Source: Rhizobium sp. WYJ-E13 (lineage in GTDB: Bacteria; Pseudomonadota; Alphaproteobacteria; Rhizobiales; Rhizobiaceae). From it: a stretch of 64,000 nt of DNA. Position numbers and translations under genes: made by a program. The stretch is taken from positions 4,270,501-4,334,500 of the forward strand of contig NZ_CP076853.1 of assembly GCF_018987265.1 (NCBI RefSeq), given 5' to 3'. Below, one piece after another: positions 1-64,000 of this stretch. Position 1 is the stretch's first letter. Each line of letters starts with the position of its first letter. A model generated the notes under the pieces. That model was not told where the DNA came from. It was given only the letters and a program-made list of their open reading frames with translations, and searched no databases.

Positions 1-350
1 TAGCGGGCGATTTCATAGTGCTCGACGGCCTGGGCTGCGGAAATCAGACCGGCATCGACGGCCGATGTGCCTTTGAATTCCTCCATGATTTCCTCGCCCT
101 CGGCGATGATGCCCTGGATCGCTTCACAGGTCTTGCCCTGGGCACGCTTGCCGATGATCTCGAAAACCTGCTGCAGTCGCTCCACATGGCCTTCTGTTTC
201 TTCACGGTGCTTTTCGAAGCCTGCCTTCAATTCCGTCGACTGGGCAGAGCGCGCCATCTTCGGCAAGGCGCGCAATATCTGCCGTTCGGCGAAATAGATG
301 TCCTTCAGCGTATCGTAAAACAAATCTTCCAGTGTCTTTTCCTTGGCCAT
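1..350 (-). CDS. Ferritin-like DUF892 (YciE/YciF type) protein, 3' end outside window
   Basis: The visible N-terminal 116 residues begin MAKEKTLEDLF and continue with YFAERQIL, HREETEGHVERL and a second helix ending in QAVEHYEIAR. This is the helical-bundle pattern of the DUF892/YciF family, a ferritin-like fold with Glu and His residues that can hold a di-iron site. Members are induced by stress in other bacteria, but their biochemical role is not settled. The ATG at 350 is the natural start, with AAGGAACGG about 3 bases upstream serving as a close ribosome site. The C-terminal third lies beyond the left edge. The gene is divergent from the M15-like gene at 494. Confidence 0.8.
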   Translation of the reverse strand, partial: MAKEKTLEDLFYDTLKDIYFAERQILRALPKMARSAQSTELKAGFEKHREETEGHVERLQQVFEIIGKRAQGKTCEAIQGIIAEGEEIMEEFKGTSAVDAGLISAAQAVEHYEIAR

Positions 351-493
351 TGTTCCGTTCCTTTGTTGATGGATTTGCGCCCCGCGGGCGACATTTCTTA
401 GAAGTTGGCACCGGGCTAATTGTTCCCGCGCCTTTCGGGTGGAATCGCTACATCGTCCGGGCGAAGTATCGCCAGGAATCGGGAGGATCGTTT

Positions 494-1111
494 ATGAAGA
501 AACCGGGATCGATGAAGGCGCTCGAGGATCTCGGCCGGGTGCGGCTGTCGAAGAGCTTCTTCTTCCGCGATTTTCTCCACTCCGAGATCGCCGATTTCTA
601 TCGGATCCCGAACATCCCCGACGATCCCGATCTTGCCATCGAGACAGGCCGTCGCCTGTGCGAGGAACTTCTGGAACCGCTGGAAGCGAGTTTCGGGCGC
701 TTGCATATTCGCTCCGGCTACCGTTCGCCCGAGGTCAACCGCTTCGGCAACGAGAACAAGCTCAACTGTTCGACCAATACAGCCACCGCTGCCCATCACA
801 TCTGGGATGCCAGAGATTTTGACGGCTGCATGGGCGCTGCAGTCTGCATCGCCATCCCGTGGATGGTCGACCGCTACAGCGATGAAAGCGACTGGCAGAG
901 GCTTGCCTGGTGGATCCATGACCACCTGCCTTATGCCTCGCTCTGCTTCTTCCCGAAGCTATGGGCCTTCAACATCCAGTGGCACGAGCGGCCGAAGCGG
1001 GTGATCCAAAGCTATGTGCGTCCGCGCGGCATCCTGACCAAGCCCGGGATGGCCAACTGGGAAGGCGATCATTCCGAATGGTATGAGGGCTTTCCGCCGC
1101 TCAGAAATTGA
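494..1111 (+). CDS. Peptidase M15-like (hedgehog/DD-peptidase fold) protein
   Basis: A 205-residue protein with the elements of the M15 zinc-peptidase fold in order: SGYRSPEVN near residue 82, the H-x(2)-W-x-A-x-D pattern in HHIWDARDFD near 107, and a late WHE near 168. In M15 enzymes the His, Asp and second His bind zinc and the enzymes cut D-Ala peptide bonds in peptidoglycan. The usual Gly in HxxGxAxD is Trp here, so activity is not assured. No signal peptide is visible. I start at the ATG at 494, preceded by GGGAGG, rather than the longer frame from 332, whose first 54 residues overlap the divergent neighbour. The 3' end overlaps the convergent acetyltransferase by 11 bases. Confidence 0.65.
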   Translation: MKKPGSMKALEDLGRVRLSKSFFFRDFLHSEIADFYRIPNIPDDPDLAIETGRRLCEELLEPLEASFGRLHIRSGYRSPEVNRFGNENKLNCSTNTATAAHHIWDARDFDGCMGAAVCIAIPWMVDRYSDESDWQRLAWWIHDHLPYASLCFFPKLWAFNIQWHERPKRVIQSYVRPRGILTKPGMANWEGDHSEWYEGFPPLRN

Positions 1112-1544
1112 TGCGGTAGCGGATGTGGCCGTCACTCTCGACGTAAGTATCGTAGAGCGCTCGGGCCGTCTTGTTCTGCTCGCTCGTGTGCCAGTAGAGC
1201 CGCGACCAGCCATTCTTCCTGCAGAGGTCGACGAGGTCGTCCATCAGCGCGCGGCCGACGCCCTTGCTGCGCACCTTCTCCGATACGAACAGGTCTTCGA
1301 GATAGCAGTCCTTGCCGCGAATCCATGTGCCTTCGTGCGTCAGGCAGAGTGTGAAGCCAACGACTTCGCCGTCGAGTTCTGCCACCCGCATGAAGATTGC
1401 CGACGCCGGATCGAAGACCCGGCGCCAGGTGGAATCGGTGATGTCGGCATCGACGGTGACCTCATAGAAGGCGAGATAGTCCGCCCAGAGCGCACGCCAG
1501 CGTGTCTCGTCTTCGGGTTTGGCGTTACGGATCGTCACGGTCAT
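1101..1544 (-). CDS. GNAT family N-acetyltransferase
   Basis: A 147-residue protein of standard single-domain GNAT length. It opens with the typical IRNAKPEDETRW strand-helix. The acetyl-CoA binding segment is LFVSEKVRSKGVGRALM at about residues 88-104, with the R-x-x-G-x-G/A pattern that cradles the pyrophosphate. The C-terminal YWHTSEQNKTARALYD motif is the usual beta5-alpha4 element. The substrate cannot be read from sequence. It lies 14 bases downstream of the aldo/keto reductase on the same strand and may be co-transcribed with it. Confidence 0.85.
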   Translation of the reverse strand: MTVTIRNAKPEDETRWRALWADYLAFYEVTVDADITDSTWRRVFDPASAIFMRVAELDGEVVGFTLCLTHEGTWIRGKDCYLEDLFVSEKVRSKGVGRALMDDLVDLCRKNGWSRLYWHTSEQNKTARALYDTYVESDGHIRYRINF

Positions 1545-1558
1545 GCCACTATCTCGTT

Positions 1559-2506
1559 TCAGGCGCCTGCTTTATCGAGCAGCGCCATCGCCTCGTCGGA
1601 AAGCTCAAGCGTTGCCGATTTCACCAGGCTTTCAAGCTGGGAAAGGCTCGTAGCACTGGCGATCGGCGCCGTCACGCCCTTCTTGCGCAAGAGCCACGCA
1701 AGCGAGATTTCCGCAGGCTTGGCACCCGTCTCGGCGGCGATCTTGTCGAGGGCGGCAAGAATGCGCATGCCCTTGTCGTCGAGATACTGTGCGACACGGC
1801 CTTCGCGTGCGCGGCCCTCCGTATCCGCCTTGTTGCGGTACTTGCCCGAGAGAAAGCCGGCCGCGAGGCTGAAATACGTGATGACGCCGATGTCTTCCTT
1901 GACGCAAAGCTCGGCGAGCGGACCTTCGAAGCTCGAACGTTCGTAGAGGTTATATTCGGGCTGCAGCGCCTGATAGCGCGGCAGGCCTGCCTTGTCGGCG
2001 GCGTCGAAGGAGGCCTGCAGCAGGCTTGCATCAAAATTCGAGCAGCCGAAGGAGCGGATCTTGCCCTGTTCCTGAAGCTTAGCATAGGCGCCAAGCGATT
2101 CCTCATGAGGCGTATCGGCATCTGGCCAGTGCGAGAGATAGAGGTCGATATAATCGGTCTGCAGGCGGCGCAGTGAATCCTCGACTGCCTTCAGGATATA
2201 GTTTGCCTTCAGCGTCTTGCCCTGGCCCATGTCCGAGCCGACCTTGGTGATGATGACGGCCTTGTCGCGGGAAACCTTTCCCTTTTTCAGCCACCTGCCG
2301 ATGATCTCTTCGGAATCGCCGCCCTTGTTGCCCGGCACCCAGGCGGAATAGACGTCGGCCGTATCGATGGTGTTGAGGCCAGCGTCAAAGAATGCGTCGA
2401 GAATGTCGAAGGATGTTTTTTCATCGGCCGTCCAGCCGAATACATTGCCGCCGAAGACGATCGGCGAGACCGAAAGACCTGTTTTTCCAAGCCGGCGCAT
2501 TTCCAT
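1559..2506 (-). CDS. Aldo/keto reductase
   Basis: A 315-residue NADPH-dependent oxidoreductase of the (beta/alpha)8 AKR superfamily. The start MEMRRLGKTGLSVSPI is typical, followed by the catalytic Asp and Tyr in DTADVYS near residue 51, the Lys in ITKVG near 82, and the catalytic His in LSHWPDAD near 120. The C-terminal cofactor region contains PIASATSLSQLESL. The gene uses the ATG at 2506, which has GGGAGAG 4 bases upstream; the longer open frame to 2629 has no supporting site. The nearest family resemblance is to the YajO/Tas-type AKRs acting on small aldehydes. Its natural substrate is unknown. Confidence 0.88.
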   Translation of the reverse strand: MEMRRLGKTGLSVSPIVFGGNVFGWTADEKTSFDILDAFFDAGLNTIDTADVYSAWVPGNKGGDSEEIIGRWLKKGKVSRDKAVIITKVGSDMGQGKTLKANYILKAVEDSLRRLQTDYIDLYLSHWPDADTPHEESLGAYAKLQEQGKIRSFGCSNFDASLLQASFDAADKAGLPRYQALQPEYNLYERSSFEGPLAELCVKEDIGVITYFSLAAGFLSGKYRNKADTEGRAREGRVAQYLDDKGMRILAALDKIAAETGAKPAEISLAWLLRKKGVTAPIASATSLSQLESLVKSATLELSDEAMALLDKAGA

Positions 2507-2685
2507 GGCGCTCTCCCAAAATGCTGAAATGATTGAAATCTGAGGAAACGGCAGAACGCCGTTCGCAGGTAACCTAGCGCGGAGTATCCTCGAAGGAAAC
2601 CAAACTTCCGTGATCGCCGGTCGCGCCATTGCGCCGCATGAGAGGGCTGCATAAAGTGCGCCGATCGATTTCAGGAGGACCTTTC

Positions 2686-3672
2686 ATGTTGCGTTTCGGT
2701 ATAATTTCAACGGCCAAAATCGGCCGGGACAATGTCGTTCCCGCCATTCAGGACGCAGAAAATTGCGTCATCACCGCGATCGCCAGCCGTGATTTTGCAC
2801 GCGCCCGTGACATGGCGGACCGTTTCTCCGTGCCGCACGCCTTCGGTTCCTATGAGGAAATGCTGGCCTCCGACACCATCGATGCCGTCTACATCCCGTT
2901 GCCGACCGCCCAGCATGTCGAGTGGTCGATCAAGGCCGCCGATGCGGGCAAGCATGTGCTCTGCGAAAAGCCGATTGCGCTGAAGGCCTCCGACATCGAT
3001 GATCTCATCGCCGCGCGCGACCGCAACAAGGTCATCATCAGCGAAGCCTTCATGGTCACCTATTCGCCGGTCTGGCGGAAGGTTCGCTCGCTGCTGCAGG
3101 ATGGTACGATCGGCGAGCTTCGTCACGTGCAGGGCGCCTTCACCTACTACAATCGCGACCCCGGCAACATGCGCAATATTCCCGAGCTCGGCGGCGGTGG
3201 CCTGCCTGATATCGGCGTCTATCCCGTCATCAGCACCCGCTTCTCCACTGGCAAGGAGCCGTCCTGGGTCCAGGCGATCACCGAGCGCGATGCGGAATTC
3301 GGCACGGATATCTATTCCAGCGTGAAGGCCGATTTCGGCGATTTCGAGCTGAGCTTCTACATCTCCACCCAGATGGCCGGCCGTCAGATCATGGTGTTCC
3401 ACGGCACCGACGGCTATATCGAGGTCAAGTCGCCCTTCAACGCCAACCGCTGGGGGCCTGAGGAGATCGAAGTGACCAATCGTGGCCACAACGAATCCCA
3501 CATCATCCGCTTCCAGGATAGCCGCCAGTACAGGTGCCAGGTGGAAGCCTTCGCCCGCGCTGCGACAGGCGAAATGGAAGAAATCGTCACATTGGAAGAT
3601 TCCAAACTCAATCAGAAGGTCATCGACGCCATCTATCGCGCCAGCGAGCAGGATGGCTGGGAAGCCGTCTAG
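2686..3672 (+). CDS. Gfo/Idh/MocA family oxidoreductase
   Basis: A 328-residue two-domain dehydrogenase. The N-terminal Rossmann domain begins [12 protein letters not shown] (G-x-x-x-x-x-x-G variant), and the signature CEKPIAL near residue 95 contains the Lys that contacts substrate and nicotinamide. The C-terminal half is the alpha/beta GFO_IDH_MocA_C sheet domain with [12 protein letters not shown], whose Asp-x-x-x-Tyr replaces the common D-x-G-x-H. Such proteins oxidise or reduce sugars and inositols with NAD(P). The start at 2686 follows a very strong AGGAGG. The gene diverges from the aldo/keto reductase across about 180 bases, so the pair may share a control region. Confidence 0.85.
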
Positions 3673-3675
3673 AGT

Positions 3676-4059
3676 TTATTCGGCTTTTTCGCGGAAGACG
3701 AAGCGGGAATAGCCGAAGAAGCTGAAGAACATCGACGCTGCGGTCGCCAGCACCATTGCAACAAGCGGCTGCAGCGCCGGTAACGACAGAAGCAGCGCCG
3801 AATAAAGCGCGTAATTGACGAGAGCTGCCGTCACGCCGACGGAACCGTAGCGAAAGCCTTCCGCCGCCAGCGACCGGCCGGATCGATCGAAAGTGAAGGT
3901 CCGATTGAAGGCCCATGTCGTCGCCATCGCGAGCGCAATGGCAATCAGCCGGGCAATGAAGGGACCGAGAGGCGTCAGGTGCAGAAGGACAGCGAGCACG
4001 CTCGCATCGACGACGAAGCCAAGCCCGCCGGCGAGCGCGAAGCGAATGAGCTTCTTCAT
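3676..4059 (-). CDS. GtrA-like membrane protein (polyprenyl-glycan flippase family)
   Basis: A 127-residue integral membrane protein of the GtrA/DPMS family with four hydrophobic segments at roughly residues 7-30, 34-52, 70-92 and 96-118. It carries the family motif FNRTFTF near residue 52. GtrA proteins are thought to flip lipid-linked sugars across the inner membrane. The start codon overlaps the end of the upstream glycosyltransferase by 4 bases (ATGA arrangement), so the two are translationally coupled. The 3' end lies 3 bases from the convergent oxidoreductase. Confidence 0.85.
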   Translation of the reverse strand: MKKLIRFALAGGLGFVVDASVLAVLLHLTPLGPFIARLIAIALAMATTWAFNRTFTFDRSGRSLAAEGFRYGSVGVTAALVNYALYSALLLSLPALQPLVAMVLATAASMFFSFFGYSRFVFREKAE

Positions 4060-5051
4060 GCCGCTTCCGCCTTTTTGCCATCAAGCGTTGTGGGCAAGGT
4101 CTTGTCCCTTGCTGAGACCGGTGCCGCCAGGCTCATATAGTGGATGCGTAACTGCTCGGCGCGCGCCCGTGCAACGGAGTCGAGAATGACGCCGGCCGTA
4201 AACAGCATGATGGAGATCATCGCGAGCGCTGTCGAGAGCACCCAGGTCGGCATGCGGCTAACGAGGCCGGTCGCAAAGTACTCTGCCAGCACCGGGCCCA
4301 TGAAGCCGAAACTTGCCAGCATGAAAAGCGCGCTGATCGTGCCGAAGAAAGCGAAGGGCCGGGTCTCCTTCATCAGCATGGCAAACATCCAGAGAATCTT
4401 GCCGCCATCGCGGAAGGTCGAGAGCTTCGAATGCGAGCCTTCCGGCCGCCTGCCGTAATGCAGTTCCAGTTCGCTCACCGGCAGCTTCAGCCGCGACGCA
4501 TGCACCGACATTTCCGTCTCGATCTCGAAGCCGCCGGAAACCGCGGGGAAGCTCTTGACGAAACGCCGTGAGAAGGCCCGATAGCCGGAAAAGATATCGG
4601 TGAAGTCAGGTCCGAAGATCGCGCGATAGAGTATGTTGAACAGCCGGTTGCCGAGGGCATGCCCCTGCCGGCCGGCATCGTCATGCACGCCACGCCGTGT
4701 GCCGACCACCATGTCGGCCCGTTCCGTCAGCAGCGTCCGTACCAACTCTTCTGCGTCCTCGGGCGCATAAGTCCCATCGCCGTCGGCGATGATGTAAATG
4801 TCGGCATCGATATCGGCGAACATGCGGCGCACCACATGGCCTTTGCCTTGGCGCCGCTCGCGCACGACCTGCGCGCCGGCGAGCATGGCGTGCAGTGCCG
4901 TGCCATCGGTGGAATTGTTGTCATAGACATGGATATGTGCATCGGGCAGTGCCGCCCGGAACCCCCCGACGACAGCACCGATCGTTGCCGCCTCGTTGTA
5001 ACAGGGGAGTAGAACGGCAATATCAGGACTTTCGCTGAGCGATCGCGCCAT
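4056..5051 (-). CDS. Family 2 glycosyltransferase, polyprenyl-phosphate sugar synthase-like
   Basis: A 331-residue GT-A protein. The catalytic domain (about residues 8-230) opens IAVLLPCYNEAATIG and has the metal-binding motif IADGDGTY near residue 91 and DIFSGYRAFSRRF near 150. Two hydrophobic segments follow near 238-260 and 272-296, as in DPM1/GtrB-type enzymes that move a sugar from a nucleotide donor onto polyprenyl phosphate at the inner face of the membrane. It is coupled to the GtrA-like gene downstream. Together with the divergent multi-pass protein at 5201 it would make a three-part GtrABC-like system. Donor sugar unknown. Confidence 0.85.
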   Translation of the reverse strand: MARSLSESPDIAVLLPCYNEAATIGAVVGGFRAALPDAHIHVYDNNSTDGTALHAMLAGAQVVRERRQGKGHVVRRMFADIDADIYIIADGDGTYAPEDAEELVRTLLTERADMVVGTRRGVHDDAGRQGHALGNRLFNILYRAIFGPDFTDIFSGYRAFSRRFVKSFPAVSGGFEIETEMSVHASRLKLPVSELELHYGRRPEGSHSKLSTFRDGGKILWMFAMLMKETRPFAFFGTISALFMLASFGFMGPVLAEYFATGLVSRMPTWVLSTALAMISIMLFTAGVILDSVARARAEQLRIHYMSLAAPVSARDKTLPTTLDGKKAEAA

Positions 5052-5200
5052 GGGGTATACTCGTTACAAAGAAACCGAGGCGAATTTACTGCATGCGGTG
5101 TTAACAAGCCCCTATGAGGAAATGAAAGCGCCATTTCCTGTGGTTTACACTTTCTTGACAAGCCAGGGCTAAGGTTTGCCCATCACACAACGACCCGGCT

Positions 5201-7054
5201 ATGATGATGAACGCAGTGCAGCCGATCGCCAAGGCGCAATCCGCATCCGCTGGCATTGGATTCATCGGCAGGATCCGGCAGCTGCTCACTCGTCTCCTGC
5301 CATCCGCCCTCATCTACACGATTATCCTGATCGGCATTATCACCGTCATGAAATATGCCGGCGGTCCGGTCGACTATGTCGGCCCCGATAACGACGACGG
5401 CATGCGCCTCGTGGAGATCAGAGATTTCCTGAACGGGCAGGGCTGGTTCGACCTGATGCAGTACAGGCTCGGCCTCGGCGAAGGCACGCTCATGCACTGG
5501 TCGCGGCTGATCGACTTGCCGATCGCTATCCTGATCCGCCTTTTCGGCCTTTTCCTCGGACACGATGCCGCGGAAGCCGCTGCACTCGTGGTCTGGCCCC
5601 TGTCGCTCGTTTTTCCAGCCATGCTTGCCATGGGCCTTGCCGGCCAACGTGTCGGGGGGCTTGCCGGCATGCACCTGTCTTTCTGCCTTGCTGGCATGGC
5701 AATCTATACCGGCAATCGCTTTGCGCCCGGCGCCATCGATCATCATAATGTCCAGCTCGCACTTGTCGCGACCATGACGGCGATGCTCCTTGATGAAAAG
5801 CAGCGGGCTTGGAACTATGTGGCCGCAGGTGCTGTGGCTGCATTGGCGATCGCGATCGGCGCGGAAACCACGCCCTTCGTTGCCATCTATTGCCTGGTAG
5901 TGGCGCTGCTCTGGGTCTGGGGGGGCGAGCCGTTCGCTGCCGCTACCAAGGCTTTCGGCCTCAGCCTCGCAGTCACGATCAGCATCTTCTTCTTCGCGAC
6001 AATACCGCCACACCAATATTCCGTGGTGACTTGCGACAATCTTTCGCTCGGCTTCTACAGCCTGGCGGCCATCGGTGGCGGCTTGCTGCTGGTTTCCGCA
6101 GCCTTTTCCAGCCGTCTCCGCCGTGGTCTGCGCGTTGCCGTGCTTGCAGCCGTCGCCGCTATTATTTTCGGTTCGGCAATGGTCATTGCCCCGCAATGCT
6201 TGCGCAATCCACTTGCCGATCTCGATCCTATGCTGGTCGAGCTCTGGCTTCGAAACGTCTCGGAAGCGCAATCCATTCTCGCGCTCAGTCGGACAGATCC
6301 TTTTTCCATTGGCGCATTCTATGCGCCTGGCCTGTTCGCGATCACCGTCTGCATTTTCCGCTCCGTGCAGGGCGATCGCGTGCAGGTCCATCTCGTCCTT
6401 CTGGCGCTCTTGAGCGTCAGCTGGGCCGTCGCCCTGGTCCAGGTCCGGGGAGCCGTCTTCGCAAACCTGCTGTCCATCCTGCCGCTTGCCTTGCTGATCA
6501 TCGACGTGCGCCGCATGTCGAACGGCGATAGCGAGAATGCCGCGGCTGCCCTCGTCTATATCGTGACGGTTCTGGCAAGTGTACCGGCGGTATGGGCCGT
6601 CGGCGGCGCACTCGTCGAAATGCAGGTCAACAAGACGAAGAATACCGTGGACACGGATAGCCTCCCCTGTTCATCGAAACAGGCGCTCGCTCCGCTTGTC
6701 GATCTGCCGGCTGGCCTGATCTCGGCGCCGTCGGAAATGGGTGTGCCGATCTTGCGCTACACCGCCAATCGTGTCCTGTCAGCGCCCTATCATCGCAACC
6801 AGGGGGGCATGCTGACCGAGATGCATATCGGTCTGGCCGAGCCACAGGAGGCGGAAGCATTTCTGAGGGGAACAGGCGTCACGGTACTTGCGTTCTGCCC
6901 GGATGATCCGCAGACCAGTGAGATCGCCAGATTGAAGCCCGACGGGCTATATGCGCAGCTCGGCAAGGGAAATATTCCGCCCTACCTCGATCCGCTGCCG
7001 AAAGCGGCCGACAGCGGTGTCCAGTTCTTCCGTTACCGGACGACGCTGGACTGA
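5201..7054 (+). CDS. Multi-pass membrane protein, GT-C-like (STT3/GtrC-type candidate)
   Basis: A 617-residue protein with about eleven or twelve hydrophobic segments over residues 30-480, then a soluble C-terminal domain of about 130 residues. Between the first two membrane segments lies an acidic periplasmic loop, VGPDNDDGMRLVEI near residue 60, which matches the position and character of the catalytic Asp loop of GT-C glycosyltransferases. A second conserved-looking motif is GAIDHHNVQL near 181. GT-C enzymes take sugar from a polyprenyl-phosphate donor. The divergent GT2/GtrA pair would supply and flip that donor. The exact family is not identified by eye, so glycosyltransferase activity is inferred from topology and context. 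Confidence 0.6.
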   Translation: MMMNAVQPIAKAQSASAGIGFIGRIRQLLTRLLPSALIYTIILIGIITVMKYAGGPVDYVGPDNDDGMRLVEIRDFLNGQGWFDLMQYRLGLGEGTLMHWSRLIDLPIAILIRLFGLFLGHDAAEAAALVVWPLSLVFPAMLAMGLAGQRVGGLAGMHLSFCLAGMAIYTGNRFAPGAIDHHNVQLALVATMTAMLLDEKQRAWNYVAAGAVAALAIAIGAETTPFVAIYCLVVALLWVWGGEPFAAATKAFGLSLAVTISIFFFATIPPHQYSVVTCDNLSLGFYSLAAIGGGLLLVSAAFSSRLRRGLRVAVLAAVAAIIFGSAMVIAPQCLRNPLADLDPMLVELWLRNVSEAQSILALSRTDPFSIGAFYAPGLFAITVCIFRSVQGDRVQVHLVLLALLSVSWAVALVQVRGAVFANLLSILPLALLIIDVRRMSNGDSENAAAALVYIVTVLASVPAVWAVGGALVEMQVNKTKNTVDTDSLPCSSKQALAPLVDLPAGLISAPSEMGVPILRYTANRVLSAPYHRNQGGMLTEMHIGLAEPQEAEAFLRGTGVTVLAFCPDDPQTSEIARLKPDGLYAQLGKGNIPPYLDPLPKAADSGVQFFRYRTTLD

Positions 7055-7065
7055 CGCCCTATCTT

Positions 7066-7308
7066 TCAGGAATGGGCGAGTACGCCCCGCAGACGATCGG
7101 TCGTGAAGAGACCGCCGAGATAAAGCAACAGGCCGGCATTATAACCGATGATTGTGTAGAGAAGCGCCAGGAATGACACCGCACCGCCGGAGGCGATAGC
7201 TGCGAGTGCAAAGGTTGCGCCAATCAGCATGGCGACCAGTGCAATGACGCTGGCCGAGCGCATCAGGCCAGCGGTGAGGCCCAGTGTGGTTGCTGTCAGG
7301 ATGATCAT
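7066..7308 (-). CDS. Small membrane protein, unknown function
   Basis: An 80-residue protein made of two or three hydrophobic stretches (about residues 2-14, 19-40 and 44-68), ending in a short basic tail RLRGVLAHS. I accept it as a gene because AAGAGGTGA sits 5 bases before the ATG at 7308 and the hydrophobic periodicity is regular. It belongs to no family I recognise. It ends 11 bases from the convergent GT-C-like gene. It could be an accessory to the glycosylation module, but nothing in the sequence proves that. Confidence 0.55.
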   Translation of the reverse strand: MIILTATTLGLTAGLMRSASVIALVAMLIGATFALAAIASGGAVSFLALLYTIIGYNAGLLLYLGGLFTTDRLRGVLAHS

Positions 7309-7887
7309 GTCGTCACCTCTTCTTCAGGTCGTTTGCGAGGAGCCTAGGAGCCCTCCGCTAACAAAAGTTTATTGGCTACCCTTAATGAAAGCTGCAATTG
7401 CAGCCATGGTTACGGATGCGTTCACCTGACGGCATTTCCTCCGGCTTGCGCCGGGTACCTGTTTCGATGCAAGTCAACTCTGTTACAGACTGAAAAGTTC
7501 CGTTACTTTCTCATTTACGTAAACGGAACCCTCCAGGGGCAACAACTGCGTTTGAACGAAGCAGCATCACGCTGGCAATTCGGTCGACGCCCGATCGACT
7601 GGTTGTTCGGAAAGAGGGCGAGCCGATACCTATAACGGGTGAGCAATAGCAACGATGAAAGAAGCGATCGCTCTCGCGCCTTCCATAGGCGGAGAATTTT
7701 CACTGTCACCAGCATGCTATTTTTCGGGTCGGTGTTCGCCACTCCCTACGAACGTGAATGATACTAAGATTTTTTTTGAAGCAGCGATATCCCTATTTCT
7801 TGGGTTTTCCGCCGTTTTTTGATTAAAAATTCGCCCTTCTCCGGCTCCGACCTTTCAGTTTGAGGTCGATCAAAATAGAAAGAGGAG
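7309..7887. other. Gene-poor intergenic region with short palindromes
   Basis: I find no convincing gene in these 579 bases; the short open frames have no ribosome site or protein-like composition. It holds a perfect 14-base palindrome GCTGCAATTGCAGC at 7391-7404. It also has an inverted repeat GTTCCGTT (7497-7504) / AACGGAAC (7522-7529) enclosing the start of the palindrome TTTACGTAAA (7514-7523). The right third (7760-7880) is AT-rich and should carry the xseA promoter. Confidence 0.5.
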
Positions 7888-9468
7888 ATGAGCAATGTCT
7901 TTGACGGCGATTCGCCTACCAATCTCGCGGAATATTCGGTCTCGGAGCTCTCCGGTTCCATCAAGCGGACCGTCGAGACAGCCTTCGATCAGGTGCGTGT
8001 GCGTGGCGAGATTTCGGGCTACCGTGGCCCCCATTCGTCCGGCCATGCCTATTTCTCGCTGAAGGACGATCGGGCTCGCATCGATGCGGTCATCTGGAAG
8101 GGCACCTTTTCCCGCCTGAAGTTCCGTCCGGAAGAGGGTATGGAAGTCATCGCGACCGGCAAGGTCACGACCTTCCCGGGCTCTTCCAAATACCAGATCG
8201 TCATCGAGACCCTGGAGCCTGCCGGCGCCGGCGCGCTGATGGCCCTGATCGAGGAGCGCAAGCGGCGCCTCGGTGCCGAGGGCCTTTTCGATCCCGCGCG
8301 CAAGAAACGCCTGCCGTTCATGCCCAGGGTGATCGGCGTCGTCACCTCGCCGACCGGCGCCGTCATTCGCGATATCCTGCACCGTATCTCGGATCGGTTT
8401 CCCGTGCATGTCGTCGTCTGGCCCGTAAAGGTGCAAGGGGAAGGCTCAGGCGAGGAGGTGGCAAACGCCATCAATGGCTTCAACGTTCTGGAACCTGGCG
8501 GTGAGATTCCGCGTCCGGATGTGCTGATCGTCGCCCGCGGCGGCGGCAGCCTCGAAGATCTTTGGAGCTTCAACGACGAAATCGTCGTGCGTGCCGCGGC
8601 CGATAGCCGGATTCCCTTGATCTCTGCCGTCGGCCACGAGACGGACTGGACGCTGATCGACTACGCCGCCGATGTCCGCGCGCCAACGCCGACGGGTGCC
8701 GCCGAAATGGCCGTGCCCGTCAAAGCTGAACTCGAAGCGCAGACCGCAGGTCTCACCGCCCGCCTGCAAGGCTGCATGAACCGCCAGATGGATCAGCGTC
8801 GCCAGTCCGTCCGCGCTTTGATGCGCGCCCTGCCGTCGCTCGACCAGCTGCTGGCACTGCCCCGCCGCCGCTTTGATGAGGCGGCCACTGGCCTTGGCCG
8901 CGGGCTGGAACTCAACACCATCAATAAGCGCCGCGGTTTCGAGCGTGTCGCCTCGCATCTGCGCCCGGACGTGCTGTCCAACCGCATCACCGAGCGTCGC
9001 CAGCTTCTGAACGAGCGCATGGTCCGCGCAGAACGCACCGTCGAGCGGCTGGTCGACCGGTCGAAGGCCCGCATCGAGCGCGCCGAGGCCATCCTCGCCT
9101 CGCTGCCCGCTCGGCTGAACACCCAGACCGACCGCAGCCGCGAGCGGCTGGGCAATCTTTCGCGCCATGCCGATACCGCGATCCGCCATCAACTGACCCG
9201 TGCGCGCGCCGAGCTCTCCGCACAGGACCGTGTACTGCAATCACTTTCCTACAAGAACGTACTGAAACGCGGTTACGCCGTCATCCGCGACGAGGAAAAC
9301 AGGCCGGTCTCGCAGGCCGCTGCTCTCTCCGCCGGCATGGGTATAGCCATCGAGTTCGCCGATGGCCGCGTCGGCGCCATGACGACGGAAGGCGGCACGC
9401 CGCCGGCAGGGTCGAAGAGGCGTACTGCCAAGGCCGGCGAGCCGCCGAAGCAGGGAAGCCTGTTCTAA
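7888..9468 (+). CDS. xseA: Exodeoxyribonuclease VII large subunit
   Basis: A 526-residue protein. The N-terminal OB-fold (about residues 12-110) contains [23 protein letters not shown]. The catalytic region contains [12 protein letters not shown] near 152 and the [11 protein letters not shown] block near 211-221. A long coiled-coil rich in Arg and Glu spans about 280-450. With XseB, which is not in this window, it degrades single-stranded DNA in both directions to acid-soluble oligonucleotides. The ATG at 7888 directly follows AAAGAGGAG, an unusually tight spacing, but the alternative ATG 7 bases on is out of frame. It is longer than the E. coli enzyme because of a polar C-terminal tail. The next gene starts 2 bases after its stop. 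Confidence 0.95.
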
Positions 9469-9470
9469 CG

Positions 9471-10061
9471 ATGCGGGTCCTGCTGGTGTTTGCCCATCCG
9501 TTGCAGAAAAGCTTTACTGCTTCGGTGGCGCTGACAGCCCGCGAAGCATTGGAAGCCTCTGGCCATGTCGTCGACCTGCTTGATCTCTATGCCGAGAATT
9601 TCGATCCGCGCCTGTCGAATACCGAACGAGGCGGTTACTTCGACGTGCCTTACGACACCTCTGCCGTTGCCGGTATCGTTGATCGACTGAAGGCGGCCGA
9701 TGGGCTCGTCCTCGTCTTTCCGCAGTGGTGGTTCAATTTCCCCGCCATCCTGAAGGGCTTCTTCGATCGCGTCTTTGCGCCAGGTGTGGCCTTCACCCAC
9801 GATGTCGCTGGCGGCCGCATCGTGCCGCAGCTTATCAATATCAGGTTCCTCTATGCGCTGACGACGACGGGTTCGCCCTGGTGGCTGGTGCATTTCTATA
9901 TGGGCAACCCTGTCCGTCGCCTGCTCAAGCGCGGCATCGCCAATTTCTGCTCCAGGAAGCTCGTTTTCCGCATGATGAGCCTCCACGATATGGACCGCGC
10001 GACGGAGGCCAGGCGCAAGGCGCATCTGGAGCGTATCCGGAAGGCGCTCGCCGCCGTCTGA
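9471..10061 (+). CDS. Flavodoxin-fold NAD(P)H:quinone oxidoreductase
   Basis: A 196-residue protein of the flavodoxin_2 (NQO/MdaB/KefF) family. It begins MRVLLVFAHP, with the FMN/FAD phosphate-binding region KSFTASVALTAREALE, and has the flavin-contact motif FPQWWFNFPAILKGFFDRV near residues 83-101. Such enzymes reduce quinones by two electrons and protect against oxidative or electrophile stress. It starts 2 bases after xseA and must be co-transcribed with it, although no functional link is known. It abuts the convergent MarR gene with no gap. Confidence 0.85.
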   Translation: MRVLLVFAHPLQKSFTASVALTAREALEASGHVVDLLDLYAENFDPRLSNTERGGYFDVPYDTSAVAGIVDRLKAADGLVLVFPQWWFNFPAILKGFFDRVFAPGVAFTHDVAGGRIVPQLINIRFLYALTTTGSPWWLVHFYMGNPVRRLLKRGIANFCSRKLVFRMMSLHDMDRATEARRKAHLERIRKALAAV

Positions 10062-10559
10062 CTATTCGAAATCCGACAGGAATTTCTTCAGTAGCCGATC
10101 AAGCTCCGCCTTGTCCTCGGTCGTCAGATTGCGTGTCAGCCGCTGCTGATTGGCGACATGAGCACCGACCGCCTTTTCCACTGTCGCCAACCCCTTCTCT
10201 GTGAGCGCGATCAGCACGCTGCGTCGGTCCTCGGGATTGAAGAGGCGCTCCACGAAACCAGCTTTTTCCAGCTGATCGATCCGGTTCGTCATCGTGCCGG
10301 AGCTCACCATGGTCATGCCGAGCAATTCTCCAGGCGACAGCCGGTAGGGCGCGCCCGAACGGCGAAGCGTCGCCAGCACGTCGAAGGCGGAGGACGATAA
10401 CCCGTGCTTGAGAAGCACTGCCTCCACCTCGCGGCCTATATGCGTCGTCAGCCGCTTCAGCCGGCCGAAGATGCCCATGGGTTCGACATCCAGCTCCGGC
10501 CGCTCGCGCCGCCATTGCGCCAGGATCCTGTCGACGTGATCTTCTTTCGTTTCGCCCAT
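10062..10559 (-). CDS. MarR family transcriptional regulator
   Basis: A 165-residue winged-helix repressor of usual MarR length. The recognition region includes LSSSAFDVLATLRRSG near residue 50 and LLGMTMVSSGTMTNRIDQLEKAGFV near 78-102, followed by the wing NPEDRRSVLIALTEKG. It is divergent from an EamA-family exporter, and the 81-base gap between them contains four copies of a TCTTGA half-site. This strongly suggests autoregulation and control of the exporter in response to a ligand that cannot be deduced. Confidence 0.92.
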   Translation of the reverse strand: MGETKEDHVDRILAQWRRERPELDVEPMGIFGRLKRLTTHIGREVEAVLLKHGLSSSAFDVLATLRRSGAPYRLSPGELLGMTMVSSGTMTNRIDQLEKAGFVERLFNPEDRRSVLIALTEKGLATVEKAVGAHVANQQRLTRNLTTEDKAELDRLLKKFLSDFE

Positions 10560-10581
10560 GTCGCATCGATATCAGCAGATC

Positions 10582-10639
10582 TCTTGACGTCAAGATAAAA
10601 GATGCTATTTTGATTTTATCTTGAAGTAGAGATTCTTGA
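10582..10639. promoter_or_regulatory. Clustered MarR operator half-sites (TCTTGA/TCAAGA)
   Basis: The divergent gap contains a perfect 14-base palindrome TCTTGACGTCAAGA at 10582-10595. It also has an 11-base inverted repeat TCAAGATAAAA (10590-10600) / TTTTATCTTGA (10614-10624) that shares the first palindrome's right half. A fourth TCTTGA lies at 10634-10639, immediately before the exporter's ATG at 10641. MarR dimers bind such near-perfect 14-18-base palindromes. The arrangement would let one or two dimers block both divergent promoters. Confidence 0.7.
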
Positions 10640-10640
10640 G

Positions 10641-11564
10641 ATGAAGGCAAGTTCTCGCTATGCCGCAGATGTGCTGATGACCGCGATCGCGCCTGCCATA
10701 TGGGGCAGCACCTATTTCGTCACGACGTCCTTCCTGCCGCAGGGCTATCCGCTGACGGTGGCCATGCTGCGCGCGTTGCCGGCCGGCCTACTTCTGTTGC
10801 TGATTGTCTGGAAACTGCCCACAGGCATCTGGTGGGGCCGCGCCTTCATTCTTGGCGCTCTGAATTTCTCATTCTTCTGGGCGATGCTCTTCGTTTCAGC
10901 CTACCGGCTGCCGGGCGGCGTGGCCGCTACCGTCGGCGCCGTACAGCCGTTGATCGTCATTGCACTGTCGCGCCTCTTCCTGGGCAAGCCGATCCGCTTC
11001 CTGGCAGTCGTTGCCGGCTTGATCGGCATGAGTGGGGTGGCATTTCTGGTGCTGAGCCCAAAAGCGGCTCTCGATCCTGACGGTGTTGCCGCAGGTCTCG
11101 CCGGCGCCGTCTCCATGGCTTTCGGCACGGTGCTGACCCGCCATTGGCAGCCGCCCGTCTCCAGCCTGACGTTTACCTCATGGCAATTGACCGCAGGCGG
11201 CATTGTGCTCGTGCCCATCGCATTGTTGCTGGAGCCCGCGTTTCCCGTGCCGACGGCCGCCAATATCCTCGGCATCGCCTATCTTGGCCTCATTGGTGCC
11301 GCCTTCACCTATCTGCTGTGGTTCCGCGGTCTCACGCGCATCGAGCCTTCGGCCGCGGCATCGCTCGGTTTCCTCAGCCCTGTTGTCGCAACGCTGCTCG
11401 GCTGGCTGGCGCTCGGCCAGAACCTGACGCCAACCCAGCTCTCGGGTTTTGTCATGGTTCTGGTCAGCGTCTGGCTCAGCCAGCGCAGCCTGATGCCGAA
11501 GGCGGGCGTTGTTACGCCCATTCCCCCTGGCGCATCACCGGCACGCGCGATCCGTCAGGCCTGA
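10641..11564 (+). CDS. EamA/DMT family transporter
   Basis: A 307-residue protein with ten hydrophobic segments arranged as two five-helix EamA repeats (about residues 8-140 and 150-285). It begins with the family feature IAPAIWGSTYFVT. DMT transporters export small metabolites or drugs; the substrate is unknown. The ATG at 10641 has only a weak ribosome site (AGAGA about 7 bases upstream), overlapped by the operator cluster. The 3' end overlaps the convergent aminopeptidase by 53 bases. Confidence 0.9.
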   Translation: MKASSRYAADVLMTAIAPAIWGSTYFVTTSFLPQGYPLTVAMLRALPAGLLLLLIVWKLPTGIWWGRAFILGALNFSFFWAMLFVSAYRLPGGVAATVGAVQPLIVIALSRLFLGKPIRFLAVVAGLIGMSGVAFLVLSPKAALDPDGVAAGLAGAVSMAFGTVLTRHWQPPVSSLTFTSWQLTAGGIVLVPIALLLEPAFPVPTAANILGIAYLGLIGAAFTYLLWFRGLTRIEPSAAASLGFLSPVVATLLGWLALGQNLTPTQLSGFVMVLVSVWLSQRSLMPKAGVVTPIPPGASPARAIRQA

Positions 11565-12765
11565 TGCCGTCGATATCGACCTTGTCGGAGCCGATCATCC
11601 AGTCGATATGGATCAGGCTGGAATTGCCGCCCTGCGCCTTGATCTGTTCCTGGCTCAGCGAAGCGCCGTCGAGGAAGCATTTCGAATAGCATTGGCCGAG
11701 CGCGATATGGCAGGAGGCATTCTCATCGAACAAGGTATTGTAGAAGAGGATGCCGCTTGCCGAGATAGGCGAGGAATGCGGCACCAGCGCCACTTCGCCG
11801 AGCCGGCGTGCACCTTCATCCGTATCCAGCACCTTGTTCAGCACCTCCTCGCCGCGCGAGGCCTTGGCCTCGACGATGCGGCCGCCCTCGAAGCGAACCC
11901 GGATATTGTCGATCAGCGTGCCCTGATGCGAGAGCGGCTTGGTGCTCGACACATGGCCTTCCACGCGTAGCGCATGCGGCGTGGTGAAGACTTCTTCGGT
12001 CGGGATGTTCGGATTGCAGGTAACGCCGTTCTTTGCCGTCGAGGCGCCGCCATGCCATTCATGTTCATCAGCAAGGCCGACGGTGAGGTCCGTGCCCGGT
12101 CCGGTGAAATGCAGCGAGGCAAAACGCTCGCCGTTCAGCCAGGACGAACGCTTGGCGAGATTGGCATTGTGCTCGGCCCAGGCCGCGATCGGGTCGTCGA
12201 GATCGACGCGGGACGCCGCGAAGATCGCCTTGGCGAGCTTGGCGACGGCGATCGCTTCCGGATCGTCGGGGAAGACCACCTTTGCCCACGAGGGGTTCGG
12301 GTAAGAGACTATGTTCCAGTTGATGTCGAAGTTGGAGATCTTCTCCAGCGCCGGCTTGTAGGCCGTGGAATTGGCGCGGTTGGCGCGGCCGACCTTGCTC
12401 GGGTCCTGCTCCGACAGCAGCATCGGATTGTCGCCTGCAATTGCAAGGCGCGCCGAGCCCTTCTCATAGGCCTTCGCCATGCCGTCATAGAGCCAGCCGG
12501 AAGCCCGGTCGAAGCTCTCGTCGCTGCCATACTGATAGCGCGCCAGCGTCGTCTCCTCGTCGGAATAAAAGGTCGAAACCAAGCCAGCGCCCGCGAGATA
12601 GGCATGTTTGGTGATCAGCCGCACCAGCGGCAGTGCCACGACAGGGGCGGTGATGACGAGATCCTGCCCATGCTGAAGCTGCAGGCCGACCTTGATGGCG
12701 ACTTCCGCGAGCTTCTCGAGTTTGATGGGATCGACGGAGCTGTGGCTCTGGGGCATGAACGTCAT
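11512..12765 (-). CDS. Aminopeptidase, peptidase family M29 (AmpS/PepS type)
   Basis: A 417-residue metallo-aminopeptidase of normal family length. Diagnostic C-terminal metal-binding elements are present: IPTEEVFTTPHALRVEG near residue 255, a Glu-containing VEAKASRGEE block near 305, EVALVPHSSPIS near 330, and HIALGQCYSKCF and HIDWMIGSDKVDIDG near 358-400. M29 enzymes are cytoplasmic and release N-terminal residues from peptides using two divalent metals. The start at 12765 gives the usual SVDPIKLEKLAEVA N-terminus. It overlaps the convergent transporter by 53 bases. Confidence 0.93.
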   Translation of the reverse strand: MTFMPQSHSSVDPIKLEKLAEVAIKVGLQLQHGQDLVITAPVVALPLVRLITKHAYLAGAGLVSTFYSDEETTLARYQYGSDESFDRASGWLYDGMAKAYEKGSARLAIAGDNPMLLSEQDPSKVGRANRANSTAYKPALEKISNFDINWNIVSYPNPSWAKVVFPDDPEAIAVAKLAKAIFAASRVDLDDPIAAWAEHNANLAKRSSWLNGERFASLHFTGPGTDLTVGLADEHEWHGGASTAKNGVTCNPNIPTEEVFTTPHALRVEGHVSSTKPLSHQGTLIDNIRVRFEGGRIVEAKASRGEEVLNKVLDTDEGARRLGEVALVPHSSPISASGILFYNTLFDENASCHIALGQCYSKCFLDGASLSQEQIKAQGGNSSLIHIDWMIGSDKVDIDGIRPDGSRVPVMRQGEWA

Positions 12766-12859
12766 GGGATCAACCTGCCTTTTGATATCTGCGACGTGAG
12801 GTGAAAGACTTAGACCCCTTTACGGCGAAAATGAAGCGCTCGGGCCAATTCATCTCGTC

Positions 12860-13333
12860 TCAGGCGATCAGGGCTGCGGCAGTCGCTTTCAATGCTTTCA
12901 GTGCGTCCTTGGGGTCCAGCCGCACCTGCAGCCCGCGCTGTCCGCCGTTGATGTAGACCAGCGGCTCCGCAAGCGCCGTCTCCTCGAGTGCTGTCGGCAC
13001 GATCTTCTTCTGCCCGAACGGGCTGATGCCGCCGACATGGTATCCCGTCAGCCGCTCCGCATCGGCAGGTTTCATCATATTGGCGGATTTGCCGCGAAAG
13101 GCGCTGGCGAGCTTCTTCATGCTGACCTCGCGATCGGACGGCACGACCACGCAGACCGGCTTTCCATCGACTTCCGCCATCAGCGTCTTCAGCACGCGAT
13201 GCGGCTCCTCACCCAGCGCTTCGGCGGCCTGCAGCCCGACGCGCTCGGCATTCGGATCATAGTCATAGGTATGAACCGTAAAGGCGACGCCGGCCTGTGT
13301 GAGAACCTGGGTCGCGCGGGTGGTCTTGGACAT
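12860..13333 (-). CDS. ybaK: Cys-tRNA(Pro)/Cys-tRNA(Cys) deacylase, YbaK/EbsC family
   Basis: A 157-residue single-domain editing protein. The catalytic Lys is Lys49 in RVLKTLMAEVDGK, and the hallmark VGGISPFGQKK follows near residue 100-110. YbaK hydrolyses cysteine mischarged onto tRNA(Pro) in trans to prolyl-tRNA synthetase. It lies 3 bases downstream of an ArsC-like gene on the same strand, so the two form an operon. Confidence 0.93.
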   Translation of the reverse strand: MSKTTRATQVLTQAGVAFTVHTYDYDPNAERVGLQAAEALGEEPHRVLKTLMAEVDGKPVCVVVPSDREVSMKKLASAFRGKSANMMKPADAERLTGYHVGGISPFGQKKIVPTALEETALAEPLVYINGGQRGLQVRLDPKDALKALKATAAALIA

Positions 13334-13336
13334 GGC

Positions 13337-13687
13337 TCAGCCCTTGAACGTCTGCGCGTAGTTCTCCGGCTTGAAGCCGACCAGCAGCTTGCCGCCGGTT
13401 TCCAGCACCGGCCGCTTGATCATCGACGGCTGGTCGAGCATCAGGGCGATCGCCTTTTCGCGATCGAGATCTTCGCGCGCCGCATCCGGCAACTTTCGGA
13501 AGGTCGTACCGGCCCGGTTCAGCACCGTTTCCCAGCCCGCCTCGTCGATCCAGCGTTCCAGATGCGCCCGGTCGATGCCGACGGCCTTGTAGTCGTGAAA
13601 ATCATAGGCGACGTCATGACCGTCCAGCCAGCTCCGGGCCTTCTTCATCGTGTCGCAGTTCTTGATACCGTAGATGGTAACGGCCAT
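13337..13687 (-). CDS. ArsC/Spx-family protein (YffB-like)
   Basis: A 116-residue thioredoxin-fold protein beginning MAVTIYGIKNCDTMKKARSW. The single redox-type Cys is at residue 11 and lacks the second Cys of thioredoxins. RPVLETGGKLLVGF near residue 93 is the ArsC-family loop with the cis-Pro position. The YffB subfamily binds glutathione in E. coli-like proteins and is not proven to reduce arsenate; no arsenic genes are nearby. It is the promoter-proximal partner of the ybaK gene. Confidence 0.88.
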   Translation of the reverse strand: MAVTIYGIKNCDTMKKARSWLDGHDVAYDFHDYKAVGIDRAHLERWIDEAGWETVLNRAGTTFRKLPDAAREDLDREKAIALMLDQPSMIKRPVLETGGKLLVGFKPENYAQTFKG

Positions 13688-13755
13688 GCCGATGGATCTC
13701 CCTGTTTCCTAGGGGAGATATCACGCCCGGCGAGCGCTGCAAACGTCGTCTGTCC

Positions 13756-14535
13756 TTATCCCTCAAGCTCGTCGATGAGCGCTGGCAGGTCGGCCACCGT
13801 CTCGATGACATAATCGGCGCCAGCAGCAATAAGCTTCTCGCCGATCCGCCTGTGCAGCTCGGCCCGCACCTCCGGCGAAAGCGCATCCGCCTCTTCAGGT
13901 GTCAGGCCGGCCTCGTTGCCGGAAAGCGTCAGGCCAACGGTCACGCAGCCTGCGGCGGCACCCTCGGCAATGCCGGGCGCGGTATCGTCGACCTTCAGAA
14001 CGGCGGAGGCTGGATAGACCATCAGGTCGAGGAAACACTTGTACATGCCGATCGGCGTCGGTCGGCCGAGCGGCAGATCGTCGGCGCAGATGAGGTTGTC
14101 GGGCGCGTAACCCTGCTCGGCGGCGAGCGGCAACACCCATTCCATGATCGAGCGCGTATAACCTGTCGTCGAGCCGATCTTCATCTGCCGCTCGCGCAGG
14201 TATTCGATCGTCTTGATCGCGCCCGGCACCAGCGTGCAGTAATCGACCACGACAGCTTCGTTCAGCGGCACGAAGAGCTCGTAGACCTTATCGATCGCCG
14301 CTTCGTTCGGAAGCGCGCCTTGCGCCGCCTGCCAGCGGGCAGCGATATGCGGCTCGGCCAGCATCGCGGCAATATGCGCCCGCTTCGGAAGCCCCATCGG
14401 CTTGCGGGCATCGGTGATCGTCACCTCGACGCCGAATTTGCCAAAGGTTTCCACAAAGGCGCCCATCGGTGCGAAGGAGCCGAAATCGATCATCGTGCCG
14501 GCCCAGTCGAAGATCACTGCCTTGAATTGCGTCAT
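13756..14535 (-). CDS. phnX: Phosphonoacetaldehyde hydrolase (phosphonatase)
   Basis: A 259-residue HAD-superfamily enzyme that splits phosphonoacetaldehyde into acetaldehyde and phosphate. The nucleophile Asp10 lies in FDWAGTMIDFG, and the Schiff-base Lys51 in MGLPKRAHI, which matches the Asp12/Lys53 pair of the well-studied Bacillus enzyme after a two-residue offset. The acidic motif KVDDTAPGIAEG lies near 185. It overlaps the upstream FAD oxidoreductase by 4 bases (ATGA). No phnW transaminase is in the window, which suggests the coupled oxidoreductase makes the aldehyde substrate. Confidence 0.95.
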   Translation of the reverse strand: MTQFKAVIFDWAGTMIDFGSFAPMGAFVETFGKFGVEVTITDARKPMGLPKRAHIAAMLAEPHIAARWQAAQGALPNEAAIDKVYELFVPLNEAVVVDYCTLVPGAIKTIEYLRERQMKIGSTTGYTRSIMEWVLPLAAEQGYAPDNLICADDLPLGRPTPIGMYKCFLDLMVYPASAVLKVDDTAPGIAEGAAAGCVTVGLTLSGNEAGLTPEEADALSPEVRAELHRRIGEKLIAAGADYVIETVADLPALIDELEG

Positions 14536-15662
14536 GCTGCGCTCCCGTAAAGATCCTCGATGGTTTCCTCGCCGATGGCGAAGGCGGTCGAAGCACCGCA
14601 GCCCGCCGTGACGACGACGATGCGCAATGCGTCAGAAGGCTTGTCCGTGAAGCGCCAGCGGTCCGGGGCGGAGGCATAGGTGCCGATCCAGCGCTCGGTG
14701 ATGAAGCGTCCCGGCAGATTGAGCACGGCGTCCATCTCGTCGAGGGTCAGCCGATCGACCCGCTCCAGACCGAAAGGATCGGGCGTTTCGGAGTAATGAT
14801 GACTGTCGCCGACGATCAGCGAGCCGTCCTCCGATTGCGTGACGATCAGGTGGATGCCGTTTTCCCGTTCCGGCTTGAATTCCCTGTCGAGCCGTGCCTT
14901 CAGGGCCGTCGCTTCAGGCAATTCGGCATAGCCGAGATAACGCCCAAGCCCGAGATCGGACATGACGGCAGTGCTCAGCGAAACCCGCTGAGCCGGCACG
15001 ATACGCATCATCTGCAGCTTGCAGCGCGTGACGCTGTAAGCAGCAATCCGGTCAGCAAACAGGCTCTTGAAATCGTCACCGGGGCAGACGACCGCAGTCT
15101 CCGCCTCGATCTGCCCGGTTGAAGTCTCGATCCGCGGCGGTTCCACTGCGTTCACCGCTGTGGAGCGGCGGAACTTGATGCCATATTTGACTTCGAGATA
15201 GCGGGCGAGCAGCGGAATGGCCGTGCGGGATTCGACGCGCAGTTCATGCGGACTGTAGAGCGTGAAGCGGCCTGCTTCCTGCCGCAGCGCCGGCACAAGC
15301 CGCCGCGCCTCGTCGAGCGTCAGCCTTTCGCAGCCTTCGCCCATCTCTGTGCGCAGTAAGGCGTCGATCACGGCTTCGGATTCGTCGAGCCTTGCCGCGA
15401 GCAAAAGCCCGCGTTGCAGAACGTCGATGCCGGCATCGTCGACAATCTCGGCCCAGATATCACGGGCCCGGCGTGCCTTGTCCCAGCAGTCGCCGGCCTG
15501 CTGGCCGGTCACCGTCACAAAGCCGAAATTGCGCACCGAGGCGCCATTTGCCTGTGCGTCGCGGTCGATAACGACGACCCGTTTGCCGCGCTTTGCCGCC
15601 GCCAACGCATGCGCCAGCCCGACAATACCCGCGCCGATGATCGCAATGTCGTAATGCGGCAT
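14532..15662 (-). CDS. FAD-dependent oxidoreductase, TIGR03364-like, phosphonate-linked
   Basis: A 376-residue glycine-oxidase/DAO-type flavoprotein. The dinucleotide-binding motif is IIGAGIVGLAHALAAAKRG at residues 8-26, followed by VVVIDRDAQANGASVRN, where FAD ribose is held. The C-terminal FAD-contact stretch is VVVTAGCGASTAFAIG near 347-362. Members beside phnX are associated with 2-aminoethylphosphonate breakdown and some are reported to oxidise aminoethylphosphonate or its N-methyl form to phosphonoacetaldehyde; I cite that from memory. The 4-base overlap with phnX makes that product-to-substrate relay likely. Which amine is preferred cannot be read from sequence. Confidence 0.85.
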   Translation of the reverse strand: MPHYDIAIIGAGIVGLAHALAAAKRGKRVVVIDRDAQANGASVRNFGFVTVTGQQAGDCWDKARRARDIWAEIVDDAGIDVLQRGLLLAARLDESEAVIDALLRTEMGEGCERLTLDEARRLVPALRQEAGRFTLYSPHELRVESRTAIPLLARYLEVKYGIKFRRSTAVNAVEPPRIETSTGQIEAETAVVCPGDDFKSLFADRIAAYSVTRCKLQMMRIVPAQRVSLSTAVMSDLGLGRYLGYAELPEATALKARLDREFKPERENGIHLIVTQSEDGSLIVGDSHHYSETPDPFGLERVDRLTLDEMDAVLNLPGRFITERWIGTYASAPDRWRFTDKPSDALRIVVVTAGCGASTAFAIGEETIEDLYGSAA

Positions 15663-15765
15663 GAAAGCTCCTTCGCAACATGTCTGCCACGGCTTGGCGG
15701 ATTTTCTTGAAGCCTGTGTGACAGTTGCGCGGCGCCTTACATGCGCATGTGGAAAAGAACGCCGG

Positions 15766-16842
15766 TCAGTCTTCCAGCGTACCGGCCTTTCGCGTTGCCT
15801 TGCTCGGTTGGTCGGCCGCGATCTTCATCAGGTCGCCACGCCGGCGTACGAGCCGATCGGACGTGCGGGTGAGCAGCAGCCCGTCCTGTGGCGCGCGGAT
15901 ATCGATATCGCCTTCGGCAAAGCCCGGGCGGGTGACGATCGTGGCCAGAAGCTCTCCTTCCGAAACGCGCTCGCCGATATTGCGGTGAAACAGCACGGTG
16001 CCGCCCTGCGGCGCGCGTACAATCTCGACATTGTCGAGCGGCACGGCCGGCCCGGAAAAGGAAGCATCTCCGGCCGCTTTGCCGCTGACGACACCGCGCC
16101 CGATTAGGAACTGCAGAAGACCTTCGGCGTCTTTGTAGGCCATGCCAGGATAGACATCGCGCCGGCCGCGCAGTTCCGCCGTCACGGAAAGCTTGCCCGG
16201 AAGCCTCGCCTTGCGCTCGCCCGGCACCTCATATTTCCAGGCGAAGCTAACCGCTTCTTCGAAGGCTGAGCTCTCACCATCCGAAAGCAGCACCGCTTCC
16301 ATATCGAGCGCGTTCGCAAGATCCGCCGCCTCTGGCCAGAAAGCTTCGTCGATATAGGCATATTGCAGCGATTCATCGTCGCAATGCAGGTCGATCACAA
16401 GATCGGCGTCGAGCGCCATATGGATCAGCTCCCGCTTCAGCCGATCGGCAGCCGGATATTTATCAAGCTCGTCAATGAGTTCTGGCTGGTCACGGACGGA
16501 GATCAGCGGAAAGTCGCGGTTGAAATTGGTCCTCGAACCGAGATCGAACCGGCCTTGCAGTTCGCCGAAATGCGATTGTGCCGCTCCGATCGGGTTTGCC
16601 TGAGGCACGAGCGTGATATCACCGGTGATCCGCCCTTCGCTTTCGGCCTCCCGCAACTTGCCGCAGAGGAAATGCGCCAGCGCCGTTCCCGGCAGTTCGT
16701 TCGCATGCAGTGCGGCCTGGATATAGACCTTGGGCGCGGCAGGATCATTTCCCTTGAAACGCATGACTGGCAACCGCCATTCGATGCCGGGAGTATCTCC
16801 GGGGATGATGATCTCTGAAACGTCCACTGTCTTGCTCCGCAT
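15766..16842 (-). CDS. Succinylglutamate desuccinylase/aspartoacylase family zinc deacylase
   Basis: A 358-residue M14-like protein. The zinc motif H-x-x-E is in ALHANELPG near residues 44-52, the third ligand is the His in VIDLHCDDES near 149-158, and the candidate catalytic Glu is in SVTAELRGRRD near 222. A C-terminal beta-rich, lipoyl-like segment follows, with VRAPQGGTVLFHRNIGERVSEGE near 276-298. The family hydrolyses N-acyl amino acids; this ArgE/AstE-like group is broad, and no arginine-catabolism genes are nearby. It ends up to 103 bases upstream of the phosphonate pair on the same strand and could share a transcript. Confidence 0.85.
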   Translation of the reverse strand: MRSKTVDVSEIIIPGDTPGIEWRLPVMRFKGNDPAAPKVYIQAALHANELPGTALAHFLCGKLREAESEGRITGDITLVPQANPIGAAQSHFGELQGRFDLGSRTNFNRDFPLISVRDQPELIDELDKYPAADRLKRELIHMALDADLVIDLHCDDESLQYAYIDEAFWPEAADLANALDMEAVLLSDGESSAFEEAVSFAWKYEVPGERKARLPGKLSVTAELRGRRDVYPGMAYKDAEGLLQFLIGRGVVSGKAAGDASFSGPAVPLDNVEIVRAPQGGTVLFHRNIGERVSEGELLATIVTRPGFAEGDIDIRAPQDGLLLTRTSDRLVRRRGDLMKIAADQPSKATRKAGTLED

Positions 16843-16896
16843 TTCGTATTGGGTGGGGAGTCTTATGCGAATCCCCCTCCAAGGCGCAAGCGCGAC

Positions 16897-17523
16897 TCAG
16901 CCGAGCAGCGGCCAACGGCCGACGACGTTGTGCTCGCTCTTTCCATAGATGCTGTGGATCAGCAGGAATTCGCGAATATTCCACTGCACCGGCCGGTTCA
17001 GCTTTTCAGGCAGAACGGTCTTGCGATCGTAGAGCAGCGTCATGTGCGGCGTCAGATGGCCACCGAGGTTATAGGGCAATCCAGCCTCGTATAAGCCCTC
17101 CTGGATTTGGCGACGAAGATCCAGCAGTGCCTCGTTTTCCTGCCGGCTGCAGATGACGAAGGCCTGCGGCTCGCCTGGATGGCTGAAGCTTATGACCTCA
17201 TCGAGCACGAGATCGAACGGCCGGGCGCGCACTGTCGCAGCAACCTGTTCTGCGCCGAACACGATATCCTGCGGCAGCCTGCGGTAGGCGCCGATGCCAT
17301 TCAGCGTGACATGAAGCAACTCGCGGGGCCGCGAAGGCTCGGTCAGTGAATGGGCGTTGCGATAGGCCTGAGCGATCTCCAGCGCTTCGGAAGCCGCTTC
17401 GGTGGTCGGGCGAAGCATGAAGAACAGCCTGTGGTGACGTTCCCCGACGGGATTGGATTTCTTCCGGGGATCCGAGCCATTCGGATCGAGTGGAAAATGA
17501 GGCATTTGAACTACGGACTGCAT
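16897..17523 (-). CDS. 2H phosphoesterase (2'-5' RNA ligase-like) protein
   Basis: A 208-residue protein with the two H-x-[ST]-x motifs that define the 2H superfamily: HVTL near residue 70 and HMTL near residue 160. ThpR-type members act on 2',3'-cyclic or 2'-5'-linked phosphates in RNA ends. About 25 extra polar residues precede the domain. The start at 17523 is fixed by a perfect AAGGAGG 6 bases upstream. It follows parA on the same strand, separated by a hairpin terminator, so it probably has its own promoter within 17524-17620. Confidence 0.85.
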   Translation of the reverse strand: MQSVVQMPHFPLDPNGSDPRKKSNPVGERHHRLFFMLRPTTEAASEALEIAQAYRNAHSLTEPSRPRELLHVTLNGIGAYRRLPQDIVFGAEQVAATVRARPFDLVLDEVISFSHPGEPQAFVICSRQENEALLDLRRQIQEGLYEAGLPYNLGGHLTPHMTLLYDRKTVLPEKLNRPVQWNIREFLLIHSIYGKSEHNVVGRWPLLG

Positions 17524-17623
17524 CGCCCGCCTCCTTGTTGCACAAGGAGAAGCTTACCGAAGTTGTTCTCTTTGTAAAGAACAAAACAAGAACATTTATC
17601 GCAGAAAGTTATGCTCGAAACCG

Positions 17624-17649
17624 AAACGGCTACCGAAAGGCAGCCGTTT
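17624..17649 (-). terminator. Intrinsic terminator-like hairpin after parA
   Basis: Read on the minus strand, an 11-base-pair stem (one G-U pair) with loop TTTC ends in AGCCGTTT and is followed by the T-rich GGTTTCG. It sits about 30 bases past the parA stop and upstream of the next gene's ribosome site. Confidence 0.55.
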
Positions 17650-17680
17650 GCAGGCATCGAATTAACGGGGAATGCACGTC

Positions 17681-18400
17681 TTAGGCAGCGTTCTTGACGA
17701 CGTCAGTTGCCTTCTTCGAAGACTTGGCGCGCGCGGCCTTTGGCGGCACGAGACGAAGAATGTCCTCTGCCAAAAGACGAGCATTGCCCTGCGCCTTGTC
17801 GAGGTTGCTGACGCGGGCAGGATCCATCGTATAGAGGCTGCCGCCGGAGACGAACATGTCGCGGTAGGCGGCGCGTTCGATCAGTGCCGTATCGATGACG
17901 TTCACCTGCTGCTGCGCCAGCAGTCCCTTGACGGCCAGGAGCGCACGCGTGGTGATGATCGAGCTGATGCGGGTCAGGACGACCGAATGCGGGATGCGGA
18001 TATCGTGCTGGGAAGCAAGCTGCTTCATGATTTCCAGCACCTGCGCGCCGCCGACGGCATCCATGGCGCAGCCCTGCACCGGAACCATGACATGATCGGA
18101 AAAGCCGATGGCCTTCGCCATCAATGGGCTCATGCCGGCCGGCAGGTCGACGATGATATAACCGCCGCGCTTCTTGAGGTCCTTGATCTGCTGTTCGATC
18201 GTATCTTCCGCGACATTGGAGATCACGGCGAATTCGGCTGCTTCACCGGACAGACGGCGCCAGCGGCTGGCCCATTGCTGCGGATCGGCATCCAGAACGG
18301 AAACGCGATGGCCACGGCGAGCCAGTTCTGTGGCAAGAACGAGAGCGACCGTCGTCTTGCCAGCGCCCCCTTTCGTATTCGCAAATGTAATGATTGGCAT
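17681..18400 (-). CDS. Orphan ParA/MinD-family ATPase
   Basis: A 239-residue deviant Walker A ATPase. It begins MPIITFANTKGGAGKTTVAL with the KGGAGKTT loop at residues 10-17 and has DADPQQWASRW near 39-49, and VDLPAGMSP as switch II near 115-123. A Lys/Ala-rich tail closes the protein (KAARAKSSKKATD). It has no ParB partner or parS-like repeats next to it. Its size and form resemble VirC1 and the orphan ParAs that position protein cargo rather than segregating replicons. The start at 18400 is preceded by GAGG; the longer frame to 18511 has no such support. Confidence 0.85.
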   Translation of the reverse strand: MPIITFANTKGGAGKTTVALVLATELARRGHRVSVLDADPQQWASRWRRLSGEAAEFAVISNVAEDTIEQQIKDLKKRGGYIIVDLPAGMSPLMAKAIGFSDHVMVPVQGCAMDAVGGAQVLEIMKQLASQHDIRIPHSVVLTRISSIITTRALLAVKGLLAQQQVNVIDTALIERAAYRDMFVSGGSLYTMDPARVSNLDKAQGNARLLAEDILRLVPPKAARAKSSKKATDVVKNAA

Positions 18401-18702
18401 CGATTTACCTCGGGTTGATGAGTTGGCGGCGGTCATCCCTGGGAGAGGCCCGTCTCGGGCTTTAAGGAACAGCGGCTTTCGCAGTGATGAGATGAAAAGG
18501 TCAAACAGCAACCTTGCGTGGCGCTGTTTTACCTTGCTTTCCGAGGTTGATTTTTTTTGGGGTGCAATTCTTAGCCGACCAGTGGCAGCGAGCCGCGGTG
18601 CTTACCGAACTTTAGGGCGTTAAAATCACTCAGCAGCCTGGCGTGGCTGTATTTTGTGGCAACGCGTCTACGATAAAAATAGTCAGCGACCTTTGGTGTG
18701 TG
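18401..18702. other. Intergenic segment upstream of parA, atypical composition
   Basis: No gene is seen here. It should carry the parA promoter. A small hairpin GCCCG-TCT-CGGGC lies at 18448-18460 in the parA leader. From about 18535 the sequence turns poorer in G and C, with a run of eight T at 18543-18550, and this atypical composition continues to the guaA 3' end. Confidence 0.4.
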
Positions 18703-19097
18703 ATGATGTCTGCAAGTGATGAAGAGAAAATTGAACTTTTGCATTGCTTGTTGAAGCGTTTCGAAACGCCACCAGCAATTTTGATTAGCGATGCCAAATG
18801 CTGGAGCATATGCTCGCGCGCGCAGTTGAACTGGCTTCTATCGACCCGCGTTCGATAACCTTCCGATATTGGACCGAACTGGATGGCTCCATTCGAATTG
18901 CTACAGAGTGCCTGGATTTACGGCGTCTTTACTTCGTGATCGAGGATTTTTCGAATTGGCTCACTGATCTCTCGATAGAAATCAACCTATATCAAAATGG
19001 AGAACGCCAAATTCATCGAAATGATAGCGCGCCCCCCCTCACTCCCACTCGATCGTGCCCGGCGGTTTGCTCGTCACATCGTAGACCACGCGGTTGA
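18703..19097 (+). pseudogene. Frameshifted small ORF of unknown family at the guaA 3' end
   Basis: Two overlapping frames read as one protein if a base is restored. The first (from the ATG at 18703) gives MMSASDEEKIELL then ETPPAILISDAK, after which it decays. The second, from the ATG at 18798, gives MLEHMLARAVELASIDPRS and then RYWTELDGSIRIATECLD. The join is at AAATG (18796-18800): one extra A would make GCC AAA ATG CTG and fuse them smoothly. Past about 19030 the second frame runs antisense into guaA and looks non-coding. No homologue is recognised. Lower GC than the neighbours suggests imported DNA, although a sequencing error in the A run is an alternative. Confidence 0.45.
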
Positions 19098-20601
19098 TAC
19101 CGCGGACTTCGTTGATGATGCGGGTGGCGGCGCGGCCGAGGAATTCCATGTCGTAATGGTAGAAATCCGCCGTCATGCCGTCGACGGAGGTCACGGCGCG
19201 GAGCGCGCAGACGAATTCGTAGGTGCGGCCGTCGCCCATGACGCCGACGGTCTGGACCGGCAGCAGCACGGCGAAAGCCTGCCAGATCGCGTCATAGAGA
19301 CCGGCCTTGCGGATCTCGTCGAGATAAATCGCATCGGCCTCACGCAGGATCTCGAGCTTCTCGCGGGTGATGCCGCCTGGGCAGCGGATGGCAAGGCCTG
19401 GACCCGGGAAGGGATGGCGGCCGATAAAGCTGTCCGGCAGGCCGAGTTCCTTGCCGAGCGTGCGTACTTCATCCTTGAAGAGTTCGCGCAGCGGCTCGAC
19501 GAGCTGCATCTTCATGCGCTCCGGCAGGCCGCCGACATTGTGGTGCGACTTGATGGTGACCGACGGGCCGCCGGTGAAGGAAACGGACTCGATCACATCA
19601 GGATAGAGCGTGCCCTGGCCGAGGAAATCGGCGCCGCCGAGCTTCCTGGCTTCGTCCTCGAACGTCTCGATGAAGAGGCGGCCGATGATCTTGCGCTTGG
19701 TTTCCGGGTCGGAAACGCCTTCCAGTTCGCCGATGAAGCGGTCGGCGGCGTCGACATGGATCAGGTGCAGATTGTAGTGCTCGCGGAACATGGCGACGAC
19801 GCCTGCGGCCTCGTCCTTGCGCATAAGGCCGTGGTCGACGAGGATGCAGGTCAGCTGGTCGCCGACGGCTTCGTGAATGAGTAAGGCTGCAACCGAGGAA
19901 TCCACGCCGCCTGATAGCGCGCAGATGACGCGCTTGTCGCCGACTTGCTTGCGGATGTCCTCGACGGCCTTCTGGCGGTAGGCGGACATGGTCCAGTCGC
20001 CCTGGATGCCGGCGATGTTATGGATGAAATTCGCGATCAGCTTGGCGCCATCGGGCGTATGCACGACCTCCGGATGGAACTGCACGCCGTAATATTTGCG
20101 TTTCTCGTCGGCGATGAAGGCGTAAGGCGCGTTGGACGAGGTTGCGACAACCTCGAAGCCCTCGGGCAGTTTCGTCACGCGGTCGCCGTGGCTCATCCAC
20201 ACCTGATGGCGCGAACCCTTGGACCAGAGGCCTTCGAACAAGGCGCAGTCCTCATCGACCTCGAGGAAGGCACGGCCGAATTCGCGGTGATGACCGCTTT
20301 CCACCATGCCGCCGAGCTGCATGCACATCGTCTGCTGGCCATAGCAGATGCCGAAGACCGGGAGGCCGCTGTCGAAGATGATCTGCGGTGCCCGGGGCGA
20401 GCCTTCATCGACCGTCGAGGCCGGGCTGCCGGACAGGATCACGGCTTTCGGCTGAAGGCGCCTGAAGCCCTCTTCAGCGGACTGGAAGGGAACGATCTCG
20501 CAATAGACACCGGTTTCGCGCACGCGTCGTGCGATGAGCTGGGTCACCTGGCTGCCGAAATCGACGATGAGAACACTATCGGGATGTGCTGTCTGGGTCA
20601 T
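19039..20601 (-). CDS. guaA: GMP synthase (glutamine-hydrolysing)
   Basis: A 520-residue enzyme converting XMP to GMP with glutamine and ATP. The class I amidotransferase domain (about residues 1-200) has FGICYGQQ with the nucleophilic Cys near 86, and the His/Glu of [13 protein letters not shown] near 173. The ATP pyrophosphatase domain has the P-loop [10 protein letters not shown] near 229. The C-terminal dimerisation domain ends in the invariant KPPGTIEWE. It is monocistronic, following the mtnN/thioesterase pair. Its 3' end, a known integration site for genomic islands in several bacteria, borders the atypical patch at 18535-19038. Confidence 0.98.
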
Positions 20602-20693
20602 GGCGAGCCTTTAATGAAAAGCGCCTCTTCTTGCAATGCGGGAAATCGGCCGCAGCAGGCTTTTATTGTCCCGATTGTCCCTGTTTTGCGGAG

Positions 20694-21332
20694 TTAGAAC
20701 CAGAAAACGCCATCCTCCAGAGCGGTAAACAGGCTGTCGACGGCGTAGGAAAGCTTGCGGTCGACGATATGCAGATATTCGGTCCAGCCGGAAATGTGCT
20801 GCAGCTCCACCGCGCCGTCGGAAATGCCGCGAAGGCCGATCAGTGGCAGTTTATAGCCCTGGCAGGCGCGCAGCACGGCATAGGTCTCCATGTCGACCAT
20901 GTCGGCTGCGATATTGGCGTAGGCGGAACCCGAGACGACGTTGCCGCCGGTGGAAAGGGTGGCCTCGGGAATACCGGGAATGCGCAGTGGCAGTTCGAGA
21001 TCGGCCGGCAGGTCGAGAAAAGGCGTCTTGCCCTTTTCGAAGCCGAGCGGTGAGGCGTCCATGTCACGATAGGAGACGGCGGTGACCTGATAGACTTCGG
21101 TCTGCTGCAGGCGCGCCGAACCGGCAGAGCCGAGCGAGACGACGAGATCGGGCAGATCGTCGGACGCATCGAGACGGGAGAGCGACTTGGAGATCGCGAT
21201 TGCAGCCTCGACAGGGCCGACGCCGGTCATCAGCGGCTCGATGCGCGAGCGCAGGAAGGGGCCATATTCGGCCTCCGCGGCCATGACGAACAGGATGGAC
21301 TTGCCTGCGACCGACTTCAGTTCGAATTTCAT
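20694..21332 (-). CDS. mtnN: 5'-methylthioadenosine/S-adenosylhomocysteine nucleosidase
   Basis: A 212-residue nucleoside phosphorylase-fold protein. It opens KSILFVMAAEAEYGPFL and has the family elements MTGVGPVEAAIAISK near residues 35-49, LVVSLGSAGS near 63, the substrate-binding Glu in VDMETYAVLRAC near 149-160, and the catalytic Asp in RGISDGAVEL near 172. It cleaves adenine from MTA and SAH. The start at 21332 overlaps the upstream thioesterase stop by 4 bases, which excludes the long frame reaching 21863. Rhizobial forms like this one diverge from E. coli MtnN, so substrate preference is less certain. Confidence 0.85.
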   Translation of the reverse strand: MKFELKSVAGKSILFVMAAEAEYGPFLRSRIEPLMTGVGPVEAAIAISKSLSRLDASDDLPDLVVSLGSAGSARLQQTEVYQVTAVSYRDMDASPLGFEKGKTPFLDLPADLELPLRIPGIPEATLSTGGNVVSGSAYANIAADMVDMETYAVLRACQGYKLPLIGLRGISDGAVELQHISGWTEYLHIVDRKLSYAVDSLFTALEDGVFWF

Positions 21333-21778
21333 CCCGTAATTCCCTCTCTTCCGCGAATGACCATCATCGTCCCGGTCATCGACGCGATGAGCTTGGCCGG
21401 CCCGTCGCTGATCGCATAACCTCGCCCATCGGCGACGATGATGTTGGAGCCGGGCTTGGTGATCTCGCCTCTGAAGAGGAAACGCTCGCCGCGCCCCGGC
21501 GACATGAGGTTGACCTTGAACTCGATCGTGAGGATCGAGGCATCGGCATCGATAACGCTGTAGGCAGCAAAACCGCAGGCCGAATCGAGCGCCGCGGAAA
21601 TGATACCCGCGTGCAAAATGCCGTGCTGCTGTGTCAGTTTGACGTCGAAGGGAAGTTCGATTTCCACCATGCCGTGCTCGACGCGCGTCAGCTCCGCGCC
21701 GATCGTATGCATGGCCGCCTGGCGGGAAAAATTCTGGCGGATCCGTTCCCGGAAATCGCCCCTGTCGGTGTCGTTCAT
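21329..21778 (-). CDS. Hotdog-fold thioesterase, PaaI family
   Basis: A 149-residue hotdog protein of PaaI/YdiI type. The active region is the GILHAGIISAALDSACGFAA block near residues 52-71, where HAG replaces the usual H-G-G and Asp is the likely acid-base residue. The strand LTIEFKVNLMSP near 85 is the typical central beta strand. It hydrolyses acyl-CoA thioesters; the acyl group is unknown. The ATG at 21778 has GAGAGGG 6 bases upstream. It is translationally coupled to mtnN. Confidence 0.85.
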   Translation of the reverse strand: MNDTDRGDFRERIRQNFSRQAAMHTIGAELTRVEHGMVEIELPFDVKLTQQHGILHAGIISAALDSACGFAAYSVIDADASILTIEFKVNLMSPGRGERFLFRGEITKPGSNIIVADGRGYAISDGPAKLIASMTGTMMVIRGREGITG

Positions 21779-22009
21779 CGCAGTCCCTCTCACCGCCGCG
21801 AAAGTGGCATGGCCGGGCGGATTCGACAAGATTGCAATCCAGCTCACGATGTTTTTGTCTCAAGCTACGGCTTTTCGATCACGTGGCCTGTCGGATGTTT
21901 GTCCGCACAATCTCTTGCGGTTGAGAATCGCTTTTGCTTATTTTGCCACGGGATCTCTTCTGAATGACGCTCAATAGGATTATGATCAATTAAACCTGAG
22001 GGCGAGTTA

Positions 22010-23089
22010 ATGAAAACGTTTCCTCAATCTGTGAGCGATTACGAGGCGTGGCTGGCAAACGAGCTGCAGGGCGAGTTCGTGCGGGACGATATCGACGAAA
22101 AACACCGGAAGATGTGCGAGGACGCCTTCGTCTTCTTGCGCGCCACCTACTGGCGTTGGGCGGAAATCATCTACGACGTCAGGCCGGAGCTCGCCGACAT
22201 GCCGCAAGTGCTGTCGATCGGCGACACGCATCTGGAGAATTTCGGCACCTGGCGGGATATTGAGGGGCGGCTCGTCTGGGGCGCCAATGATTTCGATGAC
22301 GCGGCGATCATGCCCTACGGGCTGGATCTCGTGCGGCTGGTGGCGAGCGCAGTTCTGGCTCAGCCGGACGACGGGATTTCCGGCAGGGCAATCGCTGAGC
22401 TCCTCCTCGCCGGCTATGTGCGCGGCCTCGATCACCCGGCTCCGATCATCCTGGAGCGCGATCATCCTTGGCTCCGCGACAAGCTTTTGCTTTCGGAAGA
22501 TGAGCGGAAAGATTTCTGGAAAAAATGCGACAAGCGTAAGCCCGGCAAAAAGCCGGCACCCGGCCGTTTTGTCGAGGCCTTGAAAAATGCTCTGCCGAAA
22601 GGTTCGGGAAGTGTCACGCCGGTGCCGGTGACGAAGGGGACGGGAAGTCTCGGGCGGCCGCGTTTCGTCGCCTATGTGAAGGAGTGGCGCGGCGGACCCG
22701 TGCTGCGTGAAGCCAAGGCGCTTGTGCCCTCCGCCTGGTCGCTGGGAAGGTCTGGGGATCACGTCATCAGAACCGGGGTCATCGCCGCCGGGCGGATGCG
22801 CAGCCCCGATCCCCATTTCATGGTGACCGGTCGCATTCTCGTTCGCAGGCTTTCGCCGAACAGCCGCAAGATCGAAATCAAGACCGATGCGAAGACCCTG
22901 TTGAACGGTTCAATGTTGGAATTGATGGGCTTCGAGATCGCCAACTGTCATTCAGATGACGCGGCAAGTGCTGCGGCAATTCGCAATGACCTGCGTTGGC
23001 GCGGCGAGGACTGGCTCTACGAGGCGGCACGGGCAGCCGCGGAAGCCACTGAAAGGGAGTGGAAGGCTTACCGCAGCGAAGCTTGTTGA
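22010..23089 (+). CDS. DUF2252 domain protein (kinase-like fold)
   Basis: A 359-residue protein matching DUF2252. The core motif is SIGDTHLENFGTWRD near residues 70-84, with ANDFDDAAIMPYGLDLVRL near 95-113; together these resemble the catalytic HxxN and metal-binding D-F-D of aminoglycoside phosphotransferase-like kinases. No substrate is established for the family. The ATG at 22010 is preceded by GGGCGAG. The gene's last 22 bases overlap the convergent DUF1513 gene. Confidence 0.8.
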   Translation: MKTFPQSVSDYEAWLANELQGEFVRDDIDEKHRKMCEDAFVFLRATYWRWAEIIYDVRPELADMPQVLSIGDTHLENFGTWRDIEGRLVWGANDFDDAAIMPYGLDLVRLVASAVLAQPDDGISGRAIAELLLAGYVRGLDHPAPIILERDHPWLRDKLLLSEDERKDFWKKCDKRKPGKKPAPGRFVEALKNALPKGSGSVTPVPVTKGTGSLGRPRFVAYVKEWRGGPVLREAKALVPSAWSLGRSGDHVIRTGVIAAGRMRSPDPHFMVTGRILVRRLSPNSRKIEIKTDAKTLLNGSMLELMGFEIANCHSDDAASAAAIRNDLRWRGEDWLYEAARAAAEATEREWKAYRSEAC

Positions 23090-24168
23090 GCGATGCGCAC
23101 GATATGCTGGTCCCATGCCACGTCGCTATGGGTCGAAAGGAAGTCGCCGTCATAGGATGAAACGGCAAAGCCACTGGGAGCAGGTGCAATGCCGGCGGCA
23201 TCGGGAATGCTCTCCTCGCGCAGCACCTTGCCCGTTTTCGCATCGATGGTGACGGACGCACCGGCGATCGGCGAGGTGACGCCGACGAGCCCGTCCTTCC
23301 GGTTGACCGCGATCGCACCGACATAGTTGGCAAGCCGCCGTGTCGTCTCCTCGGGCAGATCGATGAAAACAAGATCCTCGCCCTTGGCGAAATGGCCGAC
23401 GAGCGGCGGCAGATCCTTGCGGTGCCCCTCGTACTGGCAGGCAAACCAGATGCGGCCGCTGGCATCGATATCGACATGCCGCGTCGAGACCGACGACCAT
23501 TGCGACGGCAGGGCATGTTTTTCGATCAGTGCGCCTGTCGCCGCATCGATGAGCGCCAGCGACGGCTGCATATTGCCGAGATTGAGCTTGGTACGGCCGA
23601 AGTCCGGATGGGTCTCGATGCCGCCATTGGCAACGATCAACATGCGGCCGTCATCGGAAACCGTCATGTCGTGCGGTCCGACGCCATAGGTTTCATATTC
23701 GCCGATGCGGACGAAACGGTTCGTCGCATCGTAGAGGCCAATCATGCCCCTGTTGTTGTCGAAGTCGTTCTCGCTGGCATAGAGCAGCCGCCCATCCGGC
23801 GAAAAGGCACCGTGGCCGTAAAAATGCCGGCCTTCCGGCGAGGTGATGACGATGGGTTCGCCCTTATTCCAGGGATCGAAGATCATGGCGAAAGTGCCGG
23901 GCCGGCGGGCGAAGGCGACTATGCGCCCAGTTGTACTGCTATGGGCCATGCCGTGGGCACGGGCGGGAAGCACCACCTGATCGACGATCTCGCCGCGCTC
24001 AGTAACCGTTGCCACAGCGAAGGAGCCGTTGGCGGCCCGGATGCCGGAGGCATAGACGGCATCGGCGCGGTCGAGCGCTAACAGCTCCTGCGGTTTCAGC
24101 GCGGCCAGGAAGCCGATGCCGGCGGCCTTGATGAAGCCGCGTCGGTCGATGGCGGCGCTGCGCCACAT
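23068..24168 (-). CDS. DUF1513 exported beta-propeller-like protein (Tat signal)
   Basis: A 366-residue protein of the DUF1513 family. The N-terminus has a twin-arginine signal, IDRRGFIKAAGIGFLAAL, so it is probably folded in the cytoplasm and exported by Tat. The body has repeated strand motifs such as PDGRLLYASENDFDN near residue 130 and SDDGRMLIVANGG near 173, consistent with a seven-bladed propeller. It is the last gene of the imelysin/DUF1111 iron cluster, 4 bases after the second imelysin. I use the ATG at 24168 because it directly places the Tat motif at residues 8-12. Confidence 0.85.
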   Translation of the reverse strand: MWRSAAIDRRGFIKAAGIGFLAALKPQELLALDRADAVYASGIRAANGSFAVATVTERGEIVDQVVLPARAHGMAHSSTTGRIVAFARRPGTFAMIFDPWNKGEPIVITSPEGRHFYGHGAFSPDGRLLYASENDFDNNRGMIGLYDATNRFVRIGEYETYGVGPHDMTVSDDGRMLIVANGGIETHPDFGRTKLNLGNMQPSLALIDAATGALIEKHALPSQWSSVSTRHVDIDASGRIWFACQYEGHRKDLPPLVGHFAKGEDLVFIDLPEETTRRLANYVGAIAVNRKDGLVGVTSPIAGASVTIDAKTGKVLREESIPDAAGIAPAPSGFAVSSYDGDFLSTHSDVAWDQHIVRIAQQASLR

Positions 24169-24172
24169 CGGC

Positions 24173-25276
24173 TCAGTCTCCGTCCGAAAAGGAGAAGCCC
24201 GCCGAAAGGCCGATCGCGGCGCCATACTGGTCGCTGATCGTGGTGATGAGGTCGCGGCTTTCGGAAAGCAGTGTATCGAGCTTGGCCTTTTCCGCATCGC
24301 TGACGGCGACTTCGATATCCGGGTTCAGCTTGGAGACGCTGTCGATGATCGTCTTGAGCTTGGTGTCGATCGCATCGGCAACCTGTTTCTTCTCTGGCGG
24401 AAGCAACTCGGCCATGCCGGCTTTCTGCCAGAGCGTCCGGATGCCCTCGAGATTGGCGGCCATGGACTTCCAGGTATTCTTCGAACGCCAGTAGATCGCC
24501 ATGCGCGGGCGGGCAGGCGTATCCTTGCCCTTGTAGAACTGCTCCAGCCGCTGGTCGCGGACATTTTCAGCACCATGGACGAGGATACCGAGAAGGGCGG
24601 TGACGGCCTCCTTGTTATCCATGAAATCGTCGCTCTGCGGTCCGGGATGCTTCCAGCTCGCCTGCACACCGTCAGGCTTCTCCCAGGCCGCGACGACTTC
24701 GCCAGCCTCGCGCTGGATATTGCCGGCGACCGCCTGGCCGTAGAGGCAGCGGAAGCCGCCCTTCTGGTTGATCAGGTCGTCGGAACCATTGCCGTAGAGC
24801 ACATATTCCAGCGCGGTCAGGCCCTGCAAGGCCACACTCTTGCCGGCGATGGCATCGACGGTCGCGTCCTTCGGATCGGCCTTGGCGATCAGCGCCTGAA
24901 CCTGCTTGAGGCCGACACCCTTGCGGTCGGGATAGAAGAGGATGTGCTCGAAGAGATTGTTCTGGATGACAGGGCCGGTCTGCACGATCTCGATCGTCGA
25001 CCAGTAGCGGATCGTATCGTCGAAGGCGGACTTGGCGCGATCGAGCGTCTGCTGCGTACCGGAAGCGCAAAGGTCGTTCATGGCGGTCGTCAGGCGTGCG
25101 GCCGATTGCTGCATGTTGCGGTAGCCGGGACGAATGACCTCATCGACGGCACGCTGCATGACCGATGGCACGGCATCCTCATTGAGCCCTGACGCGGACG
25201 GCGCGGCGCTCTGGGCGGCAGCCGATGTGGCAAGGCCGGTCAAGGCGAGGCAAAGGAGGGTGTGCCAGGGACGCAT
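24173..25276 (-). CDS. Imelysin family protein (second paralogue), exported
   Basis: A 367-residue protein with a Sec signal peptide ending near TSAAAQ at residue 22. It matches the imelysin/IrpA four-helix repeat architecture, with SALQGLTALEYVLYG near residues 150-163 at the place of the family motif GxHxxE. Here the His is Thr (GLTALE), so the proposed metal site is incomplete compared with the paralogue at 26862. Imelysins are periplasmic or outer-surface proteins linked to iron uptake. The gene overlaps the end of the DUF1111 gene by one base, and the DUF1513 gene follows after 4 bases. Confidence 0.85.
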   Translation of the reverse strand: MRPWHTLLCLALTGLATSAAAQSAAPSASGLNEDAVPSVMQRAVDEVIRPGYRNMQQSAARLTTAMNDLCASGTQQTLDRAKSAFDDTIRYWSTIEIVQTGPVIQNNLFEHILFYPDRKGVGLKQVQALIAKADPKDATVDAIAGKSVALQGLTALEYVLYGNGSDDLINQKGGFRCLYGQAVAGNIQREAGEVVAAWEKPDGVQASWKHPGPQSDDFMDNKEAVTALLGILVHGAENVRDQRLEQFYKGKDTPARPRMAIYWRSKNTWKSMAANLEGIRTLWQKAGMAELLPPEKKQVADAIDTKLKTIIDSVSKLNPDIEVAVSDAEKAKLDTLLSESRDLITTISDQYGAAIGLSAGFSFSDGD

Positions 25277-26814
25277 CAGAGTGACTCCAGGAATGTAATC
25301 AGGGCCTCTCTATCGTCTTTTGACAGCGAGGAGAATGCGTTGCGGGCTTTTTCAGCTTCGCCGCCATGCCAGAGAATTGCTTCGGTGAGATTTCTGGCGC
25401 GGCCGTCGTGCAGGAAGAAGCTGTGTCCGCTGACAGTCCGGGTCAGTCCTATACCCCATAGCGGTGGCGTGCGCCATTCACGTCCGCTTGCAAGTCCCAC
25501 TTGCTGTCCGTCGGCCAGATCGTCGCCCATGTCGTGGAGCAGGAAATCGGAATAGGGCCAGATGAGCTGGAAGGATTGCGCCTTCTCGGCCGTATCGCGT
25601 CGGGTGACAAACTTCGGAACATGGCAGGAAATGCAGCCCGAGTCGTAGAAAAGCTGCTTGCCGCGCAACGTATCGGCGAAGCTTGCCTTGCGGCGCGCCG
25701 GTACGGCAAGGTTCTCCGAATAGAAGGTGACGAGATCGAGCACCGGCCCGGGCGCCTCCTCGTTACCAAGCCGTTTCTGCACGCCATCAGGCATGGCGAG
25801 GCACTTTGTCTCAGCGGCGGTGCAGTCGCCATGTGCATCAGGTGCATCCGGTGTCGAAATGCCGATATCGTTGGAGAAGGCATCGGCGCTCTGGTCGCGC
25901 ACATTGGCGTTCTGCGCCTTCCAGCCGAAACGACCGAGCGTGATCTCGCCGGTGCGATGGTCGCGTACGATGGCGGCCTTGCCGGATATGCCGTCGTGAT
26001 CGAGATCATCGGGATCGGCATGCGCGAGAATATCCGCTGCGGGAATTGCCTCGATCAGCCCGAGGCCGATCATCGCCGGGGCGACACGCGCTGAGATCGT
26101 CGTTGCCGGGTCGAGCGACCCGTAGGCGAGATTCTTGGCGGAATAAGCGGGTTTACGCAGGCTGACCGTCTCCCCGCCGGCAAGCGTGACGGTCTCCTCG
26201 ATATAGGTGACAGCGACCTTGCCTTCGGCGGCAAGCCCTGGAACCGCAAGATCCTGAAGTTGGTGGCCGTAAACAGGATCGGGGAAATTGATGACATCGG
26301 CGTCGGCGATTGCTTTTTCTTCCTCCGCGGTCTTCGCTGCACGGGCAATACGCAGGACCATCGAGGTAGCGCTTGGACCACCCTCCGGCGGTTTGCCGCG
26401 ACCGTCATTGGCGTGGCAGCTCATGCAGGAACGGGCGTTGAAGAGCGGGCCGAGCCCATCGGAGGCTTGCGTAGAGGATGGCGCGGAAACCCAGAGCTTG
26501 CGGAAGAGCGCATTGCCAAGCCGGAAATTCTGTTCTTCCTCGAAAGGGATATTGGCAGAGATATGCGAGAAGCTGTCTTCGTTAACCGGATCGATGGATG
26601 TTGCCGCACCTGCCTGCATGGCCTCGTAGGGCTCTGCCTTGCTGAAATCATGCGCCGGCCTGACAATATCGGCGACGCGCTTCAAATCGGCATCGGAAAT
26701 ATCGGTCCGTCTGGTCGGAAGATCGAAGGCGCTCGCGATCGCAACGGGAAGCCCGGCAAGCGAGGCGCAGAAAGCTGCGCTGACAAGGAGACGGCGGGCC
26801 GGTTTATGCGACAT
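25276..26814 (-). CDS. Di-haem thiol oxidoreductase family protein (DUF1111)
   Basis: A 512-residue exported c-type cytochrome-like protein. The signal peptide ends near IASAFD at residue 30. It has two CxxCH haem sites: CMSCH at residues 130-134, preceded by the family phrase LGPLFNARS, and CISCH near residue 390. The arrangement matches the DHOR/DUF1111 family, which pairs with imelysins in an iron-responsive cluster and probably transfers electrons to iron or its carrier in the periplasm. It lies between the two imelysin genes. Confidence 0.88.
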   Translation of the reverse strand: MSHKPARRLLVSAAFCASLAGLPVAIASAFDLPTRRTDISDADLKRVADIVRPAHDFSKAEPYEAMQAGAATSIDPVNEDSFSHISANIPFEEEQNFRLGNALFRKLWVSAPSSTQASDGLGPLFNARSCMSCHANDGRGKPPEGGPSATSMVLRIARAAKTAEEEKAIADADVINFPDPVYGHQLQDLAVPGLAAEGKVAVTYIEETVTLAGGETVSLRKPAYSAKNLAYGSLDPATTISARVAPAMIGLGLIEAIPAADILAHADPDDLDHDGISGKAAIVRDHRTGEITLGRFGWKAQNANVRDQSADAFSNDIGISTPDAPDAHGDCTAAETKCLAMPDGVQKRLGNEEAPGPVLDLVTFYSENLAVPARRKASFADTLRGKQLFYDSGCISCHVPKFVTRRDTAEKAQSFQLIWPYSDFLLHDMGDDLADGQQVGLASGREWRTPPLWGIGLTRTVSGHSFFLHDGRARNLTEAILWHGGEAEKARNAFSSLSKDDREALITFLESL

Positions 26815-26824
26815 TTCAAGGGTC

Positions 26825-26852
26825 CGGGCCGCTCCGGTTTCAAAGCGGCCCG
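26825..26852. other. Strong intra-operon hairpin between imelysin and DUF1111 genes
   Basis: A 9-base-pair GC stem CGGGCCGCT / AGCGGCCCG with a 10-base loop fills the 47-base gap between two co-oriented genes. The T-run lies on the plus-strand side, which is not the direction of the operon. On the minus-strand transcript it would therefore act as an mRNA-stabilising or partial attenuation structure rather than a clean terminator. This could set unequal expression of the first gene. Confidence 0.45.
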
Positions 26853-26861
26853 CCTTTTTGC

Positions 26862-28139
26862 TTATTTGAAGACAGCGTTAGGATTATCCAGGCTGTCGGA
26901 ACCTTCAAGCTCGACGGTGCCGAGGTCAAGTGCGGCAATAACGCGCTGGACCGACTTCGTCTGGTCGATGAGACCGTCGATCGCAGCCTGGACAACAGCG
27001 TTGCCTTCCTTGTTGCCCTCACCGATCATCTGGTCGTACTTCTCGACCGTCTCGCCGCGCTTGGCCATGGCGTGCATGGCATCCAGCGTTTTGTTGAGCT
27101 TGCCGGTCATCTCGGCGTCGAGAGCCTTATCCTTGGCGGCAACGAGATCGTGCAGCGACGGGCCGGTCATCTTGGTGCCGTCGACACGCGTATATTCGCC
27201 CGTATAGGCGGCGGCGATGCCGATCGCATCGTTCAGGTGCGAGTTGTAGGTGTTGTCGGAGAAGCAATCGTGCTCTTCTTCCGGATCGTGCAGCAACAGG
27301 CCGAGCTTCATGCGTTCGCCGGCGAGCTCGCCGTAGGAGAGCGAACCCATGCCCGTCAGGATGGCGACGAGGCCAGCCTTCGGATCGGCTTCGACATGCT
27401 TTGCGGCTTCGCCATCCGGCGCCCAATTGTCGGTCATTTCCTGCAGATCGGAAACGAGCAGCGTGGAGGCGGACTTCAGATATTCGGCGCGGCGGTCGCA
27501 ATTGCCATGCGTGCAATTCTTCAGGTCGTAGTCGGTAGCAGGACGTTCACCCGCGCCCGGACCCGTGCCATGCAGATCCTGGCCCCAGAGCAGGAATTCG
27601 ATGGCATGGTAGCCGGTCGCGACATTGGCTTCGATACCGCCGGCCTCGGCCAGAGTGCCGGAGAGGAATTCCGGCGTCAGCTTGGAAGCATCGACATCCT
27701 TGCCGTCGATCTTGATCGTCTTGTTGGCGATGACATTGGCGACATAGAGAGAGTTCTCGTCGCTTTCCGTGCCGTAGGAGGGATCCACGTAATCGATCAG
27801 GCCTTCATCGAGCGGCCACGCGTTGACCTTGCCTTCCCAGTCGTCGACAATAGGGTTGCCGAAACGGTAGACTTCGGTCTGCTGGTAGGGAACACGCGCC
27901 TTGATCCATGCGTCCTTGGCAGCCTTCAGCGTCTCATCATCGGGCGTCTTCAGAAACGCGTCGATGGCCGCGTCGAGCGCCTTGGCTGTCGTCAGCGAGT
28001 CTTCGTACTTGGCATGAGCGATTTCGGCATAGTGTTTCACGACAGCGGCTGCGTCGGTTGCCGCATGCGCGGGAAGGGCGAGCAGGGCGGCGGGGGCAAT
28101 CGCCAGTGCAACTGCTCGGAATGTGCGGTTGAGCTTCAT
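26862..28139 (-). CDS. Imelysin family protein (first paralogue), exported
   Basis: A 425-residue protein with a Sec signal peptide (MKLNRTFRAVALAIAPAAL, cleavage near PAHAA). It carries the intact imelysin motif G-x-H-x-x-E in GYHAIEFLLWGQDLHG near residue 155-170, the proposed metal-binding site, and a long helical C-terminal half with HDPEEEHDCFSDNTYNSH near 277-294. It is the first gene of the iron cluster and is divergent from the HPP gene. The start at 28139 is chosen because it begins the signal peptide; the frame to 28211 adds a polar leader unlike one. Confidence 0.9.
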   Translation of the reverse strand: MKLNRTFRAVALAIAPAALLALPAHAATDAAAVVKHYAEIAHAKYEDSLTTAKALDAAIDAFLKTPDDETLKAAKDAWIKARVPYQQTEVYRFGNPIVDDWEGKVNAWPLDEGLIDYVDPSYGTESDENSLYVANVIANKTIKIDGKDVDASKLTPEFLSGTLAEAGGIEANVATGYHAIEFLLWGQDLHGTGPGAGERPATDYDLKNCTHGNCDRRAEYLKSASTLLVSDLQEMTDNWAPDGEAAKHVEADPKAGLVAILTGMGSLSYGELAGERMKLGLLLHDPEEEHDCFSDNTYNSHLNDAIGIAAAYTGEYTRVDGTKMTGPSLHDLVAAKDKALDAEMTGKLNKTLDAMHAMAKRGETVEKYDQMIGEGNKEGNAVVQAAIDGLIDQTKSVQRVIAALDLGTVELEGSDSLDNPNAVFK

Positions 28140-28208
28140 AATCCTCTCCTGTGACGGATTTCCGTCTGAATCCGGCTTTCGTCTCTTCGCCCAAAAGCAA
28201 ACTGGTGT

Positions 28209-28224
28209 CAAACACTCTAGTTTG
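28209..28224. promoter_or_regulatory. Inverted repeat upstream of the iron cluster (candidate operator)
   Basis: CAAAC (28209-28213) and GTTTG (28220-28224) are separated by ACTCTA in the divergent gap, about 70 bases before the imelysin start. It does not clearly match the rhizobial IRO box (TGA-N9-TCA) or the Irr box, so an iron-response role is only a possibility. Confidence 0.25.
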
Positions 28225-28372
28225 GAATGGTTTTAAGGATGAATTTCCGCGAACATTCTGTCTGTTTGAAAAGCATTTGCTTGAAAATTCGGCATGACGC
28301 GCGCTATTTATCGCGCACTCTGCTCAATCCTTCATCTGACCTGCCGAATACTCCCTCATCCGACCGGCCTTC

Positions 28373-28882
28373 ATGCGTCATCACATCAAGCATTTCATTC
28401 ATCGCCACGAACCGAAGGGCGCATTCCATGCGCACCTCAAGTCTGGAATTGGCGCCGTTATAGGCATGGTTTCAGTCGGTACACTTGCCATCACGACGGG
28501 CATTCCGCTGCTGATCGCGCCCTTCGGCGCGACGGCGGTGCTGATCTTCGGACAACCGAAGAGCCCCCTTGCCCAACCGGCCAATGTCATCGGCGGCTAT
28601 GTCCTTGCTGCCGCAGTCGGTGCCGCAGCCGCTTTCTTCTTTCCGGGTCTATGGTGGGTCGCGGCAATCGCCGCCGGCATCGCGATCGCCGCCATGCTGG
28701 CGCTGAGGGTCACGCATCCGCCGGCAGGTGCCGTGCCGCTTGTTGCTCTCGGCTCGCATCTCGGCGGCTTGACGCTGTTTGCGGTCGTGCTGCTGGGTGG
28801 CGTTCTGCTGGTTGCGATCGCCGTCGTGCACCATCTCATCCCACCGCGGCATCAATATCCGTTGCGGGCGCCGTCGCCGTAA
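28373..28882 (+). CDS. HPP family integral membrane protein
   Basis: A 169-residue protein with four hydrophobic segments (about residues 26-44, 48-62, 68-104 and 120-150). The hallmark RVTHPPAGAVPL near residues 112-123 names the family. A His-rich start (MRHHIKHFIHRHEPKGAF) precedes the membrane part. Related plastid and cyanobacterial members transport nitrite, but most bacterial members are uncharacterised. It diverges from the iron cluster and lies 3 bases from the convergent rsmB. Confidence 0.9.
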   Translation: MRHHIKHFIHRHEPKGAFHAHLKSGIGAVIGMVSVGTLAITTGIPLLIAPFGATAVLIFGQPKSPLAQPANVIGGYVLAAAVGAAAAFFFPGLWWVAAIAAGIAIAAMLALRVTHPPAGAVPLVALGSHLGGLTLFAVVLLGGVLLVAIAVVHHLIPPRHQYPLRAPSP

Positions 28883-28885
28883 GGC

Positions 28886-30175
28886 TCAGCCTATCCTTTT
28901 GAGGCGGCAGAAAAAGAAGCCGTCGGTATCCGTCGAGGCCGGCGTCAGCGTGATCGTCTTGCCGTCGGAAGAGCGCGGGCGTGTGCTCTCCTTGCCGAAT
29001 AGGCTATCCCAGGCAGGCAGAGCACCGACGATTTCGAAGTCGCCGTGGTCGGCGGCAAAGCGCCGCACCTGCTCTTCGTTCTCCTGCGGCAGCACCGAGC
29101 AGGTAACGTAGATGAGTTCGCCGCCGGGGCGCACGAAGCCGCTTGCTTGTTTCAGCGCGTCCTGCTGCTGGGCCGTGCGTTCGTCGAGGTTCTTGGCGGT
29201 CAGCCGCCATTTCGTATCCGGCCGACGGCGCCACGTGCCCGTGCCGGTGCAGGGCGCATCGACCAGCACCTTGTCGCAGCGGTCGCGCAGGCCGGACAGG
29301 CCTCTGATATCGTCATGGACCTGAACGTTGCGTGTGCCGGCGCGCTTCAGCCGCTCGATGATCGGCGCAAGCCGCTTGCGGTCGGCATCATAGGCATGGA
29401 CCTGGCCCTTGTTGTGCATGGCGGCCGCCATGGCGAGCGTCTTGCCGCCGCCGCCGGCGCAGTAATCCAGCACCTGATCGCCATCCCTAGGCAACACGAG
29501 ATCGGCAACGATCTGCGATCCCTCGTCCTGAACCTCGAACCAACCTTTCTGGAACGAAAGTTCGGCCGTCACGTTGGGCAAGCGTGAGGCACCCTCGCCG
29601 GCGGGAATCCGGATGCCGTAGCGTGCGATCTTCGCTTCATTGGCGCCGGCGCGTTCCAGCGCCTTGGCAGCCTTTTCGCGGGTGGCTTTCAGGATATTGG
29701 CGCGCAGATCAAGCGTCGGGCGTCCGGCGAGCGCCTGCGCCTCGGAGAGCCATTCGCCGCCGAAGGCCTGTTCGAAGGAGGATTGCACCCATTCTGGAAT
29801 ATCGCCCTGCACATGCGGGGCTGCGTCGGAAAGAGAGCGGCTCGTAAAGGCCGCGAGTGAGTCGGCCGAAAGCGGCGCCGGCGCGAACTTGTCGTCGACA
29901 AGTTCCGCGGCCAGCTTTTCTGGCGTGAAACCCCATTGGCGGAACATGACGGCATGGGCAATGGCAACGGCGCTGTCGTCGTCCATCAGATAGGCATGGG
30001 AGAGCCGCATGCGCAGCGCGTCATAGACGATGTTGCCGATCGCCGCCCGGTCGCCGGAGCCGGCGAAACGGTGGGCGAGGCCCCAGTCCTTCAACGCATC
30101 GGCGACAGGCCTTTTACGGGCATCGATATCAGCCAGAACCGAAATCGCCCCTTCGAGGCGGCCGCCCAAACGCAT
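28886..30175 (-). CDS. rsmB: 16S rRNA (cytosine-C5) methyltransferase, RsmB/NOP family
   Basis: A 429-residue protein. The N-terminal NusB-like helical domain (about residues 10-135) is followed by a SAM-dependent methyltransferase domain. That domain has motif I in QVLDYCAGGGGKTLAMAA near 233, the catalytic VDAPCTGTGTWRRRPDTKW near 312-330, and the second Cys in YVTCSVLPQENEEQ near 365. It methylates C967-type cytosines of 16S rRNA. Of the RsmB and RsmF types, the N-terminal domain favours RsmB. Confidence 0.9.
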   Translation of the reverse strand: MRLGGRLEGAISVLADIDARKRPVADALKDWGLAHRFAGSGDRAAIGNIVYDALRMRLSHAYLMDDDSAVAIAHAVMFRQWGFTPEKLAAELVDDKFAPAPLSADSLAAFTSRSLSDAAPHVQGDIPEWVQSSFEQAFGGEWLSEAQALAGRPTLDLRANILKATREKAAKALERAGANEAKIARYGIRIPAGEGASRLPNVTAELSFQKGWFEVQDEGSQIVADLVLPRDGDQVLDYCAGGGGKTLAMAAAMHNKGQVHAYDADRKRLAPIIERLKRAGTRNVQVHDDIRGLSGLRDRCDKVLVDAPCTGTGTWRRRPDTKWRLTAKNLDERTAQQQDALKQASGFVRPGGELIYVTCSVLPQENEEQVRRFAADHGDFEIVGALPAWDSLFGKESTRPRSSDGKTITLTPASTDTDGFFFCRLKRIG

Positions 30176-30357
30176 TCAAACTTCTCCTGTTGCCTTGGCT
30201 GGTGAACGATCCGCGCAAAATGAGCACTAGGAAACCTGCCAGGGAAACCTAAGTGACTGGGTGGATTGTTCACAAGTCTCAACCGCGTGGTTACCCGCGA
30301 TTGACGGCAAGAGCAAGCGCCGCATCCGGCGCAGGGATTGTGCGGAGGACTTGGGCC
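30176..30357. other. Spacer between rlpA and rsmB with a weak hairpin
   Basis: The 182-base gap holds a hairpin GCGCCG-CATC-CGGCGC at 30317-30332, about 26 bases past the rlpA stop. On the minus strand it is followed by TTGCTCTTG, so it is a weak terminator candidate. The remainder should carry the rsmB promoter. No gene is seen. Confidence 0.4.
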
Positions 30358-30720
30358 TCAGCTGATGACTTCGTAGCAGACCTTCGCAGTGCCCGAGGAG
30401 ACCATGCCGATATTCTGTGCAGCAGCGCGCGACAGATCGAGCACGCGACCACGGATAAACGGACCACGATCATTGATGCGAACGACGACGCTGCGGCCGT
30501 TGTTGCGGTTGGTGACCTTCACCTTGGTGCCGAACGCCAGAGAGCGATGTGCGGCAGTATAGATGGCCGGGTTCATGCGTTCCCCGGAAGCAGTTTTGGA
30601 GCGAAGTGCGTACCACGAAGCACCGCCACATCCGTTGGCAGCAAACCCTTCCGCTGGAAGGACGAAAGAACAGGCTGCAATGGCTGCGGTGGTGATTAGA
30701 GAACGGCAGATTTTCTTCAA
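30358..30720 (-). CDS. rlpA: RlpA-like septal/peptidoglycan protein, minimal DPBB form
   Basis: A 120-residue protein consisting of a secretion signal and one double-psi beta-barrel. The domain shows [14 protein letters not shown] near residues 33-46, [14 protein letters not shown] near 58-71, [10 protein letters not shown] near 79-88 and the acidic RVLDLS near 92-97, which includes the conserved catalytic Asp. It lacks the SPOR domain that targets longer RlpA proteins to denuded septal glycan. The signal has I-A-A-C at residues 14-17, which could be a lipobox, but a normal cleavage after EGFAA is also possible. Confidence 0.88.
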
Positions 30721-31128
30721 AACGGATTGTCCCTCAACTATTGAACTTGCGCCTTCGCAGGCGGTGGGGCTTCAATCCGGGGAAAAGTGGCGAAAAAGTG
30801 CCAATGACGATCACGGAACATTACGGTCTGTAATATTTGTGATTTTGATAACATTGCGGTAGCAGGACACCGCTTTGTCAAGTTGTGGAAAAAACCTAAT
30901 AAAATCAGCTAAAATCCGAATAATTTTTTCGGGAAAACGATAAACGGTTGGTAGTCACTGGAAATCACAAAAATTTTTTTCTCAGGTTGCCATATTTGAC
31001 GCCACATTTGCGCAAATTTAGGGGCTGTTAACCATAGTGCAGAGCGAAATAAAGTTCACCAAAACTAGAAAGTAGGAAATTCCTACTCTTTATGGGCTAT
31101 AACCCGCTCACCCGAATGAGAGGGCTCA
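30721..31128. other. AT-rich intergenic region upstream of rlpA
   Basis: The 408 bases contain no supportable gene. They are clearly richer in A and T than the flanks, particularly 30880-31090, and should contain the rlpA promoter. The outstanding element is the 17-base palindrome at 31071-31087. A small RNA gene in this stretch cannot be ruled out by eye. Confidence 0.4.
31071..31087. promoter_or_regulatory. Perfect 17-base palindrome AGTAGGAAATTCCTACT
   Basis: Eight-base arms AGTAGGAA/TTCCTACT around a single central A, in AT-rich sequence without a T-tract, so it resembles a dimeric regulator site more than a terminator. It lies about 350 bases upstream of the rlpA start and just past the stop of the YeeZ-like gene. 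The cognate regulator is unknown. Confidence 0.4.
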
Positions 31129-31998
31129 TCAACCTCTCCAATACCCATTTTGCCAGAGTTGGGCGAGCGACATCGGGTAGTTCGGGAAGGCAAAACGGAA
31201 GCCCGCAGCCTTCAGTTTGGCATTCGAAACCCGCTTGTTCTCACCATAGAAAGAGCGGGCCATAGCCGTCATCTCTGCCGTCTCGAAAGCCTGTTCCGGC
31301 GGCGGCTCGACGCCCATCAGGCGAGCCGCTTCGACGATGACGTCCTGTGGTGGGCCGGGCTGATCGTCGGTGACATTGTAGATGCCGCCGAGCGCGTGTT
31401 CCGACAGAAAGCGGGTGGAAGCGCCGATGTCCTCAACGCGGATGCGGTTGAAGACTTGCTCCTTCTTTATGATACGACGCGCCGTACCGCGATCGAGGTT
31501 GACGAAAGCGTTGCGTCCTGGCCCGTAAATGCCCGAGAGACGCAATATCGCAGCCGGCACGCCGCGGGCGCGACCGAGCGCAAGCCAGGCCTCCTCCGCT
31601 TCCAACCGCTCCTTCGAGCGGCCGGAGATCGGAACGCAAACGGTTTCTTCCGTCACCCAGCCGCCCTTATGGTCGCCATAGACGCCGACGGTGGAGAGAT
31701 AGCCGATCCATTGCAGGTCAGGCAGACGTGCCGCGCCATCCTGACCAAGCAATGCAAGCAGCGGATCGGTGTCGCGCGGCGCAATCGACTGCACGAGATG
31801 AGTAACGTCTGCCATGGCAGCCTGCATCTCGGCGCTCAAGGTCTCGCCGTCAAAAAGGAAGGCTTCGATCCCGGCTTTCCGCAGTTCTTCGGCTTTTTCC
31901 GGAGAACGGGTCGTGCCCGAGGCGCGCACGCCGCTCTCGCCAAAGGCCTTGGCGATCGCTGTACCGGAATAACCGCAGCCAAAGATCATCACATGCAT
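31129..31998 (-). CDS. NAD(P)-dependent epimerase-like protein (YeeZ type)
   Basis: A 289-residue Rossmann-fold protein of the extended SDR type. The cofactor motif is FGCGYSGTAIAKAF near residues 5-18, with TTRSPEKAEELRKAG next. The catalytic Ser lies in YLSTVGVYG near 108. A Tyr-x-x-x-Lys pair is not obvious; the place holds SGRSKERLEAEEAW, so it may be catalytically atypical. Start at 31998, sharing one base with the queG stop in a TGATG junction, which excludes the longer frame. Confidence 0.82.
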   Translation of the reverse strand: MHVMIFGCGYSGTAIAKAFGESGVRASGTTRSPEKAEELRKAGIEAFLFDGETLSAEMQAAMADVTHLVQSIAPRDTDPLLALLGQDGAARLPDLQWIGYLSTVGVYGDHKGGWVTEETVCVPISGRSKERLEAEEAWLALGRARGVPAAILRLSGIYGPGRNAFVNLDRGTARRIIKKEQVFNRIRVEDIGASTRFLSEHALGGIYNVTDDQPGPPQDVIVEAARLMGVEPPPEQAFETAEMTAMARSFYGENKRVSNAKLKAAGFRFAFPNYPMSLAQLWQNGYWRG

Positions 31999-33158
31999 CA
32001 GCTCACTCCCGCCATTCGCCACTCGCCGAGGACATCCTCGTCCGACTCACTTTCCCTTTGTGCGGCAAAGGCGTCGAATTCGCCAGCCTTCATGAGCCGC
32101 GATAACGCCCAGACTGCCATGCCGCGCACGGCAGGCGAGGCATCGGTGGTCAGAATGCGACATTGCTCGATGAGGCCGCGCTCGCCGGAATTGCCGGCGG
32201 CGATCAGCACATTGCGGATGAAGCGGTCGCGGCCGATGCGCTTGACCGGCGAGCCGCTGAAGAAGCTGCGAAAGGTCGGATCGTCAAGCGTGAGAAGGAA
32301 GGCGATGGACGGCTCCTTCAGATCTTCGCGTGCCTTCAGCTTCATTTCCGAGGCTTCGCTTGCGAACTTGTTCCACGGGCAGGCAGCAAGACAATCGTCG
32401 CAGCCGTAGATGCGATTGCCGATCAGCGGCCGGAATTCAGGACCGATCGGTCCCTTGTGCTCGATGGTCAGATACGAGATGCAGCGGCGCGCATCGATCT
32501 GGTAGGGCGCCGGAAAGGCGGCGGTCGGGCAGGCATCGAGGCAGGCGCGGCAGGAGCCGCAATGATCCGTCTCGGGCAAATCTATATTGAGATCGGCGGT
32601 CGTGAACATCGAGCCGAGGAAAAGCCAGGAGCCATGCTCGCGGCTGAGAAGATTGGTGTGTTTACCCTGCCAGCCAAGCCCGGCAGCGGCCGCCAGCGGC
32701 TTTTCCATGACCGGCGCGGTATCGACGAAGACCTTCACGTCTGCACCCGCCCTGGCGGCAAAACGTGTGGCGATCTCCTTCAGCCGGCCCTTGATGACAT
32801 CATGGTAATCGCGATTGCGGGCATAGACGGAGATCGCCGCCTTGTCCTTCTTGTCGAGAATGCCGCGCGGATCGTCCTCAGGCCCGTAGTTGAGGCCGAA
32901 GATCGCGACCGAGCGCACATCGCTCCAGAGCGTGCGTGGGTCGCCACGGCGCTCTCGCGTCTCGGCCATCCACTCCATCGTCCCATGCCGGCCGGCATCG
33001 ATGAATTGGCCGAGCCGCTCCTTTGCGTCAGGAATCGAATCCGGACGGGTGATGCGACAGAGATCAAAGCCGAGAGCGAGTGATTCCGCCTTCAGGAAGG
33101 TGGTCAAATTGTCGCGGCGCTTGCGGTCTTTTATATCATCGGTTTTCGCTTCGGGCAT
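31998..33158 (-). CDS. queG: Epoxyqueuosine reductase
   Basis: A 386-residue cobalamin- and iron-sulphur-dependent enzyme that makes queuosine from epoxyqueuosine in tRNA wobble positions. The N-terminal corrinoid-binding region includes [16 protein letters not shown] near residue 85-100. Two 4Fe-4S clusters are held by [13 protein letters not shown] near 198-210 and [10 protein letters not shown] near 250-259. A C-terminal HEAT-like stretch follows near 310-360. It is coupled to the YeeZ-like gene and follows a GST gene at 12 bases, so the three form an operon. Confidence 0.95.
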
Positions 33159-33170
33159 GAAAAGCCCTCG

Positions 33171-33863
33171 TCAGAAATCCAGGTCGGCATAATGGGAAAC
33201 CGGCGTCAGGCCTCGCACGCGTTCAGTCAGAAGCGGGCGGAAGGAGGGGCGCGATTTCAGCCGCTGGTACCAGTCCTTGGCAAGCGGTGATTCCGACCAG
33301 TCGATCTCACCGAGATAATCAAGGATCGAGATAGAGGCGGCGGCGGCAAGATCGGCATAGCTCATCCGGTCGCCGGCCAGCCATTGGCGCGAGCCTGCAA
33401 GCCATGTGAGATAACGCATATGCTGGCGGATATTGGCGCGCGCCGTACGCAACATCTTGGAATCCGGGGCGCCGCCGCCCTGGTCGGCCGTCATTTGCAG
33501 CTTGTAGACGCGCTCGCGCGCCAGCGGCTTGGTGACGTCGTTTTCCATCTTCTGCATGAACCATTCCGTCAGGCGGCGGATTTCCGCGCGCTGGAATGGG
33601 TCCTCGGCGAGCAGTCGGCGGTCGCGCTTCAGCACGCCATGCGTCTCGTCGAGATATTCGGAAATGACGGTCGCGCCACAGAGCGCCCGCATGCTGTCAT
33701 CGACATAGACAGGCAGCGTGCCCGCCGGATTGAGCGCCAGGAAGTCGCGGCGCTTCTCCCAGGTCTGTTCCTCGATCAGCTCCGCCTGGTAGCCGTATTC
33801 CGCCAGAATGAGCCTGACGAAGCGAGATGCGGACGACATGGGATGATGATAAAGCGTGGGCAT
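33171..33863 (-). CDS. Glutathione S-transferase family protein
   Basis: A 230-residue protein with the N-terminal thioredoxin-like domain: MPTLYHHPMSSASRFVRLIL, where the Ser/Tyr near residues 5-11 would contact glutathione; NPAGTLPVYVDD near 46-57 with the cis-Pro; and GATVISEYLDET near 63-74. The C-terminal helical domain has GDRMSYADLAAAASI near 166. Class and substrate cannot be assigned. First gene of the GST-queG-YeeZ-like operon. Confidence 0.88.
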   Translation of the reverse strand: MPTLYHHPMSSASRFVRLILAEYGYQAELIEEQTWEKRRDFLALNPAGTLPVYVDDSMRALCGATVISEYLDETHGVLKRDRRLLAEDPFQRAEIRRLTEWFMQKMENDVTKPLARERVYKLQMTADQGGGAPDSKMLRTARANIRQHMRYLTWLAGSRQWLAGDRMSYADLAAAASISILDYLGEIDWSESPLAKDWYQRLKSRPSFRPLLTERVRGLTPVSHYADLDF

Positions 33864-34142
33864 TGATACTCGGACTTTTGATTGTGGTGCATGGGTTCAA
33901 GGGCGCGCCACTTATACCGCCCTAGTCATGACTCATTAGTTGAAGCTATAGGAGCTTGGCCTCGCCAATACAAGCGAGTCGGGCCTCCCCTGCCTGACGA
34001 GGGACAAAACATGGCTGCCTGAATCATCGCAACTCCCCGCTCGCCTTTTCTTGCCTCCCGCTCTGGCGAATGATGATTGTGCAGTGCAATATAAACCTGA
34101 CCGCCATTCCAGTCCGACCGAACCCCAAACCGGAGACACTTT

Positions 34143-34940
34143 ATGGACTATATAAGCTCTATAATCCTGGGTATTATAGAAGGGATCACCGAGTTCCTGC
34201 CGATTTCGAGCACCGGCCATCTGATCATTGCGGAACAGTGGCTCGGCGCACGCTCAGATACATTCAACATCGTCATTCAGGCCGGCGCCATCCTCGCCGT
34301 CACGATTATCTACTGGCGTCGCCTGCTGGATCTGCTGCTCGGCTGGCGCGATCCTGCGAACCGCGATTACGCCTTCAAGCTGATTGCCGCATTCTTGATC
34401 ACCGCGGTTCTCGGCCTTATCGTTAAGAAAATGGGTTTCGAGCTGCCTGAGACAGCAACGCCGGTTGCATGGGCGCTGATCATTGGCGGTATCTGGATGA
34501 TCTTTGCCGAATGGGCTGCCGCCCGCCGCCCGCCGAGCTCTCACATCACCTGGCTCGTTGCCATTCTGGTCGGTATCGCCCAGGTCGTTGCCGGTGTCTT
34601 CCCCGGAACGTCCCGCTCTGGCGCTACGATCTTCGTCGCCATGCTGGCCGGCACGGGCAACCGCGCTGCGGCAACCGAATTCGCCTTCCTCGTCGGCATT
34701 CCGACGATGTATGCAGCAAGCGCCTTCTCGCTTCTGGAAACCTTCAGGGATGGCGGTGCGGCAAACGAAGATTGGACCGCGCTCGGCATTGCCTTCGTCG
34801 TTTCGACGATCGTTGCCTTCATCGCCGTCAAGTGGTTGCTGGCCTACATCAGGAGCAACCGTTTTACGGTCTTCGCGATCTATCGCATCATTTTGGGTGT
34901 TGTGCTGCTCGGCATGGCGATGGCCGGCATGATCGCCTGA
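34143..34940 (+). CDS. uppP: Undecaprenyl-diphosphatase (BacA/UppP type)
   Basis: A 265-residue inner-membrane enzyme that recycles undecaprenyl diphosphate to the monophosphate for peptidoglycan and O-antigen synthesis. The first signature is IIEGITEFLPISSTGHLII near residues 11-29, with the catalytic Glu and His, and the second is FPGTSRSGATIFVAML near 153-168 with the catalytic Arg. Seven or eight hydrophobic segments are visible. The start has CGGAGA upstream. It is monocistronic with two hairpins after it. Confidence 0.96.
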   Translation: MDYISSIILGIIEGITEFLPISSTGHLIIAEQWLGARSDTFNIVIQAGAILAVTIIYWRRLLDLLLGWRDPANRDYAFKLIAAFLITAVLGLIVKKMGFELPETATPVAWALIIGGIWMIFAEWAAARRPPSSHITWLVAILVGIAQVVAGVFPGTSRSGATIFVAMLAGTGNRAAATEFAFLVGIPTMYAASAFSLLETFRDGGAANEDWTALGIAFVVSTIVAFIAVKWLLAYIRSNRFTVFAIYRIILGVVLLGMAMAGMIA

Positions 34941-34951
34941 ATCGCGAAACT

Positions 34952-34980
34952 TGCGAGCGATCGAATATGTTTCGCTCGCA
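34952..34980 (+). other. Hairpin in the uppP 3' region
   Basis: TGCGAGCGA (34952-34960) pairs with TCGCTCGCA (34972-34980) around an 11-base loop, 11 bases after the uppP stop. With no T-run it is more likely to protect the transcript end than to stop transcription; a true terminator follows 14 bases later. Confidence 0.4.
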
Positions 34981-34994
34981 CCGGGACAAAAACT

Positions 34995-35020
34995 AAAGCC
35001 GGTTCGAAAGGACCGGCTTT
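34995..35020. terminator. Bidirectional intrinsic terminator between uppP and the 50-residue gene
   Basis: AAAGCCGGT (34995-35003) and ACCGGCTTT (35012-35020) form a 9-base-pair stem with an 8-base loop. A-rich sequence lies on one side (ACAAAAACTAAAG) and CTTTCTGTT on the other. It can serve uppP on the plus strand and the small minus-strand gene whose stop is 4 bases away. Confidence 0.75.
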
Positions 35021-35023
35021 CTG

Positions 35024-35176
35024 TTAGTGGGTAATGGAGGCCGTCGAGCAGGGATCGACGCCGTAGGCCGGCGAGCAACCGCCCTTCACCGCTGCAACGG
35101 AGCCCGGCGCAATGAAGGAGCCTGCGAGGATGACCAGTGCCGCACACGCAAAAAGAAGCGCGATTGACTTACCCAT
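35024..35176 (-). CDS. Small exported peptide, 50 residues, unknown function
   Basis: The translated sequence starts MGKSIALLFACAALVILAG, a clean Sec-type signal, followed by a predicted mature part of about 22-25 residues with two Cys (GGCSPAYGVDPCS) that could form a disulphide. A GAAAGG sits about 9 bases before the ATG at 35176, and a strong terminator follows the stop. I therefore consider it a real gene, too short for ordinary gene finders. It does not match a family I recognise. The 231 bases upstream (35177-35407) are AT-rich and should contain its promoter. Confidence 0.6.
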   Translation of the reverse strand: MGKSIALLFACAALVILAGSFIAPGSVAAVKGGCSPAYGVDPCSTASITH

Positions 35177-35407
35177 TAGAAATAGCCTTTCACAGTGATT
35201 GCCGCACGCCTGCGAGGCGCTTGAGTCTGTCTGAAGACGCGCGGGGGTGTTTAGTCAGTGGAATAGCAAATAGCAATAAATGTTCCTGCTAAATTTGGTG
35301 TTAACTCCACTAAATTTCCTATGCGTCTTTTATGCAACGTAACCCACTATGAAACGCGCCATAACACGCTGGGCTTGCGCCAGATTTGCATCTCACGAAA
35401 AGAAAAA

Positions 35408-35435
35408 CGCCGCCCGTGAAACTTCACGAGCGGCG
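35408..35435 (-). terminator. Intrinsic terminator of the NDUFA9-like gene
   Basis: On the minus strand a 12-base-pair stem with one mismatch (CGCCGCTCGTGA / TCACGGGCGGCG) is followed by TTTTTCTTTTC. It is 24 bases past the stop of the gene at 35459. Confidence 0.8.
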
Positions 35436-35458
35436 CTTGAACTGTCGACTATCTATTA

Positions 35459-36439
35459 TCAGGCAGCCTTGCCGGAGCCGGTATACTGGCCGTGCGGGCG
35501 GTACTGCACAAGGTAGGATTCGAGCACCGAAGTCGCCATCGTCGGCGTTATGCCGAGGCCCTTGAGCGTGCGGCCTTCAGCTTCGGCTTCCTTCGAAACG
35601 ACATTGTCATGCTTCAGCAGCTTAACCTGATCCGGTGTGATCGGCGGTGTGATGAACGGCACCAGCGAAGCTATGCTGCCGATCAGCGATGCGATGCCGA
35701 AGGGAAGGGAAATGAGCGGGTTCTTGCGAGCCGTGACCTTCAGCATGGTCTCAAGACATTCACGGAAGCTCAGGACTTCAGGGCCGCCGAGCTCATAGAT
35801 CTTTCCACCTTCGATCTTGCCGTCGACGGCGCGGGCAACGGCCTCGGCGACATCTTCGACGTAAACCGGCTGGAACTTCGTCTTGCCGCCGCCGACGAGC
35901 GGCAGCACCGGGAACATGCGCGCCATGTTGGCGAACTTGTTGAAGAAGCTGTCTTCCGGGCCGAAGACGATAGATGGACGGAAGATCACTGCGTCCGTCT
36001 TAATAGACAGAATGGCTGCTTCCGCGCGGCCCTTGGTGCGGCCGTAACTGGACTGCGAGCCGGAGTTTGCGCCAATAGCCGAGAGGTGAGTGAGCGTCGC
36101 ACCGGCATTGCGGGCGGCTTCAGCCACCGCACGGCCGCCAAATTCCTGCACGGCATCGAACGTGTTGCGGCCGCTCTCGAAGAGGATGCCGACGCAATTG
36201 ATCACGTGGTCGGCACCTTCGACGGCGCGGTCGATCGAATTGCGGTAGCGCAGGTTGGCCTGAACGAAGGAGATCTGGCCGACATTGCCGAGCGGCTGCA
36301 GGAAGCCCGCGAGATCGGGGCGGCGAACGGCGACGCGGATACGGTAGCCGCGCTTGGCCAGCACACGCACGACGTGTCTGCCGATGAAGCCGGACCCTCC
36401 GAACACGGTGACGAGCGGCGGCAGGTTGGCAAGGGTCAT
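35459..36439 (-). CDS. Complex I NDUFA9-subunit-like NAD(P)-binding protein
   Basis: A 326-residue atypical SDR. The Rossmann motif VFGGSGFIGRHVVRVLAKRG lies at residues 12-31, with AVRRPDLAGFL next; the middle has HLSAIGANSGSQSSYGRTKG near 117-136 and the region IFRPSIVFGPEDSFFN near 153. This matches alphaproteobacterial relatives of mitochondrial NDUFA9, a complex I accessory protein. In bacteria its role in respiratory complex assembly is inferred, and no nuo genes are near. It ends with its own terminator. Confidence 0.88.
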   Translation of the reverse strand: MTLANLPPLVTVFGGSGFIGRHVVRVLAKRGYRIRVAVRRPDLAGFLQPLGNVGQISFVQANLRYRNSIDRAVEGADHVINCVGILFESGRNTFDAVQEFGGRAVAEAARNAGATLTHLSAIGANSGSQSSYGRTKGRAEAAILSIKTDAVIFRPSIVFGPEDSFFNKFANMARMFPVLPLVGGGKTKFQPVYVEDVAEAVARAVDGKIEGGKIYELGGPEVLSFRECLETMLKVTARKNPLISLPFGIASLIGSIASLVPFITPPITPDQVKLLKHDNVVSKEAEAEGRTLKGLGITPTMATSVLESYLVQYRPHGQYTGSGKAA

Positions 36440-36549
36440 GGCAGGCTCCTCGAAAGGCTTTGGAATGCTGTGGTGGATTTCGTCTTAGCCGAATCCCGGC
36501 GCGACGAAAAGGGCCATCGCGCCGCAGTTCTTACCCGTTCGAAACTGGT

Positions 36550-36837
36550 TCAGATGCCTTCGACGACGACCATTTCGGCATCGGCCACCTCATGGCGGAT
36601 TTTTGCGGCGATCTGGTATTCCGGCGAATTATAACAGTCGACGGCATGCTGCATCGAGGGAAATTCGATGACGACGTTACGGGCGCGCGCCTTGCCTTCA
36701 AGCTCGGTGATTGCGCCGCCGCGGGCGAGAAAGTTCGCACCGTATTTTTCAAAGGCTGGCTTTGCAGCCGCGACATAATCCTTGTAGCGCTCGAGGTCGC
36801 GCACATCGACGCGGGCGATCCAGTATCCCTTGGCCAT
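36550..36837 (-). CDS. DUF1330 domain protein
   Basis: A 95-residue dimeric alpha/beta-barrel type protein: MAKGYWIARVDVRDLERYKDYV at the N-terminus, RGGAITELEGKARARNVVIEFPS near residues 41-63, and the conserved AVDCYNSPEYQ near 68-78. The family's function is unknown. It lies 24 bases after pyrF on the same strand and is probably in the same transcript. Confidence 0.9.
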   Translation of the reverse strand: MAKGYWIARVDVRDLERYKDYVAAAKPAFEKYGANFLARGGAITELEGKARARNVVIEFPSMQHAVDCYNSPEYQIAAKIRHEVADAEMVVVEGI

Positions 36838-36861
36838 TGTTGTCCCCTTTCAGCACATGTG

Positions 36862-37569
36862 TCACCGGTTTGCCGGCCAGAGCGCGGCGACCATTTCATT
36901 GAGGATTGCACGCGCTGCTTCCCGCGGTTCCGGTGCCTTGACGATCGGGCGGGCGACGACGAGATGGGTGGACCCGGCCTTCAGTGCATCCTTAGGCGTC
37001 ATGACCCGCTTCTGGTCGCCCTTTTCGGCGCCCGTCGGGCGGATGCCGGGTGTAACGATCGCCATATCAGGGCCGACGATCTCGCTAACAGCAGCGGATT
37101 CCTCGGCGGAGCAGACGATGCCGCCCATACCGGCAGCACGCGCCTGTTCGGCGCGGCGCGCGACCAGTGCCTGCGGATCATATTGATAACCAGCCTCGAC
37201 GAGGTCCTCGGCATCCATCGAGGTCAGCACGGTCACGCCGAGCAGGCAGAGGCCGGAGCCTTTCGCCGCCTCGACCGCGGCCTTCATCGCTTTCGGATAG
37301 GCATGCAGCGTCAGCATCGACATGCCCATCTTGGCGATGTTTTCGACGCCGGATGCGACCGTGTTGTCGATGTCGAGCAGTTTCATGTCCAGGAAGATCT
37401 TCTTGCCGCTGGCGGCAAGGTCGCGGGCAAATTCCAGCCCGCCGGCAAAGACGAGCTGGTAGCCGATCTTGTAGAAGAGAATGTCGTCGCCGAGCGTGGA
37501 AACCAATCTTTCCGCTTCGCCAATCGTTGGAACATCCAGCCCCACGATCAACCGCTCGCGTGCGTCCAT
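36862..37569 (-). CDS. pyrF: Orotidine 5'-phosphate decarboxylase
   Basis: A 235-residue TIM-barrel enzyme making UMP. The first motif is [16 protein letters not shown] near residues 8-23 and the catalytic Asp-x-Lys-x-x-Asp set lies in [16 protein letters not shown] near 59-74, with His-to-Leu at the variable position that is commonly KLHDI. The phosphate-gripper segment [21 protein letters not shown] lies near 177-197. It is between a histidine phosphatase (6 bases upstream) and DUF1330. Confidence 0.96.
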
Positions 37570-37575
37570 CTCAAT

Positions 37576-38157
37576 TCATCCCCGCCAGTCTTCGATGGGT
37601 GTCCAGTCGCATGATAAGCGGCGATCTGCAAGGCCGAAAGCATAGAGATTGCCACCGCCGCCCGGCTGATCTCCGTCGCGCACTATCGGCGTGCCCATCA
37701 GATGGCACTTGAGCAGCGTTCCGACGCCGCCATGGCCAACGAAGGCAATCGGTGCATTTTGATCATGCGAAGAGAGGATCGCTTCGACCGCCGAGACGAT
37801 GCGGGCTTGCGCATCGACAGCTCGTTCCCAGCCTCTGAAGCTCTCCTGCGGATGGGCGAAGAACCAGTTGGCAGCCTCTTCGAACTTGTCCGGCGGCAGG
37901 AAGCCGGTAGCAGTACGATCATTCTCGTGCATGCCATGCACGATCTCGATTTTCGCACCCGAAGCTTCGGCAAGGATTTCCGCAGTCTCGATCGCTTTCG
38001 TCTCGTCGCTGGAGACGATGCGGGTCAGCCGATTCGCCCAGTCGCTCGACGCAGCCTTGCGGGCACGTTCGGCACCGATGTCGGAAAGACCCCATTTGGG
38101 AACGGGAACCTGGGGGTCGATCTTGACCTGCGGGTGAGTGATATAAAGTCCAAACAT
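37576..38157 (-). CDS. Histidine phosphatase superfamily protein with altered RHG motif
   Basis: A 193-residue phosphoglycerate-mutase-fold protein. The usual N-terminal catalytic RHG is ITHPQV at residues 6-11, keeping the His but replacing the Arg with Thr and Gly with Pro. Further on, IVSSDETKAIETAEIL near 47-62 supplies the second Arg-equivalent region poorly (Asp-Glu-Thr-Lys), and the second catalytic His is intact in FVGHGGVGTLL near 138-148. It could still be a phosphatase with unusual substrate binding. First or second gene of the pmtA-histidine phosphatase-pyrF-DUF1330 run. Confidence 0.82.
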   Translation of the reverse strand: MFGLYITHPQVKIDPQVPVPKWGLSDIGAERARKAASSDWANRLTRIVSSDETKAIETAEILAEASGAKIEIVHGMHENDRTATGFLPPDKFEEAANWFFAHPQESFRGWERAVDAQARIVSAVEAILSSHDQNAPIAFVGHGGVGTLLKCHLMGTPIVRDGDQPGGGGNLYAFGLADRRLSCDWTPIEDWRG

Positions 38158-38751
38158 TTATCCGCGCCGATAGATCCAGAGTTGGGCTGGAGGAATATTG
38201 CGCACGATGAAATCAAAATGATGAATGCTGTAGCGATCGGGATTGGCGACGATTGGCGACACCGCACCATAGGAGATCTGCACGAATGGCCGGCCCGCCG
38301 GCATGCGGTCGAGCAGGTTTTCGAGAAGCGAGATGCGCGCCTGCATCGGGAAGTTCAGGAGCGGTATGCATGAGATGGCGCAATCGAACCTCTGATCCCG
38401 AAGTGAGCCGAGCGTCCTGTCGAGATCGAAAGCATCGCCGTTGACGAAGGTCACGCCTGGATAGAGGCGAAGGAGATGCTGGTAAAAGTCTGTCGAATAT
38501 TCGATGGCGACGAGCTTTTCCGGTTTCACGCCATGGGCAAGGATCGCCTTGGTGATGGCTCCGGTGCCAGGGCCGAGCTCGAGGACAGGCAGGTCCGAAT
38601 GCGGATCTGCGACACTTGCCATCTTGCGGGCGGTGATCGAGGAGGTTGGAATGATGGAGCCGACAGTCTTCGGCCCCTGCATCATGCCCTTGAAGAAGCG
38701 GATCTCCTCGTCAAACTTCCTGCCGAGCCGTTCCTTGAGCCGCAATGCCAT
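38158..38751 (-). CDS. pmtA: Phospholipid N-methyltransferase (PmtA-like)
   Basis: A 197-residue SAM methyltransferase that closely resembles the rhizobial PmtA proteins as I remember them. It starts MALRLKERLGRKFDEEIRFFKG and has the SAM motif LELGPGTGAITKAIL near residues 56-70, VAIEYSTDFYQHL near 81 and FDCAISCIPLLNFPM near 121-135. PmtA methylates phosphatidylethanolamine stepwise to phosphatidylcholine at the inner membrane. Its stop is immediately followed by the histidine phosphatase start codon region, with no gap, so they are co-transcribed. Confidence 0.85.
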   Translation of the reverse strand: MALRLKERLGRKFDEEIRFFKGMMQGPKTVGSIIPTSSITARKMASVADPHSDLPVLELGPGTGAITKAILAHGVKPEKLVAIEYSTDFYQHLLRLYPGVTFVNGDAFDLDRTLGSLRDQRFDCAISCIPLLNFPMQARISLLENLLDRMPAGRPFVQISYGAVSPIVANPDRYSIHHFDFIVRNIPPAQLWIYRRG

Positions 38752-38862
38752 ACAATCCTCCCGTACCTGCCGTTCAACTTTCCCTTAATTGCAGGAGGGT
38801 GATGCAAAAACAAGAGGCCATGTCGCGATCAGAAAAGTTTCGACAATAAATGCGACGCGCGC

Positions 38863-39981
38863 TTAGACGCGCATCGGCATCAACACGTAGAGGGCGTCGT
38901 CACCGGCGGTGTCGCGCACGAGTGTCGGTGAACCGGCGTCCGCCAGCAGGAAGATCGCTTCGTCGCCGGAAAGCTGCGCGGTGATATCGAGCAGATACTT
39001 GGCGTTGAAGCCGATTTCCATCGGATCCGTATCGTAGCCGACGGCGACTTCTTCCGTAGCGCTGCCGGAATCCGGGTTGTTGACGGTGAGCAGCAGCTGA
39101 CCATCGGAGAGCGCGAGCTTCACGGCGCGGCCGCGCTCGGAGGAAATCGTCGAGACGCGGTCGACGGCCTGGGCGAAGCTCGTGCAGTCGACGCGCATTT
39201 CCTTGTCGTTGTTGGTCGGGATGACGCGCTGATAGTCCGGGAAGGTGCCGTCGATCAGCTTCGAGGTCATGACGATGGAGCCGATGGTGATGCGGATCTT
39301 GGCGTCGGAGACTTCGACGGTGACGATCGCATCCGGCACATCGACGAGCTTCTGCAATTCTCCGACCGTCTTGCGCGGAATGATGATACCCGGCATGCCT
39401 TCCGAGCCGGAAGGCGCATCCACATCGGCGCGGGCCAGACGGTGGCCGTCGGTCGCGACGGCGCGGAGCTTCAGGTCGCCATTGCTTTCGATCGTGTGGA
39501 AGAAGATGCCGTTCAGATAATAGCGGGTTTCTTCGGTGGAGATCGCAAACTGTGTCCGGTCGATCAGCATCTTCAGGTCGCTTGCCTTCAGCTTGAAGGA
39601 GTGCGTGAAGGTACCGGCCGTCAGATCAGGGAAGTCGGATTCCGGCAGGCACTGCAGCGAGAACTTCGAACGGCCCGACTGGACATTCATCGAGCCCCCG
39701 TCCTGCGTGGTCGCGAGCAGGACTTCCGCGCCATCGGGAAGCTTGCGCACGATATCGTAAAGGAGATGGGCGGGAACGGTGGTGGCACCCGCCTGCTCGA
39801 CATTGGCAGGCGTCGCTTCGGTAATTTCGAGATCGAGGTCGGTCGCCTTCATGTCGAGGCTCTGGCCGTCCGCCTTCAAAAGCACGTTGGACAGGATCGG
39901 GATCGTGTTGCGGCGTTCGACCACGCGATGCACGTGGTTCAGCGACTTCAAAAGGTTTGACCGCTCAATAGTAATACGCAT
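38863..39981 (-). CDS. dnaN: DNA polymerase III subunit beta (sliding clamp)
   Basis: A 372-residue protein, standard for the clamp. It has the three repeated clamp domains, beginning MRITIERSNLLKSLNHVHRVVERRNTIPIL, and the C-terminal end LRDT-like segment TLVRDTAGDDALYVLMPMRV that forms part of the hydrophobic cleft. It encircles DNA and tethers polymerase. It is not beside dnaA, which is the normal situation in Rhizobiaceae. Divergent from rsmI. Confidence 0.97.
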   Translation of the reverse strand: MRITIERSNLLKSLNHVHRVVERRNTIPILSNVLLKADGQSLDMKATDLDLEITEATPANVEQAGATTVPAHLLYDIVRKLPDGAEVLLATTQDGGSMNVQSGRSKFSLQCLPESDFPDLTAGTFTHSFKLKASDLKMLIDRTQFAISTEETRYYLNGIFFHTIESNGDLKLRAVATDGHRLARADVDAPSGSEGMPGIIIPRKTVGELQKLVDVPDAIVTVEVSDAKIRITIGSIVMTSKLIDGTFPDYQRVIPTNNDKEMRVDCTSFAQAVDRVSTISSERGRAVKLALSDGQLLLTVNNPDSGSATEEVAVGYDTDPMEIGFNAKYLLDITAQLSGDEAIFLLADAGSPTLVRDTAGDDALYVLMPMRV

Positions 39982-40033
39982 GGGATGCTACCGCTTTCGA
40001 CCTTTATTGTCCGGGCGCCTGCAAGCGCCGCGT

Positions 40034-40063
40034 CACTGCTTTCCCCTTTGGGAGAGGGGAGTG
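40034..40063. repeat. Short nested inverted repeat in the dnaN/rsmI gap
   Basis: CACT-N5-CCCCT-N7-AGGGG-AGTG. The CCCCT (40043-40047) and AGGGG (40055-40059) arms plus flanking CACT/AGTG form an imperfect hairpin in the 238-base divergent gap. It looks like a small degenerate copy of the dispersed palindromes common in Rhizobium chromosomes. Confidence 0.35.
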
Positions 40064-40219
40064 GACGGGCAAAATGGCAGAACTTTGCTGGCGATTGCAA
40101 GAGGTATGGCTGTCCACAGGCCTGCAAATGCCGTTTTGCAGTGCAATGCTCACAGAAATTGCGCCCCTTGTCGAAGTGACACCACTCGCCCATAAAGGGC
40201 AGAGCCCGGCGGGACGAAA

Positions 40220-41143
40220 GTGAGTGACATGACGGAAGAGACGACAGCGGAAACCGGCGCCCGGCGCGGCTTTCGCCTGCACAATATTGCGGTGCCGGCG
40301 CGCCCGCTCGAATCGGCTCTCTATCTCGTCGCCACACCGATCGGCAATCTCGGTGACATCACGCTGCGGGCGCTGGAAACACTCGCCGGTGCCGATGTCC
40401 TGGCCTGCGAAGATACCCGTGTTACCCGCGTTTTGCTTGATCGTTCCGGCATCCAGAATCGCCCCTTCGCCTATCATGAGCACAATGCCGATGAGGCCGG
40501 GCCGCGATTGCTGCAGGCGCTCGAAGCCGGCAAGTCGGTGGCGCTTGTCTCCGATGCCGGCACGCCGCTCGTTTCCGACCCCGGCTATCGGCTGGCGCAG
40601 CAGGCGATCGAGATGGGCTACCGCGTTATCCCCATTCCCGGTGCTTCGGCGCCACTTGCCGCCCTCGTCGGTTCAGGCCTGCCGAACGATGCCTTTCTCT
40701 TTGCCGGCTTCCTGCCGACCAAGGACAAGGCGCGCCGCGATCGGCTCGCGGAATTTGTAGCCGCACCTGCCACGTTGATTTTCTTTGAATCACCCCATCG
40801 CATTGGCGCGACGCTGCTGGCCGCTGCCGATGTGCTCGGCGCCGAACGCGAGGCGTCGGTCTGCCGCGAACTGACGAAGACCTATGAGGAATTCCGCCGT
40901 GGCACGCTTGCCGAGCTCGCAGCCCACTATGAAGAACATGACAATGTGAAGGGCGAGATCGTGCTGGTGATCGGCCCGCCGAAAAAGCGGGCCGCTACCG
41001 AAGCCGACGTCGACACGGTTCTCGCCGATCTCTCAAAAGACCTGCCGACTGCGAAGGCCGCAACCGAGGCTGCTCGCTTGACTGGTCTGCCGCGCAAGGT
41101 GCTCTACCAGAAGCTCCTCGACATGAAGGCGGAAAATGGCTGA
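40220..41143 (+). CDS. rsmI: 16S rRNA 2'-O-ribose C1402 methyltransferase
   Basis: A 307-residue tetrapyrrole-methylase-fold SAM enzyme. Signatures are LYLVATPIGNLGDITLRALETL near residues 34-55, CEDTRVTRVLLDRSG near 62-76, YHEHNADEAGP near 83-93 and the SAM-binding LVSDAGTPLVSDPGY near 108-122. It adds a methyl to C1402 of 16S rRNA, paired with RsmH on N4. The start is either GTG at 40220 or ATG at 40229; the site GGGACGAAAG suits either. The next gene yraN overlaps by 8 bases, the usual rsmI-yraN arrangement. Confidence 0.96.
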   Translation: MSDMTEETTAETGARRGFRLHNIAVPARPLESALYLVATPIGNLGDITLRALETLAGADVLACEDTRVTRVLLDRSGIQNRPFAYHEHNADEAGPRLLQALEAGKSVALVSDAGTPLVSDPGYRLAQQAIEMGYRVIPIPGASAPLAALVGSGLPNDAFLFAGFLPTKDKARRDRLAEFVAAPATLIFFESPHRIGATLLAAADVLGAEREASVCRELTKTYEEFRRGTLAELAAHYEEHDNVKGEIVLVIGPPKKRAATEADVDTVLADLSKDLPTAKAATEAARLTGLPRKVLYQKLLDMKAENG

Positions 41144-41504
41144 CGGCGAGGCGACGCTCCGCAGAAGAAAGGCGCTGCGCCGCGGCTGGACGGCGGAATA
41201 TATTGCCGCCATTTTCCTGATGCTGAAAGGCTACCGTATTCTCGCCCTGCGGCACCGGACAAAGCTCGGCGAGATCGATATTATCGCCCGCAAGGGGGAT
41301 CTGGCCGTCTTTGTCGAGGTCAAGGCGCGCGCCGACGAAATGGGCGCGGTGGATGCCGTCTCCTATGGCTCACAAAAGCGTATCCGGGCCGCAAGTGATC
41401 TCTGGCTTGCCCGTCAGCGGGACTATGCCCAGCTCTCACAGCGCTATGATATCGTTGCGATATTGCCGGGGAAGCTGCCCCGTCATTTCCCGGACGCTTT
41501 CTAG
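41136..41504 (+). CDS. yraN: YraN/UPF0102 family endonuclease-like protein
   Basis: A 122-residue protein with the Holliday-junction-resolvase-like fold of UPF0102. The catalytic-type residues are in LALRHRTKLGEIDIIARKGD near residues 35-54 and AVFVEVKARADEMG near 56-69 (Glu, Asp, Glu-x-Lys). Biochemical role unproven. It overlaps rsmI by 8 bases. In some genomes gshB follows directly; here a cupin intervenes. Confidence 0.92.
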   Translation: MADGEATLRRRKALRRGWTAEYIAAIFLMLKGYRILALRHRTKLGEIDIIARKGDLAVFVEVKARADEMGAVDAVSYGSQKRIRAASDLWLARQRDYAQLSQRYDIVAILPGKLPRHFPDAF

Positions 41505-41638
41505 GGAGGCGCTAAATTCCGCAGGCGCCTAAAACTGGCGAACAAGCTTTCGTTAAAGTTTTAGCGTCTGCTTGAACGGGCTTTTATGACTCTTTTGCTA
41601 TCCACAGCGCAGCTAGGGGTAGCAACTGGGGGTAATTC

Positions 41639-42142
41639 ATGGCCTGGAAGATGATGCTTGCAACAGCCGCAGCGACGGCTGCGCGGTCGGTGCCTTATGC
41701 CGCGTTGAAGCCATCAGGCAAATCTTTCGTCGCGCAGGCAAGCGACCGGATGGTGCTGAAGCCGACGCCGATCAATCCGGATTGGATCATCAGCGGCAAT
41801 CCGCAGGCGCGCACGGCGGAACACTCCCGCGGCCATGACGAAGCCTCGCTAACGGCGATCTGGGATTGCACATCAGGTGAATTCCGCTGGCGTTTCGGAT
41901 GGGACGAGACGGTGATGATCCTCGAAGGCGAGGTGCACGTCACCACCGAAGACGGCCTAGAGCGTACACTGCAGGCGGGCGATGTCGCTTTCTTCGCCGG
42001 CGGCACCTGGGCGAACTGGCGGGTCGACAATTACGTCCGTAAGGTCGCCTTCCTGCGTAAGCCTTTCCCAAAGCCGCTCGCCATCGCCTACCGCCTGCGC
42101 AACCTCTTGCGCAACAGCGGCGGTACCGGCATCGCCGCCTGA
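41639..42142 (+). CDS. Cupin domain protein (DUF861/EutQ-like)
   Basis: A 167-residue protein with a single cupin fold in its C-terminal half: IWDCTSGEFRWRFGWDETVMILEGEVHVT near residues 78-106, and then the second motif GDVAFFAGGTWANWRV near 117-132. The metal-ligand His residues of classic cupins are largely absent. This fits the DUF861 group, where roles include ureidoglycolate-type or ethanolamine chemistry, none proven here. The ATG at 41639 is preceded by GGGGGTAATTC. Upstream AT-rich sequence at 41505-41638 likely carries its promoter. Confidence 0.85.
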   Translation: MAWKMMLATAAATAARSVPYAALKPSGKSFVAQASDRMVLKPTPINPDWIISGNPQARTAEHSRGHDEASLTAIWDCTSGEFRWRFGWDETVMILEGEVHVTTEDGLERTLQAGDVAFFAGGTWANWRVDNYVRKVAFLRKPFPKPLAIAYRLRNLLRNSGGTGIAA

Positions 42143-42238
42143 CAATAGCGCCCGCGGAAACATCCGAAGCCATTGATTGCCGTTGCGTTTGATGCCTGAC
42201 CGACCTACATCTGGGCGTCATCAGCTCAAGGGACGGAA

Positions 42239-43186
42239 ATGGCCAAGGTTAAGAACGTAGCGGTCCAGATGGACCATGTCTCCGGCATCAATATCGCAGG
42301 TGATTCCACTTTCGCCATGAGCCTCGAAGCGCAGGCGCGTGGCTACAATCTCTTCCACTACACACCCGAACGCCTGAGCTTCCGCGACGGCAAGCTCTAT
42401 GCTTCCGTCGAGCCGATGGTGCTGCGCGACGTCAAGGGTGACTACTATGAGCTCGGTGCGCCCGAACGCGTCGACCTCTCGACCATGGATGTCGTTCTGC
42501 TGCGCCAGGACCCGCCCTTCGACATGGCCTACATCACCGCGACGCATCTGCTCGAACGAATCCATCCGAAGACGCTCGTCGTCAACGATCCGGCCTGGGT
42601 GCGCAACTCGCCGGAAAAGATCTTCGTCACCGAATTTTCCGACCTGATGCCGAAGACACTGATCACCAAGGATCCGGGCGAGATCCGCCGCTTCCGCGAC
42701 GAGATGGGCGACATCATCCTGAAGCCGCTCTACGGCAATGGTGGCGCCGGCGTCTTCCATTCCACCAGGGATGACCGCAACCTGTCCTCACTGCTTGAAA
42801 TGTTCGGCCAGCTCTTCCGCGAGCCCTTCATCGCCCAGCAATACCTGCCTGACGTGCGCAAGGGCGACAAGCGCATCATCCTCGTCAACGGCGAATTTGC
42901 CGGCGCCATCAATCGCGTCCCCGCCGAGCATGACAGCCGCTCCAATATGCATGTCGGCGGTCGCGCCGAGCCGACCGAACTGACGGCGCGCGAAAAGGAA
43001 ATCTGCGAGCGCATCGGCCCCGCTTTGCGCGAACGTGGCTTCCTGCTCGTCGGCATCGATGTGATCGGTGACTACATGACCGAAATCAACGTGACCTCGC
43101 CGACCGGCATCCGCGAGGTGAAGAAGTTCGGCGGCGCCGATATCGCAAGCCTGTTATGGGATGCCATCGAGCGCAAGCGCAGCTAG
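42239..43186 (+). CDS. gshB: Glutathione synthetase
   Basis: A 315-residue ATP-grasp enzyme joining gamma-glutamylcysteine and glycine. The N-terminal domain opens [21 protein letters not shown]. The ATP-grasp region includes [15 protein letters not shown] near residues 159-173, [22 protein letters not shown] near 198-219, and [23 protein letters not shown] near 271-293 with metal ligands. Start ATG after AGGGACGG. It has its own gap and likely promoter at 42143-42238. Confidence 0.96.
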
Positions 43187-43448
43187 GTAATTTTAGCAAA
43201 ACCGTGCAGGGGTTATGCGCCCGGAGTTGTGTAGAAACAATGAGATAGAGAATTTCCGCGATTCGATGAAAATGGAAATGCGCTAAGTGTTCCGCCTTTG
43301 ATCGCCTTCGTTCCGGCTTTACAACCGATCGCAATCTGATTGCAGCGGGTAGCTGAATTCGTTCGCTTATCGTTCTTGTTTTATTCCAAATTCCATGCCA
43401 GATTGTGACCGCCTTCATAGGTGGGGTGTAGAGGTTTCGGGGCAGGGC
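43187..43448. other. Intergenic region between gshB and comM
   Basis: These 262 bases contain no gene that I can support. The sequence turns AT-rich around 43350-43400, close to the comM start, where a promoter is expected. No clear terminator of gshB is visible. Confidence 0.35.
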
Positions 43449-44981
43449 ATGGTCGCACGCGTCAGCACGGTTGCGTTTCAGGGCATTGAAGGTGTGCCGG
43501 TCGAGGTCCAGGTCATGGTCGCTCCCGGCAAGATGGGAATCCAGATCGTCGGTCTGCCGGACAAGGCGGTTGCGGAAAGCCGCGAGCGGGTGCAGGCGGC
43601 CTTGCATGCCTCCGGCCTGGCGCTGCCGGCAAAACGCGTGACGGTCAATCTTGCGCCAGCCGATCTTCCCAAAGAGGGCAGCCATTTCGATTTGCCCATC
43701 GCTCTCGGCCTGATGGCCGCACTCGGTGCCATTCCGGCGGACGCTTTGTCCGACTATGTCGTTGTCGGTGAACTCAACCTCGACGGCACCATTGCCGCGA
43801 TCGCCGGTGCGCTGCCGGCTGCAATCGGCGCCAATGCGACCGGAAAGGGCCTGATCTGCCCGGCTGAAAGCGGCTCGGAGGCCGCGTGGGCGGGTTCCGG
43901 GGTCGACATTCTGGCGCCGCGCAGCCTGATCGCGCTCGCCAATCATTTCCGTGGCACGCAGATACTCTCGCGTCCGGAGCCATCCATTCGCCCCAATGCA
44001 GCCAACCTTCCCGATCTCGCCGAGATCAAGGGGCAGGAAAGCGCCAAGCGGGCGCTGGAAGTGGCGGCCGCCGGCGGCCACAATCTGCTGATGGTCGGAC
44101 CACCCGGCTCCGGCAAGTCGATGCTGGCGTCGAGGCTGCCCTCCATCCTGCCGCCGCTTTCGGCTGCGGAATTGCTGGAGGTCTCGATGATCCATTCCAT
44201 CGCCGGCCAGCTTTCCGGCGGCAAGCTCTCGGACCGCAGGCCGTTTCGCACGCCGCACCATTCGGCGACCATGGCAGCCCTCATCGGCGGCGGCTTGCGC
44301 GCCCGGCCGGGCGAGGCTTCGCTTGCCCATCACGGCGTGCTTTTCCTCGATGAGTTTCCGGAATTTACGCCGCAGGCGCTCGATGCCCTGCGTCAGCCTC
44401 TGGAAAGCGGTGAATGCGTCATCGCACGCGCCAATCACCGGGTCTCCTATCCGGCGCGGATCCAGCTCATCGCAGCCATGAATCCCTGCCGTTGCGGCAT
44501 GGCGGGCGAGCCCGGCCACACCTGTGCCCGAGGGCCGCGCTGCATGACGGATTATCAGGCCCGCATTTCCGGCCCGCTGATGGACCGCATCGATATCCGC
44601 ATCGACGTACCGGCCGTTTCCGCCGCCGACCTCATCCGGCCGGCGGTGGCTGAAGCGAGTGCCGATGTCGCTCGGCGCGTTGCCCGCGCCCGTGACATCC
44701 AACGCGAACGCTATGCCGCTGCAGGTGCTACCGGTATTTCCACCAATGCCGGATGCTCCACCTCGATGATCGAGAAGTTCGCCGAGCCGGATGCGGCGGG
44801 ATTGCAGTTGCTGCGCGATGCCGCCGACAAGATGAAGTTTTCGGCACGCGGCTATCACCGGGTGTTGAAGGTCGCCCGCACGCTTGCCGATCTCGACGGT
44901 GAGGAAACCGTGGGTCGGATCCATCTTGCGGAAGCGATCTCTTACCGCGTCGCCGGCGCGCGGCTGACAGCGGCGGCGTGA
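43449..44981 (+). CDS. comM: YifB/ComM family Mg-chelatase-like AAA+ ATPase
   Basis: A 510-residue protein. The N-terminal Lon-protease-like S5/LonC-like region (about residues 1-175) includes GLPDKAVAESRERVQAAL. The AAA+ core has Walker A VGPPGSGKSMLASRLPS near 219, Walker B VLFLDEFPEF near 300, and an arginine-finger region. A Cys-rich NPCRCGMAGEPGHTC stretch near 346-360 is typical. ComM is a branch-migration helicase that aids integration of transforming DNA. Start at 43449 after GGGGCAGGGC; the longer frame adds no conserved sequence. Confidence 0.93.
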   Translation: MVARVSTVAFQGIEGVPVEVQVMVAPGKMGIQIVGLPDKAVAESRERVQAALHASGLALPAKRVTVNLAPADLPKEGSHFDLPIALGLMAALGAIPADALSDYVVVGELNLDGTIAAIAGALPAAIGANATGKGLICPAESGSEAAWAGSGVDILAPRSLIALANHFRGTQILSRPEPSIRPNAANLPDLAEIKGQESAKRALEVAAAGGHNLLMVGPPGSGKSMLASRLPSILPPLSAAELLEVSMIHSIAGQLSGGKLSDRRPFRTPHHSATMAALIGGGLRARPGEASLAHHGVLFLDEFPEFTPQALDALRQPLESGECVIARANHRVSYPARIQLIAAMNPCRCGMAGEPGHTCARGPRCMTDYQARISGPLMDRIDIRIDVPAVSAADLIRPAVAEASADVARRVARARDIQRERYAAAGATGISTNAGCSTSMIEKFAEPDAAGLQLLRDAADKMKFSARGYHRVLKVARTLADLDGEETVGRIHLAEAISYRVAGARLTAAA

Positions 44982-44986
44982 GGTTG

Positions 44987-45012
44987 GGTGATTAGTGAAC
45001 GGTGATTAGTGA
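44987..45012. repeat. Tandem 12-mer GGTGATTAGTGA
   Basis: Two perfect copies with a 14-base period (44987-44998 and 45001-45012), followed by GTAGCGGCTCACAATCGGTGATTGG. The partial reverse complement CTACTCAC occurs near 45090. The gap is 126 bases between convergent genes. This resembles the short dispersed GTGATTAGTGA-type repeats of rhizobial intergenic DNA. Confidence 0.5.
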
Positions 45013-45107
45013 GTAGCGGCTCACAATCGGTGATTGGCCGGCCAAAGTGATTTGCGGCAGGCACTGAAGGCAGCCTCATTCATACTCACTACTCACGAAT
45101 TCCCATC

Positions 45108-46070
45108 TCAGCTTCCCAACCCTTCAAACAACGCCGTCGAAAGATACCGCTCGGCAAAGGATGGGATGATGACGACGATGTTCTTGCCGGCATTTTCTGG
45201 ACGGCGACCGACCTCGATTGCGGCCGTGAGCGCCGCACCTGAGGAAATACCGACGGGCACGCCTTCGAGCCTGGCGACGAGCCGCGCCAGCTGGAAGGCC
45301 TCGTCATTGCTGACCGTCACGACCTCGTCGTAGATGCTGGTATCGAGGATCTTCGGCGCGAAGCCGGCGCCGATACCCTGGATCTTGTGCGGGCCGGGCG
45401 TACCGCCTGACAGTACCGGTGAATCGCTGGGCTCGACCGCGACGACCCGGATATCCGGCTTGTGGCTCTTCAGCACTTGGCCGACGCCGGTGATCGTGCC
45501 GCCGGTGCCGATGCCGGCAACGAAGATATCGACCGTGCCATCGGTGTCGTTCCAGATTTCCTCGGCTGTCGTCTTACGGTGGATTTCCGGGTTGGCCGGG
45601 TTCTCGAACTGCTGCGGGATGACGGCATCGGGCAGCGAAGCGGCGAGTTCTTCGGCCTTGGCGATCGCCCCCTTCATGCCCTTCGGCCCCTCTGTCAGCA
45701 CCAGCTCGGCACCGAGCAGCGCCAGCATCTTGCGGCGCTCGACAGACATCGTCTCCGGCATGGTGAGGATCAGCCGGTAGCCCTTGGCAGCCGCAGCGAA
45801 GGCAAGCGCGATGCCGGTATTGCCCGACGTCGGCTCGATCAGCACGGTCTTGCCGGGCGAGATCTTGCCCTGCGTTTCCAGGCTCTCGATCATGGCGACA
45901 CCGATGCGGTCCTTCACCGATGCGATCGGATTGAAGAATTCCAGCTTGGCGAGGATATTGGCAACCACGCCCTTTTCCTTGGCGAGCTTGTCGAGGCGAA
46001 CGAGCGGTGTGTCGCCGATTGTATCGGTGATGGAGGAATAGATGCGGCCGCGGCCCGGTTTGTGCGACAT
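45108..46070 (-). CDS. cysK: Cysteine synthase A (O-acetylserine sulfhydrylase)
   Basis: A 320-residue PLP enzyme making cysteine from O-acetylserine and sulphide. The PLP-Lys lies in [16 protein letters not shown] near residue 47-62, and the phosphate loop is [14 protein letters not shown] near 74-87, with [11 protein letters not shown] near 182-192. Start ATG at 46070 has GGGAGAG 6 bases upstream. No cysE or regulator nearby. The preceding frame from 46151 is not supported. Confidence 0.95.
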
Positions 46071-46213
46071 GGGTGCTCTCCCTTTGAAATCCATTCTGAA
46101 ATCTGCGGAGAGAATAGGGTCAAAGTGGCGATGAGACCAGAGTGGCTTCATCCGCTGCTCGCTTGAGCCGGAGAAAAAATCCTTTGAAAACCATCCGTTG
46201 CCGAATGTTTATT

Positions 46214-46831
46214 TCAGGCTGCACGAGTGGCGATGAAGGCTGCCGTACCTGCCAGGATGCTGGCGGCGACGCGGTTCAGCGCCTGCAGTGCGCGTGGCCG
46301 CTTCAGCATCGTGCGGGCTCGTGATGCCAGCATCATGTAGGGAATGAGCACGATCATCAGAACCACGAAAGTGACGGCAAGCAGAATCAGATAGTCGCGC
46401 ATGCCTATGCTGCCGAGATCGATCAGCGTCGGCACCAGCGCCACGTAGAACAGCATGGTCTTCGGATTGCCGAGCGTCACCAGCAGGCCGGACAGGAACG
46501 ACATGCCGGCACTGCTGGATTTCTTCGCGGCGATATCCTGCGGCAGCAAGCCGGCGGTCCAAAGCTTCCAGGCGATGTACCCGAGATAGAGCGCGCCGGC
46601 GATCTTGATGACGAGGAAGATTTCGGTGAAGGCCTGCGCCACGAAGGCAAGGCCGAGGATGACAGCGGTGAGATAGGTCATGTCACCGAGCACGAGGCCG
46701 AGTCCCATGAAGAAGGTCTCGCGGAAGGTCGAGCCGAGTGCACGCGCCACGATCGCCGTGATCCCCGGGCCGGGAATGGCGGCGGCGATGAACAGGGCTC
46801 CGGCATAGGCGATCAGGACGGTAAGGCTCAT
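46214..46831 (-). CDS. LysE/RhtB family exporter
   Basis: A 205-residue protein with six hydrophobic segments and the family N-terminus IAAAIPGPGITAIVARALG near residues 14-32 and the mid-motif LLVTLGNPKTMLFYVALVP near 120. LysE-type carriers export amino acids. Two starts are possible: a GTG at 46843 and the ATG at 46831; I favour the ATG, which has GGATACGAAG before it. It precedes, divergently, the dps gene by about 230 bases. Confidence 0.88.
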   Translation of the reverse strand: MSLTVLIAYAGALFIAAAIPGPGITAIVARALGSTFRETFFMGLGLVLGDMTYLTAVILGLAFVAQAFTEIFLVIKIAGALYLGYIAWKLWTAGLLPQDIAAKKSSSAGMSFLSGLLVTLGNPKTMLFYVALVPTLIDLGSIGMRDYLILLAVTFVVLMIVLIPYMMLASRARTMLKRPRALQALNRVAASILAGTAAFIATRAA

Positions 46832-46947
46832 CTTCGTATCCACTGGCTTGCGCTGCCTCTCTATAGGCGCGTGGGACAGGCTCCATCAATCGCCTGGCGC
46901 TGATCTGTCCATAACCATAAAGAATAGGTCGGCTGAACCATGATCTA

Positions 46948-46976
46948 CTTGGAAACCGATCCGGCCTTGCTATTTT
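46948..46976 (+). promoter_or_regulatory. Candidate promoter of dps
   Basis: CTTGGA (46948-46953), a 17-base spacer, then TATTTT (46971-46976), about 88 bases upstream of the dps ATG. It fits the rhizobial CTTGAC-N17-CTATAT consensus only partly. It would give a leader of roughly 80 bases. Confidence 0.35.
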
Positions 46977-47063
46977 CCCCTTGCAAGCGGCCGCAGACAC
47001 GGCCCGCCGCGGCTTCCTTCAGGCCGTCGGAGCAGAAGGTTTTCATCACCAAGGAGAGAATAC

Positions 47064-47582
47064 ATGTCGCCTACCTCAGCCGAAGCCCGCAGACGTTTGC
47101 CGCTCAAGACCCCTTCCGACCTGCCGACCAACGCGATTACCGATATCTCGGCTGCGCTGACCGCGCTGCTCGCCGATGTATTTACGCTTTATGTGAAGAC
47201 CAAGAACTTCCACTGGCACATGTCCGGTCCGCATTTCCGCGATTATCATCTGCTGCTCGACGAGCAGGCAGAACAGATTTTCGACATGACGGATGAGGTT
47301 GCCGAACGCGCCCGCAAGATCGGCGGCACGACGCTGCGTTCGATCGGCCAAATCGCCCGCCAGCAGCGTATCCCGGACAATGATGCGGACTATGTCACTC
47401 CTGAGGACATGCTCTCGGAGCTGCGTGAAGACAACCTTCACCTCGTCTCCATCCTGCGTCAAGTGCATGAAGTCTGCGACGAACATAATGACGTTGCGAC
47501 CGCCAGTCTGATCGAGAACTGGATCGACCAAAGCGAACGCCGCACCTGGTTCCTGTTCGAAACGACGCGCCAATCAAAGTAA
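47064..47582 (+). CDS. dps: Dps-family DNA-binding ferritin
   Basis: A 172-residue four-helix-bundle protein of usual Dps length. It has the ferroxidase pattern in KNFHWHMSGPHFRDYHLLLDEQ near residues 47-68 (His at interface, Asp/Glu as iron ligands), followed by DEVAERARKIGG near 77-88. The Lys/Arg-containing N-terminal tail, EARRRLPLK, could bind DNA. It mineralises iron with peroxide and protects DNA under starvation. The start follows AAGGAGAG exactly. Confidence 0.94.
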   Translation: MSPTSAEARRRLPLKTPSDLPTNAITDISAALTALLADVFTLYVKTKNFHWHMSGPHFRDYHLLLDEQAEQIFDMTDEVAERARKIGGTTLRSIGQIARQQRIPDNDADYVTPEDMLSELREDNLHLVSILRQVHEVCDEHNDVATASLIENWIDQSERRTWFLFETTRQSK

Positions 47583-47603
47583 CGAGTAGGGCGAAGTAAC
47601 AGC

Positions 47604-48512
47604 CTAGCTTCTTGTCGCCGGCAGGCGAACGAGCCTGCCCGGCGACCAGCCGAGATTCATACCGGCGGCGGCAAACAGAATGACCGCCGCCCCGGCGATC
47701 TGCATCGGCTGCAATGCATGGCCGAAGGCGAAGCGGTCGACCAGGATGGCGGCGACCGGATAGATGAAGGACAGAGCGCCTGTCAGATGCGTCGGCAGCT
47801 TCTGGATTGCGCCATAGAGCAGCACATACATGAGACCGGTGTGGATGACGCCGACGGTGATCAGGATCAGCCATGCTCCCATATCGACGGGCAGGTTCGT
47901 AAAATCGGTCATCGGCGCCAGCATGACGATGCCGGTCGAAACCTGGATCAGTGCGATCAGATGCGGCGGTGTACCTCGCAGCCATTTGGCGGCAAGTGCG
48001 GCCAGCGCATAGAAGAAAGCAGCACCCAGCGCCATTAGGATACCGAAACCATAGCTGCCGGAGACGGCATCGGCTTGCGGCTTCGCCTCGACGATAACAG
48101 CCATGCCGGCGAAGGAAAGACCGAGCCAGAAGAGCTTGGTGCCCGTGATTTTCTCGCCAAGAAAGAGCGCGCCGAGTGCAAGCAGCATGAAGGGCTGGGT
48201 GTTGTAGACCGTCGTCGCGATCGAGATCGAGGCGTGCGAATAGGAGGCGAACAGCAGCAGCCAGTTGGAAACGATGGCGATGCCGCCGAAGAGGGCGATG
48301 CCGAGCGAACGCAGGCTGATGACGCCGGGCCTCAGCAAGCCAAGGGCGGTGCAGATGACAAGGAGGGTCAGGGCGCCGAAAAAGCAGCGCCAGAAGACGA
48401 CGCCGCTGACGGGTTGGCCGGACATGACGACGAACCATCCGATCGTTCCCGAGATCAGCATCGCTGCCGTCATCTCCGCTGTGCCTCTTCTGATATCGCC
48501 TTGCATCGCCAT
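47604..48512 (-). CDS. EamA/DMT family transporter
   Basis: A 302-residue, ten-segment DMT protein. The N-terminal repeat starts TAAMLISGTIGWFVVMSGQPVSG; the second repeat begins near residue 152 with GFGILMALGAAFFYALAALAAKW. Divergent from the Lrp-type regulator at 48614 across 101 bases, an arrangement typical of amino-acid exporters under Lrp control, so an amino acid or related compound is a reasonable guess for its substrate. Confidence 0.9.
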   Translation of the reverse strand: MAMQGDIRRGTAEMTAAMLISGTIGWFVVMSGQPVSGVVFWRCFFGALTLLVICTALGLLRPGVISLRSLGIALFGGIAIVSNWLLLFASYSHASISIATTVYNTQPFMLLALGALFLGEKITGTKLFWLGLSFAGMAVIVEAKPQADAVSGSYGFGILMALGAAFFYALAALAAKWLRGTPPHLIALIQVSTGIVMLAPMTDFTNLPVDMGAWLILITVGVIHTGLMYVLLYGAIQKLPTHLTGALSFIYPVAAILVDRFAFGHALQPMQIAGAAVILFAAAGMNLGWSPGRLVRLPATRS

Positions 48513-48613
48513 CTCCGTTCGTTAGCGGAAATTGTATTGCGGCATCGCAGCATTTTCTATAAGATAAGAAAGGGAAAGGCTGGATAAACCTAATCTTGTT
48601 AGGAGTTTTTGCC

Positions 48614-49081
48614 ATGTTGGCTAACGAGATGCAGGCAGTCGACGATATTGACCGCGCAATGATAGAGGCGCTGGCAGGAAATTCGCGTATTTCTCTAAAA
48701 GAGCTCGCTCAGGCTGTAGGCCTTTCTTCGCCGAGCGCAGCGGAGCGCCTGCGGCGGCTCGAGGAACGTGGGGTCGTGACGCTTTTCACCATCCATCTCG
48801 ATCCGGCGGCGATTGGCTATCCCCTTCAAGCCATTGTGCGAGTGCGCCCCCTGCCCGGCCAGCTCCACATCGTCGAGCGCATCATCCAGGACACGCCCGA
48901 ATTCATTGAATGCGACAAGGTCACGGGAGACGATTGTTTCATTGCCCGCCTCGTCGTCCGCTCTATGGGGGAGCTCGACAGCATTCTCGACAAGGTGGCC
49001 GAGCGGGCGGAAACCAATACGTCGATGATCAAGTCCTCGCCGGTCAAGCGCCGGCTTCCCCCGCTGATACGGAAAAAATAG
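48614..49081 (+). CDS. Lrp/AsnC family transcriptional regulator
   Basis: A 155-residue regulator: an AsnC-type winged helix-turn-helix (DDIDRAMIEALAGNSRISLKE, then VGLSSPSAAERLRRLEE near residues 36-52) and a RAM ligand-binding domain (LQAIVRVRPLP near 75 and CDKVTGDDCFIARLVV near 103). The ATG at 48614 lies 8 bases after TAGGAG. Likely regulates the divergent EamA exporter. Confidence 0.93.
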   Translation: MLANEMQAVDDIDRAMIEALAGNSRISLKELAQAVGLSSPSAAERLRRLEERGVVTLFTIHLDPAAIGYPLQAIVRVRPLPGQLHIVERIIQDTPEFIECDKVTGDDCFIARLVVRSMGELDSILDKVAERAETNTSMIKSSPVKRRLPPLIRKK

Positions 49082-49083
49082 CC

Positions 49084-49977
49084 TCAGAAATCCGCCATTG
49101 GCGAGAGCATTGCGGGGTGATCGAGGCTCACCTCTTCCATCCCGCGCAGCATCAGCCGCGTTCCACCTTCGTAAGGCAATGCCTTGCCGGACCAGCCGAG
49201 CCTGTCCGGACGAAAGAGCGTTTCGACTGTCGTTGCCTCTACGCCGAGACCGGCAAGGATTGCGGCAAGCGGAGGAATTTCAGTCGCAATCACATCGAGA
49301 AGAACGAAGTGACCGGCTGCGGGCATCTTCCAGGCGATGACGGCCTTGCTCTCTTCCAGATAGCTGAGGCGGACATCGGGATCGAACTGCGTGTTGATGA
49401 GGAACATCGCCGGGCTGCTGGCGACGGCGAGCGTCTCCGAAATCGGCTTGCGGTTCGCCAGCAAGTCCTGAAGCAGAGCAAGATCACCGGCATCGCGCGG
49501 CTGCAGCGATCGCGATGCTGCGGAGCCTGCAGGGGCGGGTGCAGGGCCGGCATATTTATGAAGAGGCAGCGAACGGAAACCGTAGGGCTCGTAGAGATCA
49601 GGCTTGTCCGTATAGAGGATGACCGCTTCGAAGCCCTGCGCCTCGCACCAGCCCAGAGCCTTGTGCGTCACATCGCGGTACAGGCCGCGGCCACGCCACG
49701 GCGGACGGACCGCGCCAGATTGAAGTCCGGCCGCGTTGACCAACCTGCCATTGAGGACGAAAGGCATGGCGAAAGCCGAGAGATTGGCGGCAAGCACGCC
49801 TCCCTCGGTAAACCAGCCGAAGGGCATGCTGGTCGGATCCGCGCCGCCGAGTTCGCGCAGCGGATCGATATCGATGCCGAATGTATCGTCGAGGAGGGAG
49901 ACGAGAGCGGCCCAGCCCGCCGGATCGCTGAAATAGTCCTGTCGGAATCTGAGGCCGGTCGTCTCAGTGGCGCTCAT
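49084..49977 (-). CDS. GNAT family acetyltransferase, two-domain type
   Basis: A 297-residue protein. The N-terminal GNAT domain has the acetyl-CoA motif [22 protein letters not shown] near residues 76-97 and [19 protein letters not shown] near 112-130. The C-terminal half is an Eis-like or substrate-binding extension without recognised motifs. The ATG at 49977 overlaps the dut stop by 4 bases (ATGA), so dut and this gene are translationally coupled. Longer frames to 50226 are antisense-like noise within dut. Confidence 0.82.
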
Positions 49978-50444
49978 ACGCCTGTCGAGCCGAAGCCGCC
50001 GGCGCCGCGCGCGGTTTCGGTCGCCTCGGAGACTTCGGCGATGCGAGCCTGGATGAACGGCGCAATTACCATCTGCGCGATGCGCATGCCGCGCGTGATG
50101 GTGAAATCCTCCTCGCCATGATTGACGAGAATGACCTTCACTTCGCCGCGATAATCGCTGTCGACCGTGCCGGGTGCATTGAGGCAGGTGACGCCGTTCT
50201 TGGCCGCGAGGCCGGAACGCGGGCAAACCTGGCCCTCGAAACCTTCAGGGATTTCGAAGACGAAGCCGGTCGGAACGAGCGCGCGTTTGCCGGGCGCCAG
50301 CACCAGCGGCTTGTCCTCGTCGATGGCCGCGCGCAGGTCCATGCCGGCTGCACCGCGCGTTTCATAGGCGGGCAGATCGAGGCCCTGGCCGTTCGGCAAA
50401 CGGATCAGATTGAGGGTTGGGCGAGTATCGGTGTGAAGGATCAT
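49974..50444 (-). CDS. dut: dUTP diphosphatase
   Basis: A 156-residue trimeric dUTPase with its five motifs: AGMDLRAA near residue 34, [10 protein letters not shown] near 76, [13 protein letters not shown] near 93, GMRIAQMVI near 120, and the Gly-rich [11 protein letters not shown] at the C-terminus. It removes dUTP and supplies dUMP. Coupled to the GNAT gene downstream. Confidence 0.97.
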
Positions 50445-50534
50445 GCGGCATTACTTCGCGCCTCGTGTCGCAAGGTCAATTGCAATGGCGCGCTTTAATC
50501 GCTAGATACGCGGCAATTCCACAGGATTCACACT

Positions 50535-52118
50535 ATGGCCGAAAGTCTCGCCGAGGCGGTCTCCCGCCGCCGCACATTCGCTATTATCGCTCACCCGGAC
50601 GCGGGCAAGACGACGCTCACCGAAAAGTTGCTGCTGTTCGGCGGCGCCATCCAGCTTGCTGGTGAAGTGAAGGCGAAGAAGGACCGCATGCAGACCCGCT
50701 CGGACTGGATGAAGATCGAGCGCGAGCGCGGAATCTCGGTCGTCACCTCGGTCATGACCTTCGAATATGAAGGTAATGTCTTCAATATTCTCGATACGCC
50801 CGGTCACGAAGACTTCGCCGACGATACCTACCGCACGCTGACGGCGGTCGACGCCGCCGTCATGGTCATCGACGCCGCCAAGGGTATCGAGCCGCGCACG
50901 TTGAAGCTCTTCGAAGTCTGCCGCATGCGCGACATTCCGATCATCACCTTCATCAACAAGATGGACCGCGAAAGCCGGGATCCCTTCGAGATCCTGGATG
51001 AGGTCGAGGAAAAGCTGGCGCTGGACACGGCCCCGGTCACCTGGCCGATCGGCCGCTCCAAGACCTTCTGCGGCTCCTATCATCTCAAGGAAAACACGGT
51101 GCGCGGCTCCGATACGGAAGTCGAGGTCACCGCCGTCAACGGTCCGCAGAGTGTCGCCGGCCGGCTGCCGGAAAACGAGCGCGATGCCTTCATCGAAGAG
51201 GTCGAGCTGGCGATCGAAGCCTGCCGTCCCTTCGACCGGAAAGCCTTCCTCGAAGGCCATATGACGCCGGTCTTCTTCGGTTCGGCGCTGCGCAATTTCG
51301 GTGTGCGCGACCTTATTAACGCGCTCGGCGAGTTCGCGCCGCCACCGCGCGACCAGACGGCCGATATCCGCACCGTGCATGCCGCCGAAGACAAGATGAC
51401 GGCCTTCGTCTTCAAGATCCAGGCGAACATGGACCCCAATCATCGCGACCGTATCGCCTTTGCCCGCATCTGCTCCGGCAAGCTGGAGCGCGGCATGAAG
51501 GCGCGCCTTGCGCGCACCGGCAAGCAGCTTGGTCTCACCGCGCCGCAATTCTTCTTCGCCTCGCAGCGCCAGCTCGCCGATACGGCTTTTGCCGGTGACG
51601 TGGTCGGCATTCCGAACCACGGCACGCTGCGTATCGGCGATACGCTGACGGAAGGCGAAAGCCTGGTTTTCCAGGGCGTGCCGAACTTCTCGCCGGAAAT
51701 CCTGCGCCGCGTGCGTCTGGAAGATGCCATGAAGGCCAAGAAGCTGAAGGAAGCCCTGCAGCAGATGGCTGAAGAAGGCGTGGTCCAGCTCTTCCAGCCA
51801 GAGGATGGGTCGCCCGCCATCGTCGGCGTCGTCGGCGCGCTGCAACTCGACGTGCTGAAGGAACGCCTGATGGCCGAATACGGCCTGCCGGTCTCCTTCG
51901 AAATGTCGCGCTTCTCCGTCTGCCGATGGATTTCGTCCGACCAGGCTGCCGAACTCGACAAATTCCTGACCGTCAAGCGCGGTGATATCGCCCGCGATCT
52001 GGATGGCGACCCGGTCTTTCTGGCGCAGGATGGTTTCTCGCTGCGCTACGAGGCGGAGCGCTATCCGGCGATCAAGATGGTGGCGATCAAGGAATATCAC
52101 GCGGCCAAGGCCGCCTGA
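50535..52118 (+). CDS. prfC: Peptide chain release factor 3
   Basis: A 527-residue translational GTPase: AHPDAGKTTLTEKLLLFG (G1) near residue 19, ERGISVVTSVM (G2) near 65, LDTPGHEDFADDTYRTL (G3) near 87, and FINKMDRES (G4) near 141. It recycles RF1/RF2 from the ribosome. The final 22 bases overlap the end of a remnant LysR frame on the other strand. Confidence 0.97.
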   Translation: MAESLAEAVSRRRTFAIIAHPDAGKTTLTEKLLLFGGAIQLAGEVKAKKDRMQTRSDWMKIERERGISVVTSVMTFEYEGNVFNILDTPGHEDFADDTYRTLTAVDAAVMVIDAAKGIEPRTLKLFEVCRMRDIPIITFINKMDRESRDPFEILDEVEEKLALDTAPVTWPIGRSKTFCGSYHLKENTVRGSDTEVEVTAVNGPQSVAGRLPENERDAFIEEVELAIEACRPFDRKAFLEGHMTPVFFGSALRNFGVRDLINALGEFAPPPRDQTADIRTVHAAEDKMTAFVFKIQANMDPNHRDRIAFARICSGKLERGMKARLARTGKQLGLTAPQFFFASQRQLADTAFAGDVVGIPNHGTLRIGDTLTEGESLVFQGVPNFSPEILRRVRLEDAMKAKKLKEALQQMAEEGVVQLFQPEDGSPAIVGVVGALQLDVLKERLMAEYGLPVSFEMSRFSVCRWISSDQAAELDKFLTVKRGDIARDLDGDPVFLAQDGFSLRYEAERYPAIKMVAIKEYHAAKAA

Positions 52119-52312
52119 TCACCCGCCAGCCGTTCGGCGAGGAACTCGACGAACGCCCGCACGGACGGTAATTGTCCGCGCCGATGCGGCATGAGGATCG
52201 TCGTGCTGATGCTGCCCGCCGTCCAGCCGGGCAGAAGGCGCACCAGCCGGCCATCACCCAGCGCGTCGTGGCAGACGGAGGTAGGCGGAATGGTAATGCC
52301 CTGCTGGCGCCG
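52097..52312 (-). pseudogene. C-terminal stub of a LysR family regulator
   Basis: The minus frame reads QGITIPPTSVCHDALGDG then RLVRLLPGWTAGS and RAFVEFLAERLAG before stopping at 52097. This is the closing part of a LysR effector domain. There is no start codon, helix-turn-helix or upstream half; the frame breaks off where the otsA stop codon sits (52313). A deletion or rearrangement has joined otsA to the last quarter of a former regulator gene. The stub has no ribosome site of its own and probably makes no protein. Confidence 0.7.
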
Positions 52313-53695
52313 TCAAACTGGTGAGGCAGCCAGATCACCGAGGAAATCGTCGCACCAGCGCGAGACATCGTGCCTCAGAAGGTGGTCCATCATCCGCCGC
52401 CAGCGGTCGCGGCGCTCATCGAGCGGCATATTGAGCCCGCGCGCTAGAGCATTGGACGTGCCGACAATGTCGTAGGGATTGACGAGCAGGGCGCCGTTCA
52501 GTTCGCGCGCCGCGCCGGCAAAGCGGGAAAGAACCAGCACGCCCGGATCGTCGGGGTTTTGTGCGGCAACATATTCCTTGGCGACGAGGTTCATGCCGTC
52601 GCGCAGCGGCGTAACGAGGCCGACCTTGGCGAGCCGGTAGAGGCCGGCGAGCACCGGTCGGCTGACGGAGCGGTTGATATAGCGGATCGGCACCCAGTCG
52701 ACCGTGCCGAGCGCGCCGTTGACGCGGCCGGCCTGTTCGGCGACCATCCGCTGCATCGCTTCATATTCCGGCACTTCCGAGCGGGATTTCGGGGTTATCT
52801 GCAGATAGGTCACCTTGCGCTGGTGCGCCGGATTGTTGGTGACGAAATGCTCGAACGCATCGATGCGCTGGGTGATGCCTTTTGAATAATCCAGCCGGTC
52901 CACGCCGATGATCAGGCTGCGATCCTCGATGCTATGGCGGGCCTTCAAGACCATGCTATGGCTGTCGGCTCTCTTTGCAAATTCAGCGAAGGCGGCAGTC
53001 TCGATGCCGATCGGATAGGCCCCGCCGCGGAACAGGCGCTCGCCGGCGGTAAAACGCCCTTCGCCGATCATGTCGCCCATCCCCTCGCGGCGCAGGCAGC
53101 CTGCGAAGTTTTCCAGATCGTGATCGGTCTGGAAGCCAACGACGTCATAGGCAGCAAGCCCTCTCATGATTTCCTCGTGAACGGGCATGGCAAAGAGCAC
53201 GTCTGCCGGCGGCCAGGGAATGTGCAGAAAAAAACCGATCCTGTTCCTCAGCCCCATCTGCCGAAGCTCGGCGGCGAGTGGAATGAGATGATAATCGTGG
53301 ACCCAGATGACGTCGTCCGGCTCGATCAACGGCGCTAGCCGATGAGCGAAGAAGCGGTTGACGCGGAAATAGCCGGCCATCTCCGTGCGCCCGTATTCCG
53401 CAAGGTCCAGCCGGTAATGACAGATCGGCCAGAGCATGCGGTTGGCGAAGCCGAAGTAATATTCGTCGACATCCTTGGATGTCAGGTCGGTGAGCGCATA
53501 AGTGATGTTGCCGCGTTCCTCGATTGAAAGCGGACCGGGTTCACTCTCGTCGCTGATCTTTCCCGACCAGCCCATCCAGATGCCGCCGCGTTTCTCAAGT
53601 GCGGCTTCCAGCGCAACGGCAAGCCCACCAGCGGACGCGGCCCCTTTTTTCTCCGGAACAGGGACGCGGTTGGAGACGACGACAAGGCGGCTCAT
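52313..53695 (-). CDS. otsA: Trehalose-6-phosphate synthase
   Basis: A 460-residue GT20 glucosyltransferase. Motifs: [22 protein letters not shown] near residues 7-28, [16 protein letters not shown] near 129-144, [16 protein letters not shown] near 259-274 and the C-terminal [13 protein letters not shown] near 358-370. Makes trehalose 6-phosphate from UDP-glucose and glucose 6-phosphate. Its 3' end lies at the scar with the LysR stub. The closing residues LAASPV may include junction sequence. Confidence 0.95.
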
Positions 53696-53731
53696 GACAA
53701 ATTCCTTTCATTAGAAATAACTGCAATTCAG

Positions 53732-54532
53732 TCAGCTGGCAAAATGCGCGATGATTTTACGGACCGCTTCCGCGGAAGGCAGGGTGCCGCGCGCGGCAGT
53801 CCCTGCAGATGGTGGCCCGACGCGGACGGAATATCCGCCGAGCTGGTTCGCCACGCCGAACATCGCCTCGTCTGTCAGGTCATCGCCGATGGCGATCGGA
53901 TGACGGCCATTGAATGGCGGAGTTGCGAGAAAGCTCTCCAATGCATCGCCCTTGTTGGCTCTGGCCGGACGGATTTCGAGAACCATCTTGCCGCGCTGCA
54001 GCGTCCAGTCCGGTCCCGCGCGGTTCATGAAACGCTGCATCACCTCCGCAAGTTCCGCCTGCCGCGCCGGCGCAAGGCGGAAATGGGCGGCGACGGCCGC
54101 GCCCTTGTCCTCGATGAGAATGCCGGTCCAGCCTGCCGTCTCCGCCCTCAGTTCGATCTTCAGCCTCTCGAATTCGGCTGTCGGCTCCACCTTGAAGATG
54201 CTGCCGTCAGGGCCGCGGCGCTCGGCGCCATGCAGGCCGGCGATGGGAAACTGGAAGGGGGCGAAGAGGCGGTCGGCATAGGAGAGGCCTCTGCCCGTCA
54301 CCAGCGCCAGTGCGCCGCCGAGCTTCTGCGACAGCGCGTCGAGCTGCGCCGGAAGCAATGGCGGCACGAATATCTCATCGGGCGTCGGCGCGAGATCGAG
54401 GAGCGTGCCGTCGATATCGAGAAAGAGGGCACCGTCTTGGAGATATGAAGAGAGCGTGGAGAGGGTTTCATCCTGCTGGGAAGCGCCGCCGCCGGATGGC
54501 GGAGCTTCTGATAGCTGATTGCGGTTTGCCAT
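53732..54532 (-). CDS. otsB: Trehalose-6-phosphate phosphatase
   Basis: A 266-residue HAD phosphatase. DxDxT motif in LFLDIDGTLLDLAPTPDEI near residues 37-55; ALVTGRGLSY near 76; KMVLEIRPARANKGDALESFL near 182-202; GDDLTDEAMFGV near 216-227. Removes phosphate from trehalose 6-phosphate. It lies upstream of otsA on the same strand with 36 bases between, so the two form an operon giving trehalose, a rhizobial osmoprotectant. Confidence 0.95.
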   Translation of the reverse strand: MANRNQLSEAPPSGGGASQQDETLSTLSSYLQDGALFLDIDGTLLDLAPTPDEIFVPPLLPAQLDALSQKLGGALALVTGRGLSYADRLFAPFQFPIAGLHGAERRGPDGSIFKVEPTAEFERLKIELRAETAGWTGILIEDKGAAVAAHFRLAPARQAELAEVMQRFMNRAGPDWTLQRGKMVLEIRPARANKGDALESFLATPPFNGRHPIAIGDDLTDEAMFGVANQLGGYSVRVGPPSAGTAARGTLPSAEAVRKIIAHFAS

Positions 54533-54580
54533 GTCCGGGAAACTAGGTCAGCCCGGCCCTCCGGCAACCCTCAACCACCT

Positions 54581-56119
54581 TCAATCCGCCGGAGGACTGG
54601 CGGGACGCTCGGCATAAAAGGCCTTTGCATCCGCCGTGAAAGCGGCGCGCTGGCCGGCGGTCGTATAGAACATGTGGCCGCCGCGATAGAGCTTCAGTGA
54701 CACGCGATTGTCCGCAAGCGACGGCGGAAGATGATCGACCACGTAGCGGCTGACGCCGTAGGGTGTCACGAGATCGCTGTAGCCATGGGCGATCAGTAGC
54801 TGGAAGGACGGGTTGGTAGCGAGCATCTGCCTGATGTCGTCGGTGGCGCTTGCCTGGAAACGTGAACCGCCGCCGCGGCCGCTGCCCCACTCCCAGCGCT
54901 GGCTGATATCGTTCTCGAGAAGGGTGTAGGTCATCTCTGTCTTGAAGCCGAGTTCGTTGCGGGCATAGTCGGCAAAGGCGCCGCCATAGGCGCGGGCGAA
55001 CCCGTCGAGGATTGGGTCGTTGCCGCGGTCCTGATCGGATTCCGGGTAGGGATCAGGTGTTGCGAAGGAGGCGTCATAGGGGCTCATCACTTCGCCGCCC
55101 TGCTGGCCGGAATGCTTGACGAAAACATCGCCGAGGAAGCCGCGATTGCGGATAACGACATCCTGCGGAATGCCGGTGAGGCTGGAGATCTTGCTGTAGA
55201 AGGCTGCTGCCCCATCGCCCGTCGGTGCGGGGCCGGCAAGCGTTGTGAGATACTCGCCAAGCGCAAAACTCTCAGCGTCGCGCTGGCCGGATTCGCTGAA
55301 GCTCTTGCGCCGGTCGGCTTCGGCGGCTGCCAATGAGGGGAATTCCAGTGCGGCACCCAGCGCGAACTGGTCGGCATTGAACATCAACTGCCCTTCGAGC
55401 AGCGGCGACAACATGACGGTGCCGGCGATGATGATGCCCTGGCTTTCCTGCAGCGAGGACGCCACTTTGGCGGCGCGGAACCCGCCATAACTTTCGCCGA
55501 GCAGGTATTTCGGCGAATTGGCGCGGTTGTTATGGGCGATGTAAAGCGCGATCGTCTTCGCCATCGTCTGCGCGTCAGTGCCGACCTTGTAATAGTTCGA
55601 GGCGTCGTCGGCCTTCACCGTGCGGCTCCAGCCGGTGCCGATGGGATCGATCAGCACGAGATCGGTGAAATCGAGCCAGCTATGCGTGTTATCGACGAGC
55701 TTGGCATTTGCGCCGTCACGACCATCGGGACCGAAATCCAGCACCTTCGGGCCGACGAGGCCGAGATGCAGGAATGCGGAAGCCGCACCCGGCCCGCCAT
55801 TGAAGGCGAAGGTGATCGGCCGGTTTGGCCCGGTATCCTTGGCGACATAAGCAGTGTAGAAAATTGCAGCGTTCTGCCCACCATCCTGGCCAAAGAGATC
55901 GAGCGTGCCGGCGGTCGCAGTGTAGGCGATCTTGCGCCCATCGGCTGCCGTAAGCACGTGTTCGGTGACGGAATCGGCTGGCAATAATTTGAGCATGCCC
56001 GCGCGTGCCGAATCCTGTTGGGCTGGCGCGGGGCGCTCACTGGGCTCCTGCGCGAAGGCAAGGGACGGCCCGAGCGTGGCAGTCAGCGCGGCGAAGAAAA
56101 GCAGGGATCGGAAGCGCAA
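54581..56119 (-). CDS. S10 family serine carboxypeptidase-like protein, TTG start
   Basis: A 512-residue exported alpha/beta-hydrolase. The signal peptide LRFRSLLFFAALTATLGPSLAFAQ is cleaved near residue 24. The nucleophile Ser is in LLGESYGGFRAAK near 220, and the oxyanion-hole element FNGGPGAASAFLHLG lies near 108-122. An Asp near 429 in the terminal blade and the His in RGGHMFYTTAGQ near 481 complete a triad. S10 enzymes are normally carboxypeptidases; bacterial members have unknown substrates. I choose the TTG at 56119 because GGAGGAG lies 7 bases upstream and it starts the signal peptide directly. Confidence 0.85.
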   Translation of the reverse strand: MRFRSLLFFAALTATLGPSLAFAQEPSERPAPAQQDSARAGMLKLLPADSVTEHVLTAADGRKIAYTATAGTLDLFGQDGGQNAAIFYTAYVAKDTGPNRPITFAFNGGPGAASAFLHLGLVGPKVLDFGPDGRDGANAKLVDNTHSWLDFTDLVLIDPIGTGWSRTVKADDASNYYKVGTDAQTMAKTIALYIAHNNRANSPKYLLGESYGGFRAAKVASSLQESQGIIIAGTVMLSPLLEGQLMFNADQFALGAALEFPSLAAAEADRRKSFSESGQRDAESFALGEYLTTLAGPAPTGDGAAAFYSKISSLTGIPQDVVIRNRGFLGDVFVKHSGQQGGEVMSPYDASFATPDPYPESDQDRGNDPILDGFARAYGGAFADYARNELGFKTEMTYTLLENDISQRWEWGSGRGGGSRFQASATDDIRQMLATNPSFQLLIAHGYSDLVTPYGVSRYVVDHLPPSLADNRVSLKLYRGGHMFYTTAGQRAAFTADAKAFYAERPASPPAD

Positions 56120-56219
56120 GTATATCTCCTCCGGCGGGTGCGGGATGCGGTTGAGATAGGGTAGCAGCCGCATCTCTTCGATGTGCATCAAGAGATGGTG
56201 ATGTGCAAGTGAGCCTGGC

Positions 56220-57506
56220 TCATTCGCCCTTCTCGATGGTACGCGTATTCACATGCAGCGCCCGTCCTGCCTGCCACCCGTTGAAGGCCGCACCAAGGCC
56301 GAGCGCAACGAAAAGCACTGCGCACCAGGCAAAGCTTCCCGTCCAGCCGCGGATCAGTCCGACGATGAACGGGCCGATTGCGGCGAGCAGATAGCCGACG
56401 CATTGCGCCATGCCGGAAAGGTGAGCGGCGACATGCGGATCGCGCGAACGCAGCACGATGGTTGTCATCGCCGCAGCAATGAGCCCGCCCTGGCCGATCC
56501 CCTGCAGGACAGCCCAGACCCAGACGGAAGAAAGTGGTGCGAAGAGCAGACCGAGAAGTGCTGCGACGGAGAAAGCGCAGAGCGTCACATTGATAAGGCG
56601 CTGGTCTTTACCGCGCACGGCAATGTGCGGCACGACGAGGCAGGCGGCCGCCTGCACCATGACGGATGCGGAGACGATGCCGCCAGCCGTAACGCCATCA
56701 AGCCCGCGCTCACGCAAGATCGGCACCAGCCAGCCGAAGACGCAATAGGCGAGTGCCGACTGCAGGCCCATGAAAAGCGTGACCTGCCAGGCGAGCTTGT
56801 CCCGCCATAGCCCTTCGACGCGAAAACCGCTGCGCCGCGGCTGTCGACCGCTCGCAATGACCTGCGGCAGCCAGATCAGCCCAGTGACGAGAACGGGCAA
56901 GGCCCAGACGGCGAGCGCGCCTTCCAGCGAGCCGCCAAGTGCATGTTCGATCGGCAGCGTCAGGCCGGCAGCACTTGCAGCACCTGCGCAGAGCGCCATC
57001 GTATAGAGGCCGGTCATCAGAGCCGCATTCGCAGCGAAGTCGCGCTTTACCAGTCCGGGCAGCAACACGTTGCCGACGGCGATCGCAGCACCCGCAAGTG
57101 CGGTGCCGAGAAAAAGCAGCGGAATGGAAGAAAGGCCGCGCAGTGCCGTGCCGAGGGTCAGCAGCAGGAGTACGCCAAGCAGTGTCCGTTCCGAGCCGAT
57201 GCGCTGGGCAAGTCGCGGAGCCAGCGGTGAAAAGGCGCCGAGGCAGACGACAGGAAGCGTCGTTAGAAGACTGGCGCCGAGTGGCGACAGGCCGAGCTCG
57301 ATACGGATTTCCGGCAGAAGGGCGGAAGCGCTGGAAAACAGCGGCCGCAGATTAAACGCGATCAGCACGAGGCTGGCACCGAGTAGGAAGCGGGCAGTCA
57401 TGCTCTGCTTCTGCGGCGGCAGCGGTGCCGGCACACTGTCGATTTCGGCATCGATCATCGTCTCGTCGACGGCGTCGAGCGCGGCATTCTGTATGGACAT
57501 GGTCAT
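56220..57506 (-). CDS. CynX/NimT family MFS transporter
   Basis: A 428-residue, twelve-segment MFS protein. The family N-terminal section includes ALVLIAFNLRPLFSSAS-like sequence near residues 45-62, with LRPLFSSASALLPEI typical of CynX-like carriers. The CynX group exports cyanate or nitroimidazole-like compounds; others are unassigned. The ATG start at 57506 overlaps the upstream GntR stop by 4 bases, so regulator and carrier are one operon. Confidence 0.88.
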   Translation of the reverse strand: MTMSIQNAALDAVDETMIDAEIDSVPAPLPPQKQSMTARFLLGASLVLIAFNLRPLFSSASALLPEIRIELGLSPLGASLLTTLPVVCLGAFSPLAPRLAQRIGSERTLLGVLLLLTLGTALRGLSSIPLLFLGTALAGAAIAVGNVLLPGLVKRDFAANAALMTGLYTMALCAGAASAAGLTLPIEHALGGSLEGALAVWALPVLVTGLIWLPQVIASGRQPRRSGFRVEGLWRDKLAWQVTLFMGLQSALAYCVFGWLVPILRERGLDGVTAGGIVSASVMVQAAACLVVPHIAVRGKDQRLINVTLCAFSVAALLGLLFAPLSSVWVWAVLQGIGQGGLIAAAMTTIVLRSRDPHVAAHLSGMAQCVGYLLAAIGPFIVGLIRGWTGSFAWCAVLFVALGLGAAFNGWQAGRALHVNTRTIEKGE

Positions 57507-58186
57507 GAAAGAAGCATCCGGTCGAGGGCGGAAAGGACAGGCGCCATGAAGTCGCGCACGGCTGCATCGGCCTTGCCGGGATCGCCGGTCTCGATGGCGT
57601 CGACGATCGCCTGATGTGCCTGCATGTCGGGCTCGGGGATCGCCTTATCGAGTGTGGCGGCAATGGTCTCTGCGATCGAAGTGGAGAAGAAATCATAGAT
57701 CTCGATCATCGCCCGGTTGCCGGAGGCGGCGATGACGGCCTTGTGGAAGGCAAGGTCGCGTTCGATGAAGCCTGCCGGATCGCCGCCTTCATAATTGCCA
57801 CGCTCGGCAAGCAGCACGCGAAGCCCGGCGATGGCGTCGGGCGTCTTGCGGATGGCGGCCAGACGTGCGCCTTCGACATCGAGCGCGCAGCGCGCCTCGA
57901 ACTGGTCGCGCAGGCTGGCGCGCCGCGCCATGGTGAGCGGCAGGCTGTTATCGGTGATCGAGAGCACATAAGTGCCGGAGCCCTGTCGCGTTTCCAGGAG
58001 GCCTTGCGAGACGAGAACGCGCACGGCTTCGCGCACCGTACCGCGACTGACCGACAGCATAGCCGAGAGCGAGGCTTCGTTCGGCAGTTTCTCGCCGACA
58101 GCCCAGCGCTTGGCGAGGATCTCGCTGCGGATCGCTTCGCTGGCCGTGTCGGCAAGATTGGTCTTGCTGAGAGGTTGCATGTGCAT
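57503..58186 (-). CDS. FadR/GntR-family transcriptional regulator (FCD domain)
   Basis: A 227-residue regulator: winged HTH (EILAKRWAVGEKLPNEASLSAMLSVSRGTVREAVRVL, residues 22-58) and an FCD ligand-binding all-helical domain with metal ligands (ERDLAFHKAVIAASGN near residues 140-155; AHQAIVDAIETGD near 192). The start is ATG at 58186 or 58180 (M-H-M). A 41-base palindrome covers 58183-58223, overlapping the first start, indicating tight autoregulation of this operon. Confidence 0.92.
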   Translation of the reverse strand: MHMQPLSKTNLADTASEAIRSEILAKRWAVGEKLPNEASLSAMLSVSRGTVREAVRVLVSQGLLETRQGSGTYVLSITDNSLPLTMARRASLRDQFEARCALDVEGARLAAIRKTPDAIAGLRVLLAERGNYEGGDPAGFIERDLAFHKAVIAASGNRAMIEIYDFFSTSIAETIAATLDKAIPEPDMQAHQAIVDAIETGDPGKADAAVRDFMAPVLSALDRMLLS

Positions 58187-58223
58187 TATTCATAAAGTCA
58201 TCCGATGACTTTATGAATAATGC
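58183..58223. promoter_or_regulatory. 41-base perfect palindrome, candidate GntR operator
   Basis: Twenty-base arms (58183-58202 and 58204-58223) are exact reverse complements around one C (58203), with the core AAGTCATC-C-GATGACTT. It covers the 5' ATG of the GntR gene and the sequence just upstream. No T-tract follows, so it is an operator rather than a terminator. FadR/FCD regulators bind shorter palindromes inside such elements. Confidence 0.75.
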
Positions 58224-58257
58224 TGTTCCTCTTGAGCGTCAATGGCTCAATGAAGGC

Positions 58258-58290
58258 AATAAAAAAAGGGCCGCTTTCGCGACCCTTTCC
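58258..58290 (-). terminator. Intrinsic terminator of the 23-codon gene
   Basis: On the minus strand AAAGGGTCGC, loop GAAA, GCGGCCCTTT and then a run of T (TTTTTTTATTG). A stable GNRA-looped stem with a textbook T-tract, about 60 bases past the stop at 58348. Confidence 0.8.
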
Positions 58291-58347
58291 ATGAGGTTTG
58301 GCCTGTAATTGGCCGGACCGTCTTATGCGGTCCCAGGAAGGCTGGGT

Positions 58348-58419
58348 TTAGAACGAGGGCTGCCTCGCTTTCATCACCACTTCCATGCCCATTACGAGGT
58401 CCGAAAACTCATTAGACAT
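58348..58419 (-). CDS. 23-residue peptide gene, PqqA-like central motif
   Basis: A 24-codon frame starting at the ATG 58419, with AAGGAAGGTGATCC ending one base before it. This is close to the full anti-Shine-Dalgarno complement and implies very high translation. A candidate promoter and a strong terminator bracket it. The peptide starts MSNEFSDLV and continues GMEVVMKARQPSF. The GMEV block resembles the G-[ML]-E-V core of PqqA, the PQQ precursor, but the Tyr that would cross-link four residues after Glu is Lys. No pqqBCDE or radical-SAM gene is near. It could be a divergent RiPP precursor or an unrelated small protein. Confidence 0.6.
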   Translation of the reverse strand: MSNEFSDLVMGMEVVMKARQPSF

Positions 58420-58456
58420 TGGATCACCTTCCTTTCGTTACGTTGACGATGATCTA

Positions 58457-58485
58457 AAAGTAGGCTGATTCCCCTGAGATGCAAG
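58457..58485 (-). promoter_or_regulatory. Candidate promoter of the 23-codon gene
   Basis: Minus strand CTTGCA (58480-58485), 17-base spacer, TACTTT (58457-58462). This gives a leader of about 30 bases before the ATG at 58419, holding only the ribosome site. Fits the rhizobial housekeeping pattern moderately. Confidence 0.4.
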
Positions 58486-58729
58486 AGGAAAACGCGTGGC
58501 TGCCTTTTAGCCGGAATCTGGATATGTCGTTCAGTTATCTGATTTTCTGTCGTTGCGATCACGCAAATCCATATCGTTTTTGCGGAAAGTGATCTTGGCC
58601 GGCGTCAAGAATTCGTCATCTTCGTCTTGCAAATCGGGTGGCTGTTAAGCCGTTGTTAGCCGTAGGATTCGACAATCCAAGACGTTTTCAGCATTTCAGC
58701 CGCGGCAGGCGGCGGGCCGGAGCAAGAGC

Positions 58730-59542
58730 ATGTGTCGCTGGGCAGCCTATCGCGGAGACCCCCTCTATCTGGAGGAGCTGGTATCTTCGCCCGCCCATTC
58801 CCTGATCGAGCAATCCCATTGCGCCACCCGCGCCAAGACGGCGACGAACGGCGATGGCTTCGGCATTGCCTGGTATGGTGACCGACCGGAGCCGGGCCGC
58901 TACCGCGATATCCTGCCGGCCTGGTCCGACTGCAATCTGAAGAGCCTTGCGCGGCAGATCCGCTCGCCGCTTTTCCTTGCCCATGTGCGGGCCGCGACCG
59001 GCGGCGGCACGCGGCGCGACAACTGCCATCCCTTCACGCATGAAACCTGGTCCTTCATGCATAACGGCCAGATTTCCGGTTTCGAGCGTCTGCGCCGGCC
59101 GATGGAAACCATGCTGGATGACGAGCTCTTCAACGCCCGCACCGGCACGACGGATTCCGAGCTCCTGTTTCTTCTCGCTCTGCAGTTCGGTCTTCGGGAT
59201 GCACCGATCGCTGCCATGGCGCAGACCATCGCTTTCGTCGAAGGCCTGGCGGAAGGTATTCTGGGATCCGTGCTGCTGCGCTTCACCGCTGCCTTCTCGG
59301 ATGGAAAGTCTCTTTACGCGGTCCGCTATGCTACTGACCGCAAAGCGCCGACCCTCTATGGATCGCCGCTTGCCAAGGGCTACTGCCTCGTGTCGGAGCC
59401 GCTGAACGATGATGGCGATGCGTGGCAGGAAATTCCCGATGGCAGTGCCGTGACCGTCGGCGTCGACGGTTTGGAGATCACGGCTTTCCAGCCCGAAAAG
59501 CGTGCATCCGCAAGATTGGAGCCCGTCTCTATTCCCGCATGA
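58730..59542 (+). CDS. Class II glutamine amidotransferase (EgtC/YafJ-like)
   Basis: A 270-residue Ntn hydrolase-type protein. Cys2 after Met removal is the nucleophile (MCRWAAYRG), with TNGDGFGIAWYG near residues 39-50, the glutamine-binding LAHVRAATGGG near 83-93, and FMHNGQISGFERLRRPM near 108-124. It hydrolyses glutamine or a gamma-glutamyl amide; no synthetase partner is fused or adjacent. ATG has GGAG 7 bases upstream. It overlaps the convergent coaBC by 14 bases. Confidence 0.9.
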   Translation: MCRWAAYRGDPLYLEELVSSPAHSLIEQSHCATRAKTATNGDGFGIAWYGDRPEPGRYRDILPAWSDCNLKSLARQIRSPLFLAHVRAATGGGTRRDNCHPFTHETWSFMHNGQISGFERLRRPMETMLDDELFNARTGTTDSELLFLLALQFGLRDAPIAAMAQTIAFVEGLAEGILGSVLLRFTAAFSDGKSLYAVRYATDRKAPTLYGSPLAKGYCLVSEPLNDDGDAWQEIPDGSAVTVGVDGLEITAFQPEKRASARLEPVSIPA

Positions 59543-60740
59543 GCCGCTCGGCGATCAGCGCGGCCAGCCGCTCTGCCACTTCATCCTTGGAAAGATCGGG
59601 CCATTGTTCGATACCGTCGCGGCGGATGAGTTTTACGCTGTTGCGCGTCCCGCCCATGATGCCGGTCGATGGTGAAACGTCATTGGCGACGATCAGGTCC
59701 GCACCTTTGCGCTCAAGCTTCAGCTTGGCATTGGCCTCGACATCCTGTGTCTCTGCGGCAAAGCCGATCACCAGTTTCGGCCGCGTCGTATGATGACCGA
59801 CGGTCTTGAGAATGTCGGGGTTCTCCGTCAGCGCCAGCGTCGGAATGGATTCGCCCGGATGTTTCTTGATCTTCTGATCGGCAGCCGAGGCAACGCGCCA
59901 GTCGGCAACAGCAGCCACCATCACGGCGACATCGGCGGGGAGGGCGGCAAGCACCGCATCGCGCATCTCCTCGGCTCGTTCGACAGGCACCACCCTGACA
60001 CCGACGGGATCGGGAATGGTCACGGGACCGGACACCAGCGTTACATCGGCGCCGAGCCGCGCAAGTGCCGCGGCAATGGCATGCCCCTGCCGGCCCGAGG
60101 AGCGGTTGGCGATGTAGCGTACCGGATCGATCGGCTCATGCGTCGGGCCTGATGTGACGATCGCCCGCTTGCCGGCAAGCGGCTTCGGACCGTCATGGAG
60201 AAGAGCTTCGGCAGCAGCGACGATCTCCAGAGGCTCGGCCATCCGGCCCGTGCCCGCTTCACGGCTTTCCGCCATCTCACCGGCCATAGGGCCGATGAAG
60301 CGGATGCCGTCCCGCCGCAAGGTCTCGACATTGCGTTTTGTCGCCGGATGCGTCCACATTTTCGGGTTCATCGCCGGTGCCGCAAGCACCGGCCGGTCGG
60401 TGGCGAGCAGCACGGTGGAGGCGAGATCGTCGGCAAGGCCATGCGCCATCTTCGCCATCAGGTCGGCGGTGGCGGGCGCAATCAGCACCAGGTCACAATC
60501 GCGCGCCAGCCGGATATGGCCAACATCCTGTTCGTCCTGGCGGGAAAAGAGGTCGGTGAAGACATGGTCGGCTGCCAATGCTCCAACCGCCAGCGGAGTC
60601 ACGAACTCCTGCGCACCCCTTGTCATGATCGGGCGCACGGAAGCGCCGCGTTCCCCCAGGCGTCGGATGAGATCGAGGCTCTTATAGGCCGCGATGCCGC
60701 CCGAGATGATGAGGAGGATGCGTTTGCCGCTGAGAGTCAT
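59529..60740 (-). CDS. coaBC: Bifunctional phosphopantothenoylcysteine decarboxylase / phosphopantothenate-cysteine ligase
   Basis: A 403-residue enzyme for coenzyme A synthesis. The N-terminal CoaC flavoprotein domain (residues 1-190) starts KRILLIISGGIAAYKSLDLIRRLG and carries LIAPATADLMAKMAHGLADDL near 90-110 and AMNPKMW near 128, with the catalytic His in a TH-P context. The C-terminal CoaB domain has VTSGPTHEPIDPVRYIANRSSG near 197-218 and FAAETQDVEANAKLKLERKGAD near 325. Start at 60740 from domain alignment; the open frame to 61790 is read-through of non-coding sequence. Confidence 0.95.
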   Translation of the reverse strand: MTLSGKRILLIISGGIAAYKSLDLIRRLGERGASVRPIMTRGAQEFVTPLAVGALAADHVFTDLFSRQDEQDVGHIRLARDCDLVLIAPATADLMAKMAHGLADDLASTVLLATDRPVLAAPAMNPKMWTHPATKRNVETLRRDGIRFIGPMAGEMAESREAGTGRMAEPLEIVAAAEALLHDGPKPLAGKRAIVTSGPTHEPIDPVRYIANRSSGRQGHAIAAALARLGADVTLVSGPVTIPDPVGVRVVPVERAEEMRDAVLAALPADVAVMVAAVADWRVASAADQKIKKHPGESIPTLALTENPDILKTVGHHTTRPKLVIGFAAETQDVEANAKLKLERKGADLIVANDVSPSTGIMGGTRNSVKLIRRDGIEQWPDLSKDEVAERLAALIAERLMRE

Positions 60741-60811
60741 GTTTTTCCCTGCCGCTTCTCTGAACGGGTAAGACCCTAAGCCTTTGGCGGAAAACATGCA
60801 ATCACCGGCGC

Positions 60812-61732
60812 TCAGGCGTGTTTGACCCGCTTTGCCGTGAAGATCGCGATCGCCATGCCGACGCCGATCAGCTGCAGGATCGCGCCGCCGGCCTCGGCTA
60901 CGGTCGGCATGCGCTGCTCGAACAGGAAGCCATAAAACAGGCCGAAGACGGTTTCCGCAACGATCAGCTGCGCAGCAAGCGCCAGCGGCAGAAGGCGCGA
61001 GGCAATCATCCAGCACAGCGTGGCAAGCCACGAGCCGGCAATGCCCATGATTGTCGCCCACAGCACGAAGTGAAAGGTCTGCGAACTGGTGAAGCTGACA
61101 GTCTCCCCGAGCGAGGTGAAGGGCAGGAGGACGAGTGCGCCGATGCCGGCGCCGATCCCCTGCAAGGCGGTCCAGTGCATGGCGCTTGGCGCATCCTGCG
61201 ACTGCATGACCGCAGCGCTCATCATGCCATAGGCGACCCAGAGCGCCAGTCCGATCAGCGCGGCGACGATGCCGAGGAGGATTTCCGGCTGATCGCTGGC
61301 GGATGTCGTGGCGAAGATCGAGACATTCACCCAGCCGATGCCGACGCCTATCAGGATCAGCGGTATTGCCAGTGTTCTCCAGTCGATGGACCGGTCCTTG
61401 AGATTGGCGATGATGGCAAGCAATCCAGGCATCGTGCCGATGACGAGCGGTGGAATGGCGGTGCCTGCGTAACGCACGGCATAGGAAATACTCATGAAGT
61501 AGCCGACATAACCGATGCTGCCGAGCGCAATGCCGGTCAGAACAAGCGACCGCCGCAAACCCACCGGACGAAAGCGCGGATTGATCATCAGGATAAGGCT
61601 GACGACGGCAAAAAGCCCGTAGCGTGCCACCGTCAGGTCGATCGCCGTATAGGGCGCGACGACGCGCGGGGCGACGAAGCTCAGCCCCCATAGCGCGCAG
61701 GTGGCAAGACCGCACAGGATGCCGATCAGCAT
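60812..61732 (-). CDS. EamA/DMT family transporter
   Basis: A 306-residue, ten-segment protein. It begins LIGILCGLATCALWGLSFVAPRVVAP, with the family's N-terminal W-G-x-x-F feature, and the second repeat begins near residue 158 (GLALWVAYGMMS). Substrate unknown. Divergent from the NmrA-like gene; the 251-base gap holds three AGTCAC/GTGACT half-sites. Confidence 0.9.
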   Translation of the reverse strand: MLIGILCGLATCALWGLSFVAPRVVAPYTAIDLTVARYGLFAVVSLILMINPRFRPVGLRRSLVLTGIALGSIGYVGYFMSISYAVRYAGTAIPPLVIGTMPGLLAIIANLKDRSIDWRTLAIPLILIGVGIGWVNVSIFATTSASDQPEILLGIVAALIGLALWVAYGMMSAAVMQSQDAPSAMHWTALQGIGAGIGALVLLPFTSLGETVSFTSSQTFHFVLWATIMGIAGSWLATLCWMIASRLLPLALAAQLIVAETVFGLFYGFLFEQRMPTVAEAGGAILQLIGVGMAIAIFTAKRVKHA

Positions 61733-61896
61733 GTGAAACTCCGAAGAGGTGGGGACCGGGCTCCGGGAGAAAGGGATCGGGAGCTGTCACGGAAAGATGT
61801 TGTCTAGCCCGATATGCCCTATCACGCGGTTAAAAAGGGCCTACCTGCGACATGGCCAGGGCGGGTTTGGCAAACAGGATTTTATTACTGCTTTAA

Positions 61897-61934
61897 AGTC
61901 ACTAATCATGTGACTGAAGCGCACTTCAGTCACA
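61897..61934. promoter_or_regulatory. AGTCAC/GTGACT half-site cluster before the NmrA-like gene
   Basis: AGTCAC (61897-61902) faces GTGACT (61910-61915). The latter also belongs to an 11-base inverted repeat TGTGACTGAAG (61909-61919) / CTTCAGTCACA (61924-61934) with a 4-base spacer. The cluster ends about 50 bases before the ATG at 61984, a normal position for a repressor site. No regulator gene of the HxlR type, often linked to such oxidoreductases, is in the window. Confidence 0.5.
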
Positions 61935-61983
61935 GACCGTGTAGCAGCATAGTGGTGCCAACCCAATATAGGAGTTGCTCCCC

Positions 61984-62847
61984 ATGTTTGCTGTAACCGG
62001 AATGACAGGCCAGGTGGGCGCCGCTGTTGCCGACCATTTGCTGAAGGATAATGCGAAGGTCCGCGCCGTCGTCAGAAATCCCGAAAAGGCGGCCGGCTGG
62101 AAAGAGCGCGGCTGCGAGCTGGCTGTCGCCGACATGAATGACGCCACATCGCTGGCATCAGCCTTCAAGGGCGCAGAAGCGGTTTTCCTCGTCATCCCGC
62201 CGCTCTTCGACCCGACGCCGGGCTTTCCGGAAGTGAGGGACATGCTTGCAACGCTGAAGACTGCGCTCGGGGCGGCAAAGCCCGGAAAGCTCGTTTGCCT
62301 GTCGACGGTCGGCGCGCAGGCGACGCAGCCGAACCTGTTGAGCCAGCTTGGCATCGTCGAGAAGGAGCTTTCGACGCTCTCCCTCCCGGTCGCCTTCCTG
62401 CGCGCTGCCTGGTTCATGGAAAACGCCGCCTGGGATGTGATGCCGGCCCGCGAAAACGGCGTCATCCCGAGCTTCCTGCAGCCGCTCGATCGCGCCGTGC
62501 CGATGATCGCCGTGGACGATATTGGTGTGCTCGGTGCGAAGATGCTGCGCGAGGATTGGCAGGGCGTGCGTGTCGCCGAGCTGGAAGCGCAGGAGCGTGT
62601 CAGCCCGGCCATGATCGCCGCTGCCTTCACCAAGGCGCTCGGCAAGCCGGTGACGGCGGAGATCGTACCGAAGGGAAGCTGGGAAGAGCTGTTCCGTGCC
62701 CAGGGCATGAAGAACCCGGAACCGCGTATGCGCATGCTCGATGGTTTCAATGAAGGCTGGATCGACTTTGAGGGCGGTCGTGAGAAATCGCAGAAGGGCA
62801 CAACGTCAATCGAAACGGCGATCCGCCGTCTCGTCGACGGCGCATGA
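61984..62847 (+). CDS. NmrA-like NAD(P)-binding oxidoreductase
   Basis: A 287-residue atypical SDR. The Rossmann motif is TGMTGQVGAAVADHLL at residues 5-20 (T-G-x-x-G-x-x-G), with VRNPEKAAGWKERG near 35, and VCLSTVGAQATQPN near 104. The typical Tyr-x-x-x-Lys pair is absent, as in NmrA/QorB-like proteins, which sense or reduce quinones with NADPH. The ATG at 61984 is preceded by AGGAG 10 bases upstream. Its terminator follows 4 bases after the stop. Confidence 0.85.
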   Translation: MFAVTGMTGQVGAAVADHLLKDNAKVRAVVRNPEKAAGWKERGCELAVADMNDATSLASAFKGAEAVFLVIPPLFDPTPGFPEVRDMLATLKTALGAAKPGKLVCLSTVGAQATQPNLLSQLGIVEKELSTLSLPVAFLRAAWFMENAAWDVMPARENGVIPSFLQPLDRAVPMIAVDDIGVLGAKMLREDWQGVRVAELEAQERVSPAMIAAAFTKALGKPVTAEIVPKGSWEELFRAQGMKNPEPRMRMLDGFNEGWIDFEGGREKSQKGTTSIETAIRRLVDGA

Positions 62848-62850
62848 ACG

Positions 62851-62883
62851 AGAAGGCCGCGGTGGGAGGAACCGCGGCCTTCT
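62851..62883 (+). terminator. Hairpin terminator of the NmrA-like gene
   Basis: AGAAGGCCGCGGT (62851-62863) pairs exactly with ACCGCGGCCTTCT (62871-62883), with the loop GGGAGGA. The stem starts 4 bases after the stop. The T-tract is weak (CATATCT), so release may be incomplete. Confidence 0.65.
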
Positions 62884-62908
62884 CATATCTACGAGATAGG
62901 CTTCACCC

Positions 62909-63028
62909 TCAGGTGCGAGCGCCGACGACGACCGTGGCGCCTTCAGCCGCAAAGAGTTTGGCGGTAACACGGCCGATACCCGAGCTTGCGCCAGTGACGA
63001 TTGCTACTTTGTTGATCAGACGATTCAT
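62909..63028 (-). pseudogene. Truncated short-chain dehydrogenase, N-terminal 39 residues
   Basis: From the ATG at 63028 the frame reads INKVAIVTGASSGIGRVTAK, the full cofactor-binding start of a classical SDR (TGxxxGxG), then AAEGATVVVGART and a stop. The remaining about 200 residues with the Ser-Tyr-Lys catalytic triad are missing. GGAGATGG before the start shows it once was a normal gene. It diverges from the LysR gene at 63154, its probable former regulator. Confidence 0.75.
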
Positions 63029-63153
63029 TGTTCCATCTCCTGAATTTCGGTTGGATCGGGGTGGCCGCCGGTTTCGATGGGTGGAAGATGGCATTCTTTC
63101 TTCGTTCGGATTAGTCTCCTAAATACGGAGCTCGAATTCGGAAAAGCCGAACG

Positions 63154-64000
63154 ATGATTAAGATTGAGGGTATTGCGGCTTTTGTCGCGGTGGTGGAGGC
63201 CGGCTCGGTGAGCGAGGCCGCCCGACGGCTGCGCCTGTCTAAATCCGTCGTCAGCGAGAGACTGGCGGAACTGGAGAAGACACTGGGCGCCATGCTTGTC
63301 CACCGCACCACGCGCAAGCTGACCTTGACGGAGGATGGAGCCGCCTTTCTGGAGCGCGCCGCACGCATCGTCCGCGAAATGGAAGATGCCGAGGCCGACA
63401 TGGCGGAGCGCCGCGGCACTCTGTCAGGCCCGCTACGCATCGCCGCCCCCGTCACGTTCGGCCGCCTGCATCTCGGCCCAGCGCTCTATCCATTTCTGAA
63501 GGCGCACCCGCAGATCGCGCTGACGCTCGATATGGACGATAGGCGAGTCGATCCGGCATCGGACGGATATGACGCGATCATCCGCCACGGTGCCATCGCA
63601 GACTCACGACTGATCGCCTGGAAGCTCGCCCGCAGCCGACGGCTGTTGGTAGCATCGCCCGATTATCTCGAGCGTTACGGAACGCCGGTTTCACTCGCCG
63701 ATCTCAACAGCCACCACGGACTTTTCTACACCAATCGCGGTGTCGCCGACTGGCGGTTCCAGACGGATGAAGGCGCCGTCGTCATCCGTGCGGTGCTGGG
63801 CCTCGGCATCAACAATGGCGATATGCTGCACGATGCGGCGATATCAGGCCTCGGCATCGCGCTTTTGCCGGCCTTCATTATCGGCCCCGCAATCCGCGAG
63901 GGGCGTCTGCTCGAGATCGATGTCGGTGCCCGGCCGGAGCCGGAATTCATTTACATGGCCCATCCCGAAGGCAGAAATCCCTCGGCCAAGCTGCGCGCCA
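63154..64000 (+). CDS. LysR family transcriptional regulator, 3' end outside window
   Basis: The 282 visible residues start MIKIEGIAAFVAVVEAGSV and the HTH is VSEAARRLRLSKSVVSERLAELEK near residues 19-42, followed by the linker HRTTRKLTLTEDGAAFLERA near 54-73. The periplasmic-binding-like effector domain includes LRIAAPVTFGRLHLGPALYPFL near 93-114 and GLGIALLPAFIIG near 229-241, like the CrgA/DsdC-type group that detects aromatic or quinone-like compounds. It ends at the window edge with perhaps 15-20 residues missing. CTCC-TAAATAC-GGAG at 63116-63130 has the T-N11-A form of a LysR site in the divergent gap. Confidence 0.88.
   Translation, partial: MIKIEGIAAFVAVVEAGSVSEAARRLRLSKSVVSERLAELEKTLGAMLVHRTTRKLTLTEDGAAFLERAARIVREMEDAEADMAERRGTLSGPLRIAAPVTFGRLHLGPALYPFLKAHPQIALTLDMDDRRVDPASDGYDAIIRHGAIADSRLIAWKLARSRRLLVASPDYLERYGTPVSLADLNSHHGLFYTNRGVADWRFQTDEGAVVIRAVLGLGINNGDMLHDAAISGLGIALLPAFIIGPAIREGRLLEIDVGARPEPEFIYMAHPEGRNPSAKLRA

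Follow-up and report, generated by a model that had tools for sequence, protein, structure and literature searches.

A conserved small RNA of Rhizobiaceae with a short reading frame, an interrupted Shine-Dalgarno sequence and a putative internal partner for it

A short unit on the minus strand of the Rhizobium sp. WYJ-E13 genome is real and conserved, and it is not PqqA-like. Judged by its sequence, it represents in Rhizobiaceae a small translated RNA that is spread through the Alphaproteobacteria. What is new is the presence, on an otherwise known kind of small mRNA, of an internal anti-Shine-Dalgarno (anti-SD) sequence and of an interrupted Shine-Dalgarno sequence (SD). The window analysed, meaning the whole stretch of 64,000 nucleotides (contig NZ_CP076853.1, positions 4,270,501 to 4,334,500), contains the unit near its end, and a genome search found this one copy in the genome. 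The unit reads as a stand-alone RNA of ~190 nt that has its own promoter and terminator and carries a short ORF. Its parts, in window positions, are the following:

58485-58480, minus strand: -35 element CTTGCA, read from the sequence; CTT kept in at least 90% and the next G in 60-90% of 182 Rhizobiaceae loci
58462-58457, minus strand: -10 element TACTTT, 17 nt from the -35 element; TA..TT kept at that distance in at least 90% of the 182 loci
58420..58450, minus strand: 5' leader of ~30 nt, its putative transcription start placed from the position of the -10 element
58435-58421, minus strand: extended SD AAAGGAAGGTGATCC, 15 nt, with one A between site and ATG
58419-58348, minus strand: ORF MSNEFSDLVMGMEVVMKARQPSF plus TAA, 23 codons, ATG start
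58354..58367, minus strand: RNA hairpin CGAGG-CAGC-CCTCG under codons 18-22 (A-R-Q-P-S), a helix of the alignment fold
58335..58342, minus strand: post-stop anti-SD GCCTTCCT, predicted to pair with SD bases 58426-58433
58315..58334, minus strand: second stem-loop, variable in sequence, from the window RNA fold
58300..58314, minus strand: third stem-loop GGCC..GGCC, from the window RNA fold
58289..58295, minus strand: CTCATGG, 5' of the terminator, conserved in the 52-locus Rhizobiaceae alignment
58261..58288, minus strand: intrinsic terminator, a GC-rich hairpin followed by seven T, from sequence, window fold and alignment helix
58267..58444, minus strand: full-length match to RF01867 (CC2171) in a covariance-model search, below the gathering score

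Nearly every genome of the genus has the unit (146 of 148). In all 112 of these loci that were read, the extended ribosome site is kept (with a single changed base in one) and the frame has 23 or 24 codons. In the family, blastn with the 251-bp unit gave matches in 56 of 199 genomes when the best three candidates per genome were scored, some of these matches spanning the leader or the terminator alone. The extended site is present in the 30 family loci fetched, at times slightly altered (to GGTGGTCC in some and to GGATGG in L021), and their frames again have 23 or 24 codons. The Rhizobiaceae set was built from 184 loci, of which 182 could be placed and had a frame of 13-31 codons; these 182 include repeats and represent 171 distinct units. 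Exclusion of seven loci without a recognised terminator gives 175 loci (164 distinct units). One batch of 20 regions yielded 13 that fit the pattern, one of them a repeat of the L026 region, and the other seven (L031, L032, L034, L038, L042, L043 and L044) were left aside. A loosely defined promoter pattern is matched by 166 of the 182 loci. The conservation of promoter, ribosome site, frame and terminator is more than chance. The earlier note had proposed a small gene with these signals of its own, and this is borne out, both by direct reading and by their conservation in Rhizobiaceae.

One genome (G113) harbours, 4.4 kb from its intact unit, a second and partial copy (L033:5380-5520). This comprises the 3' half of the ORF, the hairpin, the post-stop region and a terminator-like hairpin, with no extended SD visible before it. 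By its composition, the copy is a decayed or truncated duplicate.

The distribution of changes within the genus separates the parts of the unit. Changes per site amount to 1.83 in the -10 element versus 8.12 in the promoter spacer. They fall to 0.07 in the SD, and are 0.54 in codons 1-8, 2.56 in codons 9-17, 0.13 in codons 18-22 and 3.67 in codon 23. The post-stop spacer has 4.5, the anti-SD CCTTCCT 0.29, and the CTCATGGA / AAACCTCATGGA stretch with CTCATGG before the terminator 0.58. By this measure, the near-invariant parts are those of the RNA, namely the SD, the hairpin under codons 18-22 and the post-stop CCUUCC.

A consensus fold points to the same elements. In an alignment of 52 non-redundant Rhizobiaceae loci (A1), RNAalifold pairs the SD core GGAAGGU with the post-stop (A/G)CCUUCC and places a hairpin under codons 18-22. 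Of the cells counted in the A1 pairs, 97.2% can pair, versus 38-58% in slid versions, and 43 cells carry changes on both sides versus 13.7 in shuffles. The two outermost pairs of the codon 18-22 hairpin account for 35 of these 43, and they are unpaired in 8 and 9 of the 52 rows. The SD:anti-SD helix is nearly invariant; its support comes from conservation together with a small number of G-U changes, not from covariation, which is unable to prove this helix since SD and anti-SD barely vary. L021 (GGATGG), alone in A1 in having an altered SD core, has one pair broken and no compensation.

The position of the anti-SD is also constrained. In 172 of 175 loci, and in 161 of 164 when each distinct unit is counted once, it starts 4-7 nt past the stop, and a complement to the SD of at least 7 nt is found downstream of the stop in 88.6% of the 175 loci versus 4.4% after shuffling. 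The predicted pairing probability between SD core and anti-SD has a mean of 0.775 and a median of 0.963 and exceeds 0.5 in 139 of 173 loci. The RNA of the window itself folds with -73.1 kcal/mol (z -3.89), and in it the CCUUCC can also sit in a local loop, CCCAGCCTTCCTGGG.

The SD has a single occurrence in its own genome and, with one A bulged out, is complementary to the 3' tail of 16S rRNA. This extra A lowers the computed 16S pairing to -26.1 kcal/mol, from -29.9 for an uninterrupted SD; the SD:anti-SD duplex is computed at -13.1 kcal/mol. The 16S rRNA 3' tail entered in these calculations is the generally established one, and no 16S 3' end was found among the 407 fetched loci. Among 132 loci of relatives outside Rhizobiaceae with an uninterrupted SD, a 7-nt complement is found in 13% versus 4% by chance, so that they exceed the chance level only slightly. 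The extra A, which weakens pairing with the ribosome, thus goes together with the internal partner: in the loci compared, the anti-SD accompanies the one-base insertion, and relatives that lack the insertion lack the anti-SD.

The reading frame is conserved in a different manner. The codon analysis used 88 of the 112 genus loci, those with 23 codons, and yielded 99 inferred changes in frame and stop. Codons 2-23 contain 25 synonymous versus 70 non-synonymous changes, which is close to the neutral ratio (omega about 0.89, from a simple count of 95 inferred changes). No change created a stop, where about 2.6 were expected, a number so small that this absence is weak alone. Four changes fell within the stop codon, and each yielded another stop. 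Six codons (S2, E4, G11, Q20, P21 and S22) show no variation among the 88 rows, not even at third positions. When loci were chosen by the search pattern alone (described below), with ORF length ignored and 6 of 148 excluded for missing downstream sequence, a frame-0 ORF of 13-31 codons was found in 141 of 142, compared with 35 for frame 1 and 28 for frame 2. The amino acids would therefore appear to be under no detectable purifying selection, with the frame and the stop position being conserved. Loss of the frame had been named earlier as what would speak against the gene, and the outcome is divided: synonymous changes show no enrichment, but neither stop gains nor frame breaks were seen.

Beyond the family, the search pattern AAAGGA(N)GGTGRTCC-N-RTG-TC ("SD + start + TC") was found, at order level, in at least 171 of 397 genomes and, at class level, in at least 60 of 385. 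At phylum level, it was found in at least 75 of 398 genomes: 75 of the 135 Alphaproteobacteria matched, and none of the 263 other genomes did. All these numbers are lower bounds, since the pattern allows for only a few variants of the ribosome site. Among the matches listed, it never occurs twice in one genome, and a reversed pattern used as control gave no match. The same ribosome-site pattern followed by a 21-codon frame was also seen in a Gemmatimonadota MAG (L088:5065); this is likely a chance match or a contaminant, or may stem from transfer.

Stand-alone small mRNAs of this type have reportedly been described as rreB (14 aa, Bradyrhizobiaceae) and rreR (18 aa, Rhodobacter/Roseobacter), both with an extended SD, by Hahn et al. 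2017 (RNA Biol 14:1353). Control of RNA stability at the ribosome is also reported for them. The study of Hahn et al. is cited in PMC7298713. The pattern-found frames mostly have 18 codons in Rhodobacterales (e.g. VSRVILERGVGTVRGAVA) and Sphingomonadales (MSHGSA...), 14 codons in Bradyrhizobium (e.g. VSYLKRCHLAGIAR) and 20-27 in most other lineages. One frame has 59 codons (L155), and another stops at a contig end (L071). The Bradyrhizobium and most Rhodobacterales loci have GTG starts, and these 14-codon and 18-codon loci fit the descriptions of rreB and rreR. The unit in the window resembles both in being a stand-alone small mRNA whose SD matches most of the 16S 3' tail, with a tiny ORF directly after it and a peptide that differs among lineages. 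The conserved -35 element, -10 element and terminator suggest that the window unit shares their character as independent transcripts. It differs by its 23 codons, its ATG start, an SD split by an extra A and the anti-SD past the stop. With 23 aa and ATG, it is therefore classed neither as rreB nor as rreR.

A second known relative is filed as a small RNA. The window matches Rfam RF01867, the Caulobacter sRNA CC2171, over model positions 1-159, with 25.2 bits (E 0.002) against a gathering score of 75. In its genome this is the best match (E 0.0065, the next 8.84). No match in the 61 family genomes attains the gathering score, and matches with E up to 10 occur in 10 of 14 control genomes. The match is thus weak by score, and what matters is its position at the small ORF. 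The gathering score is passed in two of ten loci, Bosea (88.5 bits) and Falsiroseomonas (75.5), exactly at the small ORF; below that score, the model falls on the small ORF in 5 of 5 Bradyrhizobium, 6 of 6 Rhodobacterales and 3 of 5 named Rhizobiaceae loci. Moreover, the RF01867 consensus contains the ribosome site and, after it, a start codon in the form of GUGUCUCAU. Taken together, the data suggest a small mRNA behind RF01867, not an RNA that is wholly non-coding. An RF01867 locus is already listed in a Mesorhizobium survey (PMC5596092).

Besides its filing as an sRNA and its score, the family differs from the window unit in its long-range closing stem, between the ORF start and CTCATGGA. 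This stem was rejected for Rhizobiaceae, where the own 5' strand gives 5.08 nt versus 4.97 nt for a foreign one. With lineages sorted by peptide start rather than by taxonomy, the own strand was likewise no better than a foreign one in Rhodobacterales-type and other MSS-starting loci. The stem was supported in 30 VSH-like loci (at least 7 nt in 50% versus 3%), and 21 Sphingomonadales-type loci gave a modest excess (6.0 versus 4.88 nt). CTCATGG (58289-58295) is nearly invariant in Rhizobiaceae, even though its pairing partner in the model is unsupported there.

In Sinorhizobium meliloti, the protein SEP1 is described as having 23 aa and a pI of 4.18 and as conserved in Rhizobiaceae. Of 54 non-annotated high-confidence sORFs, it is reported there with the top Ribo-seq translation efficiency, and tagged SEP1 was detected by Western blot, along with one peptide-spectrum match (PMC10117765). 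Among the genomes compared, the nearest to S. meliloti 1021 pSymB (G1140, G1132 and G1133, with 94-95% identity over 4 kb) have orthologs of the window unit that encode MSNEISDLVMDMGEVKESRQPSA. Like SEP1, this peptide of Rhizobiaceae has 23 aa and a pI of 4.18 (Bjellqvist scale). The same pI occurs in 6 of the 44 Sinorhizobium/Ensifer-type loci read, out of 46 (the pattern missed L353 and L354), and is therefore not unique to one species. From the length and pI of the relatives' peptides, the window unit is likely the ortholog of SEP1, and this likely S. meliloti ortholog is translated. No paper linking SEP1, rreB and RF01867 was found in the openly licensed literature searched.

The reading that we favour, by a little over an even chance, is that the unit is a ribosome-gated small RNA of the CC2171 / rreB-rreR type, likely the SEP1 ortholog, in which translation itself and not the peptide is selected. 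In the free RNA, the SD would be closed onto the anti-SD as a lock. A 30S subunit that wins the SD would open this lock, and the ribosome would translate the 23 codons. On terminating just upstream of the anti-SD, it would cover this sequence and thus leave the SD open for the next ribosome. If each ribosome keeps the SD open for its successor, translation would be cooperative and would report the supply of free ribosomes. Under this proposal, the stop position and the frame would matter and the residues would not, because it is the terminating ribosome that covers the anti-SD. The output would most likely be the lifetime of the RNA itself or its availability for pairing in trans.

Several points speak against such a gate. 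The top translation efficiency reported for SEP1 (PMC10117765) is unlike what a closed SD would give. In the computed energies, SD:16S pairing is far stronger than SD:anti-SD pairing, so the ribosome should usually win. Relatives with a perfect SD lack the anti-SD, which therefore is not the founding function; the other lineages, without the lock, have just an extended SD and a short ORF in common. A more specific version, which is possible but doubtful, would make the unit a self-gating, ribosome-sensing switch with an irrelevant peptide, whose SD was re-tuned by the insertion from the 16S tail to the internal lock. Since the anti-SD lies 4-7 nt past the stop, in the shadow of the terminating ribosome, the ORF would act as a timer. 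With the SD re-tuned in Rhizobiaceae in this manner, a conserved alphaproteobacterial RNA would report the number of free ribosomes.

Alternatively, the unit may encode a functional small protein, a 23-aa peptide that acts itself, for example at the membrane or on a partner. The frame, start and stop kept in all 112 genus loci would fit this, as would the detection of SEP1 by Western blot and one peptide-spectrum match (PMC10117765) and the recurrence of MS[NS]E..S and of [RG]QP[SP], the latter in 175 of 182 Rhizobiaceae peptides. A conserved-peptide reading is, however, weakened by the codon analysis, which detects no purifying selection on residues. The conserved codons are fixed synonymously too and lie within segments conserved as RNA, one of which is a hairpin whose outer pairs show compensation. 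Class-wide, the peptides have little in common beyond the Ser after the start, where the search pattern itself required TC. The earlier note had argued that nothing else lies in the unit and that the peptide is its product; this does not follow, because the RNA itself bears conserved structure. We consider a peptide acting in its own right improbable.

The same low probability is given to a trans-acting sRNA whose C-rich CCUUCC pairs with the SDs of other mRNAs, the small ORF being a by-product or a gate for exposure. CCUUCC is almost invariant in the genus and able to sit in its local loop, RF01867 is filed as an sRNA, and 33% of the 54 translated non-annotated sORFs of S. meliloti lie on annotated sRNAs (PMC10117765). 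On the other hand, CCUUCC is missing in the relatives with a perfect SD, and the predicted fold places it on the RNA's own SD.

The unit is very unlikely to act as leader or attenuator for the GntR-family regulator gene that lies downstream (58186-57503). The gene lies on the same strand, with ~75 nt from the terminator to its start codon, but a conserved terminator separates the two, and among 30 fetched loci the GntR gene is downstream in L001-L004 and L007 only. Elsewhere, the unit comes after a quinone oxidoreductase-like or acs-like gene (named by reading the sequence, with no family scan), and the leader reading was rejected on this synteny. An inverted repeat with 20-nt arms (GCATTATTCATAAAGTCATC / GATGACTTTATGAATAATGC) at 58183-58223, spanning the listed start of the GntR-FCD gene and the bases directly 5' of it, is probably that gene's own operator.

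The least probable reading, to which we give practically no weight, is a PqqA-like RiPP precursor, and it was rejected on non-conserved GMEV and Lys and on empty family scans. It had been suggested by GMEVVMK, which resembles the PqqA core in the sub-branch of the window. The tetrapeptide GMEV, which PqqA and the window peptide have in common, is confined to part of the genus: it occurs in 33 of 112 genus peptides, in the same number of the 182 Rhizobiaceae peptides (genus included), and in 1 of the 148 of the pattern set. Lys is at position 17 in 85 of 112 genus peptides. Of the features whose conservation had been put forward, the length (23 or 24 codons) holds throughout the genus loci read, and GMEV and Lys do not. 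The window peptide has no Tyr at the cross-link position or elsewhere, and the Tyr found in 5 of 112 genus peptides stands upstream of the core, as VYG, away from the PqqA position. No Pfam family (E up to 10) and no NCBIfam family (E up to 1) matched the window peptide, and an NCBIfam scan of three relatives' peptides gave no match. The two flanking genes scanned with Pfam and NCBIfam encode the GntR regulator and a class-II glutamine amidotransferase; neither is a PQQ gene. The amidotransferase (58730-59542, plus strand) scores 179.3 bits with NCBIfam EgtC, under the cut-off of 218.65, and is presumably a relative of the YafJ type rather than EgtC proper.

Three things that have been filed separately thus appear to be tied together: an Rfam "sRNA" family, the small mRNAs with an extended SD, and the top-translated novel sORF of S. 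meliloti. The unit also calls for caution, as conserved short frames with a high Ribo-seq signal can persist for translation itself and not for the peptide. If the ribosome-gated reading is true, Rhizobiaceae would possess a simple reporter of free ribosomes, built on a class-wide RNA.
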